64,000 nt of DNA from the NCBI GenBank assembly GCA_001899235.1, contig MKVR01000007.1:124001-188000 (forward strand), read 5' to 3'. Of the stretch, positions 1-64,000 are shown one piece after another; the stretch's first letter is position 1; each line of letters opens with the position of its first letter. A program made the translations under genes and the position numbers. The DNA comes from Nitrosospira sp. 56-18 (GTDB lineage Bacteria > Pseudomonadota > Gammaproteobacteria > Burkholderiales > Nitrosomonadaceae). The notes under the pieces are model-generated. The model had not been told where the DNA came from. It searched no databases and was given only the letters and a program-made list of their open reading frames with translations.

Positions 1-455
1 AGCACTGCTGCGGCAAGGGCGGACAACGATGAGATGCGCGATACTGCGGCTACCAACAGCCAGGTTGCCGCTGCCGTCAACCCCATCCATGGGTTAAAAC
101 CCAGCAACACGCCCAGGGCGGTAGCCACACCTTTTCCACCCTGGAAGCGTAAAAATACCGGAAAAAGATGGCCCAGGAATACCGCCAATGCCACTGCGGC
201 AACCACCGTATCGGTGATTCCCCAATTCGGACCGGCATAACGCGCCAGTATGACCGACAACCAGCCTTTGCCGGCATCTCCGAGCAGTGTCACCGCCGCG
301 GCCGCTTTCTTGCCGCTGCGCAGCACATTGGTCGCGCCGGGATTGCCGGAGCCGTAGGTGCGAGGGTCGGGCAGGCCGAAGAACCGGCTTGCCAGCACGC
401 CAAAGGATATGGAACCAAGCAGATAAGCCGTCAGCACGGCAGCGGCTGCGATCAT
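1..455 (-). CDS. plsY: Glycerol-3-phosphate acyltransferase PlsY (partial, 3' end beyond window)
   Basis: Inner-membrane enzyme that moves the acyl group of acyl-phosphate to glycerol-3-phosphate, the first step of phospholipid synthesis with PlsX. The reverse strand reads [15 protein letters not shown] at the start, then the family motifs [16 protein letters not shown] and [15 protein letters not shown], all within hydrophobic helices. The ATG at 453-455 is chosen because it gives the usual short N-terminus before the first membrane segment; the frame stays open further upstream. The gene runs off the left edge after about 151 codons of a protein usually near 200 residues. It is divergent from folB, a common proteobacterial arrangement. 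Confidence 0.93.
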
Positions 456-759
456 GATACTTGCGCTATGTCCGAAAAAGTCCTATCGCGGTGGCACAAA
501 GCCGGAAACAGACCGATACCGCCGGAATAAATTCGCCCACAGGGCTGGCAATCTTTCAATATGGGTGGGATGTTGCTGGTAAACTTGCGATGGCCGGGAC
601 GGCGGCGCGACTAAAATATCCACTTAGAGAACATGCAGGGGCTGGCATTCCATATTCTATTGCACCTGGAGTGAATAGCATAATGGAAAATTAGCTGCTT
701 GCCAGGCGCCGATACAGCCTGAAGCGCAAAAACCGGTAGAACCCATATAGGCTGATTCA
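456..759. other. Intergenic region between divergent plsY and folB
   Basis: A 304-base divergent gap. I see no convincing ORF, RNA gene or strong -10/-35 pair. It should hold both promoters, but none can be assigned by eye. Confidence 0.5.
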
Positions 760-1158
760 GTGGACATTATCTTTTTGCATGAACTCAAGGTCAAAACCTT
801 GATTGGCATCTATCCGTGGGAACGCGACGCGGAACAAACCATCCAGCTCGATCTGGAAATAGCGCTTCCCCACAGCCATGCCTGCCAGACGGACAAATTC
901 GAAGATGCGCTGGACTACGCGCTTATCGTCCAGCGCATAAACGAAACCCTCTCGCAAAAGCACTTTTCCCTGTTGGAAGCTCTGGCCGAGCATATCGCCC
1001 AGATCATCCTGGTGGAGTTCGGCTCGCCCTGGACCAGGATCAGCGTAGCAAAGCCAGGCGCAATACGCGGGCTAAAAAAACTCGGCGTACGCATCGAGCG
1101 CTGGCGGGATCCGCTTTCAGTCCAGGAAACGATTCCCCCTCCAGCTCCTGTAGCGTAA
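760..1158 (+). CDS. folB: Dihydroneopterin aldolase FolB
   Basis: Cytosolic folate-pathway enzyme that converts 7,8-dihydroneopterin to 6-hydroxymethyl-dihydropterin and glycolaldehyde. The protein opens with a FolB-type stretch (FLHELKVKTLIGIYPWER), continues with the LEALAEHIAQIIL helix and ends with the ISVAKPGAIRG strand, covering the roughly 120-residue single-domain family. The start is a GTG at 760; no better ATG exists upstream in frame. The last 15 residues, rich in Pro and Ala, extend past the normal end. It is divergent from plsY. Confidence 0.93.
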   Translation: MDIIFLHELKVKTLIGIYPWERDAEQTIQLDLEIALPHSHACQTDKFEDALDYALIVQRINETLSQKHFSLLEALAEHIAQIILVEFGSPWTRISVAKPGAIRGLKKLGVRIERWRDPLSVQETIPPPAPVA

Positions 1159-1289
1159 ACCCGAACGCTGGACAGACCAGGCAGAACGGCCGTCCACGTT
1201 CGGCCGCTCGGTGCCCCCATGCGCCTATCCCCGCCACCACGATGGCAGGGATAATGAACGGCATGGACAGCAACGAGCCCGCCGCGCTA

Positions 1290-1874
1290 TCAGTGTATCA
1301 GTGCCGCCTCGATTTCCGTAAATGTCCTGGCAACTTCCAGAGATGGAAGAGTGACCCCCAGTTGCTTCTCTATCTGTGTCAGAGAGAAGATGCCGCAGAC
1401 CACCGGCATTCCTCCTTCATCGCTTTCTATCACCAGGGTGTGCTGCCGGCCGCTATCCTGCAGGCTGGTAATGATATCTCCCACCCGGGCTCGCTGGACC
1501 TCCTCCATGGCGACAGCCTCCAGCCGTTCGAGAGGAGTCATGATATCGGCCACAAGGATCTCATTATGCTTTACCTGGCGCTCCTGGATAAAGCGCAGCG
1601 GTTTCTCGCCGAGGACATCGGTGGCCGTGATGATGCCGCAGAGACTCTCGTCCCCGTCAAGCACCAGCAGCGAGCGCACGCCACGCTTTATCATATCGGC
1701 ATTGGCCACCTCCATCGAGGTCGCGGTATCGGTAACCGCTGCGTGCGTATAGCGCAGGTCGGTCATGACCTCCAGGGCGGGTGACAGCAAGGTTACTGCT
1801 TTGGGCGAGGCCGAGGAAACGATCCGGACGGTGCCGGCAAGCCGCCTCGCGGATAAGATGTGAAAATCGGACAT
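1290..1874 (-). CDS. CBS-domain pair protein
   Basis: A 194-residue soluble protein with two CBS motifs at about residues 30-100 and 105-170; the first contains SLLVLDGDESLCGIITATDVL and the second DIMTPLERLEAV followed by HTLVIESDEGG. CBS pairs bind adenosyl ligands and gate partner proteins, but there is no attached catalytic domain, so its target is unknown. It stands alone between folB and pyrF. The function beyond ligand sensing is inference. Confidence 0.8.
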   Translation of the reverse strand: MSDFHILSARRLAGTVRIVSSASPKAVTLLSPALEVMTDLRYTHAAVTDTATSMEVANADMIKRGVRSLLVLDGDESLCGIITATDVLGEKPLRFIQERQVKHNEILVADIMTPLERLEAVAMEEVQRARVGDIITSLQDSGRQHTLVIESDEGGMPVVCGIFSLTQIEKQLGVTLPSLEVARTFTEIEAALIH

Positions 1875-2074
1875 GGTATGATCCTCCAGCAGAAGTGGAT
1901 GGAATACGCTTGAAATCCCGAATACTTTCTGGCTTTCTGGACTTCTTCGTTTACTTTACGCCCTGCCGACAAAAGGGTCAATGTGAGATCGACGCCATAC
2001 CGCCGTTATATGCGCCCCCCTGGCGGCGGGTGCCCTCAGGGATGGCAGAGGAGAAAAAAATTGAATTCCTCACT

Positions 2075-2103
2075 GGAAAAAGAAGGTTCCAAATCAACCT
2101 TCT
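2075..2103 (-). terminator. Intrinsic terminator of pyrF
   Basis: On the minus strand an 8-bp stem AGAAGGTT/AACCTTCT (2096-2103 with 2081-2088, loop of 7) is followed directly by a T run (complement of 2076-2080). It overlaps the pyrF stop codon and ends the minus-strand block that begins upstream with rpsA. Confidence 0.75.
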
Positions 2104-2809
2104 ACTGCCTATCATCCATGATTTCGTTGTTCAACCGTTGCAAAACCGCTATTGGATCCCTGGCCTGGGTAATGGGCCGGCCAATGACTAGGTAATCCGA
2201 ACCGTTTTCGATTGCTTCCCTCGGAGTTGCCACCCTTTTCTGCTCATTCGCCGCCGTATCGGCAGGCCGAATTCCCGGAGTAACCAGACAAAAAGCATCG
2301 CTGATCCTGTTCCGCAACTGCCGGGCTTCAAGGGCGGAACATACCACCCCATCCAGGCCGCAGTCATGCGCCAGCAGAGCAAGGCGCTGAACCGTTTCCC
2401 CCGGGTTTCCATTCAAGCCGATTTCGTCCAGATCTTCCTGGCCGAGGCTGGTAAGAAGGGTAACGGCTATGAGCCGGGTTTCGCCGGGGGGTATGGCATC
2501 CCGGGCCGCCAAAAGCATTTTTCTTCCTCCCAGTGCGTGGACATTCAGCATCCATACGCCCAGCTTCGCCGCCGCCCTGCAGGCGCTCGCAACCGTGTTG
2601 GGGATATCGTGAAATTTCAGGTCGAGGAAGACATCGAACCCCTGGCGCATGATGCTTTCCACCAATTGCGGCCCGGCGGCGGTGAAAAGCTCTTTCCCTA
2701 TCTTGACTCTGCATAGAGCGGGATGGAGGCGATCCACCAAGGCGAGCGCCTGTTCCGCTTCGGCAAAATCCAGGGCGACGATGACGCGGGGATTACGGGG
2801 ATTACTCAT
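2102..2809 (-). CDS. pyrF: Orotidine 5'-phosphate decarboxylase
   Basis: Last step of de novo UMP synthesis: decarboxylation of OMP. The protein begins [20 protein letters not shown] and carries the catalytic [10 protein letters not shown] motif (Lys and Asp residues of the active site), then [21 protein letters not shown] and the phosphate-binding YLVIGRPIT near the C-terminus. The ATG at 2809 is selected over an in-frame ATG 63 bases upstream because family members start just before the VALD strand. It gives 235 residues, a normal length. It follows lapA at 86 bases and ends in a terminator. Confidence 0.95.
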
Positions 2810-2894
2810 GCAATGGAGAAATTGGAACAGTCTGTCCCAATCGGGAAGAGGAGGCTGACGCGGCAGAGCCACTCCTCGCCCTGGCAGGCAAAGG

Positions 2895-3152
2895 TCATCC
2901 CCGTTCTTCCGAAGCCAGGAATTTCTTTTTGTAGGAAGAGCTCTCCCGCCTCAGCTTGAATATTTTTCCCAGGCAGGAAAGCACTCCGATGACCGCACCT
3001 AGCGTAAAAAACAACAACAGCACCAGGACGAGAGGCGCATTCCATTCATAGCCAAAATAATAGTGCAGCGTCACCTGGTCGGTATTCCGCATGGCAAAGC
3101 CGAGCAGCAGAAGGAAGAGTCCAATGCGCAGAAACCAGGCGAGATAACGCAT
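2895..3152 (-). CDS. lapA: LapA-domain inner-membrane protein
   Basis: 85 residues with two membrane helices (about 5-22 and 40-60), the [13 protein letters not shown] periplasmic strand between them and a basic cytosolic tail. This matches LapA/YciS (DUF1049), which with LapB controls LpxC turnover and so lipopolysaccharide synthesis. It lies between ihfB and pyrF. The usual partner lapB (yciM), often placed between lapA and pyrF, is not here. Confidence 0.85.
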
Positions 3153-3294
3153 GAATCATACTCCCCCGACGATCGATTCAACGGGATGTGCACCGCTTTT
3201 TCGACCAATAGAATAACTATTGGCCTTCAAAATCGTCAAAATCCACCCTCACCCAGCCATATTTTCGCTTCGATTCTTCAAGTCCGACAGGCTG

Positions 3295-3579
3295 CTAGCT
3301 TTTCTGGTCGACCCGTTCCCGCATTTCCTTGCCCGCCTTGAAATGGGGAACATACTTCTCGGGAACACGTACTTTTTCCCCCGATTTTGGATTACGGCCG
3401 ACGCGCGGCGGACGGTAGTTCAGGTCAAAGCTGCCAAATCCGCGAATCTCGATACGTTGACCCTGCGCTAAACTTTTGGCCATGGCATCAAGTATTACCT
3501 TGACGGCAAGTTCCGCATCCTTCGCCACCAATTGAGGATAACGCGCTGCGAGCCTTGCAATCAGTTCGGATTTTGTCAT
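3295..3579 (-). CDS. ihfB: Integration host factor beta subunit
   Basis: DNA-bending protein that pairs with IhfA. The 94-residue protein starts [15 protein letters not shown] and contains [31 protein letters not shown], with the intercalating Pro arm and the GRNP sequence typical of HU/IHF proteins. The start at 3579 was taken from the family start; an upstream in-frame ATG would overlap rpsA. It follows rpsA by ten bases, the conserved proteobacterial order. Confidence 0.95.
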
Positions 3580-3589
3580 TGCTGTCCCT

Positions 3590-5302
3590 TTACTCTGTAT
3601 TCTTGACATCCATCTTGGCTTTGAGCAGGGCGCCAAGGCTGGTTGTCCCGGCATTCGCGGAACTGTCTGCGGCCGCCTTTTGTATGGCGTCGGACTCTTC
3701 CAGCATGTCTTTCGCCTTGATGGAGAGATTGATCCCCCGGTTCTTGCGGTCGATGTTGATCACCATCGCTTCAACCGCGTCACCCTCCTTCAGATGGGAC
3801 CGAATATCCTCCACCCGGTCGCGCGAGACCTCGGAAGCACGCAAGTAACCTTCGACATCGTTCTCCAGTGCAATCACCGCGCCCTTGGCATCGATCGATT
3901 TTACTGTCCCTTTCACGATGCTGTTCTTGTCATGCAAGGAAACGAAGCTGTTGAACGGGTCTCCCTCCAGTTGCTTGATTCCCAGTGAAATCCTCTCCCG
4001 CTCGACATCTATCGACAGCACCACGGCCTCGACTTCGTCGCCCTTCTTGTAATTCCGCACCGCCTCCTCGCCCGGCTGGTTCCAGGAAAGATCGGACAAG
4101 TGCACCAATCCATCGATGCCACCCTGCAACCCGATGAAGACGCCAAAGTCGGTGATGGATTTGATCTGTCCGCGCACCTTGTCGCCTTTCTGATGATTCA
4201 TCGCGAAGTCTTCCCAGGGGTTGACCTTGCATTGCTTCATGCCCAGGGAAATGCGCCGGCGTTCCTCGTCGATCTCCAGGATCATCACTTCCACTTCATC
4301 GCCCAGTTGCACCACTTTCGAGGGATAGACATTCTTGTTGGTCCAATCCATCTCGGATACGTGCACCAATCCTTCTATTCCCTGTTCGATTTCCACGAAT
4401 GCACCGTAATCGGTGAGGTTGCTGACCTTGCCGAACAGGCGGGTATGCGGCGGGTAGCGCCGCGAGAGCCCCACCCACGGATCTTCGCTCAACTGCTTCA
4501 TGCCCAGCGAAACCCGGTTTTTTTCCTGGTCGAATTTCAGTACCTTGGCGGTCACTTCATCGCCGACACTGATGACCTCGGATGGATGCTTGACACGGCG
4601 CCACGCGAGATCGGTAATATGCAGCAGGCCATCTATGCCGCCCAGGTCCACGAACGCGCCGTAATCCGTTATGTTCTTGACGATGCCCTTCACCACCGCG
4701 CCTTCGGTGAGGTTTGCAAGCAGCGACTGGCGGTCCGCTCCCTGGCTTTCTTCAAGCACCGCTCGCCGCGATACCACGACGTTGTTGCGTTTGCGGTCGA
4801 GTTTGATGACTTTGAATTCCATCTCCTTGTTTTCATAAGGCGTCGTATCTTTAACCGGGCGAATGTCCACCAGGGAGCCGGGCAGGAAAGCGCGAATACC
4901 GTTGATCATTGCGGTCAGTCCACCCTTGACCTTGCCGCTTACCAGGCCTTTCACGATCGCGCCGCTTTCCATGGCTGCCTCGAGGTCATGCCAGGCTGTG
5001 AGGCGTTTGGCCTTGTCGCGCGACAGGCGGGTTTCGCCATAACCATCCTCCAGCGCTTCGATGGCCACGCTTACGAAGTCGCCCGGCTTGACTTCTATTT
5101 CGCCCCGGTCGTTTTTGAATTCCTCTACGGGGATGAAACTTTCCGATTTGAGGCCGGCATTGACGACGACAATGTTGTAGTCGACACGGACGACCTCGGC
5201 CGTGATGACTTCGCCGATTCGCATTTCCTGGCGGGAAAGGCTTTCCTCGAATAACGCTGCAAAACTTTCGGAAAAATCTGTGGCGGGGGATGCAATGCTC
5301 AT
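3590..5302 (-). CDS. rpsA: 30S ribosomal protein S1
   Basis: mRNA-binding ribosomal protein needed for initiation on structured or weak-SD messages. The 570-residue product has six S1 repeats (for example [41 protein letters not shown] and [21 protein letters not shown]), with the first two being the diverged ribosome-docking repeats. The start [10 protein letters not shown] at 5302 fits the family; an in-frame ATG at 5329 is an alternative. Neither has a strong SD, as is usual for rpsA. It sits between cmk and ihfB. Confidence 0.96.
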
Positions 5303-5624
5303 TGTAAAAACCTGATTTTGTAACTCCATCGCGAAAAGCAGGATGGAGCGAGTAAGTTGATAACAACCGCTGCATTTTCCTCCTGGTGAGAAAGAAGGAA
5401 AAAGCGGCGGCACGAATAAATCAATTTCCTGGAAAAACCAGGATTGCCGCTATTAATAAATACCTAAGAACCCAAGCTTGGGCCGTTCTGGCTCGCGCCT
5501 CCAGCACGAACTGTCCCGGCAATCGCCGAACTGATGATTGCCGGCGCCCCGAATACCAGCTTTCCATTCGGAAACGAGATCGCCCGTCATTCCCGGAGTT
5601 GCAAGAGTTGGGGAGTTTCCGAAA
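5303..5624 (-). promoter_or_regulatory. rpsA leader with hairpins and an out-of-frame SD-ATG
   Basis: The 322-base gap between cmk and rpsA. On the minus strand it contains a 9-bp perfect stem (5516-5524 with 5536-5544), a smaller CCTGG/CCAGG hairpin near 5430-5443, and an AGGAGGAAA sequence just before an ATG at 5375 that is not in the rpsA frame. E. coli rpsA is autoregulated through a structured leader without a good SD; a similar role here is inference. Confidence 0.45.
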
Positions 5625-6323
5625 TTACGATGGCTTTGGGGCGCTCTTTGCACAGGCTTCCGCATACAGCTTCAATACGCTGTCGACCGCTTGCTGGATG
5701 TCGAGCGAAGTCGTATCGAGCAGATTTGCACCTGCGGCCAGTTGCAACGGCGCCACGCTGCGATTGGTATCGCGCGCATCACGGTCCCGTATATCCTGCA
5801 AAAGGGTGGCAATGTTAGCATTGATTCCCTTGCCCATCAACTGTTTATAGCGCCTCTGCGCGCGTACTTCCGGGCTTGCGGTAAGAAATACTTTGAGCAT
5901 CGCTTCAGGAAACACCATGGAGCCCATGTCGCGCCCATCCGCCACCAGCCCCGGACGCTTGCGAAATGCGCGCTGGCGGTCCAATAGGGCGCCTCTCACC
6001 CGCGGATAGGCAGCAACCCGCGATGCGCCATTGCTGCATGCTTCAGCCCGGATGTCATCCGCTACGTTTCGGTCTCCGAGGCGTATCTCCCCATCGGCAA
6101 AGGACACATCCAGATCTGCGGCAATCCCGCTCAATGCTTTTTCATCGTCCAGATCCACTTCCGACCGCATCGCGGCCAGCGCCACGAGGCGATAGAGCGA
6201 ACCGCTATCGAGATAGTGGAACCCGAGCTTTTTTGCCACGAGCAACGCGACCGTGCCTTTGCCGGAAGCCGAAGGGCCATCGATCGCGATAACTGGAATA
6301 CTGTTTTCTGCTTCTTCCGCCAT
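5625..6323 (-). CDS. cmk: Cytidylate kinase
   Basis: Phosphorylates CMP and dCMP with ATP. Begins [24 protein letters not shown], where the [10 protein letters not shown]-loop is at about residues 16-24; then [12 protein letters not shown] (substrate binding), [11 protein letters not shown] and the LID-region RRYKQL. The 232-residue length is normal. The in-frame ATG at 6407 lies inside the family C palindrome and would add 28 unlikely residues. Its position between aroA and rpsA is the conserved proteobacterial order. Confidence 0.95.
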
Positions 6324-6361
6324 TGATGATGCCTCGATGAATTTCCTGGTGGGGATTATGT

Positions 6362-6422
6362 TCCAGGGCCTGTTAACACTTGTTTCGCGCCCGCTGCTGC
6401 GAGACAAGTGTTAACAGGCCCT
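6362..6422. repeat. Family C palindromic repeat at the aroA/cmk junction
   Basis: Perfect inverted repeat: a 21-bp arm at 6362-6382 (CCAGGGCCTGTTAACACTTG...) is mirrored at 6402-6422 around a 19-base centre. The aroA stop codon TAA lies inside the right arm, so the last aroA codons are read from the repeat. Half copies occur at 13528-13557 and 25696-25725. It is not followed by a T run, so it is more like a mobile palindrome than a plain terminator. Confidence 0.75.
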
Positions 6423-7730
6423 GGTAATTGCAGCGAATTTTTCAAAATATCCGGGAAAGGTCTTGGAAACACATCCTGGATCGTCGATGCGAACAGGCGC
6501 ACCGAAGGACGCCAGCGAGAAGCACATCGCCATCCGGTGGTCGTCATAAGTCCCGATGGAAGCATGAGGTATGAATTGTCCCATGGGCGGCGGCTGAATG
6601 GTCAATGAATCCCGGCCTTCTTCCACCTTCGCACCCAGCTTGCGCAGTTCATGGGCAACAGCGGCCAGGCGGTCGGTTTCCTTGACCCGCCAACTGGCTA
6701 TATTCCTGAGTTTTGTGGTTCCATTGGCGAACAGCGCCACCACGGCCAATGTCATGGCTGCATCGGGAATAGCGTTGCAGTCGAGATCGATAGCACGAAG
6801 GCGGCCGGATTCCGGCCCGCGCACCTCGATCCAGTCGCCACCCTTGTCGATTTGCGCACCCATCTGCTCCAGCGCATCCGCAAAGCGAACATCCCCCTGC
6901 AGACTCCCCTGCCCTACCCCCTCCACCCTCACCGGGCCTGTAGCGATGGCGCCCGCGGCAAGAAAATAGGAAGCCGAGGATGCGTCACCCTCCACCCGCA
7001 TCTCGCCCGGACTGCGATAGCGTTGCCCCGAAGACAGGGTAAACCGGCGCCATTCCTCGCGCTCGATGGCAACGCCGAATCGGGCCATCAGGGCAAGCGT
7101 AATTTCGATATAAGGCCGGGAAATCAGCTCTCCCACCACACTTATCGTCAACGGGTTCCTCCCGGAGAACGAGCACAAGGGCAGCGCCATCAGCAGTCCT
7201 GTCAAAAACTGGCTGGATACATCTCCCCTGACCGTCACCCCGGTCGCGCGAATGTCGGCCGGCATGATTCGCAGCGGAGGAAAACCCTCCACTCCGCCAT
7301 ATGTTATATCCGCTCCCAACTGGCGTAACGCGTCCACTAGGTCGCCGATAGGCCTCTCATGCATTCGCGGCGAGCCCGAAAGACGATAGCGTCCCCCTGT
7401 CAGCGACAGAACGGCAGTCAGGGGGCGGAACACGGTTCCCGCGTTGCCCAGGAATAAATCGGCTTCCTCAACCGGGAAACGGAGCGGCGAGTGTCCTCCG
7501 ATACCCTGGATTCGATAATCGTTTCCGCCTACCCTGCTGATCGAAACACCGAGAACCTCGAGTGCATCCAGCATCCGGGCGGTATCATCCGAGTCGAGCA
7601 CATCGCGTATCAGCGTGGTCCCTTCCGCGAGCGCGGCAAGCAGCAGCACCCGGTTGGAAATGCTTTTCGAGCCGGGCAGCCGTACCACCCCTTCGGCGAA
7701 CCTCGCCGCGGGCAAATCAAGAAAACTCAT
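6411..7730 (-). CDS. aroA: 3-phosphoshikimate 1-carboxyvinyltransferase (EPSP synthase)
   Basis: Shikimate-pathway enzyme joining shikimate-3-phosphate and PEP. The protein carries [17 protein letters not shown] near the N-terminus, [15 protein letters not shown], the [22 protein letters not shown] motif, [16 protein letters not shown] and, near the C-terminus, [20 protein letters not shown] and [14 protein letters not shown]. 439 residues from ATG 7730 is a normal length; an ATG four codons upstream is possible. The final residues and stop fall in the family C palindrome. Upstream lies a family A repeat instead of the tyrA/hisC genes often found there. Confidence 0.96.
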
Positions 7731-8288
7731 CACGCATTGCATCGGAAAAACTGGAACGCCGCCGTAATTATTGGCCGGGAGGCTTAGAAATGAGTCAAAT
7801 CCGGTATTATAATCGACTCCGCATGGTTTCCCTATTTCCCTGCAGCCGCGTTCCAGGCCGGCAAACAAACCGCTGCCGTCAAACACGCATCGCGCCATCC
7901 AGTGCGGTCTGGGCACGGCCTGAACATTCGCTTTGGGACTCTGTCGGAGTGTAGAATCTCGCGCTCATGCCCGGCTGCACCACGGTTATCATTAAACCTA
8001 AATCCGGCAGATTGGATGGAGTGTGCGGTTCTTGGAGTGCAGGGCAAGACGCTGCAACGAGGAATGACTATTCCATTCCAAGGAGTTGCAACACAGCCAT
8101 GTGGTGCAAAAATCGCGTAATCCGCCTTGTAGCGAACTCACCCTATAGGTGAACGTTAAAGTACTGCGGAAGTCCCTGTGGATCATGGCTCTAAACTGGA
8201 AATGCGCAGTCAACTGCCGGATTTAGGTTAAAGCCTCTACCATAAAAATCAAATTCGCGAATAAACCAGACACAAAGGAAGCTGCGGC
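7731..8288. other. Intergenic region aroA-cysK holding a family A element
   Basis: A 558-base divergent gap. Its right half is the family A repeat (7992-8231). In the left half I see a TATAAT hexamer near 7806 but no well-spaced -35 and no plausible gene. Confidence 0.5.
7992..8231. repeat. Family A MITE-like element, copy A1 (complete)
   Basis: 240-bp element with terminal inverted repeats of about 18 bp: left TTAAACCTAAATCCGGCAG (7992-8010) and right end complementing it (8214-8231), one base indel apart. Internal sequence shared with copies at 14230-14420 and 25753-26012 includes an ATTCCATTCC block and a GTTGCAACACAG block. No ORF of note is inside. TTAA stands at both ends, either as part of the TIR or as a target duplication. 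Confidence 0.8.
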
Positions 8289-9260
8289 ATGCCGCGATGG
8301 TTCAAGGATAACTCGCAGTCGATCGGAAATACGCCACTGGTCCGGCTGAATCGCGTGACCGATGGCGCCCCCGCGGTTGTGCTGGCCAAAATCGAGGGAC
8401 GCAATCCCGCCTATTCGGTCAAGTGCCGCATAGGGGCATCGATGGTCGATGACGCCGGGCAACGCGGGCTCCTTGGCGATGGAAAAGAACTGGTGGAACC
8501 TACGAGCGGCAATACCGGTATTGCCCTGGCCTCTGTTGCTGCGGCGCGTGGCATCCCGCTGACCTTGACCATGCCCGAAGGCATGAGCATGGAACGCCGC
8601 AAGCTGCTTTCCGCTTATGGCGCAAAACTGGTTTTGACTGAAAGCGCAAGAGGCATGGGGGGGGCAGTGGCGAAAGCCGAGGAAATCGTCGCTTCCAATC
8701 CCGGCCGTTACGTCCTGCTCCAGCAGTTTACCAATCCGGCCAATCCGGCCATCCACGAGCGAAGCACCGGGCCCGAGATCTGGAACGATACCGATGGGTC
8801 GATCGATATTTTTATTGCCGGCGTGGGTACGGGAGGAACCATGACGGGAGTATCGCGGTATATCAAGCACACCAGGAAAAAAGCGATCTGGTCGGTCGCT
8901 GTCGAGCCATCGGCGAGCCCGGTGCTGACGCAACACCGCGCTGGCGAAACCCTGAAGCCGGCTCCCCACAAGATTCCGGGAATAGGCGCGGGCTTCCTGC
9001 CTGCAAATCTGGATCTCGCGCTCGTCGATGATATCCAGCAGGTCAGCAACGAGGAAGCGGTGCAATATGCGCGCCGCCTCGCGCGGGAAGAAGGCATCAT
9101 CTCGGGAATCTCCTGCGGAGCGGCGGTCGCCGTTGCGGCAAGATATGCCAGGCATCCGGACAATGCGGGCAAAACGATTGTCGTCATCCTGCCGGACTCC
9201 GGAGAACGATATCTAAGCTCTATCCTTTTTGAGGATCAGCTCGCAGGAAACGTTCCATAG
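8289..9260 (+). CDS. cysK: Cysteine synthase A (O-acetylserine sulfhydrylase)
   Basis: PLP enzyme that makes cysteine from O-acetylserine and sulfide. The PLP lysine is K45 in AYSVKCRIG, the substrate loop is PTSGNTG (71-77), and GVGTGGT (phosphate loop) and SGISCGAA follow. 323 residues is the normal length. The IERRKLL-like [18 protein letters not shown] stretch resembles CysK rather than CysM. It is followed after 28 bases by cysE, so the two consecutive enzymes of cysteine synthesis are probably co-transcribed and may form the cysteine synthase complex. Confidence 0.95.
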
Positions 9261-9288
9261 CATGACCCGTAGACGGCAAAGGAGCGAT

Positions 9289-10212
9289 ATGCCATTGAAA
9301 GGCGCAAGTTTACAGATTGACGCTGTAGTTTCCCAGCTACGGGAGCTACGGGTGAAATCGCTGGAGAGCCGGCAAAGGCGGAACAAGCCACCCAAGCTTC
9401 CCTCGCGGAAAGTGCTGATTGGCGTGGCGGATGGCCTGCGCGCCATATTGTTTCCCAACCGGCTCGGTTTGCCGGAGCTCACCAACGAAAGCGTGGATTA
9501 TTATGTCGGGCACATGCTGGATGTCACGCTTCGGGAATTGCTGGCGCAAGTGCGCCGCGAGCTGCGCTTTGTCTCCGGCCTAGAAACCATCAGCGATCAG
9601 GACCAGGAACAGGCCTTTGCCCTCATCAAGGCTTTTGCGCAGCGCCTGCCGCATATTCGCAGCCTGCTCGAAAGCGACATCCAGGCAGCCTACGAGGGCG
9701 ATCCTGCAGCCCGGAGCATCGATGAAGTCCTGGTTTGCTATCCCGGCATCACCGCGATCACGCATTATCGCCTGGCGCACGAGCTTTATCGCCTGGGCGT
9801 TCCCCTGATTGCACGCATGATTTCCGAAATCGCCCACTCCGCTACCGGTATCGAGATCCATCCGGGGGCGCAGATCGGAGGAAGTTTTTTTATCGATCAC
9901 GGAACTGGCGTAGTCATCGGTGAAACCGCCATCATAGGCGAGCATGTCCGTCTCTACCAGGCGGTAACGCTCGGCGCCAAGCGTTTCCCCGTGGACGAGC
10001 ATGGCGCGCTGGTAAAAGGCAATGCGCGCCACCCTATCGTGGAAGATGATGTCATCATTTATGCGGGAGCAACCATACTCGGCCGCATCACCATCGGCCG
10101 GGGCTCGACCATCGGCGGCAACGTCTGGCTTACTCGCAGCGTACCGCCGGGCAGCGCCATTTCGCAGGCGCAAATACGCAACGAAGTATACGATGGCGGC
10201 GCGGGAATCTAG
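9289..10212 (+). CDS. cysE: Serine O-acetyltransferase
   Basis: Acetylates serine with acetyl-CoA, supplying CysK. An N-terminal helical domain (about 1-170) is followed by a left-handed beta-helix of hexapeptide repeats with IEIHPGAQIGGSFFIDHGTG, VVIGETAIIGEHVRLYQ and DDVIIYAGATILGRITIG. The ATG at 9289 is chosen because AAGGAG lies six bases upstream; an in-frame ATG at 9262 is possible. At 307 residues and with the long N-terminal domain it resembles the EpsC/plant-like class. The C-terminus ends in GGAGI, a plausible Ile tail for docking into CysK. Confidence 0.93.
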   Translation: MPLKGASLQIDAVVSQLRELRVKSLESRQRRNKPPKLPSRKVLIGVADGLRAILFPNRLGLPELTNESVDYYVGHMLDVTLRELLAQVRRELRFVSGLETISDQDQEQAFALIKAFAQRLPHIRSLLESDIQAAYEGDPAARSIDEVLVCYPGITAITHYRLAHELYRLGVPLIARMISEIAHSATGIEIHPGAQIGGSFFIDHGTGVVIGETAIIGEHVRLYQAVTLGAKRFPVDEHGALVKGNARHPIVEDDVIIYAGATILGRITIGRGSTIGGNVWLTRSVPPGSAISQAQIRNEVYDGGAGI

Positions 10213-10360
10213 GGAAGCGCTATTCCGTTGCTATATCAAAAAACACATAAAAAGAATATCATGGCGGAAACAGATCGGTCCGCAACGTCACTATGCGGAT
10301 GGCGCAGATAACTGGAATATTTGCCGTCTTAAAGCAGAATAGCAGGACCGGTGGAGTATC

Positions 10361-11320
10361 ATGCCCAGGAAATGTATCAAGTGCGGAAGTGAAAAGACGC
10401 ACGGATCTCGTGTCAGAAGCGGCGAGCGTACCGCCGCCATGTGGTTTCGGAAACCCATACGCTGCAGGGAATGCAAGGAACGCTTCTGGGTGCCCAACCC
10501 GAACGCCTATATTGCGACGGCATCCTTGCTGGGTGTGGGGGGACTGCTGGTTGGGGTCATCTGGCTCGTAATCACCAATAACATCGACGAGTACTACGGC
10601 TCCATGACCGACGTGGCGGAAGTAGCGGATTCCCCAGCCGAGCCGGGGAAATCGGCCGACGCCGCCAAAAAGCCGCTACCCGCCGCTCCCTCAAAGCAGT
10701 TAAGCCCGGGATACGTCACAGGTTCGAAATCTCCCGATGGCGCCGATATCTCCATGGGAGAAAGAAAATCGCAGGACTCTCCAAAAACAGGCAAGGTGGA
10801 TGACCCCCGCTTCGCAGTGCAGCTATATGAGGAAAGCGCTGAAAATGGGGATAGCGATGCGCAGTACAAGCTCGGGCTTCTGTATCTCACCGGCAATGGA
10901 GCGCTGCAGGATTTTGCCGAAGCTGCAAAATGGCTCAAGCTTGCAGCGGAACAAGGCTACGCCCTGGCTCAATATGAGCTGGGGCTCATCTATCGCAGCG
11001 GACACGGACTTGCCGCGGATCCGGTGCAGAGTTATGTCTGGCTGAACCTGGCCGCCGCCGCGGGCGTGCAGCAGGCGATGGGCGCGCGCGATGACGTCAT
11101 GCGCTCTCTCAACACCCGGCAACTGGCGCAGGCGCAAAAAATTTCCCGCGACTGGCTGGCTTCAAAAACGAAATCCAGGCCATCCAGCACCGGAAAATTA
11201 GCCAGATCGGCCGGGAGCGCCGGCTCGGCCGGACGTGAAGCGCCGCCGCAAAACCAAACCGGCTCCGGTGGCCAGGCCGGCTCCGCCCCGCCGGTAATGG
11301 AGACTGCGCCGCAGGAATAG
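10361..11320 (+). CDS. Zinc-ribbon, single-span membrane protein with Sel1-like repeats
   Basis: 319 residues of unknown function. N-terminal cytosolic zinc ribbon with CIKCGS (C5, C8) and CREC (C35, C38), one membrane helix at about 51-71, a Ser/Pro/Lys-rich linker, then Sel1-like TPR repeats at about 145-245 (DAQYKLGLLYLTGNG, ALAQYELGLIYRSGHG, VQSYVWLNLAAAAG). The tail (270-319) is low-complexity Gly/Ser/Ala. Sel1 repeats act as protein-protein scaffolds; a role in envelope or motility assembly would be guesswork. It stands alone between cysE and an Lpd-like gene. Confidence 0.7.
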   Translation: MPRKCIKCGSEKTHGSRVRSGERTAAMWFRKPIRCRECKERFWVPNPNAYIATASLLGVGGLLVGVIWLVITNNIDEYYGSMTDVAEVADSPAEPGKSADAAKKPLPAAPSKQLSPGYVTGSKSPDGADISMGERKSQDSPKTGKVDDPRFAVQLYEESAENGDSDAQYKLGLLYLTGNGALQDFAEAAKWLKLAAEQGYALAQYELGLIYRSGHGLAADPVQSYVWLNLAAAAGVQQAMGARDDVMRSLNTRQLAQAQKISRDWLASKTKSRPSSTGKLARSAGSAGSAGREAPPQNQTGSGGQAGSAPPVMETAPQE

Positions 11321-11342
11321 CAAACCGTACCGTTCGCCGTTC

Positions 11343-11372
11343 GATCGTGCGATCGTGCGATCGTGCGATCGT
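11343..11372. repeat. Short tandem repeat, unit GATCGTGC
   Basis: An 8-base unit GATCGTGC repeated about three and a half times between the Sel1-protein gene and the Lpd-like gene. The unit is nearly self-complementary (GATC, CGATCG) and holds several GATC sites. Confidence 0.7.
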
Positions 11373-11417
11373 TTGACACTACGGCGCGACGCGCAGCAAT
11401 TAACCAGGAAAAACCGA

Positions 11418-12833
11418 ATGAGCAACGTACTGGACGTCATTATCGTGGGGGGTGGAACGGCAGGCCTTTCCGCCTTGCGGGAAATCAGAAAACGCACCAG
11501 CAATTTCGTCATCATCAATGATGGCCCATGGGGCACAATCTGTGCCCGGGTAGGCTGCATGCCTTCCAAGGCTCTCATCGAAGCGGCCAATGCCTTTCAC
11601 CGCCGTAACCGCTTCGGCGAATTCGGCATCCGGGGGGCGGAAAATATCACGATCGATATTGCGGCGGTGCTTCAGCGCGTACGAAAACTCAGAGATGGAT
11701 TCGTCGCAGGCACGCTGAAAGCAACGAGCGACCTGGGAGAACGCGCCATATCCGGCCGCGCGCGATTGCTGGGCGTGGGAAAGCTGGAAGTAAACGGACG
11801 CATACTCCATGCGCGCAGCATCATCCTCGCTACCGGGTCCCGTCCCGTGATCCCCGGACAATGGCAGGCGCTCGGCGGAAGGCTGCTGACCACGGATACC
11901 CTATTCGAACAGGAAACGCTGCCTTCCCGCATGGGAGTGCTGGGCCTGGGGCCTGTCGGCGTGGAGATGGCGCAGGCACTTTCGCGGCTTGGCATCAACG
12001 TAAGCGCGTTCAGCAAAGGCGAAAATATCGCCAGATTGAGCGATCCCGAGGTCAATGCTGTCGCGGTGGATCTTCTGGGCAGGGAATTTTCATTGCTGAC
12101 AGGCGAGAAGGCGGATCTCCGGATGGACAACGATCAATTGCAGGTAAGCACGAACAGCAGCGATATCGCCTGCGACAGCGTTCTCGTCGCGCTCGGGCGG
12201 CGCCCTAATATTGATGGCCTGGGGCTTGAAACATTGGGAGTCGAACTCGACGAACACGGACTGCCCCCTGTGGATCCCGACACCATGCAAATAACCGATC
12301 TGCCAGTTTTTCTGCCGGGAGATGCCAACCGTCAGGCTCCAATCCTGCACGAAGCGGCGGATGGAGGGCACATAGCCGGAATTAACGCCATGCGCCCCAC
12401 GCCTTTCAGCTTCCAGCGGCGAACCCCCCTGGCAATCATTTTTTCCGAGCCTGGCATCGCCATCGTGGGAAAGCGCTTCGAGTCGCTGGACAGCCGACGC
12501 ATACTGACCGGGACGGTGCGTTTCGAAAACCAGGGGCGGGCCCGCATAGCGCAGCGCAACCACGGCATTCTCCGCCTGTACGCGGACCGGGAGAACGGCC
12601 GGCTGCTTGGGGCAGAAATGGTTGCGCCTGCGGCCGAGCATATGGCGCACTTGCTGGCGATTGCCATCGACCGGTCCCTTGCCGTGCAGGATATGCTGCG
12701 CCTGCCTTTTTATCATCCGACTCTCGAAGAGGGCTTGCGTACGGCTCTACGAGAGATATCCTCGCAATTGCCGCCATGCAGCGAATCCGATCTCGCGGCG
12801 TGTGAATCCCTGCGCGTCGAGGCGCTGGAGTAG
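11418..12833 (+). CDS. Dihydrolipoamide dehydrogenase-like FAD/NAD oxidoreductase
   Basis: Flavoprotein disulfide reductase of 471 residues. It shows the FAD fold VIIVGGGTAGLSAL, the redox pair C42-x4-C47 in TICARVGCMPSK, LATGSRPVIP, an NAD-binding MGVLGLGPVGVEMAQALSRLG, the second FAD motif VFLPGDANR and the C-terminal catalytic H433-P with E438 in FYHPTLEEGL. It is not next to pyruvate or oxoglutarate dehydrogenase genes, so its electron acceptor may not be lipoamide; a mercuric or glutathione reductase-like role cannot be excluded. The ATG at 11418 fits the family; AACCAGGAAAAACCGA precedes it. Confidence 0.85.
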   Translation: MSNVLDVIIVGGGTAGLSALREIRKRTSNFVIINDGPWGTICARVGCMPSKALIEAANAFHRRNRFGEFGIRGAENITIDIAAVLQRVRKLRDGFVAGTLKATSDLGERAISGRARLLGVGKLEVNGRILHARSIILATGSRPVIPGQWQALGGRLLTTDTLFEQETLPSRMGVLGLGPVGVEMAQALSRLGINVSAFSKGENIARLSDPEVNAVAVDLLGREFSLLTGEKADLRMDNDQLQVSTNSSDIACDSVLVALGRRPNIDGLGLETLGVELDEHGLPPVDPDTMQITDLPVFLPGDANRQAPILHEAADGGHIAGINAMRPTPFSFQRRTPLAIIFSEPGIAIVGKRFESLDSRRILTGTVRFENQGRARIAQRNHGILRLYADRENGRLLGAEMVAPAAEHMAHLLAIAIDRSLAVQDMLRLPFYHPTLEEGLRTALREISSQLPPCSESDLAACESLRVEALE

Positions 12834-12848
12834 CGCCGGACTTCTCCC

Positions 12849-12894
12849 CGCAAAACCGCCGTTGCGCCAGCGGAGATTTATTCAACGCTTCCTT
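12849..12894. repeat. Family B repeat, solo end fragment (B3)
   Basis: 46 bases that in reverse complement read as the left end of family B (AAGGAAGCGTTGAATAAATC, then CTCCGCTGGCG). Only one end is left, just after the stop of the Lpd-like gene, suggesting an internal deletion or one-ended transfer. Confidence 0.6.
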
Positions 12895-12996
12895 GGCCCT
12901 GCAGTGAATTCCGAGGATGAAGCCGGGTCCAACTTTGGGAAGTGATATCGCTCGCCAGCATGGCGGCCAAACAAAATTGTGAAGGACCGTACCGTA

Positions 12997-13479
12997 ATGA
13001 ATGAGTTTGCCTTTGCCCGGGTATTGCACGTGTTGGGAGTCGTGCTGTGGATAGGTGGCGTAGCCATGGTCACCACTGTATTGCTTCCCACCATATCGAA
13101 AATGCGCTCCGCCGAGGAGCGCACAGATTTTTTCGGACGAATCGAACGCCGCTTTGCCGCCCAGGCGCGCTTTACCACCCTGCTGGTCGGCCTGAGCGGG
13201 TTTTACATGGTCCATTTGCTGGATGCCTGGGGCCGCTTCACCGAGCTGCGCTTCTGGTGGATGCATGCCATGGTGCTGGTGTGGCTGATATTCACCCTGG
13301 TGCTGTTCATCGCGGAGCCGTTGGTGCTGCGCAAGAAGATACAAAAATCGGTCGCGGATAATGCAGAAAATTCGGTTTCGTCGGCCCAGCGCATGCACTG
13401 GATACTGCTAAGCCTGAGCCTTGTCGCCGTCGCCGGCGCGGTGGCCGGCAGCCATGGCTGGATGCCCGGCGGAAATTAG
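12997..13479 (+). CDS. Four-helix integral membrane protein (CopD/DUF2269-like)
   Basis: 160 residues with about four membrane helices; opens MNEFAFARVLHVLGVVLWIGG, where the paired His and Trp are typical of small CopD/DUF2269-type haem- or copper-handling membrane proteins. WWMHAMVLVWLIFTL and WILLSLSLVAVAGAVAG are later spans. The ATG at 12997 is preferred to an in-frame GTG at 12979. It precedes a SirB2-family protein by about 90 bases. The biochemical role is unknown. Confidence 0.65.
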   Translation: MNEFAFARVLHVLGVVLWIGGVAMVTTVLLPTISKMRSAEERTDFFGRIERRFAAQARFTTLLVGLSGFYMVHLLDAWGRFTELRFWWMHAMVLVWLIFTLVLFIAEPLVLRKKIQKSVADNAENSVSSAQRMHWILLSLSLVAVAGAVAGSHGWMPGGN

Positions 13480-13527
13480 GGATGTGTTTCGGGCCTTGCC
13501 CTCACGCTTTTTCGCACGGCAACGCGA

Positions 13528-13557
13528 GCGGGAAACAAGTATTAACAGGCTCCAGGA
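13528..13557. repeat. Family C palindrome, right half copy
   Basis: AACAAGTATTAACAGGCTCC resembles the right arm of the perfect palindrome at 6362-6422. The left arm is missing. It lies directly upstream of the sirB2-like gene, whose AGGAAAC ribosome site falls at its edge. Confidence 0.45.
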
Positions 13558-13567
13558 AACCCGGCAT

Positions 13568-13945
13568 ATGAGTTACGCAGCAATAAAAATGATCCATATC
13601 GGCAGCGTCATTGTCAGCTACCTGCTGTTTTCATTGCGCAGCATATGGATGCTGCAGGAGTCTGCTGCCATGCAGCGACGCTGGGTAAAGGTCATGCCGC
13701 ATGTGGTGGACACGGTACTGCTGGCCAGTGCCATCACGCTCGCCATCAGAATCCACCAGGACCCGATTCACGACTCCTGGCTCAGCGCGAAGGTCGGGGG
13801 ATTGCTGCTTTACATCGTTCTGGGCATGATGGCATTGAAGTATGGAAAAACCCGCAAGACGAGAATCCGGGCATTGATAGCGGCCCAGGCTGTCTTTCTG
13901 TATATCGTGCTGGTCGCGCTTACGAAAAACCCCTTGCTGTTCTAA
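13568..13945 (+). CDS. SirB2-family membrane protein
   Basis: 125 residues with four predicted helices; starts MSYAAIKMIHIGSVIVSYLLFSLR and contains RRWVKVMPHVVDTVLLASAI and GGLLLYIVLGMMALKYGKTR, which match the SirB2 (invasion-gene expression up-regulator) family. The family name comes from Salmonella genetics and the molecular role is unknown. AGGAAA lies about nine bases before the ATG, partly inside a family C half repeat. Confidence 0.8.
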   Translation: MSYAAIKMIHIGSVIVSYLLFSLRSIWMLQESAAMQRRWVKVMPHVVDTVLLASAITLAIRIHQDPIHDSWLSAKVGGLLLYIVLGMMALKYGKTRKTRIRALIAAQAVFLYIVLVALTKNPLLF

Positions 13946-14517
13946 TCGGCAATTTCATCCCCCGTTTTTATTCATACGGAATTCCTTTCCTCCCGCCCGC
14001 TTTGTATCCGTGGCACCCAGGCATCAAAATACAAGGAAGATCCTGAACAAGACCCCGTTGCTGCAGCCGGATGACTGATGCACGCTCCCGCGGGTGAATC
14101 CCGCCATTCGTACCCTTTCCGGCGCCAGTCTTTATAATTGCAATATAATTGCAATGCCAATGCAGTTGTATTGCTCAAGAAAAACACAGACCAAATCCTC
14201 GCTGGCGCAGCGATGGCTTTGCGGGATGGGATGGGCGAAAGGGGACGGAGCGCAATGGTCATTCCATTCCAGGGAGTGGCAACACAGCCGTGTGCCACAA
14301 AAATCACGCAATCCGCCTTGTAGCAGGCTCACCATGGATGAACGTCGAGTTACAGCGGGAAGTCTTTGTGGATCACGTCTCCAAACCGGAAACAAGCGGC
14401 CAGCGGCCGGATTTGGGTTCATATTTATCTTCGCCCTTTTCACGAGATTGAACCCCGGCTTGCTATAATTGCGCGCATGTTCCTGTTGATCTTCTTTACT
14501 GCTCGCTTCACAAGCTG
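13946..14517. other. Intergenic region upstream of mrcA with mosaic repeat
   Basis: 572 bases. It holds a perfect 11-base tandem duplication, TATAATTGCAA (14133-14143 and 14144-14154), a mosaic B/A repeat (14188-14420) and a TATAAT hexamer at 14464-14469 that may serve as the -10 of mrcA; its -35 is unclear. No plausible gene. Confidence 0.55.
14188..14420. repeat. Mosaic repeat: family B left part joined to family A right part
   Basis: 14188-14238 matches the family B left end just inside its TIR (AAATCCTCGCTGGCGC, then GCGGGATGGGATG), and from about 14250 the sequence switches to family A (ATTCCATTCCAGGGAGT ... CCGGATTTGGGTT). Only the family A right terminus is intact. Confidence 0.65.
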
Positions 14518-16854
14518 ATGCGCCCGTTGATCTATTCACTCGCCGCGCTTCTCGCATTGGGCTTGTTCGTTGCTCTCCTCGTTGTTTTTGCGGCGCTGGT
14601 AACGGTTCCTTCGCTGCCCTCGCTCGAGACACTGACGGATTACCGGCCCAAGATTCCCCTACGGGTATATAGCGCCGAAGGCCTGCTGATCGGAGAATTC
14701 GGCGAAGAGCGCAGGGAGGTGGTCAAGATCAGCGCAGCACCCGCACAGTTGAAGCAGGCGATCATCGCCGCGGAAGACGACCGGTTCTACCAGCACGGCG
14801 GGGTCGACTATATCGGCATACTGCGTGCCGCCTATTCGAACTTCACCTCGGGAGGAGTAAGGCAAGGCGCCAGCACCATAACGATGCAGGTGGCACGGAA
14901 TTTTTTTCTGACGAAAGAAAAAACACTCACCCGAAAATTCAGCGAAGCGCTGCTGGCGTTCAAGATCGAGCACAGCTTGAGCAAGGACGAAATACTCGAA
15001 CTCTACTTCAATCAGATCTATCTCGGGCAACGCGCATACGGCTTTGCCGCCGCCGCCCAGGTTTACTTCGGAAAATCCCTGCAGCAGCTCAGCCTTGCCG
15101 AAGCAGCGATGCTTGCGGGCTTGCCCAAAGCCCCATCGCGCTTCAATCCGGTAGTCAATCCCAAGCGTGCCAAAACACGTCAGCTTTATGTTCTGCGGCG
15201 CATGCAGGAGCTGGGCTATATTTCCAAAGAAGAGTTCAAGCTGGCGGAAGACCAGCCGCTGCATGTCAAGCGCGAATCGCAGGAATTTCCAATGAAGGCC
15301 GAGTATATCGCCGAGATGGCCCGCCAGGCAGTCTACGACCGATATCAGGACGCGACCTACAGCAAGGGATTCAGGGTCTACACCACGGTAAGGAAATTCG
15401 ACCAGGATGCGGCGTACCAGGCGGTGCGTGAGGGAGTGATCGACTATGACCGGCGGCATGGATATCGCGGCCCTGAAGCGGTGCTCGAATTACCCGCCGC
15501 CACCTCGAACCGGGATGAGATACTTGAAGACGCGCTCACGGAAGTGGCCGACAGCGATGATCTTCTTGCTGCCGTGGTGCTTGCCGCCGACTCCAAGCTG
15601 GTCAAGGCCTACCGCAAAGGCGGAGAGATCATCGAAATAAGCGGCGACGGTCTCAAATTCGCCCAGAAATTCCTGGGGAACAAGGCGAACAAGAAGCATA
15701 TCCGTGCGGGCTCCCTGATTCGCATACGGAAGAACGACACGGGATGGCACATCGCGCAGCTCCCCCAGGTCGAGGCAGCGCTGGTATCCATCAATTCCAG
15801 TGACGGCGAGATTCGCGCCATGATTGGCGGGTTCGATTTCAATCGCAGCCAGTTCAACCATGTCACCCAGGCCTGGCGCCAGCCGGGTTCGAGTTTCAAG
15901 CCCTTCATCTACTCCGCCTCGCTGGAAAAGGGCTTTACTCCCGCAACGATCATCAATGACGCGCCCCTTTCTTTTACCGCGGAGGAAACCGGAAGCGAAC
16001 AGTGGGACCCCAGAAACTTCGATGACAATTACGACGGCCCCCTGCGCATGCGGGTGGCGCTAGCGAAATCCAAGAACCTGGTGTCGATTCGCATCCTTCA
16101 GGCCATTGGCGTGCAATACGCCCAGGATTACATCGCCCGTTTCGGGTTCGATCCAAAGCTCCATCCGCCCTATCTGTCCATGGCGCTGGGCGCGGGTTCG
16201 GTTACGCCGATGCAGATGGCCGTCGGATATGCCGCTTTCGCCAATGGAGGGTTCCGGATAGTGCCCTATTTCATCCAGCGCATAGAGGATGAAAAAGGCA
16301 ACGTACTGGTGCAATCGGAACCGGCGGTCGCCGGGCAGAATGCCAAGCAGATCATCGATCCGCGTAACGCGTTTCTCATGACCAGCATGATGCAGGACGT
16401 GGTGCAGCGCGGCACCGCAACCAGGGCCAAGCAGTTGGGCCGCAACGATCTGGCGGGGAAAACCGGCACCACGAACAACCACGTCGACGCCTGGTTTTGC
16501 GGCTACCAGCCGGATCTGGTAACCATCTCGTGGATTGGTTTCGATAATCCGAGGTCACTGGGCGACAAGGAAACCGGCAGCCATGCCGCGCTGCCCATGT
16601 GGATAAGTTACATGGGCAAGGCTTTGAAAGACATTCCCGTGGCGAAAATCACCCCTCCCCCGGGAGTGGTCACAGCCAAAATCAATCCTGAAACCGGACT
16701 GCGGGACGCAGCCGGCACCGTGACCGAACAATTTCTCGAGGAGCAGTTGCCGCCCGAGCAGTTGCCGCCCGAACCCGAAAACAAGCTAGAAGACAAGCTA
16801 GAAGACGTGATCAGATCGACAGAGGATATAATCAGGGAATTTTTCTCGCACTAA
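14518..16854 (+). CDS. mrcA: Penicillin-binding protein 1A (bifunctional)
   Basis: Inner-membrane peptidoglycan glycosyltransferase and transpeptidase, 778 residues. One N-terminal helix (about 5-30) anchors the protein. The GT51 domain carries AAEDDRFYQHGG (catalytic E86) and GASTITMQVARN; the transpeptidase domain carries S458 in QPGSSFKPF, SKN (AKSKNLVSI) and K648-TG in GKTGTT. The C-terminal tail has short tandem repeats (EQLPPEQLPP, KLEDKLED). It is usually divergent from pilMNOPQ; here repeats lie upstream instead. Confidence 0.95.
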   Translation: MRPLIYSLAALLALGLFVALLVVFAALVTVPSLPSLETLTDYRPKIPLRVYSAEGLLIGEFGEERREVVKISAAPAQLKQAIIAAEDDRFYQHGGVDYIGILRAAYSNFTSGGVRQGASTITMQVARNFFLTKEKTLTRKFSEALLAFKIEHSLSKDEILELYFNQIYLGQRAYGFAAAAQVYFGKSLQQLSLAEAAMLAGLPKAPSRFNPVVNPKRAKTRQLYVLRRMQELGYISKEEFKLAEDQPLHVKRESQEFPMKAEYIAEMARQAVYDRYQDATYSKGFRVYTTVRKFDQDAAYQAVREGVIDYDRRHGYRGPEAVLELPAATSNRDEILEDALTEVADSDDLLAAVVLAADSKLVKAYRKGGEIIEISGDGLKFAQKFLGNKANKKHIRAGSLIRIRKNDTGWHIAQLPQVEAALVSINSSDGEIRAMIGGFDFNRSQFNHVTQAWRQPGSSFKPFIYSASLEKGFTPATIINDAPLSFTAEETGSEQWDPRNFDDNYDGPLRMRVALAKSKNLVSIRILQAIGVQYAQDYIARFGFDPKLHPPYLSMALGAGSVTPMQMAVGYAAFANGGFRIVPYFIQRIEDEKGNVLVQSEPAVAGQNAKQIIDPRNAFLMTSMMQDVVQRGTATRAKQLGRNDLAGKTGTTNNHVDAWFCGYQPDLVTISWIGFDNPRSLGDKETGSHAALPMWISYMGKALKDIPVAKITPPPGVVTAKINPETGLRDAAGTVTEQFLEEQLPPEQLPPEPENKLEDKLEDVIRSTEDIIREFFSH

Positions 16855-16918
16855 ACCCGGATATCGCCGCATCGGGCGCCACCAGTCACACCCCTCTGCA
16901 GGGATTTGCCAGGATGAT

Positions 16919-17938
<1,020 letters not shown>

Positions 17939-17949
17939 TTAATGACTTG

Positions 17950-18128
17950 GAAATAACCACTAAAATTTTACAGGAAATATTCAAAAATCCGGGAACTTGT
18001 ACTCGAATTGCTTATCTTACTTACAGACGTTGCTTGATTGTCTCCCGCTTTTCCTCCCTGAGCGGGTACCTTAATCCCTATTAAGGTAGTTTGCCCCCGG
18101 TTTTATTCCCCTTTAACCGGGGGTTTTT
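17950..18128 (+). ncRNA. Possible small RNA ending in an intrinsic terminator (hemB-engB gap)
   Basis: On the plus strand, between two minus-strand genes, three hairpins follow each other: CCCGCT/AGCGGG (about 18045-18066), ACCTTAAT/ATTAAGGT (18068-18087) and CCCCCGGTT/AACCGGGGG followed by six Ts (18094-18126). The last is a canonical intrinsic terminator, but no plus-strand gene precedes it. The upstream end and promoter are not defined. The hairpins could equally be part of the hemB leader read on the other strand. Confidence 0.35.
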
Positions 18129-18809
18129 TATGCCCGCTATTCCTGGATCGGCATCCTCTGGGTTTTTCGCGTCTTTCGTTTCCAGTCTATGCGAATCTCC
18201 GTTCCGTGAAAGCGAATCCAGTCCGAGCCACGCGCCAAGAACCGAAGCCGCCTGGTCCACTCCCTCGCGCGTCATGCTGGAAAATAATTGTACGCTGCAT
18301 TGCGGATAAGTTTCACGCAGCGATTGCGTTACGCCATGGAGCACCTTTCCCGCCTGCTGCCGCGAGAGCTTATCCGATTTCGTGAGCAGCGCGTGCACCG
18401 GCTTGCCGGTTTCGGCAAACCAGGCCAGCATTTGCCGGTCCAGCGGCGTCAGTGGATGCCGCACATCCATTATGAGCACCAGTCCATGAAGAGATTCCCG
18501 CGTCCTGAGGTAGGTGCCAAGCAGATGCTGCCAATGCTCGCGGATTTCCGCAGGGACTTTTGCGTAGCCATACCCCGGCAAATCCACGAGAAAGCCTCCT
18601 CGTCCCAGGCGGAAAAAGTTGATGTGCTGCGTCCGGCCAGGCGTTTTGCTCACGAAAGCCAGTCTCCCACGATTGGTCAATGAATTGATGGCGCTGGATT
18701 TGCCCGCGTTCGACCGTCCCGCGAACGCAATCTCGATGCCGGCTGGAGCCGGCAGGTCCCGCAAGCGGTTGACGGTGGTAAAAAAGGTTGTGGGGTGAAA
18801 AACCGACAT
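18081..18809 (-). CDS. engB: Ribosome biogenesis GTPase EngB (YihA/YsxC)
   Basis: GTP-binding protein that assists large-subunit assembly. G1 is [11 protein letters not shown]2/G3 are KTPGRTQ and [12 protein letters not shown], and G4 is [10 protein letters not shown]. The start [10 protein letters not shown] at 18809 matches the family. 242 residues, about 40 longer than usual because of a charged tail ([22 protein letters not shown]) whose codons overlap the plus-strand terminator hairpin. It lies downstream of coaX, separated by a family B repeat. Confidence 0.94.
18094..18126 (+). terminator. Strong plus-strand intrinsic terminator overlapping engB 3' end
   Basis: Nine-base GC-rich stem (CCCCCGGTT with AACCGGGGG, 12-base loop) followed by TTTTTT on the plus strand. 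On the minus strand the same bases encode the last codons of engB. Confidence 0.65.
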
Positions 18810-19200
18810 GATCGTTGGTCCAGCTCGGCGAATAGCAGGAAAAATAGGGGGAATCCGTTCTTCAGCCAGCATCAGGCTTAAGGAAGCGCTGAATAAATCT
18901 CCGCTGGCGCGGCGGCGGCTTTGCGGGATGGGATGCGCGAAAGGCGACGACGCGAATGGCGCGGCCGCGCAGGGCGGAGCAGTGTCTTCCGAAAGGAAGA
19001 TGCGACCCCGCAGCGAAATGCCTGCGCCCCAACAAACCTGTGGTGCGGTCGAAGCATCCCCTCCGCTGCCCGATCCCCGCTCTGCGGGGCCCCTCGGGCG
19101 ACGCTCCGGGGGCGCTCCTTGGCATCGTAGCCCCGGCTACGACCTGCGTCGTGCGCCTTATGATCATTCCGATTTTACCAGCAACGCGCTCAGCGCAGAT
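18810..19200. other. engB-coaX gap filled by family B element
   Basis: The 391-base space between coaX and engB is almost entirely the B1 repeat (18878-19218). About 70 bases remain as the engB leader. No other gene seen. Confidence 0.6.
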
Positions 19201-19218
19201 TTATTCAGCGCTTCCTAA
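18878..19218. repeat. Family B MITE-like element, copy B1 (complete)
   Basis: About 341 bp with terminal inverted repeats: left TTAAGGAAGCGCTGAATAAA (18878 on) and right AGATTTATTCAGCGCTTCCT. The inside is GC-rich, shares CTTCCGAAAGGAAGATGCG and a CGTAGCC/GGCTACG palindrome with the copy at 47291-47640 and has no transposase. Its right end encodes the last residues GSAE and the stop of coaX. Confidence 0.85.
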
Positions 19219-20022
19219 GGTCTCCGAAACAGCAGCTGGCGTTTCCCGGGCGATTATCCTGAGACCATCGAGCACCAGGTTATCCACCACCACGGTAGTG
19301 GCATCGAGCCGGGCTTGAAGTTGCTGCGCCGCGCCGCCGCTGAGAATACAATCGGGCACGCGCCCCAGCGTAGCCGCAAGAATCGCGGCCATGCGGTCCA
19401 CCGCCCCGGCCATTGCGAGCAACGCGCCCGTGTACATGGCATCCACGGTGCGATCGGGATACTCGCAGAACTTTCCATTTCCCTGTTCCAGGGCAGCGGT
19501 ATTTTCAATCAATGCCTTTTGCATCAGGGCAAGGCCAGGTGTGATGATTCCTCCGAGAAACTCTCCAGTGTCGGAAAGCGTATCGACAGTCATGGCGGTG
19601 CCTGCGTCAACCACGAGGCAACCCTGGCGCTGCAGCTCCCACGCAGCGATGAGCGCAGCCCACCTGTCGCAACCAAGCTGCAAGGGCTCTGCATAATAGT
19701 TGCGCACCCCGCACTGGTATGCGGCAGCGGTAATCCATCGAGGTTCCGCCTGCCAGCGGCGGAATGATCTGGATAACTCTTCCGCGACCCCGGCTCCGCC
19801 TACGTGGGACACCATGATCTGGACCGGTTCCTCCATATCCCCCCATTCCTTGTCCAGCAGGGCCAGTCCATCCTTCGCTTCCGTTGTCCTCGCCGTTCCC
19901 TCCGGAACCTGCGCCACCTCCGCGGCCCCCTGCCTTACCCAATCCTGTCCATCATGCAGGCCCCACTGAATTCGCGTATTGCCGGAATCAACTGCCAGCA
20001 GAAGAGGTAAGGATGATTTCAT
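19201..20022 (-). CDS. coaX: Type III pantothenate kinase
   Basis: First step of CoA synthesis, phosphorylating pantothenate. Family motifs are LAVDSGNTRIQWGL (phosphate 1 loop), LGCDRWAALIAA, VVDAGTAMTVDTL and ILSGGAA. 273 residues from ATG 20022. Its ATG follows the birA stop by a single base, indicating translational coupling, and birA-coaX pairing is conserved in betaproteobacteria. The last four codons and stop are supplied by the family B1 repeat, so the native C-terminus may have been replaced. Confidence 0.94.
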   Translation of the reverse strand: MKSSLPLLLAVDSGNTRIQWGLHDGQDWVRQGAAEVAQVPEGTARTTEAKDGLALLDKEWGDMEEPVQIMVSHVGGAGVAEELSRSFRRWQAEPRWITAAAYQCGVRNYYAEPLQLGCDRWAALIAAWELQRQGCLVVDAGTAMTVDTLSDTGEFLGGIITPGLALMQKALIENTAALEQGNGKFCEYPDRTVDAMYTGALLAMAGAVDRMAAILAATLGRVPDCILSGGAAQQLQARLDATTVVVDNLVLDGLRIIARETPAAVSETLGSAE

Positions 20023-20023
20023 T

Positions 20024-21013
20024 TCAAAATGCCCTCCGTAGCGTAATTTCACCACCGCTATAGCGGTGGATTCCCGATGATGCCGACAGAAGCAGCGATC
20101 CGTCATCCGCCACGCCTTTTACCGTGCCCTCCCTGCTCGAACCATCAGGCAGATGAAGCATCACGGCTTTATGTTCGTAGGCATGGCGGCTTATCCACTC
20201 TTCCTTGAAGGATGCGAAGCCGAATTGCTCGAATTCCCTTAACGCCCGGGATAGCTCGATCATCAGCGCAGCGAGCATCCTGTTGCGATCCGGCATCCTG
20301 CCAGCCATGGAAAACACATCTGTCGTACCCTGGGGGATATTCGCCCGCACCTTGTCCGACAATCTCAGGTTCATGCCGATCCCGATCACTGCAACGGCAG
20401 GGCCCAGCATGTCGCCCTGCAATTCGATCAATACACCGGCAAGCTTGCAGAAATTGAATATCACATCGTTTGGCCACTTCAGGGTGGCACCTTGCACCCC
20501 GATGGATTCGAGCGCGCGCAGGATGACAACCCCGGTTGCCAGGCTCAAGCCTGACAGGAAGCTCGCGCCCTGGGGAAACCGCCACAACAAGGAAAATGTA
20601 AGGCTATCCCCCAGGCCGGAATGCCACTTCCGTCCATGGCGTCCCCGTCCGCCAGTTTGCAACTCCGCCGCCACCACCTGGATGCGATCGCTCCTCGCGT
20701 TCAACTCCGCTGCGGCCTTGTGCTGCAAAAAAGTATTCGTCGACTCGACGGTATCCAGCACTTCGAGGGCAAAGGCATCCGATTGCGATCCGAGGTATTC
20801 CAGGATCAGATCCCGCTCCAGCCATTGCATCGGTTCGCTCAACCGGTAACCCCGGCCATGGATTTTATATACCGTCAGCCCCACTTCATCCAGTCCGCGC
20901 AAGGCGTTCGACACGCTGCTTCGCGAGATGCCGTGATTTTCGGCAATGGCTGCGCCCGAATGAAATTCGCCATCGTTCAACGTGCGCAAAATGGAAAACG
21001 TCAACGGCTTCAT
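20024..21013 (-). CDS. birA: Bifunctional biotin-protein ligase / biotin operon repressor BirA
   Basis: Attaches biotin to carrier proteins through biotinyl-AMP. An N-terminal winged helix (about 1-65, with ISRSSVSNALRGLDEVGL) supports DNA binding; the ligase domain carries ETGGRGRHGRKW-like TGGRGRHGRKWHS, SLATGVVILRAL, KWPNDVIF and GIGMNL; the C-terminal SH3-like domain ends RYSGGEITLR. The ATG at 21013 matches the HTH start (MKPLTFSILRTLNDG). It forms an operon with coaX. Confidence 0.94.
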   Translation of the reverse strand: MKPLTFSILRTLNDGEFHSGAAIAENHGISRSSVSNALRGLDEVGLTVYKIHGRGYRLSEPMQWLERDLILEYLGSQSDAFALEVLDTVESTNTFLQHKAAAELNARSDRIQVVAAELQTGGRGRHGRKWHSGLGDSLTFSLLWRFPQGASFLSGLSLATGVVILRALESIGVQGATLKWPNDVIFNFCKLAGVLIELQGDMLGPAVAVIGIGMNLRLSDKVRANIPQGTTDVFSMAGRMPDRNRMLAALMIELSRALREFEQFGFASFKEEWISRHAYEHKAVMLHLPDGSSREGTVKGVADDGSLLLSASSGIHRYSGGEITLRRAF

Positions 21014-21228
21014 GTTAACCAGTTTAGTGCAAATACCGCCGGCTGCCTCGCCGCGACACTCGACTATGGAGAAGTAAGCTCGAAACAGGCCATTGCAGCA
21101 TTGTAGGCCAGGGTTAACGCAGCGCAACCCGACATTCCAGCATAAAATTGCTATGCATCGGTTTCGAAAAACATCCACTCTATTGGAAAAGCAAGCTCAG
21201 AGTAAATTTTTACGAAAGTGATTCCTAC

Positions 21229-21234
21229 TATAAT
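21229..21234 (+). promoter_or_regulatory. Probable -10 element of glnS
   Basis: A perfect TATAAT about 45 bases before the glnS start, preceded by an AT-rich stretch without a good -35 hexamer. Confidence 0.45.
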
Positions 21235-21278
21235 AGTCCGAACAGCAAGGAGCATCTCATGACACCCAAGAGGATAAC

Positions 21279-22979
21279 TTGAAACACGAACCTGCAGCCG
21301 ACAGCCCAGTTGCTTCCAACTTCATCCGCAGCATCATCGAGGAAGACCATCGTTCAGGCAAATGGAATGGACGGGTGGAAACCCGCTTCCCCCCGGAACC
21401 GAACGGCTATCTTCATATCGGTCATGCCAAAAGCATTTGCCTGAATTTCGGCATTGCCCGTGACTACCACGGCAAGTGCCATCTGCGATTCGATGATACC
21501 AATCCCGAAAAGGAAGAGCAGGAATATGTGGACTCCATCATCGAGTCGGTCAAGTGGCTCGGCTTCGACTGGGGCAATTGCATGCATTATGCTTCGGACT
21601 ATTTCGACAAGCTATATCAATTCGCCGAATACCTCATCACCCGCGACAAAGCCTATGTCGACAGCCTGACAGCCGATGAAATCCGCGACTTCCGGGGCAC
21701 GTTGACCGAAAGCGGACGCAACAGTCCCTACCGGGATCGAAGCATCGAGGAAAACCTGGATTTGTTCCGCCGCATGAAAGCCGGCGAATTCCCTGATGGA
21801 ACGCATGTCCTGCGCGCCAAAATCGATATGAGCGCTCCGAACATCAATCTTCGCGATCCCGTCATCTATCGGATTCGCCGGGTCTGGCACCACCGGACCG
21901 GAGACAAATGGTGCATCTACCCGATGTACGACTATACCCACTGCATTTCCGATTCGCTGGAGAAAATAACCCATTCCCTGTGCACCCTGGAATTCGAAGA
22001 TCACCGTCCGCTCTATGACTGGACACTCGACCAGTTGAGCGACGCACTTCCCTGCCATCCGCAGCAGATCGAATTTGCGCGGCTGAACCTTACCTATGCC
22101 GTCATGAGCAAGCGCAAGCTGATCGACCTTGTGGAGAATCACCTGGTCGATGGCTGGGACGATCCGCGCATGACCACCCTGGCGGGCCTGCGGCGCCGCG
22201 GCTACACCCCCCAATCCATCCGTCTCTTCGCCGAGCGCATTGGCATCAGCAAGGCAGATTCATGGATAGACATGGGCGTGCTGGAGGACTGCCTGAGAGA
22301 GGATTTGAATGAGCGCGCGCCCCGGCGCGTTGCCGTTCTCGATCCGCTGAAAGTCGTGATCGACAATTTTCCCGAAAATGCGGAAGAAGACTGCCTCGCG
22401 CCGAATCACCCGCAAAAGCCCGAGTGGGGAACCCGCACCCTGCCCCTCACGAAGACCGTCTATATCGAACGCAACGACTTCATGGAAACGCCATCCAAGG
22501 GCTATTTCCGCCTCTCTCCCGAAAAGGAAGTACGGCTTCGCTATGCTTATATCATAAAATGTACTGGCGTCATAAAAGATGCAAATGGCGAAATCATGGA
22601 AATCCACTGCACTTATGATCCCGATACCCGGAGCGGCACGGCGGGCGCGGAAACACGCAAGGTCAAGGGCAATATCCACTGGCTCTCCGCGGAACACGCC
22701 GGGAAGGCGGAAGTGCGGCTTTACGATCGCCTGTTCGCGCACCCCTATCCCGATGCCGGCGGGCGGGATTACAAGGAAGCGCTCAACCCCGATTCCAAAC
22801 ACATCATCAGCGCGCTGGTGGAATCCTCGCTGGATCAGCCGCAACCGGAAGAGCGCTTCCAGTTCGAGCGCCACGGATACTTCATCGCGGACAGCAGGGA
22901 TTCGATGCCGGGCAAACCCGTATTCAACAGAGGAGTCACGCTTCGGGATTCCTGGGGGAAATCGGGGGAAGTCCGGTAG
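21279..22979 (+). CDS. glnS: Glutaminyl-tRNA synthetase
   Basis: Class I synthetase charging tRNA-Gln. HIGH motif in [21 protein letters not shown]-type motif in [12 protein letters not shown], and [13 protein letters not shown]; the anticodon-binding beta barrels fill the C-terminal third. 566 residues. The only start in frame is TTG at 21279 with AAGAGG six bases before it. A better-placed ATG at 21259 (AAGGAG eight bases upstream) is one base out of frame and reads seven codons before a TGA that overlaps the TTG. Confidence 0.95.
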
Positions 22980-23393
22980 CCTCCTGCATCAGTTCAAACC
23001 GGAAATGCATTTCATCCTGTCTGCAACAGTTGTTGTCCGGCCAGAAAAAATGCCATGAACACGTCATCCCGGGCTTGACCCGGGATCCAGCCCCAAGCCA
23101 GCAAAAGCACTCTCCTCAATACGGTTGAAGTCGTACAAATCATCCGCTACAAGACTGGATAGTTATTGTTCTCTACAATTGGTGCAATGAACTCTTCCCT
23201 TTCTCGTCTTTTTTCGCTAGCATACTGCATACTGAACATGAGGAACCCCGCAATAGAAATATCAGGCATGCGGGAATGATCCTGTTAATTTTGAGAATCG
23301 GCTTTCCGGTTCCGAGTGTCTCTGAAAGCGGTTTGGGTACCCAGCCTTGCCGCCTCGCCCAACCAAATACATCAACCTTTGAATGAGAGCCTA
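22980..23393. other. glnS-trxA intergenic region
   Basis: 414 bases without a plausible gene. It holds a short palindrome (23063-23089). No clear promoter could be assigned to trxA. Confidence 0.5.
23063..23089. repeat. REP-like palindrome
   Basis: ATCCCGGG-cttga-CCCGGGAT flanked by GTC and CCAG. The same consensus (CATCCCGGGCTTGACCCGGG) is a common dispersed palindrome in proteobacterial genomes. Only one copy seen in this window. Confidence 0.55.
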
Positions 23394-23720
23394 ATGAGCC
23401 AGCACATCCATCACGTTTCCGACGGAACCTTTGAATCCGAAGTATTGCAGGCAACTGTGCCGGTGCTGGTGGATTACTGGGCAGAATGGTGCGGTCCATG
23501 CAAGATGATTGCTCCCATCCTGGATGAAGTGGCGCAGGAATACGGGGATCGCCTCAAGATCGCCAAGTTGAATATCGACGAAAATCAGGCCACGCCGCAG
23601 AAATACGGCATTCGCGGCATACCCACGCTTATGCTGTTCAAGAATGGAAATATCGAAGCAACCAAGGTCGGTGCGCTATCCAAATCCCAATTGACCGCGT
23701 TTATTGACAGCCATATCTAA
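23394..23720 (+). CDS. trxA: Thioredoxin 1
   Basis: 108-residue cytosolic disulfide reductase with the active site WAEWCGPCK (C33, C36), the cis-proline loop [14 protein letters not shown] and the conserved KLNIDENQ. The ATG at 23394 gives the standard length. trxA followed by rho is a conserved proteobacterial order; rho begins 149 bases later. Confidence 0.96.
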
Positions 23721-23868
23721 ACCCGTTAATCTTATAGTCAAGCCTCCCTTATTTAAAGCAAAGCGGAACCAAGTCAGGTTAACCGCTTCTAAATCTAGCT
23801 ACGCCCCGTCAGCATTTCCCAACGCTCCAGACGCTTTACGCCTGTTTACTCCTTCGCGGGTTCCACTC

Positions 23869-25128
23869 ATGCACTTATCCGACCTCAAGAACTTTCACGT
23901 CACCGAACTGGTGGAGATGGCCATCGCCAACGAAATAGATGGAGCCAACCGCCTGCGAAAACAGGATTTGATCTTCGCCTTGCTGAAAAATCAGGCACGC
24001 AAGGGCGAGAGCATTTTTGGAGAAGGCACTCTGGAAGTATTGCAGGACGGTTTTGGCTTCCTGCGCTCTCCGGATACCTCCTATCTCGCGGGCCCTGACG
24101 ACATCTATGTTTCCCCCAGCCAGATCAGGCGCTTCAATCTGCACACCGGGGATTCCATAGAAGGCGAAATTCGGACCCCGAAGGACGGGGAGCGCTACTT
24201 TGCACTGGTCAAGGTGGACAAAGTCAATAACGAACCGCCCGAGCATTCCAAGCACAAAATACTCTTTGAAAATCTCACTCCCCTCTTCCCCACGCAGCGC
24301 CTGCTCCTTGAGCGCGATATCAAAGCTGAAGAAAATGTAACCAGCCGCATCATCGACCTCATCGCACCCATCGGAAAAGGACAGCGCGCCCTGCTGGTGG
24401 CAAGCCCCAAATCCGGAAAAACGGTGATGCTTCAGCACATCGCGCATGCAATTGCCGCCAACCATCCGGATGTCATTTTGATGGTATTGCTGATAGACGA
24501 GCGTCCTGAAGAGGTGACCGAAATGATCCGCTCGGTCAGGGGTGAAGTGGTCTCATCCACTTTCGATGAGCCCGCAGTGCGGCACGTGCAAGTTGCCGAC
24601 ATGGTGATCGAAAAAGCCAAGCGCCTCGTGGAGCACAAAAAAGACGTGGTGATATTGCTGGACTCCATCACCCGCCTTGCGCGCGCCTACAATACCGTGG
24701 TGCCCGCATCCGGGAAAGTGCTTACCGGCGGGGTCGACGCCAATGCGCTGCAACGGCCAAAACGGTTTTTCGGCGCTGCCCGCAACATTGAAGAAGGCGG
24801 TTCCCTGACTATCATCGCCACGGCGCTGGTCGATACCGGCTCGCGCATGGATGATGTCATCTATGAGGAATTCAAGGGCACCGGCAACATGGAAATCCAC
24901 CTCGACCGGCGCATGGCGGAAAAGCGGACCTATCCCGCCATCAACGTCAACCGCTCCGGCACCCGCAAGGAGGAACTGCTTATCAAGCCGGATGTCCTGC
25001 AAAAAATCTGGGTGCTGCGCAAACTGCTCTATCCCATGGATGACATGGACGCAATGGAATTCCTGCTCGACAAAATCAAGGCCACCAAAAATAACGCAGA
25101 TTTCTTCGATTCAATGCGCCGGGTATAA
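23869..25128 (+). CDS. rho: Transcription termination factor Rho
   Basis: Hexameric RNA helicase, 419 residues. The Rho-N domain opens [18 protein letters not shown], followed by the RNA-binding cold-shock-like domain ([13 protein letters not shown]), a P-loop ASPKSGKT at about 178-185, Walker [17 protein letters not shown] and the Q-loop/R-loop region [13 protein letters not shown]. The family start at 23869 is used; the frame is open upstream. The 149-base leader after trxA may carry the usual Rho autoregulation, which is inference. Confidence 0.96.
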
Positions 25129-25300
25129 GCATTCCCCATCGCGCCCGCCTTTCGGGCTGGAAGGCTGGAATAACCCGCGTACCCCACGGCTCGATCAGCT
25201 TTTGCCAAAAAAGTGCGAACCGTCCAGGCCCCGTGATACAGGTTTCCGCTTACCGTCGCCGGTATTATCTCGACACGCAATCCAGCTTCTGAACATACTA

Positions 25301-25329
25301 TTGTAACCTATCCCTCACTAGTGGATAAT
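25301..25329 (+). promoter_or_regulatory. Sigma-70 promoter of rpmE
   Basis: TTGTAA (25301-25306), 17-base spacer, GATAAT (25324-25329), about 60 bases before the rpmE start. Confidence 0.6.
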
Positions 25330-25391
25330 ATGCGGTTTTTGCTAGCGGCCCTAGCCGGTATCGCTTGAACAGGAACAAGGAGAATAAAGTC

Positions 25392-25616
25392 ATGAAATCA
25401 GGAATTCATCCAAATTATCAGGAAATTACCGTGACATGCAGTTGCGGCAATACCTTCCAGACGCGTTCCACCATGGGCAAGCCACTGCATATCGAAGTGT
25501 GTTCGGTTTGTCATCCGTTCTATACCGGAAAGCAAAAAATCGTGGACACAGCGGGACGGGTGGAGAAATTCCGTCAAAAATACGGCAAGAAGGCCGAAAA
25601 GCAGGCAGCAGTTTAA
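25392..25616 (+). CDS. rpmE: 50S ribosomal protein L31
   Basis: 74-residue zinc-binding L31: [20 protein letters not shown] with the CxC pair, then [15 protein letters not shown] with CxxC. It has its own promoter and an intrinsic terminator. ATG at 25392 with AAGGAG upstream. Confidence 0.96.
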
Positions 25617-25648
25617 GAAAGATAAGAAAGAACTTGTCTGTATGTTTT

Positions 25649-25674
25649 AAAGGCAGCCAATGGCTGCCTTTTTT
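25649..25674 (+). terminator. Intrinsic terminator of rpmE
   Basis: AAAGGCAGCC-aat-GGCTGCCTTTTTT: ten-base stem with a three-base loop and a T run, 33 bases after the rpmE stop. Confidence 0.9.
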
Positions 25675-25695
25675 ATTGGCGAATCATTGCTGCTG

Positions 25696-25725
25696 CCAGG
25701 GCCGGTTAACACTTGCTTCGCACCC
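25696..25725. repeat. Family C palindrome, left half copy
   Basis: CCAGGGCCGGTTAACACTTG followed by CTTCGCACCC matches the left arm and start of the centre of the palindrome at 6362-6422. The right arm is missing; a family A element begins 28 bases later. Confidence 0.5.
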
Positions 25726-25752
25726 ACGACGGTGGCAGACATGAAACGCGCA

Positions 25753-26012
25753 TTAACCTGAATCCGGCAGTTGGGCAGGGTCGAGTGTGTGATTTTTAGA
25801 GTGCAGGGAAGGCGCAATGACGCGGAATGGCTATTCCATTTTCCAGGGAGTTGCAACGCAGCGATGTGCCGCAAAAATCGCGCAATCCGTCCCTGTACGT
25901 CCCATGCAGGTGGGTACGTCCCATGCAGGTGGATGTCGCGTACCGCAAAAAATTTTTATGGATCATAGATTTAAACCGGAAATGAGCGGTCAGCTGCCGG
26001 ATTTGGGATTAA
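25753..26012. repeat. Family A MITE-like element, copy A3
   Basis: About 260 bp with left end TTAACCTGAATCCGGCAG and right end CTGCCGGATTTGGGATTAA, an imperfect inverted pair. It has a small internal duplication, TACGTCCCATGCAGGTGG twice near 25896-25932, absent from copy A1. The right 55 bases are read as the start of the downstream M48 protease gene. Confidence 0.8.
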
Positions 26013-27475
26013 CCCTTCTCTCCGGACTGGCCTGCCTGCTGCTGGCCGCCTGCGCGGTCAATCCGGTTACCGGAAACAGGAATTTTACCCTGTTGTCGGA
26101 AGCGGACGAGATGCGCAAAGGGCAGCAGGCGGCTGTAGAGATAGGCAAGACGTATGAAGTATATGACGACCTGCCCGCATTGCAGGCATATGTCGATGAA
26201 ATCGGGCAGAAGCTGGCAAAAAGCAGCCATAGACCCAAGCTAGCCTATCATTTCACCGTTGTTGACAGTCCCGAGGTGAATGCGTTTGCCCTGCCTGGAG
26301 GCTACATCTACGTAACCCGCGGCATCCTGGCATATCTCAACTCTGAAGCCGAGCTTGCCGCCGTGCTGGGGCATGAAATCGGCCATGTCACGGCGCGGCA
26401 CAGCGTCCAGCAATACAGCGCTGCAACCGCCGCCAACGTCGCCACCACCGTTGGGGGGATCGCCGCGTCAGTATTCCTCCCGCAACTCGGAGGGCAACTG
26501 GCCCAGGGCATTCAAAGCCTCCTGGGGTTTGGCGGCGACGTTCTGCTTTCAGGCTATGGGCGCAGCCATGAACTGGAGGCAGATCGTCTCGGCGCCGAAT
26601 ATCTGGCGCGAAGCGGTTACGATCCACAAGCTATGATAAGGGTCATCGCCGTGCTCAAGAACCAGGAGCTGTTCGACATCGAGGTCGCACGGGAGGAAGG
26701 GCGGAAGCCACGGCGATATCACGGTCTGTTTGCCTCTCATCCGGATAACGATACACGGCTGCAGGAGGTGATCGCCGAAGCACAGCAGTATACGAAGCCC
26801 GGTGTGGCGGATGACCGGCGCGAGGAGTTCCTGCACCACACCCAGGGGATGATTTTCGGCGATTCGGCCAGGCATGGGATCGTAAGGGGAAATACCTTTC
26901 AGCATGGGGAAATGGGGTTCACGCTGTCATTTCCTCCCGAATGGCGCATTCAGAACCAGCCTCAGGAAGTCGTGGCGACCAGTCCCGACGGAAAAGCGCT
27001 AATGGCTTTGAGCCTTCTCGACAAGGCCCGCGGTTCGCCTGCTGATCTTGCGCGGGATCGTCTCCGGCTCGATTCCGCCGTGCAGATATTATCGATGACC
27101 AGCAATGGCCTGCCTGCCGCGATTCTGAATTCGCCGCCAGAATGGGATGGAAAGCCATTCAAGGCAGGTGTCATCTATCTCGGGGATAACGCATACCTTC
27201 TTGCGGGCAGGGGCGATTCTTCCGAAGCATTCGATCGTCACCGGGAAGAAATTTCCGGGACTATCGAAAGCTTTCGCGCACTTTCGGATAGGGAGAAAAA
27301 ATCGATCAAACCCCTGGAGATCAAGACCATCAGGGTCACCAGGGGCACGACCTATGGCAGCCTTGCAGCGAAGTCCCCTTTGGGAAGCCACGCGGAAAAT
27401 TACCTGCGCCTGCTCAACGGGCATTATCCCGCCGGAGAGCTGGTGTCCGGTCAGATTATCAAGGTCGTTCAATAA
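25958..27475 (+). CDS. M48-family zinc metalloprotease, lipoprotein (BepA/YfgC-like)
   Basis: 505-residue envelope protease. Signal peptide ends in the lipobox LLLAAC (C32). The zinc site is HEIGH (139-143) with the third ligand in ELEADRLGAEYL (about 205). The mature start NPVTGNRNFTLLSEADE is typical of M48 lipoproteins. The C-terminal half (about 310-490) resembles a PA-type accessory domain. The start ATG at 25958 and about 16 codons of the N-region lie within the family A3 repeat; an alternative ATG at 25985 also does. Likely role: outer-membrane protein quality control, inferred from the family. Confidence 0.85.
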   Translation: MDHRFKPEMSGQLPDLGLTLLSGLACLLLAACAVNPVTGNRNFTLLSEADEMRKGQQAAVEIGKTYEVYDDLPALQAYVDEIGQKLAKSSHRPKLAYHFTVVDSPEVNAFALPGGYIYVTRGILAYLNSEAELAAVLGHEIGHVTARHSVQQYSAATAANVATTVGGIAASVFLPQLGGQLAQGIQSLLGFGGDVLLSGYGRSHELEADRLGAEYLARSGYDPQAMIRVIAVLKNQELFDIEVAREEGRKPRRYHGLFASHPDNDTRLQEVIAEAQQYTKPGVADDRREEFLHHTQGMIFGDSARHGIVRGNTFQHGEMGFTLSFPPEWRIQNQPQEVVATSPDGKALMALSLLDKARGSPADLARDRLRLDSAVQILSMTSNGLPAAILNSPPEWDGKPFKAGVIYLGDNAYLLAGRGDSSEAFDRHREEISGTIESFRALSDREKKSIKPLEIKTIRVTRGTTYGSLAAKSPLGSHAENYLRLLNGHYPAGELVSGQIIKVVQ

Positions 27476-27540
27476 GGGAGTTCCTGAACCTGGCATGGTG
27501 CGCGTCCTCTGCCTATGATGGCAGTCCCGCCATGCCGGAA

Positions 27541-28200
27541 TCAGCCATATTGCGCCAATTGGGGATAATCGGTTATGACTCCATCCACGCCCAGTTCCCG
27601 GCAAATGTCATGCTCTGCTTTCGTTACCGGGCCAAAGACGAAATTGCGAAAACCGTTGGTAGCGGTCTCTTTCAAGAGATTTTCATCCATGACCTCATAA
27701 TCCCAGACGATGTGATTAATTCTGGGATTATCGCTATGGTTGAGGTCTGCCAGCAGTGAATCGAGAGTCTGGGGCCGATGCGCAACCAGTAATCCGCAAT
27801 TGACCTTGAGGGACGATGCGCAGATACCCACCAGGTCATGGCGAAAAGAAGTGACCACAATGCGATGGGTTTCATGATGTTTCTCCAGTATCCGGATGAC
27901 CAGGGGCAGCGCCACTGCCGCCTTGACCTCGATGTTCCATAGCACATTGCGAAAATGCTCCAGCGCCTCATCCAGGGTCGGCACTTCGTGGCCCATCACC
28001 TGCTCCAGCTCGACGCGCGTAAGCTCCGCTACCGGATATCCGCCCACGACGCGGTCATGGACCAGTACCGGCGCGTAGTCTTTACTGAGACGGACGTCGG
28101 TTTCGATCCCGCTCACCCCCATGTTCACCGCTGCCTCGAAAGCGCCAAATGTATTTTCAGGAAAGGCGGCATGGTAGCCGCGATGCGCCAGGATCAGCAT
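27541..28200 (-). CDS. Glycerophosphodiester phosphodiesterase family protein
   Basis: 219-residue cytosolic-type GDPD that splits glycerophosphodiesters. Motifs: AHRGYHAAFPENT (catalytic H, R, E), GIETDVRLSKDYAPVLVHD (metal-binding E, D, H), NIEVKAA and DGVITDYP near the end. No signal peptide. It follows the alpha/beta hydrolase gene on the same strand by about 100 bases. Confidence 0.88.
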   Translation of the reverse strand: MLILAHRGYHAAFPENTFGAFEAAVNMGVSGIETDVRLSKDYAPVLVHDRVVGGYPVAELTRVELEQVMGHEVPTLDEALEHFRNVLWNIEVKAAVALPLVIRILEKHHETHRIVVTSFRHDLVGICASSLKVNCGLLVAHRPQTLDSLLADLNHSDNPRINHIVWDYEVMDENLLKETATNGFRNFVFGPVTKAEHDICRELGVDGVITDYPQLAQYG

Positions 28201-28306
28201 GATATGTTCCCAGGATCAAAATTCAACAGCGCTTGAGGAGCAAGGGAGCAAGCAAGCTCTTTTATTTTTCCTTTCCATCTTGCCCGCCTGCGGCAAGCCG
28301 CCTTCG

Positions 28307-29167
28307 TTATTCATACGTTGCCAGGCTGCGCGCCATGAACTCCGATAATGCGCGCATCCAGGCTTCCCGCATGAAAATGAACCCGTCGTTATGGCCACCT
28401 TCCAGTTCAATGAATTCCCTGGGTTCCGGCGCGGCCTCATACAGCGCCTGGCCATGCGCGAAAGGAACGATTTCATCCTGTGGGCTGTGCGCGATGAGCA
28501 CCGGACAGACAACCGACCGCAAGTATTCGAGCGTATTGTAATTGAAGCGGGAAAGCAGGCGTACTGGCAGAAAAGGATATATTTTTTCCGCCATATCAGG
28601 CAAGGAAGTGAAGGCCGAAGCCAGAACCAGCAATCCCGGCCGTTCGTGCGCTGCAAGCCATGCGGCAACCGCGCCGCCGAGGGATTCGCCGAATAATGCA
28701 ATACGGTCCGGCCGGATACCCTTTTCTTCTACGAGATAATTCCACGCTGCTTCTGCATCGGCGTACGTGCCGGGTTCCGAAGGAGTACCGCTGCTTTGGC
28801 CATAGCCGCGATAATCGAAAATAAATGTCTGATACCCCAGCTTGTGGAACATCGATAGGTAGTCGATCCGGTGCGATATATTCCCCGCGTTGCCATGGAA
28901 GAACAGCACTGTCCCTCTTGCGGCCTGCGCGGGCACAAACCAGCCATGAAGCGAGAGACCATCTTTCGTCCGGAGAGTCACTGATTCATAGGGTAATTCC
29001 AGTTGTTCGGGCGTCGCAATGAAATCTCCTCCGGTTTGCGGAAAATAGACCAGATGCGATTGGGCAAAAAACAGGAATGCCGCCAGCAGGGCATAAGCGC
29101 TTGCAATCATGATAGCCAGGCCGAGCAGCATGCGCATCGAAAGTGAGAGCAGGTCCAGGACTTGCAA
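28307..29167 (-). CDS. Membrane-anchored alpha/beta hydrolase (BEM46/ABHD13-like)
   Basis: 286 residues: an N-terminal helix (about 12-36), then the hydrolase core with oxyanion region [12 protein letters not shown], nucleophile elbow GESLGG, acid in [10 protein letters not shown] and His in EGGHNDGF. The family includes lipid- or ester-acting hydrolases of unknown substrate. The gene is divergent from ppa; the two 5' ends overlap regulatory space. Confidence 0.82.
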
Positions 29168-29211
29168 GTATAATAATCGCTGTCCGATATGAATATGACA
29201 CGGGAACAGAC

Positions 29212-29760
29212 ATGAATCTCGACAGAGTGACTTCCGGCCGCGACGTACCCAACGATTTCAACGTCATCGTGGAAATACCGATGAATGCCGACCCGATAAA
29301 ATATGAAGTCGACAAGGAAACCGGCGCCATGTTCGTCGACCGGTTCATGGCCACTTCGATGCACTACCCTTGCAATTATGGCTATATTCCCCATACCCTG
29401 TCGAAGGACGGCGACCCGGTCGATGTCCTGGTCATTTCACCGGTGCCCCTGATTTCCGGGGTGGTGGTGCGCTGCAGGGCTCTCGGGATGCTGAAAATGA
29501 CCGATGAGGCCGGTGAGGATGCCAAGGTATTGGCAGTTCCTATCGACAAGCTGTGCGGTCTCTATCGCAAGAAAAAATCCTATGACGACTTTCCCGAACT
29601 GATCCTCTCGCAAATAGCCCATTTCTTCGCTCACTACAAGGATCTGGAAATGGGCAAATGGGTAAAAATAACCGGCTGGGTCGGCATCAAGGACGCCAAG
29701 GCGGAAATCATGGGAGGAGTCAAACGCTACAACTCGGCAAAAAAGAAACCGATGTTCTGA
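29212..29760 (+). CDS. ppa: Inorganic pyrophosphatase
   Basis: Soluble family I enzyme hydrolysing PPi. 182 residues with [48 protein letters not shown] (metal Asp residues), [13 protein letters not shown] and [13 protein letters not shown]. The start [16 protein letters not shown] fits the family. A TATAAT at 29169-29174 lies about 40 bases upstream. Confidence 0.95.
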
Positions 29761-29853
29761 TCGCCACGGCAGCATGGCGCAAACGCGCGGCCCATCGAGG
29801 CGTGAAATCCGTGGATCGGCAGCCCGATTCCCAGTGCAATAAACAAGCGATAA

Positions 29854-30459
29854 ATGGCCTGGCTTGAACGCATCATACTGGCGGGGGAACTGGTAACCCT
29901 CCATCCTCTCGAAAGGGACCACATCGAGCCCTTGAAGACTGCCGTGGCCGACGGGGAATTGTGGAAGCTCTGGTTTGCCAGTGTTCCCTCCCCGCAGCGG
30001 ATGGAAAGCTATGTGAATGGCGCCATTGATGAAGCAAAAAAAGGGAATGCGGCATTTGCCGTTTCTCTCAATAAAACAGGTACGATTGTCGGTACCACGC
30101 GCTTCTACAACGTGGATGAAGCAAATAAAAGACCGATGCTGGGCTACACTTGGTATGCAAAGTCCGCTTGTAAAACCGGCGTAAATACTGAAAGCAAACT
30201 GCTTTTGCTCCGGTATGCCTTCGAGCAGAAGGACGCGATAGCGGTGGAATTCAGGACGCACTATTTCAACCAGGTTTCCAGGGCGGCCATCGAAAGGCTG
30301 GGGGCCAAACAGGATGGCATTTTGCGCAACCACCAAAGGATGCCCGATGGTTCGATTCGGGACACGGTGGTGTATTCGATACTTCAGCATGAATGGCCGG
30401 CGGTCAGAAGCCATTTATTGAGCAGGCTTGCCAGCAACAGGGATATCGGGGAAGGATAG
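29854..30459 (+). CDS. GNAT-family N-acetyltransferase (RimJ/RimL-like)
   Basis: 201 residues. The order GELVTLHPLERDHIEPL, TIVGTTRFYNVDEANKRPMLGYTWY, then KLLLLRYAFEQKDAIAVEFRTHYFNQVSRAAIERLGAKQDGILRNH matches GNATs of the RimJ/RimL group that acetylate protein or small-molecule amines. The substrate is unknown. It follows ppa by 94 bases on the same strand. Confidence 0.83.
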   Translation: MAWLERIILAGELVTLHPLERDHIEPLKTAVADGELWKLWFASVPSPQRMESYVNGAIDEAKKGNAAFAVSLNKTGTIVGTTRFYNVDEANKRPMLGYTWYAKSACKTGVNTESKLLLLRYAFEQKDAIAVEFRTHYFNQVSRAAIERLGAKQDGILRNHQRMPDGSIRDTVVYSILQHEWPAVRSHLLSRLASNRDIGEG

Positions 30460-30616
30460 CCCGATTTTCAGTGCCAGTCGTGGGCTGCGTGGCGCATCCG
30501 TCGGCGCCTGGAAAAGGAACTTCAAAAGCTGGCACCCTCCAATCTGTTGCAATCTGTTATTGACCCATCATTCATCGCTGTTTGAAGCAATCTGGAAACG
30601 GAAGCATGGAGAAATC

Positions 30617-31366
30617 ATGAGCAATGACGAACCTCTCGAAGGGAGCATGAGCCGGCGCCGGATGCTTGCCCTGCTCGGACTGACTGGAATGAATATGCTC
30701 GCCGGCTATTCGCCTCCTGTTCTGGCGAGCAGGGAAACCAGGGGAAGCACGCTGGGATGCATTGTTACACCCCAGCAAACGGAGGGTCCTTATTTCGTTG
30801 ACGAACGCTTGCGGCGTGCCGACATCCGTTCCGATCCTTCCGACGGATCAGTGAAAGAAGGTCTGCCGCTCACTCTGGAGATCGGTGTGTTCGGCGTGGG
30901 TGCCGTGGACAGGTCCGCCTGCAAGCCTCTCTCGGGCGCCATGGTGGATATCTGGCAATGCGACGCACAGGGTATTTATTCCGACGTCGTGGATGAGGGA
31001 TTCAATACCGTCGGCAGGAAATTCCTTCGCGGATACCAGGTAACGGATGCGGACGGCGGGGTCCGGTTTGTCACGATTTACCCGGGCTGGTATCCCGGCA
31101 GGACGCCTCATATTCATTTCAAGATTCGAACCGGCCCGGGATATGCGCAAGCTCATGAGTTTACCTCCCAGTTTTACTTCGATGACAGAACTTCCGATTC
31201 CGTGTTCGCACGGCAACCCTATGCCCGCCGGGCAGAGCGGCGGCCACGGACAAGAAATGAAGATGACGGCATCTTCCGGCGCGGCGGAAGCCAGCTCATC
31301 CTTGCCCTTGCCGAAACGCAGACTGGCTATTCCGCGCGATTCGATGTCGGTCTCGACATGAAATGA
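30617..31366 (+). CDS. Intradiol ring-cleavage dioxygenase-like protein with Tat signal
   Basis: 249 residues. The N-terminus carries a twin-arginine motif (MSRRRMLALLGLTGMNMLAG), so export folded through Tat is likely. The core has TPQQTEGPYFVDE, GAMVDIWQCDAQGIYSD and TIYPGWYPGRTPHIHFK, holding the Tyr and His residues that bind Fe3+ in catechol and protocatechuate dioxygenases. No aromatic-degradation operon surrounds it, so the substrate is uncertain. The start at 30617 places the Tat motif near the N-terminus. Confidence 0.82.
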   Translation: MSNDEPLEGSMSRRRMLALLGLTGMNMLAGYSPPVLASRETRGSTLGCIVTPQQTEGPYFVDERLRRADIRSDPSDGSVKEGLPLTLEIGVFGVGAVDRSACKPLSGAMVDIWQCDAQGIYSDVVDEGFNTVGRKFLRGYQVTDADGGVRFVTIYPGWYPGRTPHIHFKIRTGPGYAQAHEFTSQFYFDDRTSDSVFARQPYARRAERRPRTRNEDDGIFRRGGSQLILALAETQTGYSARFDVGLDMK

Positions 31367-31397
31367 ATCCGAAAAGATGAGCGTCGGGCAGGGCCGG

Positions 31398-33782
31398 TCA
31401 GGCGAGCTTGAATTCCGAACCCGTGCGAGCGGAAATCCGCTGCCCGAGTGCCGCCTCGATCGCATCGTCCACGGTTTCAAGAAAAACGAATTCCAAAGTA
31501 GCCTGGGTGGCTTCAGGCACCTCGTGCAGATCTTTCCGGTTCCGCGCGGGCAATAACACCTTGCGAAGACCGGCGCGTTGCGCAGCCAGCACTTTTTCCT
31601 TGATTCCACCGACGGGCAGCACCAGTCCACGCAAACTGATCTCGCCAGTCATCGCTACGTCGTGATGCACCGGCCGATCGGCAAAAAGCGATGCAAGCGC
31701 GACAAACATCGCTACGCCCGCGCTGGGACCGTCTTTCGGAATAGCGCCTGCGGGCACGTGCACATGCAGGTCTATCCCCTCGAAAGCCAAGGGAGGAATG
31801 CGCAAATCATCCGCCCGGCCCTTGACCAGCGTCAGCGCCGCCTGCGCGCTTTCCTTCATCACGCCGCCCAGTTGTCCGGTCAGGATCAGCCGTCCGGTAC
31901 CGCGGACTCGCGTCGCTTCGATGAAGAGAATGTCCCCTCCCACGGGGGTCCACGCAAGACCGGTCGCCACCCCCGGCAGACTCGCCCGCAGTCCCGTTTC
32001 ATGCTCGAACTTCGCAGGGCCGAGAATCGCTTCGAGATCCTCGTCATCCACATTTACCTGCAGGCGCTCGCCATCCGCGATGCGCATTGTTGCATGCCGC
32101 ATGACACGTCCGATCTCGCGTTCCAACTGCCTTACTCCAGCCTCGCGGGTATGATTCGCGATGATGCCGTTTATTGCCCCGGCCGAGATGATGCACTGCT
32201 CTTCCTTGAGTCCATTGGCTTCACGCTGGCGGCCTAGCAGATAGCGCAATGCGATCTGCAGCTTTTCCTCCCGGGTATATCCCGGCAGGTCGATGATCTC
32301 CATGCGGTCGCGTACCGGCGGCGGCACATTATCGATGACATTCGCAGTGGCGATAAAAACGACCCGGCTCAGGTCGAATGGCACGCCCAGGTAATTGTCC
32401 CTGAATGTCGAATTCTGCTCCGGATCGAGCACCTCGAGCAGCGCGGCCGAGGGATCGCCATGAAGGCTCGCGGACATCTTGTCGACCTCGTCCAGCATCA
32501 TCACGCAATTTCGCGCGCCTGCCTTGCGCAGGCTCTGCACGATGTTTCCCGGCATCGCACCGATGTAGGTGCGCCGGTGCCCGCGCATTTCGGCCTCATC
32601 GTGAACCCCGCCCAGCGACACGCGCACGAACGGGCGTTGCAGCGCCCGTGCGATGCTCTGGCCCAGCGATGTCTTGCCGACGCCGGGCGGCCCGACGAAA
32701 CAAAGGATGGGCGCCCTCCCCTGTGGTCTCAGTTTTTGCACGGCGAGAAACTCGACAATGCGTTGCTTGACGCGCTCAAGCCCGAAATGATCGGCATCGA
32801 GGATTGCACGTGCCGCCTTCAGGTCTATCGGCATGTCTTCCGGCAGCCGCCAGGGCAACTCTGCCATCCACTCCAGGTAAGTGTGAAGCATGGAATACTC
32901 GCTCGAAGCAGGCGGCATGCGTTGCAGCCGCTGCAATTCCTTGCGGGCCTGGGCTTCGATTTCGTCAGGCATGCCAGCCTCACCGATCGCTTGACTCAAC
33001 TGCTCTATTTCCTGATCGTCGCTATCGGACTCGCCCAATTCCTTCTGTATCGTCTTGAGTTGCTCACGCAGCAAAAACTTGCGTTCGCGATCTTCCAGGT
33101 TCTCCTTGGTGCGCGCACCAATCTCCTGCGACAACCGGAGCACCTCGATGCGCCGCGAAAGGATCTCCAGTACTTTTTTCAACCGCTCCTCCGCGCCGAT
33201 CGTTTCGAGCAGCATCTGCTTCTCGCTCACCTCGGTATCCAGCAGGCTGGCTACGATGTCCGCCAGTTGCGAGGGCGCCCTGGTAGCCTGCAGCGCATGC
33301 GCAAGCTCTGCTGGCACGCCCGGCAGCAATGAGAGGATTTCCACCGTGCGCTCGCGCAATTGCATCCCGAGCGCCTCGGCTTCCGTGGATACCTCGGCCG
33401 GGTCGCCGATACGCCGGATGCGGGCCGCAAGAAATGGGTAACCTCCAACCGGTTCCTCGATGCCAAATCTTTCCACGCCCTGGCAAACCGCGTGGCGCAG
33501 GCCATCTGCGGAACTGAGATACCGGACGATGTTGACTACGGTACCCATGCCGAACAATGCGTGGAGATCCGGATCGTCGATAGCAGGGTCCCTTTGCAGA
33601 ACTATCCCGATCTGGGCGCTCGAATCCAGTGCGTACTCCACCGCGGCAATGGATTTCGCGCGGCCCACCGTGATGGGCATCAGCACATGCGGAAACAACA
33701 CCACGTTGCGCATGGGGACGAGGGCGATCACATCAGGGGGCAATACGAGCTTGGCTGCGACGAGCTGGCTAGATTTTTCCAT
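31398..33782 (-). CDS. lon: ATP-dependent Lon protease
   Basis: 794-residue cytosolic AAA+ protease. N-terminal LON domain begins VIALVPMRNVVLFPHVLMPITVGR; P-loop FVGPPGVGKTS at about 358-368; Walker B VMMLDEVDKM; the protease domain has the catalytic Ser in IPKDGPSAG (about 685) and Lys in GGIKEKVLAA (about 727). The usual clpP-clpX neighbours are absent, so this may be a second Lon copy; the rest of the genome would decide. ATG at 33782 with AAGAGGAATGGC upstream. Confidence 0.94.
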   Translation of the reverse strand: MEKSSQLVAAKLVLPPDVIALVPMRNVVLFPHVLMPITVGRAKSIAAVEYALDSSAQIGIVLQRDPAIDDPDLHALFGMGTVVNIVRYLSSADGLRHAVCQGVERFGIEEPVGGYPFLAARIRRIGDPAEVSTEAEALGMQLRERTVEILSLLPGVPAELAHALQATRAPSQLADIVASLLDTEVSEKQMLLETIGAEERLKKVLEILSRRIEVLRLSQEIGARTKENLEDRERKFLLREQLKTIQKELGESDSDDQEIEQLSQAIGEAGMPDEIEAQARKELQRLQRMPPASSEYSMLHTYLEWMAELPWRLPEDMPIDLKAARAILDADHFGLERVKQRIVEFLAVQKLRPQGRAPILCFVGPPGVGKTSLGQSIARALQRPFVRVSLGGVHDEAEMRGHRRTYIGAMPGNIVQSLRKAGARNCVMMLDEVDKMSASLHGDPSAALLEVLDPEQNSTFRDNYLGVPFDLSRVVFIATANVIDNVPPPVRDRMEIIDLPGYTREEKLQIALRYLLGRQREANGLKEEQCIISAGAINGIIANHTREAGVRQLEREIGRVMRHATMRIADGERLQVNVDDEDLEAILGPAKFEHETGLRASLPGVATGLAWTPVGGDILFIEATRVRGTGRLILTGQLGGVMKESAQAALTLVKGRADDLRIPPLAFEGIDLHVHVPAGAIPKDGPSAGVAMFVALASLFADRPVHHDVAMTGEISLRGLVLPVGGIKEKVLAAQRAGLRKVLLPARNRKDLHEVPEATQATLEFVFLETVDDAIEAALGQRISARTGSEFKLA

Positions 33783-33936
33783 GCCATTCCTCTTGGAAAG
33801 CGCTGAATCTGGTTGACAGACCGGCCGGGAAGCCTCTGATCGCCCGGCCTCGCTGCATGGCGTTGCGCATCGCGCCAGTGCCGCCGTCCGCGAAACGGAC
33901 GCGGGACAGGGCCGCGCAGAAAGGATCTCTTTTTTC

Positions 33937-33964
33937 AGTCTAGCACGAGCAGTACGAACTTCAA
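33937..33964 (-). promoter_or_regulatory. Probable sigma-70 promoter of lon
   Basis: On the minus strand TTGAAG, 16-base spacer, TAGACT. A CGTCCG-cgaaa-CGGACG hairpin (about 33886-33902) lies between it and the gene. No clear heat-shock promoter was found. Confidence 0.45.
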
Positions 33965-34142
33965 TCGACTTCGTGCCGCCGCTATTCGTTTCCGTTTCAT
34001 CCAGGCCGACATGGTCCCGCAGTCCCGCCTTCAACCGGGAAATATGCCGGCATTGTGCGGCGCGTGTGGATTGACTACAATGAATTCACGCAGCCATTTC
34101 CCCGGCGCCAACTTTCACGGCAAACTTCTCGCAGAGAATCAA

Positions 34143-34451
34143 GTGAGCAGATACCTGGTACAACTCGACTTCATTTCCTTCATCAAGTTCAGCTCGCTGT
34201 CGTTCTGTTGCGCCAACACATTATTTTCTCCCTTGAACGCCTTCTATACGTTCCAGAGCGGCGGCATGGGCAAGGCGCTGCTCGTGCTTCTCCTGGCGCC
34301 GTTTGCCGGCCTGCTGCTGGGCGTGTTCTTTGGCGTGCTCGCATTTCCCCTTTATACTTATCTGACCACCCGCAGCCAGTTTCTTGCAGCGCTTTCCGGC
34401 AGGTTCAAGGAAGTGCCGCGCGAAACGGAGCAAGCGGCCGGGGATGAATAG
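34143..34451 (+). CDS. Small membrane protein of unknown function
   Basis: About 102 residues if GTG 34143 is used (VSRYLVQLDFISFIKFSS); an ATG at 34080 would add 21 residues. One strong membrane helix (GKALLVLLLAPFAGLLLGVFFGVLAFPLYTYL), a preceding hydrophobic stretch (FSSLSFCCANTLF) and a charged C-terminal tail (GRFKEVPRETEQAAGDE). No family recognised. It is followed closely by a cupin gene. Confidence 0.5.
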   Translation: MSRYLVQLDFISFIKFSSLSFCCANTLFSPLNAFYTFQSGGMGKALLVLLLAPFAGLLLGVFFGVLAFPLYTYLTTRSQFLAALSGRFKEVPRETEQAAGDE

Positions 34452-34476
34452 CCATTAGGGCTTGGAGGATTTTCCT

Positions 34477-34836
34477 GTGAAGATGAAAGCGACGGTCGAA
34501 GAAGTCGTTTCCCGTATTCCCGGTCCCGCGACGCCGGAATGGCCCATGGGCGAGCCCTTTGCCGTAGCGCTGGCGCATGGGAGCATGTCGGTCGAGTATT
34601 ACGCTCCGAAAGGCCATGATCCGCAAACACCACATGAACAGGATGAAATTTATTTCATCCATCGAGGAACAGGCGAGCTCGTAATCGATGGCGACCGTTA
34701 TCCATTCAAGGCAGGCGATTGCCTGTTCGTTGCGGCCAATATCGCACATCGCTTCGAAAATTTCTCCGGCGACTTCGGAACGTGGGTCGTCTTCTGGGGA
34801 CCGAAGGGCGGAGAGGAGCATGGTGAAAAGGCATGA
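34477..34836 (+). CDS. Single-domain cupin protein
   Basis: About 119 residues. The cupin motifs are present: PHEQDEIYFIHRGTGELVIDG (motif 1, His and Glu metal ligands) and FVAANIAHRFENFSGDF (motif 2, His). GTG 34477 is chosen because GGAGG lies eight bases upstream; ATG 34483 is an alternative. A metal-dependent sugar isomerase or sensory role is possible; the ligand is unknown. Confidence 0.8.
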   Translation: MKMKATVEEVVSRIPGPATPEWPMGEPFAVALAHGSMSVEYYAPKGHDPQTPHEQDEIYFIHRGTGELVIDGDRYPFKAGDCLFVAANIAHRFENFSGDFGTWVVFWGPKGGEEHGEKA

Positions 34837-34965
34837 TGCCGCACTTGCCTTTTTTGACGAGCATAATTAACATGAATTATCAATTGGGGACCTAGCAGCC
34901 TCCCCATTCAAGACGCTTAGCGTCCAAGGCCTGCTCCATCTTGGTTTGAACCTGGAGGAGAGCAC

Positions 34966-36351
34966 ATGGACGTACCAGGCGAAGGCGATACCGTAGTCAA
35001 TTCAGATATTTCCCCTCCCGTTACGCTTGCGCAAGCCACCTTCTATTGGCTGAAGCTCGGATTCATAAGTTTTGGCGGTCCAGCGGGCCAGATTGCGATC
35101 ATGCATCACGATCTGGTCGAAAAAAAACGCTGGATTTCCGAAAACCGCTTTCTGCACGCCTTGAATTATTGCATGGTCCTGCCCGGCCCTGAAGCGCAGC
35201 AGCTCGCTACCTATATCGGCTGGCTCATGCATCGCACTGCCGGCGGCCTTCTCGCAGGCACGCTCTTCGTATTGCCGTCTTTTTTCATTCTGGTGGGGCT
35301 TACGTGGGTTTACATGGCTTATGGCTCGGTTCCTGCGATTGCCGGCATGCTGTATGGCTTCAAGCCCGCTGTAGTAGCCATTGTTCTATTCGCCGCTTAC
35401 CGGATAGGGTCTCGCGTCCTGAAAAATGCCGTCACCTGGGGTATTGCCGGACTGGCATTCCTCGCCATCTTTGTTTTTGAATTACCGTTTCCCGTTATCG
35501 TGCTGGCCGCAGGGCTGATTGGGTATTTGGCCGGGCGCACCGCGCCACACCATTTCAAAACAGCAGACGGACAGGATGCTGCTGAAAAAAAACTGGAGAG
35601 TGCATGGATTGGCGACCATACACCGATACCACCGCATGCTTTATTCAGCAAGGCAAAGTTTATTCACGTAGCAGCCACAGGGCTTGCCATCTGGGGAATC
35701 GTCATGGGCAGCCTTTTCCTCAGCTTTGGCTGGGATAGCACATTCACCCGAATTGGCTGGTTCTTCACCAAAGCTGCCTTGCTTACTTTTGGCGGAGCCT
35801 ATGCTGTTTTACCGTACATTTATCAAGGTGCAGTAGAGCATTACCAGTGGCTCACGCCGATCCAGATGATTGATGGGCTCGCCCTTGGCGAAACCACGCC
35901 CGGCCCTCTCATCATGGTGGTTACGTTCGTCGGCTTTGTAAGCGGTTGGACCAAGGCGCTATTCGGTCCGGACGCATTATTCGTATCGGCTTTTATCGCC
36001 TCCACTATCGCCACTTTTTTTACATTTTTGCCGAGTTTTGTTTTCATTCTTCTCGGTGGTCCTTTTATCGAAACCACGCATGGCAATCTGAAACTGACAT
36101 CCCCGCTTACCGGGATTACCGCTGCGGTAGTAGGGATTATCGCCAATCTCGCCTTATTTTTCGCTTACCATGTTTTCCGGCCATCCGGAGCCGTCAGTGT
36201 GGATTGGCTTTCCGTCTTGCTTGCCGCTATCGCAATGATTGCTTTATTTCGCTTCAAGGTTGGAGTCATTCCAGTCATTCTGGGCTGCGGCATCATCGGT
36301 ATGGTGCTGATGCAGTTCGCTCCTTCCATGATTATTTTCAACCTGGTTTAG
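34966..36351 (+). CDS. chrA: Chromate transporter ChrA (long form)
   Basis: 461-residue membrane protein built of two homologous halves: FYWLKLGFISFGGPAGQIAIMH with LNYCMVLPGPEAQQLATYIGW in the first, and GWFFTKAALLTFGGAYAVLPYIYQGA with GLALGETTPGPLIMVVTFVGF in the second. These are the CHR-domain signatures of efflux proteins that use the proton-motive force to expel chromate. A good SD (GGAGGAGAGC) precedes the ATG. It is followed by a DUF1259 gene, a pairing seen in other proteobacteria. Confidence 0.92.
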   Translation: MDVPGEGDTVVNSDISPPVTLAQATFYWLKLGFISFGGPAGQIAIMHHDLVEKKRWISENRFLHALNYCMVLPGPEAQQLATYIGWLMHRTAGGLLAGTLFVLPSFFILVGLTWVYMAYGSVPAIAGMLYGFKPAVVAIVLFAAYRIGSRVLKNAVTWGIAGLAFLAIFVFELPFPVIVLAAGLIGYLAGRTAPHHFKTADGQDAAEKKLESAWIGDHTPIPPHALFSKAKFIHVAATGLAIWGIVMGSLFLSFGWDSTFTRIGWFFTKAALLTFGGAYAVLPYIYQGAVEHYQWLTPIQMIDGLALGETTPGPLIMVVTFVGFVSGWTKALFGPDALFVSAFIASTIATFFTFLPSFVFILLGGPFIETTHGNLKLTSPLTGITAAVVGIIANLALFFAYHVFRPSGAVSVDWLSVLLAAIAMIALFRFKVGVIPVILGCGIIGMVLMQFAPSMIIFNLV

Positions 36352-36368
36352 CCAGAGGAGGAATCGCC

Positions 36369-37298
36369 ATGCTCTATTCTTCGGTTATCAAGCACGCTCT
36401 TGTTAGCGCTGCATGGGGGTTTATCATCGCGACCGCTCATGCAGCGGATACTTCGGCCACTTTCAATACGGCAGAGATCGAAAGATTGACGGGACTGAAG
36501 GGAGCATATTCCAAAGAAGAGAATGTTCTTAAAGTGTCGCAGCCGCGCACGGACGTAAATATACAGGTGGATAAATGGCCGATGCCTCCTTTCATGGGAT
36601 TGACTTCATGGGCTGCTTTTACTGCCTCTGCCATGGATGGGCAGGTGATGATGATGGGCGATACCGTGCTGTTCGAAGATGAAGTAAACCCGGTCATGAG
36701 CACTGCTTTTGAAGCGGGATTGGAAATCACCGCCTTGCATAACCATTTTTTCTATGACGAACCCAAGGTGTATTTCATGCACATCGGTGGCATGGGAGGC
36801 GCCGCGGAACTTGCAATAGGCGTCAGGAAGATTTATGACAAGATGGCTGAGATTCGCGCTGCACAGCCTATGCCCTCATCCCGGTTTCCCAAGACTACCC
36901 CGCTGGAGAACAAGATTTCCGCTCAGCCTCTGGAACAAATCCTGGGCATGAAAGGAACCTCAAAGGATGGCATGTTCAAGGTCACGATTGGCCGTCCTGC
37001 CACTGTCCATGGCGTCTCGATCGGAAAGGAAATGGGTATAAATACATGGGCAGCGTTTGCGGGTACGGACAGCGGGGCAGTGGTCGATGGAGATTTCGCC
37101 ATGCTTGCCGATGAAATGCAGGCTGTCTTGAGAACGATGCGGGCGGGCGGCATGAATATTGTGGCGATTCATCAACATATGGCGCATGACAACCCGCATT
37201 ATTTTTTCATGCACTATTGGGGCAAGGGCGACGCGAAGGAGTTGGCAAAAACGATCAAAAAAGCATTGGATGCACAAAGGATGAATAATCCTCAGTGA
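36369..37298 (+). CDS. Exported DUF1259 (LppY/LpqO-like) protein
   Basis: 309 residues with a Sec signal peptide ending near AHAADT. Two copies of the DUF1259 fold: residues about 35-150 (GLKGAYSKEENVLKVSQPR ... ALHNHFFYDEPKVYFMHIGG) and about 185-300 (GMKGTSKDGMFKVTIGRP ... AIHQHMAHDNPHYFFMHYWG). The repeated His clusters suggest metal or oxyanion binding, but the biochemical function is unknown. It follows chrA by 17 bases, so co-transcription is likely. Confidence 0.83.
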   Translation: MLYSSVIKHALVSAAWGFIIATAHAADTSATFNTAEIERLTGLKGAYSKEENVLKVSQPRTDVNIQVDKWPMPPFMGLTSWAAFTASAMDGQVMMMGDTVLFEDEVNPVMSTAFEAGLEITALHNHFFYDEPKVYFMHIGGMGGAAELAIGVRKIYDKMAEIRAAQPMPSSRFPKTTPLENKISAQPLEQILGMKGTSKDGMFKVTIGRPATVHGVSIGKEMGINTWAAFAGTDSGAVVDGDFAMLADEMQAVLRTMRAGGMNIVAIHQHMAHDNPHYFFMHYWGKGDAKELAKTIKKALDAQRMNNPQ

Positions 37299-37491
37299 CA
37301 CAATCGCAAGCTCAACCCCGGCGGGCGCCTTGCTCTGCTGAGCACATTGATTGCTTGTGCAGCTTTGAAGATTGCGTTCCCGCCCTGATCATCCTGCAGG
37401 AAAACCTGAGCAAATCCTGCTCAGCGCAACGTCTTCGGATAACGTGCCTGCAGCCGCGCTGCAATCACGCAAGGCATCCGAAAAACAAATA

Positions 37492-37519
37492 TTGGCAGCA
37501 CCCTTTATAGGGGTATACA
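37492..37519 (+). promoter_or_regulatory. Candidate promoter of czcI/czcCBA
   Basis: TTGGCA (37492-37497), 16-base spacer, TATACA (37514-37519). The predicted transcript would begin only about five bases before the czcI ATG, so the leader would be nearly absent. No clear MerR-type dyad is seen. Confidence 0.4.
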
Positions 37520-37530
37520 ATTTCGGCGTC

Positions 37531-37902
37531 ATGAACATGCGCCGCCATATCAATTCGATCATGCTCTTATTGCTCATCAGCATGATGACCAACGCATTTG
37601 GCTGGGCGTTCAATGGCGAGGTATTTGCCCATGAGCTCGATCATGAGCATCATTTGCTTTCCCTGGATCCCACCGCCCATCTCGAAGCGCACCAGCGTGC
37701 CGCCAGCAATGACGAGGGGCATATGGATTCCGCCACGCACCTTTGCCTCCATGCGGCGGGGCAGTATCAACCCTTTTTCTTCATTCCTCCTCCGCTCGTC
37801 CCGGCGGTGGTGGGTGCGGAATCGCCAATTGCATTTCTTTCTGTCATCGTCCCCGAGTCCATTCCGGATTCGCCTCTTCATCCCCCTAAAGCATCCTTGT
37901 GA
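37531..37902 (+). CDS. czcI: CzcI-like His-rich periplasmic protein
   Basis: 123 residues: a signal peptide (MRRHINSIMLLLLISMMTNAFGWAF) and a His-rich segment (HELDHEHHLLSLDPTAHLEAHQ), then DSATHLCLHAAGQYQP. Small proteins of this kind precede czcCBA in Cupriavidus and relatives and are thought to act in regulation or metal binding. Starts at 37531 or 37537 are both possible. Its place just upstream of czcC is the main evidence. Confidence 0.65.
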   Translation: MNMRRHINSIMLLLLISMMTNAFGWAFNGEVFAHELDHEHHLLSLDPTAHLEAHQRAASNDEGHMDSATHLCLHAAGQYQPFFFIPPPLVPAVVGAESPIAFLSVIVPESIPDSPLHPPKASL

Positions 37903-38115
37903 ATCGATCGGTGGGTTGCGCTGGAAGCATCTGGCAGCATCCGGATGGTCCTGTCCGCCTGAGCTTCATCCAAGCTGCCTGAACTAGCGGGCTTCGTTCC
38001 TTGCGCCAACCTGCCGCGTTGTACTGACGTACAGCGCCATCCTTGCCTTGCTCTTTGCGCAATCGCAGCCGCCCGGCTGCAGATGGGATGACGCACCACC
38101 TTCGCGGAGGATTTC

Positions 38116-39558
38116 ATGAACTTTAGCGCATTGTTCACGGTATTGCGGCTTTCGGTGCCGATGGGATTACTTGCCCTCGCGCCCGGCTGCATGCCTTCGG
38201 CACTTGCGGAAAACAGTTTTTCGGGAGCGGTAGCCGACACATATGGCAGCCACCCGGACTATTCGAGCCCGCCCCTGCTTCAGGAGCAGAAAGACCTCAC
38301 CTTGCGGGATGCAGCCCTCCTGGCGCTGCAACGCAATCCTGAACTAGCCGCCTTTGAAAAGGAAAAACGCGCGCTCAAGGGTGCGACCTTGCAGGCGGGT
38401 CTGCTGCCAAACCCCGAATTATCGATGAACGTTGAGAATATCGGAAATGTTCAACCGCTTACAGGCGATATCAACTCTCAGAAGTCGGTTGCGCAGGAAG
38501 TGGTCCAGCAAATGAGCACTATCCGTATCTATCAGTTGATCGAACTCGGCGGAAAACGTGCTGCGCGAGTCGCGGCGGCGTCCCTGGGCGAGGAACTGGC
38601 TGCCCGGGATTACGAAATCAGGCGCGTGGAGCTTATCGCCCGGGTGGCAAACGTTTTTACGGAGGTGCTTGCCGGACAGGAACAACTGCGCCTTGCCGAA
38701 GAAAGCCAGGATCTGGCGCAACGGGTAGTGAATTCCGTTGCAAAACGTGTGCAGGCAGGAAAAGTTCCTCCCATCGAGGAGACACGGGTCGGCGTGGCGC
38801 TTTCCACCACGAGGATTGCGCTGGTGCAGGCGCAACGCGAGCTGGAATCCGCGCGCAAGCGCCTGGCATTGCTATGGGGCAATGCTTCGCCCAAATTCGG
38901 CAGGGCATTGGGCGATCTTGAATCATCCGTTACCCTGCCGCGCTTCGAAGAACTGGTGGAACGCGCGCTCGCCAGCCCCATGGCGCTGCGCTCCATGAAG
39001 AACATAGAACAGCGTAAAGCGCTGCTGGACGTGGAGCAAACGAAGCGCATCCCTAACCTCACGGTTCAAGCGGGCGCGGTTCATCACGCTGCGCTCGGGG
39101 GCACTACACCTGTCGCTGCCGTGATAGTGCCGCTGCCATTGTTCGACCGCAACCAGGGCAATATCCTGCAAGCCCGTCAGCGGGTAGACAAAGCCGTCGA
39201 CGAGCAGGCAGCCACCGAGTTGCGGCTTAAAACAGAGCTTACCCAGGCTTACGAAGCGCTTTCGGCGGCGATGAATGAAATCTCCATGCTGCGTGACGAA
39301 ATCCTGCCGGGCGCAACCAGCGCGTTTGAGGTCACTACCAGGGGTTACGAACTGGGACGGTTCGGATTTCTGGAGATGCTCGATACGCAACGCACCCTGT
39401 TCCAGAACCGGGTCTTGTACGTACGCGCCCTTGCCAATTACCAGCGCCTGGTCAATGAAATCGAGCGCCTGATCGCGGGACCGGTCAGCGGCGCCCCAGG
39501 TGCGGCAGCATTTAATAACGGCAGCAAGGGCACGGCCTCGAGGAGCGATCATGAATAG
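38116..39558 (+). CDS. czcC: CzcC-type outer-membrane factor of heavy-metal efflux (TolC family)
   Basis: 480 residues, exported, with two outer-membrane efflux repeats: LTLRDAALLALQRNPELAAFE with LPNPELSMNVENIG, and the second half LIELGGKRAARVAAA ... FDRNQGNILQARQRVDKA ... EVTTRGYELGRFGFLEMLDTQRT. It forms the outer-membrane channel for the CzcA/CzcB pump. It overlaps czcB by eight bases. Confidence 0.9.
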   Translation: MNFSALFTVLRLSVPMGLLALAPGCMPSALAENSFSGAVADTYGSHPDYSSPPLLQEQKDLTLRDAALLALQRNPELAAFEKEKRALKGATLQAGLLPNPELSMNVENIGNVQPLTGDINSQKSVAQEVVQQMSTIRIYQLIELGGKRAARVAAASLGEELAARDYEIRRVELIARVANVFTEVLAGQEQLRLAEESQDLAQRVVNSVAKRVQAGKVPPIEETRVGVALSTTRIALVQAQRELESARKRLALLWGNASPKFGRALGDLESSVTLPRFEELVERALASPMALRSMKNIEQRKALLDVEQTKRIPNLTVQAGAVHHAALGGTTPVAAVIVPLPLFDRNQGNILQARQRVDKAVDEQAATELRLKTELTQAYEALSAAMNEISMLRDEILPGATSAFEVTTRGYELGRFGFLEMLDTQRTLFQNRVLYVRALANYQRLVNEIERLIAGPVSGAPGAAAFNNGSKGTASRSDHE

Positions 39559-41110
39559 GAAGCAAATTATCCCGATCGGCATCGTTATCGCTATCGGAGT
39601 CATATTGGGTGGATTGATCCTCGCGTGGGACAAGCCGGGGGAAACCCGTGAAAATCACGCGGAATCACAGGAATCGTCGCAGGCTCACCCGGATGAGCAT
39701 GGCCTTCATGGTCATGAGAAAGAAGGGGCTGTCCCCGGGAAAAATACCGGGAATGAGCCCCGCAGAGGCCCGAAGGGCGGAAAGCTTTTTACCAGAGATG
39801 GGTTCGGGGTGGAAGTCACCATCTTCGAAAAAGGGGTGCCGCCGGAGTTGCGCCTTTACCTTTACAAAGACGGCAGGCCGCTGCCTCCCTCGGCTGCCGA
39901 TGTGACCGTTACCCTGTCCCGGCTCGGCGCGCCGGCGCAAGTTTTTAATTTCAAGCCCCAGGCCGACTTCCTGCTTGGCGATCAGATCGTGGAAGAACCG
40001 CATTCATTCGATATGGCCATTGCGACCGAGTACGACGGCAAGACTTACCGCTGGGGCCATAGCCAGGTCGAAGCGCGGGTCACGATGCAGGACGAGCTGC
40101 TCGAGCGCGCCGGAATCGAGCTGCACACGGCGGGACCGGGCATCATCCGGCCCACGCTCAAGATGCCTGGCGAAATCGTATTCGACGAGCATACCATCGT
40201 GCAAGTCGTGCCCCGCCTGCCAGGCATCGTCACCGCAGTGTATCGCCACCATGGGCAGCACGTAAAGAAAGGTGAGGTGCTTGCGGTCATTGAAAGCCAG
40301 GCGCTCGCCGACCTGCGCGCGCAATTCCTGACAGCGCGAAAACGGGTGGGCCTGGCGCGGGTCACCTTCGAGCGCGAGAAGCAATTATGGGAAGAGAAGA
40401 TTTCGGCCAAGCAGGACTACCTCGCGGCGCAGCAGGCTTTGGCCGAAGCCGGGATCGCCTCGGATCTCGCGCTAGCCAAACTGCATACGCTCGGCATACC
40501 GTCCGAGGCGATCGACCAGAGGGCTGACCTTGCCCGATACGATATCCGTGCCCCTATTTCCGGACTCATCACTGCCAAAGCCATAGCCCAAGGCCAGACA
40601 CTCAAGGAAGATGCGGCCATCTTCACCATAGCCGACGTATCGGAAGTGTGGGCGCAAATCACGGTTTACGCGAAAGACCTGGAAGTGGTCAGGACCGGGG
40701 AAACCGCCACCATCAGATCCACCGCAACCGGCGCCGAAGGTGAAGGCGTCATTTCCTATATCAGCGCGCTGATCGGCGTCCAGACCCGCACTGCCACCGC
40801 CCGGGTCGTGCTGGATAACAGGGAAGGCAATTGGCTTCCGGGCATGTTCGTCACCGCCGAGCTGGTAACGGAAGAAATCGAAGTGCCGGTCGCCGTCACT
40901 GCGGACGCCATCCAGACCCTGAACGACCACTCGGTGGTATTCGGCCGATACGGGGAACACTTCGAAGCGCGTCCGCTCAAATTGGGCCGCAGCGACGGGC
41001 GGATGATCGAAGTGCTCGGCGGACTCGCGGCGGGGGAACAATATGCCGCCGGCAATAGTTTCGCCATCAAAGCCGAGCTAGGTAAAGCCGGTGCTTCCCA
41101 TGACCATTGA
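39551..41110 (+). CDS. czcB: CzcB-type periplasmic adaptor of heavy-metal efflux
   Basis: 519 residues: N-terminal membrane anchor (about 6-26), a His-rich region (HAESQESSQAHPDEHGLHGHEKE, about 37-60) that may bind metal, then lipoyl/barrel-sandwich and beta-barrel domains (VVPRLPGIVTAVYRHHGQHVKKGEVLAVIE, YDIRAPISGLITAKAIAQGQTL, VTADAIQTLNDHSVVF). The long N-terminal extension is typical of CzcB rather than of drug-efflux adaptors. It overlaps czcC and precedes czcA by 54 bases. Confidence 0.92.
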   Translation: MNRKQIIPIGIVIAIGVILGGLILAWDKPGETRENHAESQESSQAHPDEHGLHGHEKEGAVPGKNTGNEPRRGPKGGKLFTRDGFGVEVTIFEKGVPPELRLYLYKDGRPLPPSAADVTVTLSRLGAPAQVFNFKPQADFLLGDQIVEEPHSFDMAIATEYDGKTYRWGHSQVEARVTMQDELLERAGIELHTAGPGIIRPTLKMPGEIVFDEHTIVQVVPRLPGIVTAVYRHHGQHVKKGEVLAVIESQALADLRAQFLTARKRVGLARVTFEREKQLWEEKISAKQDYLAAQQALAEAGIASDLALAKLHTLGIPSEAIDQRADLARYDIRAPISGLITAKAIAQGQTLKEDAAIFTIADVSEVWAQITVYAKDLEVVRTGETATIRSTATGAEGEGVISYISALIGVQTRTATARVVLDNREGNWLPGMFVTAELVTEEIEVPVAVTADAIQTLNDHSVVFGRYGEHFEARPLKLGRSDGRMIEVLGGLAAGEQYAAGNSFAIKAELGKAGASHDH

Positions 41111-41164
41111 GCGGGACCGCCAGCCATCTTCAAACCATAGGAAAACTGGATAAACCATTGCGCC

Positions 41165-44100
41165 ATGATTGAACGTATCCTACGTATATCCATACACCGA
41201 AGCGGTTTTGTCCTGGGCGCCGTGCTGGCGATGGCGGCGCTTGGCGTGTACAACTACCAGAAGCTGCCTATCGATGCCGTGCCGGACATTACCAATGTCC
41301 AGGTGCAGATCAACACCCAGGCGCCCGGCTACTCACCCGTCGAGGCGGAGCAACGCATCACTTTTCCCATAGAGACGGTCATGGCCGGGCTCCCCCATCT
41401 CCACTATACCCGCTCCCTTTCGCGGTATGGACTGTCGCAGGTAACGATCATTTTCGATGACGATACCGACATTTATTTTGCGCGCGAACTGGTGAACCAG
41501 CGTATTCAGGAGGCCAGGGCCAACCTGCCCCCCGGAATCGTGCCCGTGATGGGTCCCATTTCCACCGGTCTGGGGGAAATTGTGATGTGGACTGTCGATG
41601 CGGACAAGGATGCGCTGAAACCGGACGGCACGGCCTATGCCACGACCGATTTGCGCGAAATCCAGGACTGGATCATCAGGCCGCAATTGCGCATGGTGAA
41701 AGGGGTCACCGAGGTCAATGCCATCGGCGGCTTCGTCAAGCAGTTTCACGTCGAACCCTATCCGGAAAAATTGCTCTCTTTCGGCCTGACGCTGCAGGAT
41801 GTCGTTCTTGCCCTGGAACGGAACAATCTCAATGTAGGCGCAGGCTATATCGAAAAAAGCGGAGAACAATACCTGGTGCGCGTTCCCGGCCAGGTGGCAA
41901 CGCTGAATGAAATTGCCGACGTCATTCTGGGCAGCCGCCAGGGCGTGCCGATACGCATCCGGGATGTTGCCGATGTGATTATCGGCAAGGAACTGCGCAA
42001 TGGGGCCGCAACCGAAAATGGCAAGGAAGTGGTGCTGGCCACCGCGCATATGCTCATTGGCGAGAATAGCCGCGTCGTCTCGCGCGCAATAATCCAGAAA
42101 CTGGAGGATATCAACCGAAACCTGCCCCAGGGCGTAGTCGCGACGCCTGTTTACGATCGCACCGTCCTGGTGGACAGGTCCATACGAACGGTCGCCACCA
42201 ACCTGCTCGAGGGCGCCATCCTGGTAATCGCGGTATTGTTCCTGTTCCTGGGAAATATGCGCGCGGCATTTATCGCCGCGCTCGTCATTCCGCTGTCGAT
42301 GCTGTTCACTTTTACCGGGATGGTTGCAAACCATGTCAGTGCCAACCTGATGAGTCTGGGCGCGCTGGATTTCGGCATCATCGTGGATGGCGCCATCGTG
42401 ATCATCGAAAACAGTGTTCGGCGATTGGCCCACGAACAGAAAAGGCTGGGCCGGACACTCACCGCCGCAGAACGCTTCCAGATGGTTTTCGACGCATCCC
42501 GGGAGGCGCGGAGGGTGCTCATCTACGGCGAACTCATCATCATGGTCGTCTACCTGCCGATCTTCGCACTTTCGGGAGTGGAAGGAAAAATGTTCCACCC
42601 CATGGCATTTACCGTCGTCATCGCCCTGCTGGGCGCAATGATACTTTCCGTCACCTTCGTTCCCGCGGCGATCGCGCTCTTTCTCTCCGGCAAGGTGGCG
42701 GAGAATGAGAACATGGCGATGACATGGGCGAGGAAGGCCTATGCGCCCGCTTTCGATGCCGCCATGCGCAACCAGGCCCTGACGGTCACGCTCGCCATGG
42801 TGATCATGTCTCTGTCCGCCCTGCTGGCCACCCGGATGGGCAGCGAATTCGTGCCCAGCCTCAACGAGGGAGATATCGCGCTCCATGCCATTCGCATTGT
42901 CGGCACCAGCCTCACCACGTCCATCGAAATGCAGAACGAGGTGGAAAAAAAGATCAAGGCGTTTCCCGAGGTGGACAGGACCTTTTCCAAAATCGGCGTG
43001 GCGCAGATTGCAACCGACCCGATGCCCCCCAGCGTCTCGGATATCTTCGTCATCCTCAAGCCGGAATCGGAATGGCCGGGAACGCATCCTACCAAGGCGG
43101 ACCTGGTATCCGCGATGGAAAAGGCAGTGCGGCGGATACCGGGCAACAATTACGAGTTTACCCAGCCGATACAGATGCGCTTCAATGAGCTGCTTTCCGG
43201 CGTACGCGCGGATGTCGCGGTGAAAGTATTTGGCGACGACATGGACATCTTGCTTGCCGTGGGAGAGCAGATCGAGAAAGTGCTGGATACGGTACCGGGG
43301 GCGGCAGATGTGCGAACCGAGCAGATCAGCGGACTGCCCGTTTTGTCGGTTCGGATGGACCGCGCGAAAATGGCGCGGTATGGCCTGAATGCAATCGATG
43401 TCCAGGATGCCGTCACCATTGGGGTCGGAGGGAGAAGCACCGGCATCGTCTATGACGGCGATCGCCGCTTCGACCTGCAGGTACGCCTGCCGGAGCCCCT
43501 GCGCAGCGATATCGAGGTTCTCAATCGCTTGCCGATCAAGCTGCCCGATTCCGCCGCGGGCGCGGCCGCCGGCTCTGCTGGCGCCTTCGGCTATATCATG
43601 CTGGGTGAAGTAGCCAACCTGGAAATAGCCCAGGGCCCCAATCAGGTGAGCCGCGAAAACGGCAAGCGCAGGGTGGTGGTCACCGCCAACGTGCGCGGAC
43701 GGGATCTCGGCTCCTTCGTGAGCGATGCGGAAACGCGAATCGCCGAAAAAGTGCAGATTCCTTCGGGATACTGGATAACGTGGGGAGGCCAATTCGAGCA
43801 ACTCATTTCGGCCGCCGAGCGTCTCCGCATCATCGTCCCCATCGCTTTCGGGCTGATTCTGGTGCTGCTCTACACCATGTTCGGAAATTTCCGGGATGGA
43901 TTGCTCATGTTTACCGGTGTCCCGTTCGCCCTCAGCGGTGGGGTTTGGGCATTATGGCTGCGCGATATTCCCCTTTCCATTTCAGCAGGCGTAGGGTTCA
44001 TCGCCCTGTCGGGTGTCGCGGTACTGAACGGTCTGGTCATGCTGGCCTTTATCCGCGATCTCCGGAAGAAGGGTCTTGCCCTCGACGACGCCATTCAAAC

Positions 44101-44341
44101 CGGCACGCTCACACGGCTGCGGCCGGTGCTGATGACCGCACTCGTAGCGGCCATCGGCTTCATCCCCATGGCGCTCGCCACAAGCACCGGGGCAGAGGTG
44201 CAAAGGCCGCTGGCAACGGTAGTAATTGGAGGAATTCTATCGTCCACGGCTCTGACGCTGCTCGTCCTGCCGGTACTGTACCGCCTGGCTCACGCCGGGG
44301 ACGATTCCAGCAAAGAGACCGAGACCGGGCTTACCCGGTGA
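41165..44341 (+). CDS. czcA: CzcA-type heavy-metal RND efflux pump
   Basis: 1058-residue proton-driven antiporter for divalent cations (Zn/Cd/Co by family). Twelve membrane helices; motif DFGIIVDGAIVIIEN in helix 4 (about 401-415) carries the acidic residues of proton relay; KLPIDAVPDITNVQVQINT at the start and TVVIGGILSSTALTLLVLPVLY at the end are HME-RND signatures. Completes the czcICBA operon. The metal cannot be told from sequence alone. Confidence 0.94.
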   Translation: MIERILRISIHRSGFVLGAVLAMAALGVYNYQKLPIDAVPDITNVQVQINTQAPGYSPVEAEQRITFPIETVMAGLPHLHYTRSLSRYGLSQVTIIFDDDTDIYFARELVNQRIQEARANLPPGIVPVMGPISTGLGEIVMWTVDADKDALKPDGTAYATTDLREIQDWIIRPQLRMVKGVTEVNAIGGFVKQFHVEPYPEKLLSFGLTLQDVVLALERNNLNVGAGYIEKSGEQYLVRVPGQVATLNEIADVILGSRQGVPIRIRDVADVIIGKELRNGAATENGKEVVLATAHMLIGENSRVVSRAIIQKLEDINRNLPQGVVATPVYDRTVLVDRSIRTVATNLLEGAILVIAVLFLFLGNMRAAFIAALVIPLSMLFTFTGMVANHVSANLMSLGALDFGIIVDGAIVIIENSVRRLAHEQKRLGRTLTAAERFQMVFDASREARRVLIYGELIIMVVYLPIFALSGVEGKMFHPMAFTVVIALLGAMILSVTFVPAAIALFLSGKVAENENMAMTWARKAYAPAFDAAMRNQALTVTLAMVIMSLSALLATRMGSEFVPSLNEGDIALHAIRIVGTSLTTSIEMQNEVEKKIKAFPEVDRTFSKIGVAQIATDPMPPSVSDIFVILKPESEWPGTHPTKADLVSAMEKAVRRIPGNNYEFTQPIQMRFNELLSGVRADVAVKVFGDDMDILLAVGEQIEKVLDTVPGAADVRTEQISGLPVLSVRMDRAKMARYGLNAIDVQDAVTIGVGGRSTGIVYDGDRRFDLQVRLPEPLRSDIEVLNRLPIKLPDSAAGAAAGSAGAFGYIMLGEVANLEIAQGPNQVSRENGKRRVVVTANVRGRDLGSFVSDAETRIAEKVQIPSGYWITWGGQFEQLISAAERLRIIVPIAFGLILVLLYTMFGNFRDGLLMFTGVPFALSGGVWALWLRDIPLSISAGVGFIALSGVAVLNGLVMLAFIRDLRKKGLALDDAIQTGTLTRLRPVLMTALVAAIGFIPMALATSTGAEVQRPLATVVIGGILSSTALTLLVLPVLYRLAHAGDDSSKETETGLTR

Positions 44342-44344
44342 TGG

Positions 44345-45313
44345 TCAGGATGAGATGCGGAGTTGCCTCACCGTCCTGCCGATCTTATGGCGCAGCAATG
44401 TGCGCAGCGTCGTTCCATCCGAGTATCCGACCCGGGCAGCAATCGCATCGACGCTCTCGCCACTCGTCCTCAGGAAATGTACGGCGCGTTCGATACGGAT
44501 ATCCTGAAAGTATGCGAGGGGGGTTTTTCCCATTGTATTCCGTATGCGCCGGGAGAGCGTCCTCTCGCTTGTTCCCACAGCCTTGGCCGCGTCGGTGAGC
44601 GAAAAACCCTGCGCCAGATTCAGGCGCGCCCATTGCTCAAACCGTTCCACCAACGGGTCGGCATGGGCGAGATAGGCTGGAATCGAAAAAACGGACTGTG
44701 ACGAACGAGATTCCATCAGCAGGAAACGGGCTGCCAAAGCAGCAAGGGCCGGGCTGCTTTGCCGGATAAACCACAGGGCGAGATCGATGTGCGCAAGCGC
44801 TGCCCCCGCGGTGACAAACCCTCCAGAATTGATCACTATGCGCGAGTCCTCGAGCGCAACCAGGGGAAAACGTTTCCGGAACAGCGGTGCAAGCCACCAT
44901 GAAGTGGTAGCGCTTCGCCCGTCGAGAAGAGCACTGTCGGCCAAAACAAACGTTCCGGTGCAGGCAGCGCCCAGCAGAACACCGCGATCAGCCCATAGGC
45001 GTAACAACTTCCCCGCATCGGCCACATCCGGGCGCTGAAGCGCTTCCTGCAGCGCATCGGGCGTTTTTGACCCAAGCGCAGGGATTATCGCAACATCCGG
45101 ATCTCCGCTGCGCGCTGCGGAAACGACGGGCACCGATAATCCCTGGCTGGTACGCACGGCGCGGCGTACGCCGATAACGTTGACTTCGAAGCCCGCGGAA
45201 GAGAAATCCGCCGGGCTGGAACGCGCGAGATCATTCGCCACGCTGAAGGTATCGAGCAGCGTGGACAGGCCGGTGTCGAAAAGACTCTCGAGAGCGAGCA
45301 CGTGGATACGCAT
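44345..45313 (-). CDS. GlxA/FtrA-family transcriptional regulator (DJ-1/PfpI + AraC HTH)
   Basis: 322 residues. The N-terminal amidase-like DJ-1/PfpI domain (about 1-190; VLLGAACTGTFVLADSALLDGR with the Cys at the elbow) is followed by an AraC HTH (about 220-315; FSLTDAAKAVGTSERTLSRRIRNTMGKTPLAYFQDIRIERA). The ATG at 45313 follows the family. It is convergent with czcA. The ABM gene diverges from it 119 bases away and is a likely target; that is inference. Confidence 0.85.
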   Translation of the reverse strand: MRIHVLALESLFDTGLSTLLDTFSVANDLARSSPADFSSAGFEVNVIGVRRAVRTSQGLSVPVVSAARSGDPDVAIIPALGSKTPDALQEALQRPDVADAGKLLRLWADRGVLLGAACTGTFVLADSALLDGRSATTSWWLAPLFRKRFPLVALEDSRIVINSGGFVTAGAALAHIDLALWFIRQSSPALAALAARFLLMESRSSQSVFSIPAYLAHADPLVERFEQWARLNLAQGFSLTDAAKAVGTSERTLSRRIRNTMGKTPLAYFQDIRIERAVHFLRTSGESVDAIAARVGYSDGTTLRTLLRHKIGRTVRQLRISS

Positions 45314-45431
45314 GGCGAGAATTATATCAAATTTGTCTGGCTTGCCACTTCCCAAAACTTCGATCCATCTCTACAGTCGAGGATCCATAGTCAATTCGTA
45401 GTTACATTGTCAACTTCACAGGAGAAATCAT

Positions 45432-45734
45432 ATGGTAAAAGTTGCGCTGTTCGTGCGGTTACAGGCAAAACCGGGAAGAGAAGCCGATGTGGAGAGTTTT
45501 CTCGAGAAAGGGCTTGCCCTGGCCAACCAGGAAGCGACTACTCCGGTCTGGTTTGCCCTTCGGCTGGGGCCTTCTACCTTCGGTATATTCGATGCGTTCG
45601 CGGACGAGTCTGGGAGATCCGCGCATCTCAGCGGTCCGATCGCCGCCGCATTGATGCAGAATGCCGCCGAACTGCTTGCCGAACCGCCGCAGATCGAGCA
45701 TGTGGATGTGATCGGCGCGAAACTTCCCCATTGA
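45432..45734 (+). CDS. Antibiotic biosynthesis monooxygenase (ABM)-fold protein
   Basis: 100 residues forming a dimeric ferredoxin-like ABM fold: KVALFVRLQAKPGREADVESFLEKGL, then TTPVWFALRLGPSTFGIFDAFADESGRSAHL and EHVDVIGAKLP. Such small proteins act as quinol monooxygenases or unknown oxidoreductases. ACAGGAG lies eight bases before the ATG. Divergent from the GlxA-type regulator. Confidence 0.83.
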   Translation: MVKVALFVRLQAKPGREADVESFLEKGLALANQEATTPVWFALRLGPSTFGIFDAFADESGRSAHLSGPIAAALMQNAAELLAEPPQIEHVDVIGAKLPH

Positions 45735-45866
45735 AACCAGGAGAATCCGCTCGCTCCCTCGGCCTATCGGGGCAGTCACCCACTTTTGCCATTGGAGAAC
45801 ATATGGCTAGTTCGCGACAGGGCGGATTTAGGTTAAAATGCCCGACTGATCATTACGCGCGGCGTC

Positions 45867-47087
45867 ATGAAAAAACCTCGGGTCCCTCATCGCACCAAAT
45901 CTCCCCGCCTTGTAAAGGAACTCTGCCGTCTGGCAGCGGGGCTTGCAGCCTCCGGTAGCCGGATTGAAGACACTTTCTGGGAGAATCGCCTGACAACGAA
46001 AATACATTCCCAGTTGCGCAGCGGCGATGACCAGAATCTCGAAGCGGCCCTTGACCAGCTCTACGATACCGATACGGCAGCTTACGGCGAATTCATTTAT
46101 GCGATAGAAGCCGCGATCGAATGCAGCATATTGAGTCAGGAGGATCGTCACTACGACGTGCTGATGTTCGCGGCCCCGGTACTGAGCTGGTCGCGCTTTT
46201 CGATCCCTTCCGGAGCGGTGACCGAGGAGGTTCTCGCCAATGTTCGTGTACCGCTTCAGACGCACGTGCTGGCGGAGGAAGCCCGGTTTGTGCTGGCGGA
46301 TTGCCTGTTCAGCCCCGATCAGCTTCCGCGCGGCTATCACTTTACCCATGAGCTGGCCAGCAGGCTGTGGACCGCTGCCGTGGCAGGAGAGCGCGACGTC
46401 CATATCAATCCCGGGCAGCTTGCCGAAACGAGCCGCTTTTTGTCGGACACGCGCTTTCTTCTCGGAGCGATAGCCGTACCTCAGGGCAAGCCGATGTTCC
46501 GCTGGCAGGAAGCAGGCAATCCTTCCGGCGATAAGGGAGGAAACAAGCTGATGGGATTGGAGGCTTCCAGGGCAGATATATTGCGCGAATGGCAAACTCA
46601 CGGCGCGGAAGCGCTCCGGCCGCTGTTTCAGGGTTGCGCGTTCGAATTGCTCATCCCGGACGGTTTTTTTTCCGCATGGCGGATGACCGATCGCCTTGCC
46701 CGATCCTATTCCATGCATGCAACCGTTGATTTCCTGCAATCCACCTTGAACATCACCCCGGACCGGCTGCGTGCGGTCATCGCGCCTTTTTATGACCAAT
46801 GGCTGGAAGAATACCGCGTCAGCTTCATGCTCAAGGACCAGGACAACGTGCTCTACGGCATAGTCTGGTCGCTGGTGGGCGATGAGGATGAAAGCAGCGA
46901 TACCGTATCGCAGATCGAAACCACGTTGCGCGAGTGTGGCGTCGAGCTTACCACGCTGCTGGATAACCGCTTCCTTCTGGAATATTGCGAAGAGTGCGGC
47001 GCACCGCTGTTTCCGAATCCCGATGGCGAAGTGGTGCACGCGGAATTCCCCGAAGAAGGGGAAATGGTGCCGATACACCTGCACTGA
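45867..47087 (+). CDS. DUF2863 family protein
   Basis: 406-residue soluble protein, starting MKKPRVPHRTKSPRLVKELCRLAAGLAASGSR, with YDVLMFAAPVLSWSRFSIPSG in the middle and CEECGAPLFPNPDGEVVHAEFPEE near the C-terminus, a possible metal-binding pair. Matches a conserved betaproteobacterial family of unknown function. A remnant resembling the family A terminus (GCGGATTTAGGTTAAA, 45822-45837) lies just upstream. Confidence 0.78.
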   Translation: MKKPRVPHRTKSPRLVKELCRLAAGLAASGSRIEDTFWENRLTTKIHSQLRSGDDQNLEAALDQLYDTDTAAYGEFIYAIEAAIECSILSQEDRHYDVLMFAAPVLSWSRFSIPSGAVTEEVLANVRVPLQTHVLAEEARFVLADCLFSPDQLPRGYHFTHELASRLWTAAVAGERDVHINPGQLAETSRFLSDTRFLLGAIAVPQGKPMFRWQEAGNPSGDKGGNKLMGLEASRADILREWQTHGAEALRPLFQGCAFELLIPDGFFSAWRMTDRLARSYSMHATVDFLQSTLNITPDRLRAVIAPFYDQWLEEYRVSFMLKDQDNVLYGIVWSLVGDEDESSDTVSQIETTLRECGVELTTLLDNRFLLEYCEECGAPLFPNPDGEVVHAEFPEEGEMVPIHLH

Positions 47088-47695
47088 GCTGCACTGGGCA
47101 AGCCCGGCCTGGAAGGCCGCCCGGTTCACAAATTGCGCCCCGTTCCCTGTATGGCGGGGTTCGGTCTAGCCGGTTCACGTCTGTATGCAGCCATTCATGC
47201 TCTGGTCCGGCGTGGATGGCAACGGGCAATACCGGCAGCGATTCCGGTTGCCTGATGCCTGTCATTCAGTCAACATCGATGTCCTGTATATTAAGGAAGC
47301 GCTGAACAAATCCTCGCTGAGCGCGTTGCTGGTAAAATCGGGATGATCACAAGGCGTGCGACGCAGGTCGTAGCCGGGACTACGAGCCAGGGAGCGAAAC
47401 GCGATGGCTCCCCAGAGCGTGGCCCGAGGAGCCCCGCGAAGCGGGGATCGGGCAGCGTCGGGGATGCCAGACCGCGCAAGGTACTGTTGGGGTGTCAACA
47501 GCCCGCTACGGGGTCGCATCTTCCTTTCGGAAGACACTGCTCCGCCCTGCGCGGCCGCACCATTCGCGTCGTCGCCTTTCGCGCATCCCATCCCGCAAAG
47601 CCACCGCCGCCAATGAGGGTTTATTCAGCGCTTCCTTAACAAGAAATAATAGCCATAATTGATCGTAGTAACCGGTCTGACAACATGCGACATTC
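47088..47695. other. Intergenic region with family B element upstream of yciB
   Basis: 608 bases. The left 200 bases hold nothing recognised; 47291-47640 is the B2 repeat; the last 55 bases are the yciB leader. Confidence 0.5.
47291..47640. repeat. Family B MITE-like element, copy B2 (complete, inverted relative to B1)
   Basis: About 349 bp bounded by TTAAGGAAGCGCTGAACAAA on the left and its inverse (TTTATTCAGCGCTTCCTTAA) on the right. Internal blocks shared with B1 (CTTCCTTTCGGAAGAC, GCGCGGCCGC) appear in reverse order, so this copy is in the opposite orientation. No transposase inside. Confidence 0.85.
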
Positions 47696-48241
47696 ATGAA
47701 GTTTCTTTTTGATCTTTTCCCCGTTATCCTGTTTTTCATCACTTTCAAGATCTATGGCATTTTCGCGGCTACTGCTGTGGCCATTGCCGCCACCTTTGGT
47801 CAGATCGGATGGGTATGGTACCGTCATCGCAAGGTGGACAAGATGCTGTGGGTGAGCCTTGTCATCATTGTCATTTTTGGCAGCGCCACGCTCATCCTCC
47901 AGGATGAAACATTCATCAAATGGAAGCCATCGGTACTGTATTGGCTTTTCGCCGCGGCCCTTCTCATAGCCCATGCGGTTTTCAAGAAAAATCTGATCCG
48001 CGCCATGATGCAGGAACAGATCGTGCTGCCCGAGCAGATATGGGGGCGCGTCAATGCCAGCTGGGCAATGTTTTTTGCTCTGATGGGGGCAGCCAATCTC
48101 TACGTGGCTTTCAATTATTCGACCGAGACATGGGTCAACTTCAAGCTGTTCGGCTTCATGGGGCTGATGCTGACATTTGTGGTGATTCAGGGACTGATGC
48201 TTGCGAAATACATGGAAGATAAAGAGGACAAGGAAACATGA
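47696..48241 (+). CDS. yciB: Inner-membrane septation protein YciB/IspZ
   Basis: 181 residues, five or six membrane helices; begins [26 protein letters not shown] and includes [18 protein letters not shown] and [20 protein letters not shown], signatures of septation protein A, involved in envelope integrity and cell division. It overlaps yciI by four bases and starts a yciB-yciI-bolA-ppiC cluster conserved in betaproteobacteria. Confidence 0.92.
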
Positions 48242-48543
48242 TGCTCTATGCCATCAACGGAGAAGACGTTCCCGATAGCCTGGAAAAACGCAAGGTGGCG
48301 CGTTCCGCGCATCTGGAACGCATCGATGCCCTGCAAAAGGAAGGACGCCTTGTTCTGGCCGGACCTTATCCAGCCATCGATAGCCCGGATCCGGGTCCTG
48401 CCGGGTTTTCCGGAAGCTTGATCGTGGCCGAATTCGAATCGCTCGAGGCGGCGCGAAGCTGGGCCGAGGCCGATCCGTATGTTGCCAGCGGCGCCTATGC
48501 CAAAGTCACGGTCAAGCCCTTCAAGAAGACATTGCCGCCCTAA
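48238..48543 (+). CDS. yciI: YciI-family protein
   Basis: 101 residues with a ferredoxin-like fold: [28 protein letters not shown] with the conserved Arg/His, [13 protein letters not shown] and [20 protein letters not shown]. The family may have catalytic His and Asp residues, but the reaction is unknown. Its ATG overlaps the yciB stop (ATGA). Confidence 0.9.
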
Positions 48544-48574
48544 CCAAAGTAAACGCAAAATAAACCCGAAATAA

Positions 48575-48859
48575 ATGCAAGGCATGGATACGGCCGGATT
48601 GATCCGGCAGAAGCTTCGCGAGCTTGAACCGGAGCAGATCGAAATCACGGATGACAGCGCCAGGCATGCGGGCCATGAAGGAGCCAAAGCGGGGGGCGGC
48701 CATTATTTCCTGACCATCGTCTCGCGCAAATTTTCGGGAAAATCCCCTTTGGCCCGGCACAGGCTCGTCTATTCGATTCTGGGTGATATGATGCATAAGC
48801 GTATTCACGCGCTAAGCATAAAGGCGTATACTCCGGAAGAATTTAATTCGACATACTGA
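48575..48859 (+). CDS. bolA: BolA-family protein
   Basis: 94 residues: LEPEQIEITDDSARHAGHEGAKAGGGHYFLTIVS is the BolA core, with the class-specific His, followed by RHRLVYSILGDMMHKRIHALSIKAYTPEEF. BolA proteins work with monothiol glutaredoxins in iron-sulfur trafficking. Lies between yciI and the parvulin gene in the conserved cluster. Confidence 0.92.
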   Translation: MQGMDTAGLIRQKLRELEPEQIEITDDSARHAGHEGAKAGGGHYFLTIVSRKFSGKSPLARHRLVYSILGDMMHKRIHALSIKAYTPEEFNSTY

Positions 48860-48871
48860 CAAGGATATTTT

Positions 48872-49669
48872 ATGCTTTTCATAAAAACATCTCGGCTGGC
48901 GGTGCTCGCTGCCTCTTGCCTGATTATCGCATCGCCTGCCCAGGCCCAGTCCCCAGCAAGCATGGCAAAGGTGAATGGCGTTTCAATTCCCCAGTCCAGG
49001 TTGGAATTTATCGTGAAGGCACGCGAGTCCCAAGGACAGGCGGATAGCCCGGAAACGAGAAAAACCTTGCGTGAAGATCTCATAGCGGAGGAGATAATAG
49101 CGCAGGAAGCAACGAAAAAAGGATTGGACAAGGATCCCGATTTCATTACCCAGCTTGATATCGCGCGGCTTTCCGCCTTGGTCAGGGCATATCAGATAGA
49201 CTTTGTGAAAACTCATCCTGTCAGCGATGAAGAATTGAAAAAGGAATATGAAGCGCTCAAAACCCAGATGGGCGACAAGGAATACAAGGCGCACCATATC
49301 CTGGTAGCGACGGAGGCGGAGGCCAAGGATATCATCGCCCGTATCAAGAAAGGCGGAAAGTTCGACAAGATTGCGCAGGAAAAATCCCTGGATACGGGAA
49401 GCAAGAGCAAGGGAGGAGAACTTGAGTGGAGCCCTCCGGCCAGCTATGTCCAGCCTTTTGCTGAAGCGTTGACGAAGCTGCATAAAGGACAACTCACCGA
49501 TCAGCCGGTCAAGACACCATTCGGCTGGCATGTCATTCGACTCGACGATGTTCGCCCGCTCAAGATTCCGCCTTTTGAAGAAATCAAGCAGAATCTGGCC
49601 CAGCGTGTCCTGCAGCGTCAATTTGCCGCGTATGTCAATGACCTGCGCACCAAGGCAAGAGTGGAATAA
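48872..49669 (+). CDS. Periplasmic parvulin-type peptidyl-prolyl isomerase
   Basis: 265 residues with a signal peptide (ASCLIIASPAQAQSP), an N-terminal SurA-like helical region and a rotamase domain (about 135-235; KAHHILVATEAEAKDIIARIKKGGKFDKIAQEKS, GGELEWSPPASYV, KTPFGWHVIRLDDVR). It helps fold outer-membrane or periplasmic proteins. It is 12 bases after bolA. Confidence 0.9.
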   Translation: MLFIKTSRLAVLAASCLIIASPAQAQSPASMAKVNGVSIPQSRLEFIVKARESQGQADSPETRKTLREDLIAEEIIAQEATKKGLDKDPDFITQLDIARLSALVRAYQIDFVKTHPVSDEELKKEYEALKTQMGDKEYKAHHILVATEAEAKDIIARIKKGGKFDKIAQEKSLDTGSKSKGGELEWSPPASYVQPFAEALTKLHKGQLTDQPVKTPFGWHVIRLDDVRPLKIPPFEEIKQNLAQRVLQRQFAAYVNDLRTKARVE

Positions 49670-49711
49670 TACAGTCTCTCGTAACGTCACTTTTTACACT
49701 TTGGTTCCGGT

Positions 49712-49751
49712 GGAGGATCGGCGCCGCACTTGGCTGTTGCACCGATCCTCC
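49712..49751. terminator. Bidirectional hairpin between convergent ppiC-like gene and alr
   Basis: Ten-base perfect stem GGAGGATCGG/CCGATCCTCC with a 20-base loop. There is no T run on either side, so Rho-independent termination is uncertain, but the position between convergent genes fits a boundary. Confidence 0.4.
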
Positions 49752-49803
49752 AGCTCAGTAACATACAGGCCCGTATAGGCCTTATGTTCCCTTTGCGAAT
49801 AAT

Positions 49804-50877
49804 TCAGGTAACGATGGGCATTCGCGGAGCCAAGGCGCACAATAATTCATAGGCTACCGTTCCAGCGGCTCGCGCCACCTCATCCACAGGCATTTCCTTA
49901 CCCCAGAGCGTCACCGGCATGCCGACCCTCGCGTTGCCGATTTCATTCAAATCGACATGCAGCATATCCATGGAAACTCGCCCGATGAGCCGCGTGCGCT
50001 TGCCGTCGACCAGGACCGGCGTCCCCGAGGGCGCGTGGCGGGGATATCCATCAGCATATCCTCCTGCAACAATACCTACCCGCATGGGCTGCTCAGCGCG
50101 GAAAATATGACCATAACCCACTCCTTCCCCTGCTTTCAGCGCCTGTATGGCGATGATTTTGCTGGTCACGGTCATCGCGGGGCATAAATCGAGCTGGGCG
50201 GCGGTCGCATCAGGAAGCGGTGAGGCGCCATAAAGCATGAGGCCAGGACGAACCCAATCCGCGTGAGTTTCAGGATAACGCAGGGTTGCAGCCGAGTTGG
50301 CCAGGGATCGTGGCAGATGCCACCCTTCAGCCAGCTTGTTGAATGCAGTGAGCTGAATGCCGGTGCTCTCATCGGCGCCTGCCTCGTCGGCTCGCGCAAA
50401 ATGCGTCATGAGGCAGATCTGGCCTATACCGGGATTTTCTCGAAGCGCTTTCAACGCGCCGGGAAACTGTTCGGACGTAAAGCCCAGCCGGTTCATGCCC
50501 GTATTCAGCTTCAGGAATACATCCATTTTATGCCGCGGCCTGTATTCGGCCAGCATTGCGAGCTGCTCGTGGTGGTGAATGACGGTGGTCAGGCGATGTG
50601 TTTCGATCCATCGCAGCTCGTCCATGGAAAAAAACCCCTCCAATAGTAAAATCACCTGTTGAAAACCCGCTTCGCGCAGGCGTACCGCCGCATCCAGTTC
50701 GAGCAGAGCAAACCCATCCGCTTTCCGCAGCGCCTGGGCCACACGCAGTACGCCATGACCGTATCCATCGGCCTTGATCACCGCCAATGCCCGGGACCGG
50801 GGCGCGTGGCGGCGAACCACGCTTAGATTATGTTCGAGTGCGGAAAGGTCGATGTGTGCCTGGATGGGACGCGACAT
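49804..50877 (-). CDS. alr: Alanine racemase
   Basis: PLP enzyme giving D-alanine for peptidoglycan. K35 in AVIKADGYGHG binds PLP, and the second catalytic Tyr is in GVGYGHIFRAE. Also LKLNTGMNRLGF, LANSAATLRYP and GRVSMDMLHVDL. 357 residues. Divergent from lplT. Confidence 0.95.
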   Translation of the reverse strand: MSRPIQAHIDLSALEHNLSVVRRHAPRSRALAVIKADGYGHGVLRVAQALRKADGFALLELDAAVRLREAGFQQVILLLEGFFSMDELRWIETHRLTTVIHHHEQLAMLAEYRPRHKMDVFLKLNTGMNRLGFTSEQFPGALKALRENPGIGQICLMTHFARADEAGADESTGIQLTAFNKLAEGWHLPRSLANSAATLRYPETHADWVRPGLMLYGASPLPDATAAQLDLCPAMTVTSKIIAIQALKAGEGVGYGHIFRAEQPMRVGIVAGGYADGYPRHAPSGTPVLVDGKRTRLIGRVSMDMLHVDLNEIGNARVGMPVTLWGKEMPVDEVARAAGTVAYELLCALAPRMPIVT

Positions 50878-50934
50878 AAGAGAAGCAGCAAAAGAAGGAG
50901 TCAGATGGGGAACATTGAATTCAGGAGGTTTGGA

Positions 50935-50964
50935 TTGGTAGCATCGATGGTTTCATGGTATAAA
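50935..50964 (+). promoter_or_regulatory. Sigma-70 promoter of lplT
   Basis: TTGGTA (50935-50940), 18-base spacer, TATAAA (50959-50964), about 78 bases before the TTG start. Confidence 0.5.
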
Positions 50965-51041
50965 ACTTCCTCTTTAAAATGCGGCATTTGAATGAATTAT
51001 TTCACGTCGCGGAATAAGCAAACTTTTGGGAGGGCAATAGG

Positions 51042-52316
51042 TTGAAGCGCGGATTCTACACCATCATGGCGGCTCAGTTTTTCTCTTCGCTGGCGGACAA
51101 TGCGCTGCTGGTCGTCGCCATTGCGCTTTTGCTGGATCTGCATGCTCCCGCCTATCTCACCCCGATGCTTAAATTCGTGTTCGTATTGTTCTACGTCATC
51201 CTTGCGCCTTTCGTCGGCGCCTTTGCGGACAGCATGGCAAAAGGGCGGGTGATGTTTGTCAGCAATACAATCAAGATCATCGGCTGCGGTCTTCTCTTCC
51301 TCGCTTCCCATCAGTATTTCGCGCTGGCGGCCTATGCGATCGTGGGGCTGGGGGCAGCCGCTTATTCACCAGCAAAATACGGTATCCTCACTGAATTGCT
51401 GCCTCCGGAAAAACTGGTCATCGCGAATGGCTGGATAGAAGGCCTGACCGTTGCATCCATCGTGCTCGGCACGGTACTGGGCGGTCTGCTGATCACGCCC
51501 GCGGTTTCCGCGGTATTTCTCGGGCTTGATTTCCCTTTTTTCGATACCGGCGTGGACACCATACCGGAAGCGGGCATTCTTTTCATAGCGGTTTTCTATG
51601 CCACGGCCGCAATCTTCAACCTGTACATCCCCGACACCGGCGTGGATCACCGTATCCTGAAGAAGAATCCGGTATTCCTGGTGCATGAGTTCAAGCACTG
51701 CATGAAACTCCTGTGGACGGACAAGCTGGGCCAGATTTCACTGGCGGTCACCACGCTGTTCTGGGGAGCGGGCGCGACCCTGCAATTTATCGTGCTGAAG
51801 TGGGCTGATGCGGCGCTCGGATACCCCCTGAACAAAGCAGCCCAACTGCAGGGCGTGGTAGCCGTTGGCATCGCGATTGGCGCGGTGATAGCCGCTCGCA
51901 TGGTTTCATTGCGGCAATCCGTCAAGGTGATTCCACTAGGCATCGCCATGGGTATCGTGGTGATGGCCATGATACTCGCGCGCGACCTCTGGATCGCGAT
52001 TGTGCTTCTCACGGTGATCGGCGGGCTAGCCGGTTTTTTTGTGGTCCCGATGAACGCGCTGCTGCAGCACCGCGGCCACATCCTCATGGGTGCAGGTCAT
52101 TCCATCGCCGTGCAGAACTTCAACGAGAACCTGAGCATACTCACCATGCTCGGGATGTATGCCATTCTGGTGAGTTTCGAGGTACATGTGTACACCGTTA
52201 TCGTCTTGTTTGGCCTGTTCGTCGCCGTGATCATGGCGCTGATACGCCAGTGGCATCTGCGCAACCAGAGCATTGAAGATTCGCTCCACCTGATCGGCGC
52301 GCATAAAGGACATTGA
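51042..52316 (+). CDS. lplT: Lysophospholipid transporter LplT (MFS)
   Basis: 424-residue MFS protein with about 12 helices; MKRGFYTIMAAQFFSSLADNALLVVAIALL and AAYSPAKYGILTELLPPEKLVIANGWIEGLTV are characteristic of LplT, which flips lysophospholipids inward for re-acylation. Starts at TTG 51042 with GGAGGG nine bases upstream; no in-frame ATG nearby fits. The acyltransferase (aas) partner is not in the window. Confidence 0.9.
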   Translation: MKRGFYTIMAAQFFSSLADNALLVVAIALLLDLHAPAYLTPMLKFVFVLFYVILAPFVGAFADSMAKGRVMFVSNTIKIIGCGLLFLASHQYFALAAYAIVGLGAAAYSPAKYGILTELLPPEKLVIANGWIEGLTVASIVLGTVLGGLLITPAVSAVFLGLDFPFFDTGVDTIPEAGILFIAVFYATAAIFNLYIPDTGVDHRILKKNPVFLVHEFKHCMKLLWTDKLGQISLAVTTLFWGAGATLQFIVLKWADAALGYPLNKAAQLQGVVAVGIAIGAVIAARMVSLRQSVKVIPLGIAMGIVVMAMILARDLWIAIVLLTVIGGLAGFFVVPMNALLQHRGHILMGAGHSIAVQNFNENLSILTMLGMYAILVSFEVHVYTVIVLFGLFVAVIMALIRQWHLRNQSIEDSLHLIGAHKGH

Positions 52317-52352
52317 CGCTGACACTAACGCCATTGCACAGGGCGAAAGACA

Positions 52353-52859
52353 TCAAAGGATGACAGGACTATCGCTCAGTTCATTTGCCCTGTTTTCAGA
52401 CGATACCGGAAAATATTCCCGCAACAGATTGCCTACCGCATGGATTCCGGCCATGATGCCCGCTTCAAACTCTCCCTCGCGAAATGCGGCCTCCATCTCA
52501 CGGCAGATCGTCTCCCATTTCTCGTCGCCCACCCGCCTATGCACGCCCCGATCGGCAATGATTTCCACATCACGGTCCGCGAGGAGCAAATAGATCAGGA
52601 CACCGTTATTGTGCTCGGTGTCCCATACGCGCAGTTGCGAAAAAACTTCCAGCCCCCGCTCTCGCGCAGACTGGTCCCGAAGGAGAGGCAGGGTATTCAA
52701 CGAGGCCTCCACCGCAAAGCGGATCTCGCCTTCATGGCCGGCTTCAGCTTGCTGGATGGCCTGTTTTATCGCGTCGAGGGAGCCATCGGTAAATATCCGG
52801 CTTACAGCAAGGCGGCCGGTAAAAAGATGTCGCGATAAGCGCGCGAAATCCACTACCAT
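52353..52859 (-). CDS. TPM-domain protein (YgcG-associated)
   Basis: 168 residues with a TPM_phosphatase-like domain: DAIKQAIQQAEAGHEGEIRFAVE, RVWDTEHNNGVLIYLLLADRDVEIIADRGVHRRV and FREGEFEAGIMAGIHAVGNLL. The start at 52859 overlaps the stop of the upstream ygcG-like gene. It has no signal peptide. Third gene of the lemA-ygcG-TPM operon; the function is unknown. Confidence 0.85.
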   Translation of the reverse strand: MVVDFARLSRHLFTGRLAVSRIFTDGSLDAIKQAIQQAEAGHEGEIRFAVEASLNTLPLLRDQSARERGLEVFSQLRVWDTEHNNGVLIYLLLADRDVEIIADRGVHRRVGDEKWETICREMEAAFREGEFEAGIMAGIHAVGNLLREYFPVSSENRANELSDSPVIL

Positions 52860-53746
52860 CTCCCCGACGCACCGCCGCCGCCAAAACCGCCACCCCCACC
52901 GCCGAATCCTCCCCCGCCTCCACCGAATCCTCCCCCACCGCCCATTCCCCCGGGCCCAGGCCAACCACCTCTTCCGGTATAGATGCCTGGTCCCACGCGT
53001 CCAAACAGGCTCAGGAAAAAGGTGGCCGCCGCGAGCATCACCCCAAGAATGACCGAAGAAAACAGGAGCCAGCCGACCAACCCCGCCCCCGCGCTCATCA
53101 CGCTTGCGCCGGCAACACGGCCAAGCAGGGATTGCAAAAGCTTCCCGAACACCAGGAATGCGATGAAAAGCGGAAAAATGAGATCCGGCGACATGCCCCT
53201 GTCCCCCGAGGCGCCGCCACCGTGCGCCGAGACTGGCGGCAATGACTCGCCCTGGATCACTCCCATAATGCTTGCTATGCCGGCCTCGATTCCTCCCGCG
53301 AAATCCTCCTGCCTGAACCGGGGAACAATGACCTGATCGACTATCCGCTTCGCCGTGGCATCGGGCAATATCCCCTCGAGGCCGTAACCGACTTCTATCC
53401 GCACCGCTCTATCGCGCTTGGCAACGAGCAGCAGGACACCATCATCGACGCCTTTTCTTCCCAGCTTCCATGTATCGGTAACGCGAATCGAATATTGCTC
53501 TATGGTTTCCGGTTGAGTCGTAGGGACGATCAGGACGGCGATCTGGCTGCCCTTCCTGACTTCAAAGCCACCAAGTTCCTGTTCGAGCCGGGCGTTGTCG
53601 GCCGCGGACAGTGTGCTGGTCAGATCGGTGACATGGGATCGAAGCGGTGGAACAGCCACTTCCGCAGGGTACGCAATCGAGATCGAAGCGCTAAAAAGCA
53701 AAGCTGCCAGGGCGGCAACTGGAATGGTCTTTTTCCCGCTGTTCAT
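52853..53746 (-). CDS. YgcG-family TPM-domain membrane protein with glycine-rich tail
   Basis: 297 residues: signal peptide, extracytoplasmic TPM domain (about 30-175; LTSTLSAADNARLEQELGGFE, GSQIAVLIVPTTQPETIEQYSIR, DDGVLLLVAKRDRAVRIEVGYGLEG), membrane segments at about 195-250, and a tail of FGGGGGG repeats that the DNA shows as an 18-21-base imperfect tandem. Such tails vary between strains. Lies 22 bases downstream of lemA. Confidence 0.88.
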   Translation of the reverse strand: MNSGKKTIPVAALAALLFSASISIAYPAEVAVPPLRSHVTDLTSTLSAADNARLEQELGGFEVRKGSQIAVLIVPTTQPETIEQYSIRVTDTWKLGRKGVDDGVLLLVAKRDRAVRIEVGYGLEGILPDATAKRIVDQVIVPRFRQEDFAGGIEAGIASIMGVIQGESLPPVSAHGGGASGDRGMSPDLIFPLFIAFLVFGKLLQSLLGRVAGASVMSAGAGLVGWLLFSSVILGVMLAAATFFLSLFGRVGPGIYTGRGGWPGPGGMGGGGGFGGGGGGFGGGGGGFGGGGASGRW

Positions 53747-53768
53747 CGTGAAATGAGTGAAGCGGCAA

Positions 53769-54374
53769 CTACTTCTTCGCTGCCGGCGCGCCGAAATCCA
53801 CTTTGGGCGCCACGGATATTTCCTTCTCGTTTTCGACCGTAAAACTGGGTTTCACCTTATAACCCATGACCATGGCGGTGAGGTTGCTTGGAAACGACCG
53901 TACCACGACATTGTACTCCTGGACAGCCTTGATATAGCGGTTGCGTGCCACGGTTATCCGATTCTCGGTGCCTTCTAGCTGTGCCTGCAACTCCCGGAAA
54001 TTGGCATCCGACTTGAGTTGCGGGTAGTTTTCCGCCACGACCAGCAAGCGCGACAGCGCGCTGGACAGCTCCCCCTGCGCGCTCTGGAACTTGGCAAAGG
54101 CATCGGGATCGTTGATGAGCTCGGACGTAGCCTGGACGCTCCCCACCCTGGACCGCGCATTGGTCACGCCCAGCAACACGTCCTTCTCCTGCGCGGCAAA
54201 TCCCTTGACCACATTCACCAGATTAGGAACGAGATCCGCGCGACGCTGATACTGATTCACGACCTCGCCCCAACTCGCCTTGATTTGCTCATCCGTGGAC
54301 TGGAGCGTGTTGTAGCCGCAGCCGCTCAACGTGATAGCAAGTAGCAGGACCAGGGGCAATGTCAGTTTACGCAT
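53769..54374 (-). CDS. LemA-family lipoprotein
   Basis: 201 residues with lipobox LSGCGYNTLQ (Cys at 19) and the LemA helical bundle: DEQIKASWGEVVNQYQRRADLVPNLVNVVKGFAAQEKDVLLGVTNAR, then ENYPQLKSDANFRELQAQLEGTENRITVARNRY. First gene of the lemA-ygcG-TPM operon. The envelope role is not well defined. Confidence 0.92.
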   Translation of the reverse strand: MRKLTLPLVLLLAITLSGCGYNTLQSTDEQIKASWGEVVNQYQRRADLVPNLVNVVKGFAAQEKDVLLGVTNARSRVGSVQATSELINDPDAFAKFQSAQGELSSALSRLLVVAENYPQLKSDANFRELQAQLEGTENRITVARNRYIKAVQEYNVVVRSFPSNLTAMVMGYKVKPSFTVENEKEISVAPKVDFGAPAAKK

Positions 54375-54470
54375 GGCATCTTCCTCGAAAGAACTGTTGC
54401 AGGTTAGTTAAATGGGGATTCATTCACGAATTGCAAGGGAAACCGAAACGACAACAGAAGGAGGCACCCA

Positions 54471-54800
54471 TTACACCCGGTTTTCGGCGTGCAGCCCGAC
54501 CGGGCCGTCTAAGCTATGTAAGCACTTGACAGCGTACTCGTTATCAAGCATGCCCACGATATGGCCGTACTGAGGTGTAGTGGAGCGAAGTCAACAACAA
54601 TCTTCGTCATGAATATTGGCACCGGTTATCGAATCACCACTTATGGAAGATGAAAGTGATGGGGCTTGTTCCTCACGGGATAAGTATTGAGATCAAGAGC
54701 GGGCTCTGCGTATTCAACGGTGAAGGAGGGAAATACCACTGAAATGCAGTGTAGCAGCGATAGGCAGTATATTGGGCGCTGAGCTAGAGATCGCATCAGG
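54471..54800 (-). pseudogene. umuD: umuD (SOS mutagenesis, S24 peptidase) remnant, frameshifted
   Basis: Three reading frames on the minus strand line up in order as a UmuD protein: VVFPSFTVEYAEPALDLN (like GFPSPA..LDLN), then SGDSITGANIHDED in another frame (catalytic-serine motif GDSM.GA.IHDGD), then RSTTPQYGHIVGMLDNEY and VKCLHSLDGPVGLHAEN in the third. Frame changes fall near 54642 and 54594. The reading ends at TAA 54471-54473, short of the normal C-terminus. umuC is absent. The likeness is from memory of the family; the break pattern is seen directly. Confidence 0.7.
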
Positions 54801-55327
54801 AGGATGGCATAGCGCCTCCACAATATGAGGTAAGCGAACTAAGCAAACTACAACCGTGACTGATCGGCGTATGATCGTGGGAAAGTTACGGTCAGCGAAC
54901 AGATTGAACTGACACCCTTGTACAGTTCTCCATTTCGCTTCGGATGCAACAAAACTGTTCTTAGGGTGCCTGTGAGACCAAATACAAATCCCAAAGGGGG
55001 CAAGATAAACGCTGGTAAGCCCTGCCTGATACGTGTTTGCCCTTGTCCCGATGCGTTGCTGGAAGGCCGTTGGCCATGCGCTAATGAGGCTTTTAAGCAC
55101 CTCGACCATCTTGGCAGCAATGCATAGATAATGCTCTTGGTTCTTGATTTTTTGCTGCATGTTAGTATTTAATAGCCTCAAATCGAAGCAAACATTGACC
55201 AATCATGCCAGACTCATCTTGGCAAACCATTGACCTTCATAGATCTGTTTCTCGATGACCTTGCAGGTACTGTTACGACGGCGCTTTACGTCTATTTTGG
55301 TCAAAAAAAAGCTCATCCATGAATCTC
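54801..55327. other. AT-richer stretch with only doubtful ORFs
   Basis: About 530 bases between the umuD remnant and the RNA ligase gene. A minus-strand 162-codon frame (54714-55202) crosses into the umuD remnant and shows no recognisable family; other frames carry short protein-like runs (IEKQIYEGQWFAKMSLA near 55210-55260). Probably decayed gene pieces. Confidence 0.4.
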
Positions 55328-56002
55328 TTAACTCAACCGGTTTGGCTTGACTGCCGAATGGGACCAATGCTGCTCCATCGATTGAATGAAGGCCGAACGA
55401 ATCAGCTTGGCGCGTTGAGCCATCCATCCATTCTGATCAAGTCGAAGATAGAGACCTTCAGCAGGCAGATCTGTGAATTTTGACTGAAATAAAAGTTTCT
55501 TAAGCTCTGGAAAAGTAAAACGTCCGCGAGCAATTACCGGAACTTGTGCAATGTGCATCGTCCTGCATAAGTCATCGCGCCGGTTCGAAGATAAAAAATG
55601 GCTGGACTGTTTATCAAAGATATCGAATCCGAGGAACCAATCGGGCAATCGGTCGTAGAAAACGGAATGCTGGGCATAACACCACTCTCCAAAAAGGATA
55701 TAACGATCGGTCAGTTGCTCGAATAGAAAATCTGTTCGAGGAAGTAACCATTCTCCAAGTTTTCTCCACTGACCAAAAGCTGGAAGATCAAGATATGCAC
55801 CCCTGTTCTGTGCACGGATATTCCCTTTCGAATCAAAAGAGATTCCTAAATTCGCTCCGTCTACTTTCTCTTCAACGACAATATTATGCTGAAGAAACTC
55901 ATCGCGCTCAAATTCCGATAAGACTTTGTCGTCCCTGATTTCAATGCCATCCAGTATTGCCAAATGCGGTGTGGAAGGAAACTTAAAGAAGTCATCGTTC
56001 AT
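55328..56002 (-). CDS. ATP-dependent RNA ligase family protein
   Basis: 224 residues carrying the nucleotidyltransferase ligase motifs in order: I, VVEEKVDGANLG with nucleophile K46; an AQNRG strand (64-68); III, LFGEWCY (103-109); IIIa, DWFLGFDIFD (121-130); IV, EGLYLRL (182-188); V, AQRAKLIR (195-202). This matches the Rnl2-like RNA ligase family, which seals nicked RNA through AMP-enzyme and AMP-RNA intermediates. No kinase-phosphatase domain is attached. Its ATG at 56000-56002 overlaps the PIN gene stop (ATGA), so it is translationally coupled as the third gene of the AAA-PIN-ligase operon. GC is lower than that of the housekeeping genes. Confidence 0.82.
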   Translation of the reverse strand: MNDDFFKFPSTPHLAILDGIEIRDDKVLSEFERDEFLQHNIVVEEKVDGANLGISFDSKGNIRAQNRGAYLDLPAFGQWRKLGEWLLPRTDFLFEQLTDRYILFGEWCYAQHSVFYDRLPDWFLGFDIFDKQSSHFLSSNRRDDLCRTMHIAQVPVIARGRFTFPELKKLLFQSKFTDLPAEGLYLRLDQNGWMAQRAKLIRSAFIQSMEQHWSHSAVKPNRLS

Positions 56003-56529
56003 GTCCCCATCTTCTCTGCACATTTGGCTTCAGCATAATCGGGACACAAGAAATGCACGGTAATCCCTACCTCTGCTAAAGAATCTTTCCATCCCCACCA
56101 TTTGCTGTCCGTTGCTTGCAAGATCGGTGGTTTGTCTATGTGCGCATTTGAAACCGCTACAAACTTGCAATCTGATTTATCAAAATTCGCTAATCCCTCA
56201 TGTATGGGAAATTCCTCATAAGACTCGCCATTTCTTGTAATGGTTACCCGATCTGAGTCAGTGAAACTAAAGCGGTTATCGTGAACCCACTTCATAAAAC
56301 GATCACCCACACCTGGCTGTCCCTCCATGGAAAGCTGTCTGCGGTATTCACTAAAAATTTCGTCACCCGCGTCGATGATAAGACATCTCTTCTTGATGAC
56401 GTGCTCAACCGCTTCTATACATGCCAGCACACACGCATATGGGACATCGAGCTCAGAGTCTGCCCGCATAACAAGATTCGCCGTTTTCGGCACATTTGTG
56501 TCCACTAGGCACTTCTTCGGCAGATTCAT
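55999..56529 (-). CDS. PIN-domain nuclease-like protein
   Basis: 176 residues. The PIN acidic set is visible: D10 in CLVDTNVPK, E42 in CIEAVEHV, D120 in FDKSDCKFVAVS and D141 in ATDSKWWGW, with the usual order DTN...E...D..FVAV...TDSKW. PIN enzymes are Mg2+-dependent RNases, often toxins. There is no antitoxin of the classic VapB type beside it; instead it overlaps the upstream ATPase gene (ATGA at 56526-56529) and the downstream ligase gene (ATGA at 55999-56002). The role as an ATPase-controlled effector is inference. Confidence 0.75.
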   Translation of the reverse strand: MNLPKKCLVDTNVPKTANLVMRADSELDVPYACVLACIEAVEHVIKKRCLIIDAGDEIFSEYRRQLSMEGQPGVGDRFMKWVHDNRFSFTDSDRVTITRNGESYEEFPIHEGLANFDKSDCKFVAVSNAHIDKPPILQATDSKWWGWKDSLAEVGITVHFLCPDYAEAKCAEKMGT

Positions 56530-57929
56530 TCAAATGTCTCCGGTTCCGTACTCTTCTGCATTCTTTTTTTTATAGCTGCTTTAGCTTGCTCGGTAATATC
56601 TCCCATTTCGTCCCCAAAGAAGTTTGTTGGCCAGTTCTGAATATTTCCAAAGATATCGATCTGCAGCGGTTCGAGAGTGGCGGGCGTTTTTGAAATATTA
56701 GCGAAGTAGGCCGATACCTTCTCTTGCGATACTACGTCTTCCGCAATTCGCCGTTGCAAGCGCCGCAGAAAATGTTCGGAATGGGTTTCAATGATCAATT
56801 GAATATTTCTCTCTGTCCCGTTTTCTCTAGAGTTAATCACGTCGATCATCACATCGGCCAATGCCGACTGCGCATTTGGATGCAGATGAATTTCCGGCTG
56901 CTCCATGAGAATGATCGACCCTGCTGGTGCATAGAAACACTGTACCAAGACTGGTAGCACCTGCGATATACCAAAGCCAACATCCGGGAGATCCACCCAA
57001 TCCTTGGATCCTTTGGTGCGAACCTTAACTTCATATTCCTGCCGCTGCTCAGAAATTGGATCGACCTTGAATTCTTCGATCAAACTCATTTCCTTAAGCT
57101 TGATCGCAATAATTTCTTCAAAAGGCTTGGTAGAACGCTTATAGCCAAGACTAATTTTACGAGTTCGTGCTGCAAGGATGGCTGCAACCGTGTTCTCTCC
57201 CGCATAGCCGACACTTTCAGGCTCAATGCCAGTCCATGAATATAGACGCTCAGCTTTAGTGCGAAGCGGTCCCAAGTAACAGAGAGATCTGAACAGTTTT
57301 TCATTTCGTAAGTTCAACGCTTGTACGAAGTCGGCATTCTGATGGTAAGCAACTACCTCATCAGGAAAACCATAAAATCGAACGGGTGCTCCGGGATACC
57401 AAACACGCCCCTGTTTGCGCTTCAGAGAATAATTAGTGATTTCAACCTTATAATCTGATTTTGTGTCGGACTTCCTCTGCATTCCGAGTGAAAGTTGCAT
57501 GTTCTCACCCTCAACCAATTCATACTTAAGCTCATCAAGAACCAGAGTGTGTTGATCTTTATCACCTAATCCCACCGCCGCCGTGAAAGCCAGTTCGTTT
57601 CCAGAATACGCTTGACCTGATACCGGATCTTTGAACTTCAAAGCATCCGTCAACAACCATCGATATTCAAAATAGATCTTATTTGCCGGGTCACGGTGAA
57701 ATACCATTTCCTGATAAGACCCAAGCTGAACAGCCGAGTTTTTTCCTCCTGGATAAAAAACCGCCTTTCTGTCTGACGATTCGACGGTCTGCTTCAACAT
57801 CATAAGAAACTGACCAATACTCGATTTTCCCGAACTGTTGGCACCCAAGAATAAGGTAATGGGGGCCATGCGAATGGTGCCAGTATCCATCCAGCCCTTG
57901 AAATTTTTTATTCGTAATTGCTTGAGCAT
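56526..57929 (-). CDS. ABC-type AAA ATPase with DUF3696 C-terminus
   Basis: 467 residues. Starts MLKQLRIKNFKGWMDTGTI; Walker A GANSSGKSS (29-37); CYLGPLR (217-223); ABC signature-like VGFGISQ (317-323); Walker B IILMEQPEIHLHP (339-351); H-loop ETHSEHF (381-387); and a DUF3696-like end, IDIFGNIQNWPTNFFGDEMG (424-443). It belongs to the SMC/OLD-like ATPases that sense or hold effectors in anti-phage systems such as PARIS and Septu. There is no TOPRIM nuclease domain of its own. The start has GGAGAGGAATAA upstream. First gene of the three-gene operon. Confidence 0.85.
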   Translation of the reverse strand: MLKQLRIKNFKGWMDTGTIRMAPITLFLGANSSGKSSIGQFLMMLKQTVESSDRKAVFYPGGKNSAVQLGSYQEMVFHRDPANKIYFEYRWLLTDALKFKDPVSGQAYSGNELAFTAAVGLGDKDQHTLVLDELKYELVEGENMQLSLGMQRKSDTKSDYKVEITNYSLKRKQGRVWYPGAPVRFYGFPDEVVAYHQNADFVQALNLRNEKLFRSLCYLGPLRTKAERLYSWTGIEPESVGYAGENTVAAILAARTRKISLGYKRSTKPFEEIIAIKLKEMSLIEEFKVDPISEQRQEYEVKVRTKGSKDWVDLPDVGFGISQVLPVLVQCFYAPAGSIILMEQPEIHLHPNAQSALADVMIDVINSRENGTERNIQLIIETHSEHFLRRLQRRIAEDVVSQEKVSAYFANISKTPATLEPLQIDIFGNIQNWPTNFFGDEMGDITEQAKAAIKKRMQKSTEPETFE

Positions 57930-58443
57930 TTATTCCTCTCCCATCCTTGTTACCGCTAACTTCTTCTATTTCTCCGAATACGGATTCAAAACTAGAATCT
58001 GGCCTCCTTTCACAGCTCGACCTGATTGCTTGAAGGATCTTCACCATTGCAAAAATGTATGCCGCTGGAGTGATCGAAGCTCACGGGCTTAAAATTAGGG
58101 TATTGCCCAAGGGAATTCGCGAAAGGCTTAGACCAATGCAGATAAGTACCAGACCGCATGTACTATGCTCTCACTTCCAATTTTGAGCCAAAGGAGCTAG
58201 AGGACAAATCTAACGAATGATCGAGGTTTATATGCACACCTCTGCGTTAATCCAGGCCTGCTACTATCAATGCGCCCAATAACAACCTCAATTCTCACGA
58301 TGGATAGTGACCATCGCAACATGCCAAATAGATGTAATGATATGTTTTTTCGCAAATAATCCTATCGTGTCAACTCAGTCTCTGTAAATTTTATATAGTA
58401 TTTTTAACTACGCGCACGCTACTCCAGCTGGGTGATTAAGAAG
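57930..58443. other. 514-base gap between the ATPase gene and the TIR-like gene
   Basis: AT-rich. It must hold the promoter of the AAA-PIN-ligase operon. Several short minus-strand frames look protein-like (for example 58010-58159, beginning MRSGTYLHWSKPF, and a frame from 58047 containing EIEEVSGNKDGRG), but they overlap each other in different frames and none is recognisable. Confidence 0.4.
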
Positions 58444-59697
58444 TTATTCATGAGCAAAACGATTATCTTTTGGAACGATATCGACGCATGAATGAAACAA
58501 AATCCTCTTATCCTTGAACCGCTCACGCCAATTGTCGACAGTCTTCGGAAGTACATTTTTCCACTTGACTTGCGTGGTAAAATATCTGATGACATCATCG
58601 TCAATATAAGCAACCCATAATTCGCCAGTCATGCCCAGCATGACAATACCTTCCATAATCGTATATAGCCCCCGGACACCTCCACGTATTACTTTCGCAT
58701 GAAAGTCATCATCATTTTTGACTTCGTTCAGTTGTTGGAAGCGTTGACTCAAAGAGTCAAAATATTCTCCAGATATACTATAGAGGCGTGCCAGCTCAAG
58801 CTCATTTAACACCCCATGATCAAAAAGTGCATCTCTCTTGCGTGCGAATTCTCCCGCGAAAACTACCCTTGCTCCACGATAGTATGAGCAACTAGCGGTT
58901 TCATTGACTTTGATAGTTCGTCTACTGTTATAAATCTCTCTCCGAAAGACAACTTCACCAATCTCACCATTGTTCCCATTAGGTACTCGTGCATATGCAA
59001 CATCTGAAGAGACGATACAGGCATAGCTTGTAAGAAACCCCATATGGGCGCCGTTGAAAACAGACAAGTCAAATAAAAAACCGGCAGCGGCTACCTCGCG
59101 AATAAATAGCTGTCCGCCATGCGCTTGGTCCGAATCTTCTATCGCCCACTTACCCCACCATAGAGATACGTCGAGACCCGCGGGGAGAGAAATATAATTG
59201 GAGCTATCAATGACAGCCCTTAGGCCTGCTTCAAGCCTACCTTGCAATAGTCCTCGTGCTTCGGATCGATTTCCAGACTTTTCTCCGAATATATATGGGA
59301 TGACTCTACGTCCACGAAGATCAAATGGAAGCTCTTCTGGTCCGCCGAATACCGTGTTTTGAACTAGCAGTATTCGGTTCCAGCCTAGTTGCGCAACCGC
59401 ATATCCAAGTTCAACAAGGATATTCGGATTTGGTGTATGACGCTCATCTGAATCCTTGTTGATAATTGAAACGTCTGCAACAAAGACGTCAGCTAAAGCA
59501 ATTTTTTCAAAAATACTTTCGGTTATTGATGGCGAACCCGATAGACCTGCAGTGTCGCGATCAAGTACCGGCTCAATAGTTTCGGACTCGTCTTTTTTTA
59601 TACTCTTCAGCGCACGCTTTAGGGCTTCTTCAATAAAATTTCTGTTACCAACTCCGTCCAAATCAGATTGCCAAGAGTAAAAAATGGTACGTCGCAT
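58444..59697 (-). CDS. TIR-like (FYSWQSD) domain protein, possible defence effector
   Basis: 417 residues. The N-terminal ~140 residues have the TIR-like nucleotide-binding pattern IFYSWQSDLDG (5-15), VLDRDTAGLSGSPSITESIF, ADVFVADVSIIN (69-80) and NPNILVELGYAVAQLG (90-105), with E96 at the place of the TIR catalytic Glu, then ELPFDLRGRRVIPY. The remaining ~270 residues match nothing I know and may sense or bind. Related proteins are found beside CBASS/Pycsar-type and other defence genes. No cyclase is adjacent. It is upstream of and on the same strand as the AAA-PIN-ligase operon. Confidence 0.7.
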   Translation of the reverse strand: MRRTIFYSWQSDLDGVGNRNFIEEALKRALKSIKKDESETIEPVLDRDTAGLSGSPSITESIFEKIALADVFVADVSIINKDSDERHTPNPNILVELGYAVAQLGWNRILLVQNTVFGGPEELPFDLRGRRVIPYIFGEKSGNRSEARGLLQGRLEAGLRAVIDSSNYISLPAGLDVSLWWGKWAIEDSDQAHGGQLFIREVAAAGFLFDLSVFNGAHMGFLTSYACIVSSDVAYARVPNGNNGEIGEVVFRREIYNSRRTIKVNETASCSYYRGARVVFAGEFARKRDALFDHGVLNELELARLYSISGEYFDSLSQRFQQLNEVKNDDDFHAKVIRGGVRGLYTIMEGIVMLGMTGELWVAYIDDDVIRYFTTQVKWKNVLPKTVDNWRERFKDKRILFHSCVDIVPKDNRFAHE

Positions 59698-59820
59698 AGG
59701 TGTTCTGGTCTGTATATTGCCGTGTTAATGCTGATGAATGCAAGAATGATCAACATGACGTTGGGCATCAGGATATCCACATGCTATCAACCGACTCCCC
59801 AAGCATGCTTTTCCACTCAT

Positions 59821-60630
59821 TCAGTTCGCTGATGGCCTATCCCTATCGACATATTCTAGCGATGCCATCGTCTTGCGAGCGAAACACAGGTCCTCCCATG
59901 CCTTCGCCTTGGCGGGCAGCGTGCGCAGAAGATAGGCGGGGTGGTAAGTCACGATGACGGGAATGCCGCAATACCGGTGCAGCCTGCCGCGGAGGCTGCC
60001 CACTCCCGCCTCGGTACCCAGCAGGTTCTCCGCAGCCACTTTTCCCAATGCGATGATCAGCCTGGGCCTGATCAGTTCGATTTGCCGCGCCAGATATGGC
60101 TCGCATTGATGCGCTTCCTCGAGAGTCGGGTTTCTGTTGCCGGGGGGACGGCATTTCACGACATTTGCGATATATACATTCAGGCCGCGCTTCAGGCTGA
60201 TTGCCGCCAGCATATTGTCCAGCAGTTTTCCCGCCTGCCCGACAAACGGCTCGCCCGCCGCATCCTCTTGTTCCCCCGGCCCCTCCCCTATGCAGAGCCA
60301 GTCGGCATTCCTGTCGCCTACCCCGAACACCGTGCGCCTGCGCGACTTGCATAAGGAACAAGCAATGCAGCCTTCCACGCTCCGCTCCAGATCATCCCAA
60401 TGCATCCGCAGAATGCGCGAACGTCTGTCATCTGGCAGACCACCCGGATTACCGGGGCTGCCTGAGCCACTGCCGGCGGCAAGAGCGTTCCCGGATGCCT
60501 CATCAAGCTCCACAGGCACAATCCGGACCGGTTCTGGCTCCGTTATCCTGGCATGCCACAGCGGCGACAACCCCAGTTCCCTGAGTATGGCGTTGCGCCT
60601 GCCCTGCTTCGAGTTATCTGCGGGTGTCAA
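59821..60630 (-). CDS. Type 4 uracil-DNA glycosylase (Fe-S)
   Basis: 269 residues. Motif 1 is IGEGPGEQEDAAGEPFVG (114-131), motif 2 VIVTYHPAYLLR near the end, and cysteines C88, C91/C94, C160 and C176 are placed to bind a 4Fe-4S cluster (CIACSLCK ... NVVKCRPPGNRNP). Removes uracil from DNA. The N-terminal 80 residues form a low-complexity linker. Its ATG overlaps the rimI stop; tsaB-rimI-udg is an operon. Confidence 0.9.
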   Translation of the reverse strand: MTPADNSKQGRRNAILRELGLSPLWHARITEPEPVRIVPVELDEASGNALAAGSGSGSPGNPGGLPDDRRSRILRMHWDDLERSVEGCIACSLCKSRRRTVFGVGDRNADWLCIGEGPGEQEDAAGEPFVGQAGKLLDNMLAAISLKRGLNVYIANVVKCRPPGNRNPTLEEAHQCEPYLARQIELIRPRLIIALGKVAAENLLGTEAGVGSLRGRLHRYCGIPVIVTYHPAYLLRTLPAKAKAWEDLCFARKTMASLEYVDRDRPSAN

Positions 60631-61088
60631 AACACCAGTTCCATGACTAAAGAGTCTTCGCGCCCCCCCATTGCCGGATAATAGTCCTTGCGCCTGGCAA
60701 TCTGCTTGAAACCAATCCGCTCATACAGCCGCGCCGCGACATGATTGGATTCGCGTACATCGAGGAACATCGACCGCGCGTGCTGCTCCCTGGCAACATG
60801 GATAAAATGCCGCAACAGCCTTTCACCCCAGCCTTTCCGCTGCGCCGCGGCGGCTATGCTGAGCGTGAGCAAATGGGCTTCTTCCGGACCAATGATCATC
60901 ACGCCGTAGCCGAACAGGCGGCCATCCTGCTCCAGCACGAGGCAATGATAGCCGGAGTCGACCGAATCGCTGAAATTGCCGCGGGTCCATGGAAACAAAA
61001 AAACTTCCCGCTCGATGGCAACCACTTCGTCCAGGTCGGCGTGGCCCATGCGCCTGATTCGCGGCAACTCCTGTAATTGCGCGCTCAT
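60627..61088 (-). CDS. rimI: Ribosomal protein S18-alanine N-acetyltransferase
   Basis: 153-residue GNAT: MGHADLDEVVAIEREVFLFPWTRGNFSDSV, AHLLTLSIAAAAQRKGWGERLLRHFI (acetyl-CoA loop), FLDVRESNHVAARLYERIGFKQIARRKDYYP. Placement after tsaB, with ATGA overlap, supports RimI. Confidence 0.92.
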   Translation of the reverse strand: MSAQLQELPRIRRMGHADLDEVVAIEREVFLFPWTRGNFSDSVDSGYHCLVLEQDGRLFGYGVMIIGPEEAHLLTLSIAAAAQRKGWGERLLRHFIHVAREQHARSMFLDVRESNHVAARLYERIGFKQIARRKDYYPAMGGREDSLVMELVF

Positions 61089-61756
61089 CTTTCATTCTCC
61101 TTCAACGCCACCTTGTTACGGATATAAATGGGCGCCGCTTCCGCTGGATCCATCCCCGCCCCATTCATGAAGCGTGGTGCTGCAAGCCACGCGATTGCGC
61201 TTGCCTGGGGTCTGACACCGTGGATGACCTGGCTGATGCAGCCATTGTAGCGAAGGCGCAGCGCTTTTTCATGTACGGCAAAACCACTGCCGCAGCCAGC
61301 CCAGCCCACCCCGGATAACAGGGGCGCGTGGTGCGGGGAACACAGTTCAGGCTGGCTTTCCGTCAACCATTGGCCGCCTGACTTTACATAGGCTGCGTGG
61401 TAGATCTCGCCCATTCGCGCGTCGATAGCCGCAACGACCCGGCCGCCGCCTGTTTCCTCGGCCATGGCCTCGAGGGTGCAAATGCCCGCTACCGGAAGGT
61501 CCGCGCCGAATGCCAGGCCCTGGGCCACGCCGCAGGCGATACGCAAACCGGTGAAAGAGCCTGGCCCGGCGCCGAATGCTATCCCCTGCAACTGTGCCAG
61601 CTTCACCCCTGCCTCCTGCAGGACCCGCTGGATCATCGGCAGCAGCAGTTCGGAATGACGCTGCTTTGCAAGGACTTCGTAGCTCAGCGTCCGGCCATCC
61701 AGTAAAAGCGCAACCGAGCAATGCTCGGTGGAAGTATCGAGAGCGAGAATCCTCAA
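61085..61756 (-). CDS. tsaB: tRNA t6A synthesis protein TsaB (YeaZ)
   Basis: Partner of TsaD in threonylcarbamoyl-adenosine formation on tRNA. LRILALDTSTEHCSVALLLDG at the start, FGAGPGSFTGLRIACGVAQGLAFG and AIDARMGEIYHA are family motifs. Homology places the start at TTG 61756; an in-frame ATG at 61825 would add 23 Ser-rich residues and neither has a good SD. About 223 residues. Heads the tsaB-rimI-udg operon. Confidence 0.92.
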   Translation of the reverse strand: MRILALDTSTEHCSVALLLDGRTLSYEVLAKQRHSELLLPMIQRVLQEAGVKLAQLQGIAFGAGPGSFTGLRIACGVAQGLAFGADLPVAGICTLEAMAEETGGGRVVAAIDARMGEIYHAAYVKSGGQWLTESQPELCSPHHAPLLSGVGWAGCGSGFAVHEKALRLRYNGCISQVIHGVRPQASAIAWLAAPRFMNGAGMDPAEAAPIYIRNKVALKENER

Positions 61757-61920
61757 GGCTGTCGGAATAGGTAGCGAAAAAAAGATGGAAGGATACCGGC
61801 CACTTGAGCTACTGCTGCTCGCCATCAGCTAAAAATAACACTATTGCTGAGAACTATTGATCAATTTGGAGTACCATCTTTAATGTAGGTGTCACATTAT
61901 CATCATCTCAGGGAGGAGTC

Positions 61921-62361
61921 ATGAGCATCACGTGGATTCTTGTAGCAAATGCAAGCGCGGCCTACCTGTATGTAAACTATGGACCAAAAAAGGGACTACA
62001 AAAGCTCAAGGAATTCAAGCACTACGCCAGCAGGGAAAAAGTACAGGAACTTGTTTCCGACCGCCCCGGCCATAATAGAGGCCTTGGCAATGGCCGAGGC
62101 TCCTACATTCCTGCCACGGATCCAAAACAGCACCAAGCCCACAATTTTGCGCTGCAATTAGCCAGGGAACTGGAAAACGGCCGGGTAGCCAACAGCTATC
62201 AGCGCCTCATCCTGGTTGCTTCCGCTCCTTTCATCGGACTGATCAACAGCAGCCTGGGCGTCCACGTGAGAAATCTTGTCAGCGATACCTTCGAAAAGGA
62301 TTACACCAAAGCGAGTGAAAAGAATCTTTCACGACACCTCGAAAGCTGCATTTTCCTCTGA
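61921..62361 (+). CDS. Host-attachment family protein (baeRF/AtsE-like)
   Basis: 146 residues: SITWILVANASAAYLYVNYGPKKGLQKLKEFKH, DRPGHNRG, QHQAHNFALQLARELENGRVANSYQRLILVASAPFIGLINSSLG. Matches the 'protein required for attachment to host cells' family, related to eRF1-like baeRF proteins; the name stems from plant-associated bacteria and the function is unknown. Strong SD GGGAGGAG before ATG 61921. Confidence 0.82.
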   Translation: MSITWILVANASAAYLYVNYGPKKGLQKLKEFKHYASREKVQELVSDRPGHNRGLGNGRGSYIPATDPKQHQAHNFALQLARELENGRVANSYQRLILVASAPFIGLINSSLGVHVRNLVSDTFEKDYTKASEKNLSRHLESCIFL

Positions 62362-62422
62362 CAAGGTCGCCAATTTCAAGAAATCGGGAACTCCTGGAAA
62401 CGCCGCCGCATGAAAGTCCGGC

Positions 62423-63007
62423 CTATTCAGGGGTTCCAAGCAGCCAGCGGCCAACAGGACTATAGACAACACCCTCTCTTGTCTGTTCCGACCTGACCAG
62501 CAGCCACTCCCGCACTTCCCAGACGACCGGTTCTATCTGCCGGTGCAGCGCCGGACAGACCGCATCACGCATCAATGTGATATGCGGTTTGTATGCCCGC
62601 GCTTCCATTGAATATCCGATGGCCTCGATCGCCTTCCCCAGTTGGCCCACCAGCTCTTTCAGCGCCGGAGGAATCTCATGCAGCGCGGCATAAGCAATGC
62701 GATTGCGCTTCCAATAGCCTGTCTCCTGGATGACCAGTTCAAAAGATGGCCTGCCTGTCCTCGCGATTCCTTCCGCTGCGTGGCACAACGCCTCGAGCCC
62801 GTCATGATCGACGTTTCCCACGAATACCAGGGTGAGATGAATGTTCTCCGCCTTCATTCTCCTGCCGGTACAACCGGAATTCCGCTGCAAACCGCTTGCC
62901 ATTTCCAGCAACTGCTTCCTGACGGCGGCATCGGGCCATATCGCAAAAAAAACCCGGATGATATCCTCCCCCGCATATCCAGCTTGCCCAAGGGCCTCCG
63001 TCGCCAT
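62423..63007 (-). CDS. thpR: RNA 2',3'-cyclic phosphodiesterase ThpR (2H family)
   Basis: 194 residues with the two HxT motifs of 2H phosphoesterases: NIHLTLVFVGNV (about 55-66) and KPHITLMRDA (about 143-152), and start VFFAIWPDAAVRKQL. Hydrolyses 2',3'-cyclic phosphate ends to 2'-phosphate. Once named 2'-5' RNA ligase. Confidence 0.9.
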   Translation of the reverse strand: MATEALGQAGYAGEDIIRVFFAIWPDAAVRKQLLEMASGLQRNSGCTGRRMKAENIHLTLVFVGNVDHDGLEALCHAAEGIARTGRPSFELVIQETGYWKRNRIAYAALHEIPPALKELVGQLGKAIEAIGYSMEARAYKPHITLMRDAVCPALHRQIEPVVWEVREWLLVRSEQTREGVVYSPVGRWLLGTPE

Positions 63008-63054
63008 ATCTGAAGATCAGAATAGCCGTTCTCCCGCCACCCGCCAGACTGGAG

Positions 63055-63540
63055 TCATGAACCGGATGTAATCAGACATATTGCCTCCGCTTCGATACCT
63101 TCCCCTCTTCCCACGGGGCCAAGATGTTCCGCAGTCTTGGCCTTGACGTTGACATCTGCTGTCTTTATCCCGAGGTCCTGTGCGATATTGGCAACCATGG
63201 CGGGAATATAGGCAGCGAGTTTAGGCGCCTGCGCTATGACGGTTGCATCAACATTGACCACCTCGTAGCCATTTTTCCTGAGCAAGCCGCAAACGTTCTT
63301 CAGCAACACCCGGCTATCGATATTCTGGTAGCGGGAGTCCGTGTCCGAAAAATGTCTTCCGATATCCCCCAGTGCTGCTGCGCCCAGGAGCGCATCGCAT
63401 AGTGCATGCAGCAAAACATCGGCATCGGAATGCCCGAACAGGCCCTTCTCGTAGGGTATGGTCACGCCCCCGATGATGAGGTCGCGCCCCTCGACCAAGG
63501 GGTGCACATCAAAACCTTGCCCGATTCTCATTTTGATCAT
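63055..63540 (-). CDS. ispF: 2-C-methyl-D-erythritol 2,4-cyclodiphosphate synthase
   Basis: MEP-pathway trimer. [22 protein letters not shown] and [30 protein letters not shown] hold the metal Asp and His residues; [10 protein letters not shown]-like [14 protein letters not shown] ends the protein. ATG 63540 (MIKMRIG) is preferred since AAGGAAG precedes it; ATG 63531 is the alternative. Follows ispD by about 160 bases. Confidence 0.94.
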
Positions 63541-63701
63541 TTCTTCCTTCTTTCTCCCTGATCCTCGATCCTGCAAGCCGTTTCCGTGGAAGAGATAGCC
63601 ATTTTATGAAAGAAGCCCCGGCTCCTTGTGCGTCTTTCCATGAAATTCCCGCGCAAGCATGGGCAGCGGCAACAGGCAGCGGGGCAAGCACAAGCGATCA
63701 A

Positions 63702-64000
63702 TCAGTATGGATTCCTCAACATCAGCTCCGCCAGCGCCAAGTCCTGAGGATAAGTAATCTTGAGATTGCGCGCATCGCCCAGAACCAGCTTGGGTTGATA
63801 ACCCAGGGCCTCGATGGCTCCGGCATCATCGGTCATGGTCGCCCCCCCCGCCATGCTCAATGCCTCCACCAGAAGCTTGCAGCGAAACATTTGGGGGGTC
63901 TGGGCCTGCCACAGATTCTCGCGGGATTCGGTGCATGCCACGCGCCCCGACCCGTTGTTTCGCTTTAACGTATCCGCGACAGGAATCGCGAGCAATCCTC
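63702..64000 (-). CDS. ispD: 2-C-methyl-D-erythritol 4-phosphate cytidylyltransferase (partial, 5' end beyond window)
   Basis: C-terminal ~99 residues of Isp[78 protein letters not shown]. These are the CTP/MEP-binding and C-terminal signatures. Cut off by the right edge. ispD-ispF neighbours are standard. Confidence 0.93.

Follow-up and report, generated by a model that had tools for sequence, protein, structure and literature searches.

A copy of a miniature inverted-repeat transposable element (MITE), designated A3, lies in the signal-peptide codons of a gene for an M48-family lipoprotein metalloprotease, and we put at about 60% the probability that the protease was rescued by a start codon inside the right end of the element. 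The MITE sits in this chromosomal lipoprotein gene at ATTAA, in codons 4-6; the native ATG is stranded upstream and stopped in A3 after six codons, with the protease frame otherwise intact. Initiation in the right end, with ATG 25982 and ATG 25958 as the likeliest sites, would still yield the protease, from a transcript that would begin upstream of A3; output and export of the protease would probably be reduced. We infer from the sequence that the cell uses the repeat's start. Coordinates are those of the window, the whole stretch of 64,000 nucleotides that was analysed.

Position of A3 in the M48 protease gene

Read from ATG 25958, the protease gene occupies 25958-27475 on the plus strand and matches Pfam PF01435 (9e-42). 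The Peptidase_M48 score was 143 bits versus a cut-off of 20.3, and the HEIGH motif is present. For BepA (NF052400) the score was below the curated cut-off, at 136.5 bits versus 570. The lipobox Cys codon is at 26051-26053 (plus strand). Directly upstream lies a gene for ribosomal protein L31 (25392-25616, plus strand; tblastn), which we take from its sequence to be rpmE and used as a synteny marker. It is followed by a terminator-like hairpin at 25649-25671 on the same strand (consensus scan; one found, mean of shuffles 0.7).

A3 is non-coding, with inverted repeats at its ends, and occupies 25757-26007 on the plus strand (251 bp; profile ends 25753-26011). Its right inverted repeat, CAGCTGCCGGATTTGGG, is at 25991-26007 (plus strand) and the left partner at 25757-25773. 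The target duplication ATTAA stands on both sides, at 25752-25756 and 26008-26012. The preliminary description of this DNA had suggested that the repeat replaced the native 5′ end of the gene and possibly its promoter. In fact the native ATG survives to the left of A3, in ATG AAA CGC GCA TTA A, and its ribosome site scores -5.1 kcal/mol. Reading from it now gives MKRALT followed by a TGA in the left end of the element, six codons after the ATG (25741-25761, plus strand). Loss of the promoter is likewise unsupported: A3 does not reach into the DNA preceding the native ATG, and a consensus scan of 25600-26100 found no sigma-70-like promoter on either strand, other promoter types being possible.

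A3 entered the gene at codons 4-6, where the target is ATTAA. When A3 and one ATTAA were removed, the sequence became ATG AAA CGC GCA TTA ACC CTT CTC TCC GGA, which translates as MKRALTLLSGLACLLLAAC-AVNPVTG, and the gap-closed frame has a single stop, at the gene end. The gap-closed reading, MKRALTLLSGLACLLLAACAVNPVTG, is by its predicted features a normal lipoprotein signal; the empty site before insertion would read ATGAAACGCGCATTAACCC. When the left flank was shuffled, 7% of the shuffles had an in-frame ATG 3-8 codons ahead of the junction.

We also compared the locus with orthologues found by a protein search of 125 genomes of the family. The close orthologues are loci L010-L029; L029 is cut before the start, leaving 19 readable. 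The named loci closest to the protease are from Nitrosospira and Nitrosovibrio, which suggests that the DNA comes from an ammonia oxidizer of Nitrosospira type. In all 19 loci (L010-L028) rpmE is directly upstream of the M48 gene, and in all 19 an ATG stands 20-22 codons before the lipobox Cys. Ribosome-site energies of these 19 starts ranged from 1.2 to -6.1 kcal/mol; the M48 gene usually has a weak ribosome site. The repeat peptide was present at none of the 19 starts, as would be expected if the repeat had brought it, with L022 a possible exception. This locus (the same region as L044, from Nitrosovibrio sp. Nv17) has an in-frame MSGQKRPDR 33 codons before the Cys, which resembles the MSGQLPDLG of the repeat. 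The profile detected no repeat at L022 at E up to 5.

The MITE family, its ends and its target

The repeat at the start of the M48 gene is a genuine MITE copy, as had been proposed. A profile built from its own genome (G000, a 3.29-Mb draft in 54 contigs) and refined over several rounds gave a consensus of ~235 bp flanked by terminal inverted repeats, CCTAAATCCGGCAGTTG; 36 stretches were examined, namely the window and 35 fetched stretches. With the refined profile, A3 is among 37 full-length copies in G000. As a BLAST query A3 gave 43 matches in this genome, itself included, the best other at E 3e-64, so that the matches of the repeat go far beyond chance. The consensus also found matches in 18 of 23 genomes of the genus. 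A wider set of 115 copies comprises 36 from G000 and 79 from ten further members of the genus, the latter drawn from 80 stretches of relatives hand-picked among the longer matches to the family.

The target of the MITE is WTNAW, 5 bp that are duplicated beside the ends. At the five duplicated positions the two sides matched in 29-32 of 37 copies, versus 3-13 of 37 at the twelve neighbouring positions. Exact 5-bp duplications flank 17 of the 37 copies in G000 (5000 reshuffles: mean 3.0, maximum 11) and 64 of the 115 copies from 11 genomes (2000 reshuffles: mean 9.7, maximum 20). The element is a MITE: it is short, with terminal inverted repeats and a target duplication, and is present in many dispersed copies that carry no transposase.

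Two other copies lie in the window on the plus strand: A1 (7997-8227), with TTAAA on both sides, and the partial copy A2 (14250-14421). The right end of A3 had been described as the same sequence that ends A1. The two are homologous, with differences: they agree at 44 of the last 55 aligned columns and at 176 of 265 over the whole pair. A 67-bp mini-element elsewhere in the genome (G000:C14:12295-12361, L292) has the same ends and a perfect ATGAA duplication; the MITE ends are common to shorter subfamilies. The window also holds a second repeat family, at 18884-19216 and 47294-47610, 14182-14252 and 12847-12901, with inverted pairs about 90% alike.

Two properties of the element were considered and rejected. 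Its RNA fold is not a strong switch, being only 1.7 SD below shuffles, with 4 of 100 shuffles folding as well. A preference for insertion at sites resembling the right end is not general: targets gave a mean of 6.68 matches of 26, versus 6.65 against the ends of other copies. Outliers in this comparison are relA in L248 (19 of 26) and L260 (26 of 26).

We found no autonomous partner with the same ends beside matches to PF13701, which are present in 6 of 23 genomes of the genus. In 20 fetched stretches, 19 of them around unpaired ends, there was no long pair of ends with a matching duplication.

Start codons left to the protease and alternative readings

The claim that the MITE supplies the start codon of the protease was borne out in the following form: between the last upstream stop and the lipobox, every in-frame ATG, GTG or TTG is inside A3. 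These are ATG 25817, ATG 25904, GTG 25910, ATG 25958, ATG 25982 and TTG 26003, all on the plus strand. The preliminary description was correct in placing an ATG at 25958 (25958-25960) and the in-frame peptide MDHRFKPEMSGQLPDLG ahead of the hydrophobic core. This ATG has no ribosome site, and the family consensus has GTG at this position; the ATG is common to copy L146 and thus is no adaptation to the M48 gene. ATG 25982 (25982-25984), at -26 from the element end, opens MSGQLPDLG 23 codons before the Cys. An ATG is present at the -26 position in 77 of 115 right ends, and it falls in frame here since TNA of the target serves as a codon (TTA). TTG 26003 (26003-26005), part of the right inverted repeat, is 16 codons from the Cys and largely paired in the predicted fold. 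For both ATG 25982 and TTG 26003, the ribosome-site pairings merely abut the codon. Loss of the right-end ATG where a gene adjoins was unsupported (ATG in 17 of 26 copies with a gene versus 57 of 84 without; p 0.81).

Read from the A3 starts, the signal retains the hydrophobic core and the lipobox Cys, LTLLSGLACLLLAAC, and the Cys aligned with that of the orthologues. The n-regions MDHRFKPEMSGQLPDLG and MSGQLPDLG are without net positive side-chain charge, whereas the stranded native MKRA is positively charged. Orthologue L022 (MALPASGLN) likewise has no charge in its n-region. Three points count against use of the repeat's starts: the weak ribosome sites, the n-region without positive charge and the absence of the gene in many relatives.

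These same points would fit an insertion that was a knock-out or nearly so, in which the frame is open for lack of time and the right-end ATG is in frame by chance, as in one of three frames. We consider this unlikely, though it is the alternative to be taken most seriously. It agrees with the perfect duplication and the intact native start upstream, with the weak starts and with an n-region that is uncharged or negative. A close M48 orthologue is present in 15 of 23 genomes of the genus, its own included, and the other 8 have only distant M48 matches; loss of the gene is thus tolerated.

The state of the gene argues the other way. The M48 frame is open to 27475, with 474 residues after the Cys without a stop, and its conservation is normal. 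At 196 sites invariant in 16 other sequences (three near-duplicates of >97% having been dropped), 5 are changed here; relative to branch length this ranks 9th of 17, and the number of changed invariant sites is not high for the branch length. A3 is also among the more diverged copies, which speaks against a very recent insertion: its terminal branch is 0.172 (IQ-TREE) or 0.156 (FastTree), the 7th longest of 62 tips (median 0.083) in a tree where at least two tip pairs are one copy fetched twice. In a neutral simulation of frame survival, with 400 trials per branch length, the probability of remaining free of stops was 0.115 at 0.05, 0.025 at 0.08, 0.02 at 0.12 and 0.0025 at 0.17. The branch length is only an upper bound on the time since insertion, and frame survival is therefore moderate evidence of use. 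A second in-frame case, in relA, also weighs against a knock-out; because the same anatomy arose there independently, rescue looks like a property of the right end and not a single accident.

Initiation at ATG 25817 (25817-25819), with a long N-terminal extension, is very unlikely. This codon is in an open frame and has the best ribosome-site energy of the candidates, -7.3 kcal/mol, but it is 78 codons before the Cys, and a lipoprotein signal read from it would carry ~65 residues ahead of its hydrophobic core, whereas the nearest start of normal length in the orthologues is 20-22 codons from the Cys (19 loci).

The 5′ region of the M48 gene carries traces of the family in two relatives. In L014 (G096) a decayed copy lies ~15 bp upstream of the native M48 ATG (profile E 2e-8), and in L013 (G100) the corresponding place holds a shorter remnant, recognized by its likeness to L014 (profile E 2.9, other strand). 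Together with A3, these remnants show that this region was struck at least twice. They would suit a history in which the repeat first lay ahead of the native ATG and the native start was then lost by deletion, a course made most improbable by the perfect 5-bp duplication, the left flank that runs in frame into the gene, and a distance from the rpmE stop to the native ATG that fits copy-free relatives.

Other genes at the element ends and relation to known systems

To look at other insertions, flanks were joined across all 115 copies, and 18 rows passed the filter. Six of these face right: the M48 gene, relA of G100 (L248), L126, L145, L216 and L245. L126 had no Pfam match, and L145 is of the rsmI family with its start beyond the element. 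In relA of G100 the duplication is TTCAA/TTCAA. Reading from the native start now gives MSNELPDSAST and ends at a stop in the element; an in-frame MSDQLPDSGSIALPEHSS is regained from the right end. As in the M48 gene, the right-end ATG owes its frame to the target TNA, which serves as a codon (here TCA). By its sequence, relA of G100 is a second case, independent of the M48 insertion, in which the native start is stranded and a right-end ATG stands in frame. The relA insertion of G100 is contained in L248 and L317. A close relA orthologue is present in 22 of 23 genomes; G108, which is 80% complete, shows only a paralogue.

The new N-terminus of relA in G100 nearly equals the MSDELPDSAS of the element-free L319 (G096). 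The relA starts L319-L326, and by a hair L328 and L329, fit the right-end profile better than any of the 250 background gene starts, whose maximum was -25.75; relA was scored by the best of 1-4 in-frame ATGs and the background by the first ATG, which somewhat favours relA. The relA starts of L318, L327, L330, L331 and L333-L338 were not above these 250 background starts. An old right end may be the origin of the relA start, or the likeness may have another cause.

A gene of DUF192 type was hit differently. In G094 (L223/L297) and G113 (L298) the left end of the element stands directly before the signal sequence, and the ATG of relatives such as L299 (ATGCGCATTCTT) is replaced by TGGCGCATTCTT or TGGCACATTCCT. 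Upstream in-frame starts inside the element are TTGs in G094, and TTGs plus an ATG further up in G113. This case is weaker because L306 (G096) and L309 (G100) also have no such ATG, with no element detected.

At the left end, start codons occur in the duplication itself. An ATG there opens a frame of at least 100 codons at the left end of 18 of 115 copies (L121, L129, L131, L141, L144, L184, L189, L191, L195, L200, L205, L226, L229, L231, L234, L239, L243 and L256) and at the right end of 2. The expectation, weighted by the observed duplications, was 2.1-3.1 on the left and 4.0 on the right (slack 15 and 75); this null is crude, resting on 144 kb of the element's own genome, simple gene calls and stretches some of which had been picked for their element ends. 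A slack-0 row (expectation 1.1 on the left) was left out since its design admits no ATGA sites. The match of L144 to a CobD/CbiB-type family begins at residue 1 and that of L129 to an ABC ATPase family at residue 3; L121 belongs to an aminopeptidase family and L141 to the RelA/SpoT family. From their N-termini we take L229 to be TpiA, L243 LepA, L189 Gph and L231 FolD. With sites merged (110), duplication ATGs opened such frames in 21 of 31 cases on the left versus 2 of 21 on the right (p 4e-5, an ATGATG site being counted twice).

The same asymmetry was seen for long frames in general. A 150-codon frame starting ≤150 nt beyond the element was found on the left only at 57 sites and on the right only at 16 (p 1.5e-6). 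Counted by copies, with the start-codon copies left out, the numbers were 42 and 16 (p 9e-4). There is a strong orientation bias across 110 insertion sites in 11 genomes, in which the M48 gene belongs to the minority. Of the 115 copies, 104 have one frame with at least 40 open codons on the strand that leaves the left end; in 84 of 115 the duplication contributes TAA, TGA or TAG as the next codon of this left-end frame. This short frame was rejected as a selected protein, the evidence being weak and non-specific. It has 73 stops versus 110.8 expected (SD 10.3) and 958 synonymous changes versus 889.7 (SD 24.2), in copies that are non-independent; a second frame on the same strand is also stop-poor (28 versus 55.6), with too few synonymous changes.

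A tentative and rather doubtful generalization is that the element has portable start ends. The right-end ATG (MSGQLPDLG) would restart genes hit near the 5′ end with TNA in phase, as in M48 and relA of G100, and the relA N-terminus found in part of the genus (MSDELPDSxS) might be the relic of an older right end, since turned into the native start of relA. The left end would land on ATGAW, so that the stop of its short frame (TGA/TAA) overlaps the ATG of the gene as in coupled translation. An insertion near the 5′ end is normally counted as a knock-out; here the element end offers an in-frame replacement start, in two genes of two species. If these starts are used, new N-termini and leaders would arise from a short repeat, and the genus would need its gene starts re-annotated.

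Insertion sequences of the IS1380 family, ISEcp1 type, have ends beginning CCTA and 5-bp AT-rich duplications. The MITE resembles them in both respects, but no IS1380-type transposase with the MITE's ends was found among the PF13701 matches in the genus. A search of titles and abstract openings, in which subscription literature mostly lay outside, returned no report of A3's MITE family, nor of a MITE whose insertion cuts off the native start of a gene and provides another.

Related arrangements have been described in other bacteria, here according to the excerpts of the reports at hand. Rickettsia palindromic elements (RPE) are short palindromic repeats that lie in genes, in frame, and are read as protein (PMC10969869). 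A3 is like them in being a short repeat inside a gene that would be read as part of the protein; RPE insertions code through in frame, whereas A3 stops the native frame and brings a possible new one with its own start codons. In Coxiella burnetii, annotated genes are overlapped by QMITE1 and QMITE2, which contribute residues to them (PMC5896051). In the excerpt of that report, the QMITEs affect functional genes at 3′ ends and none of known function at the 5′ end, while the cases described here are 5′ ends. MITEAba12 of Acinetobacter has start codons near its ends that could allow fusion with neighbouring genes (PMC6382973), as here, although the excerpt of that report does not show the case of a gene. 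It also differs in having 9-bp duplications and other ends, compared with 5 bp for the family of A3. Fusion of MITEs with genes is thus already known, and what is unusual here is the 5′ variant.
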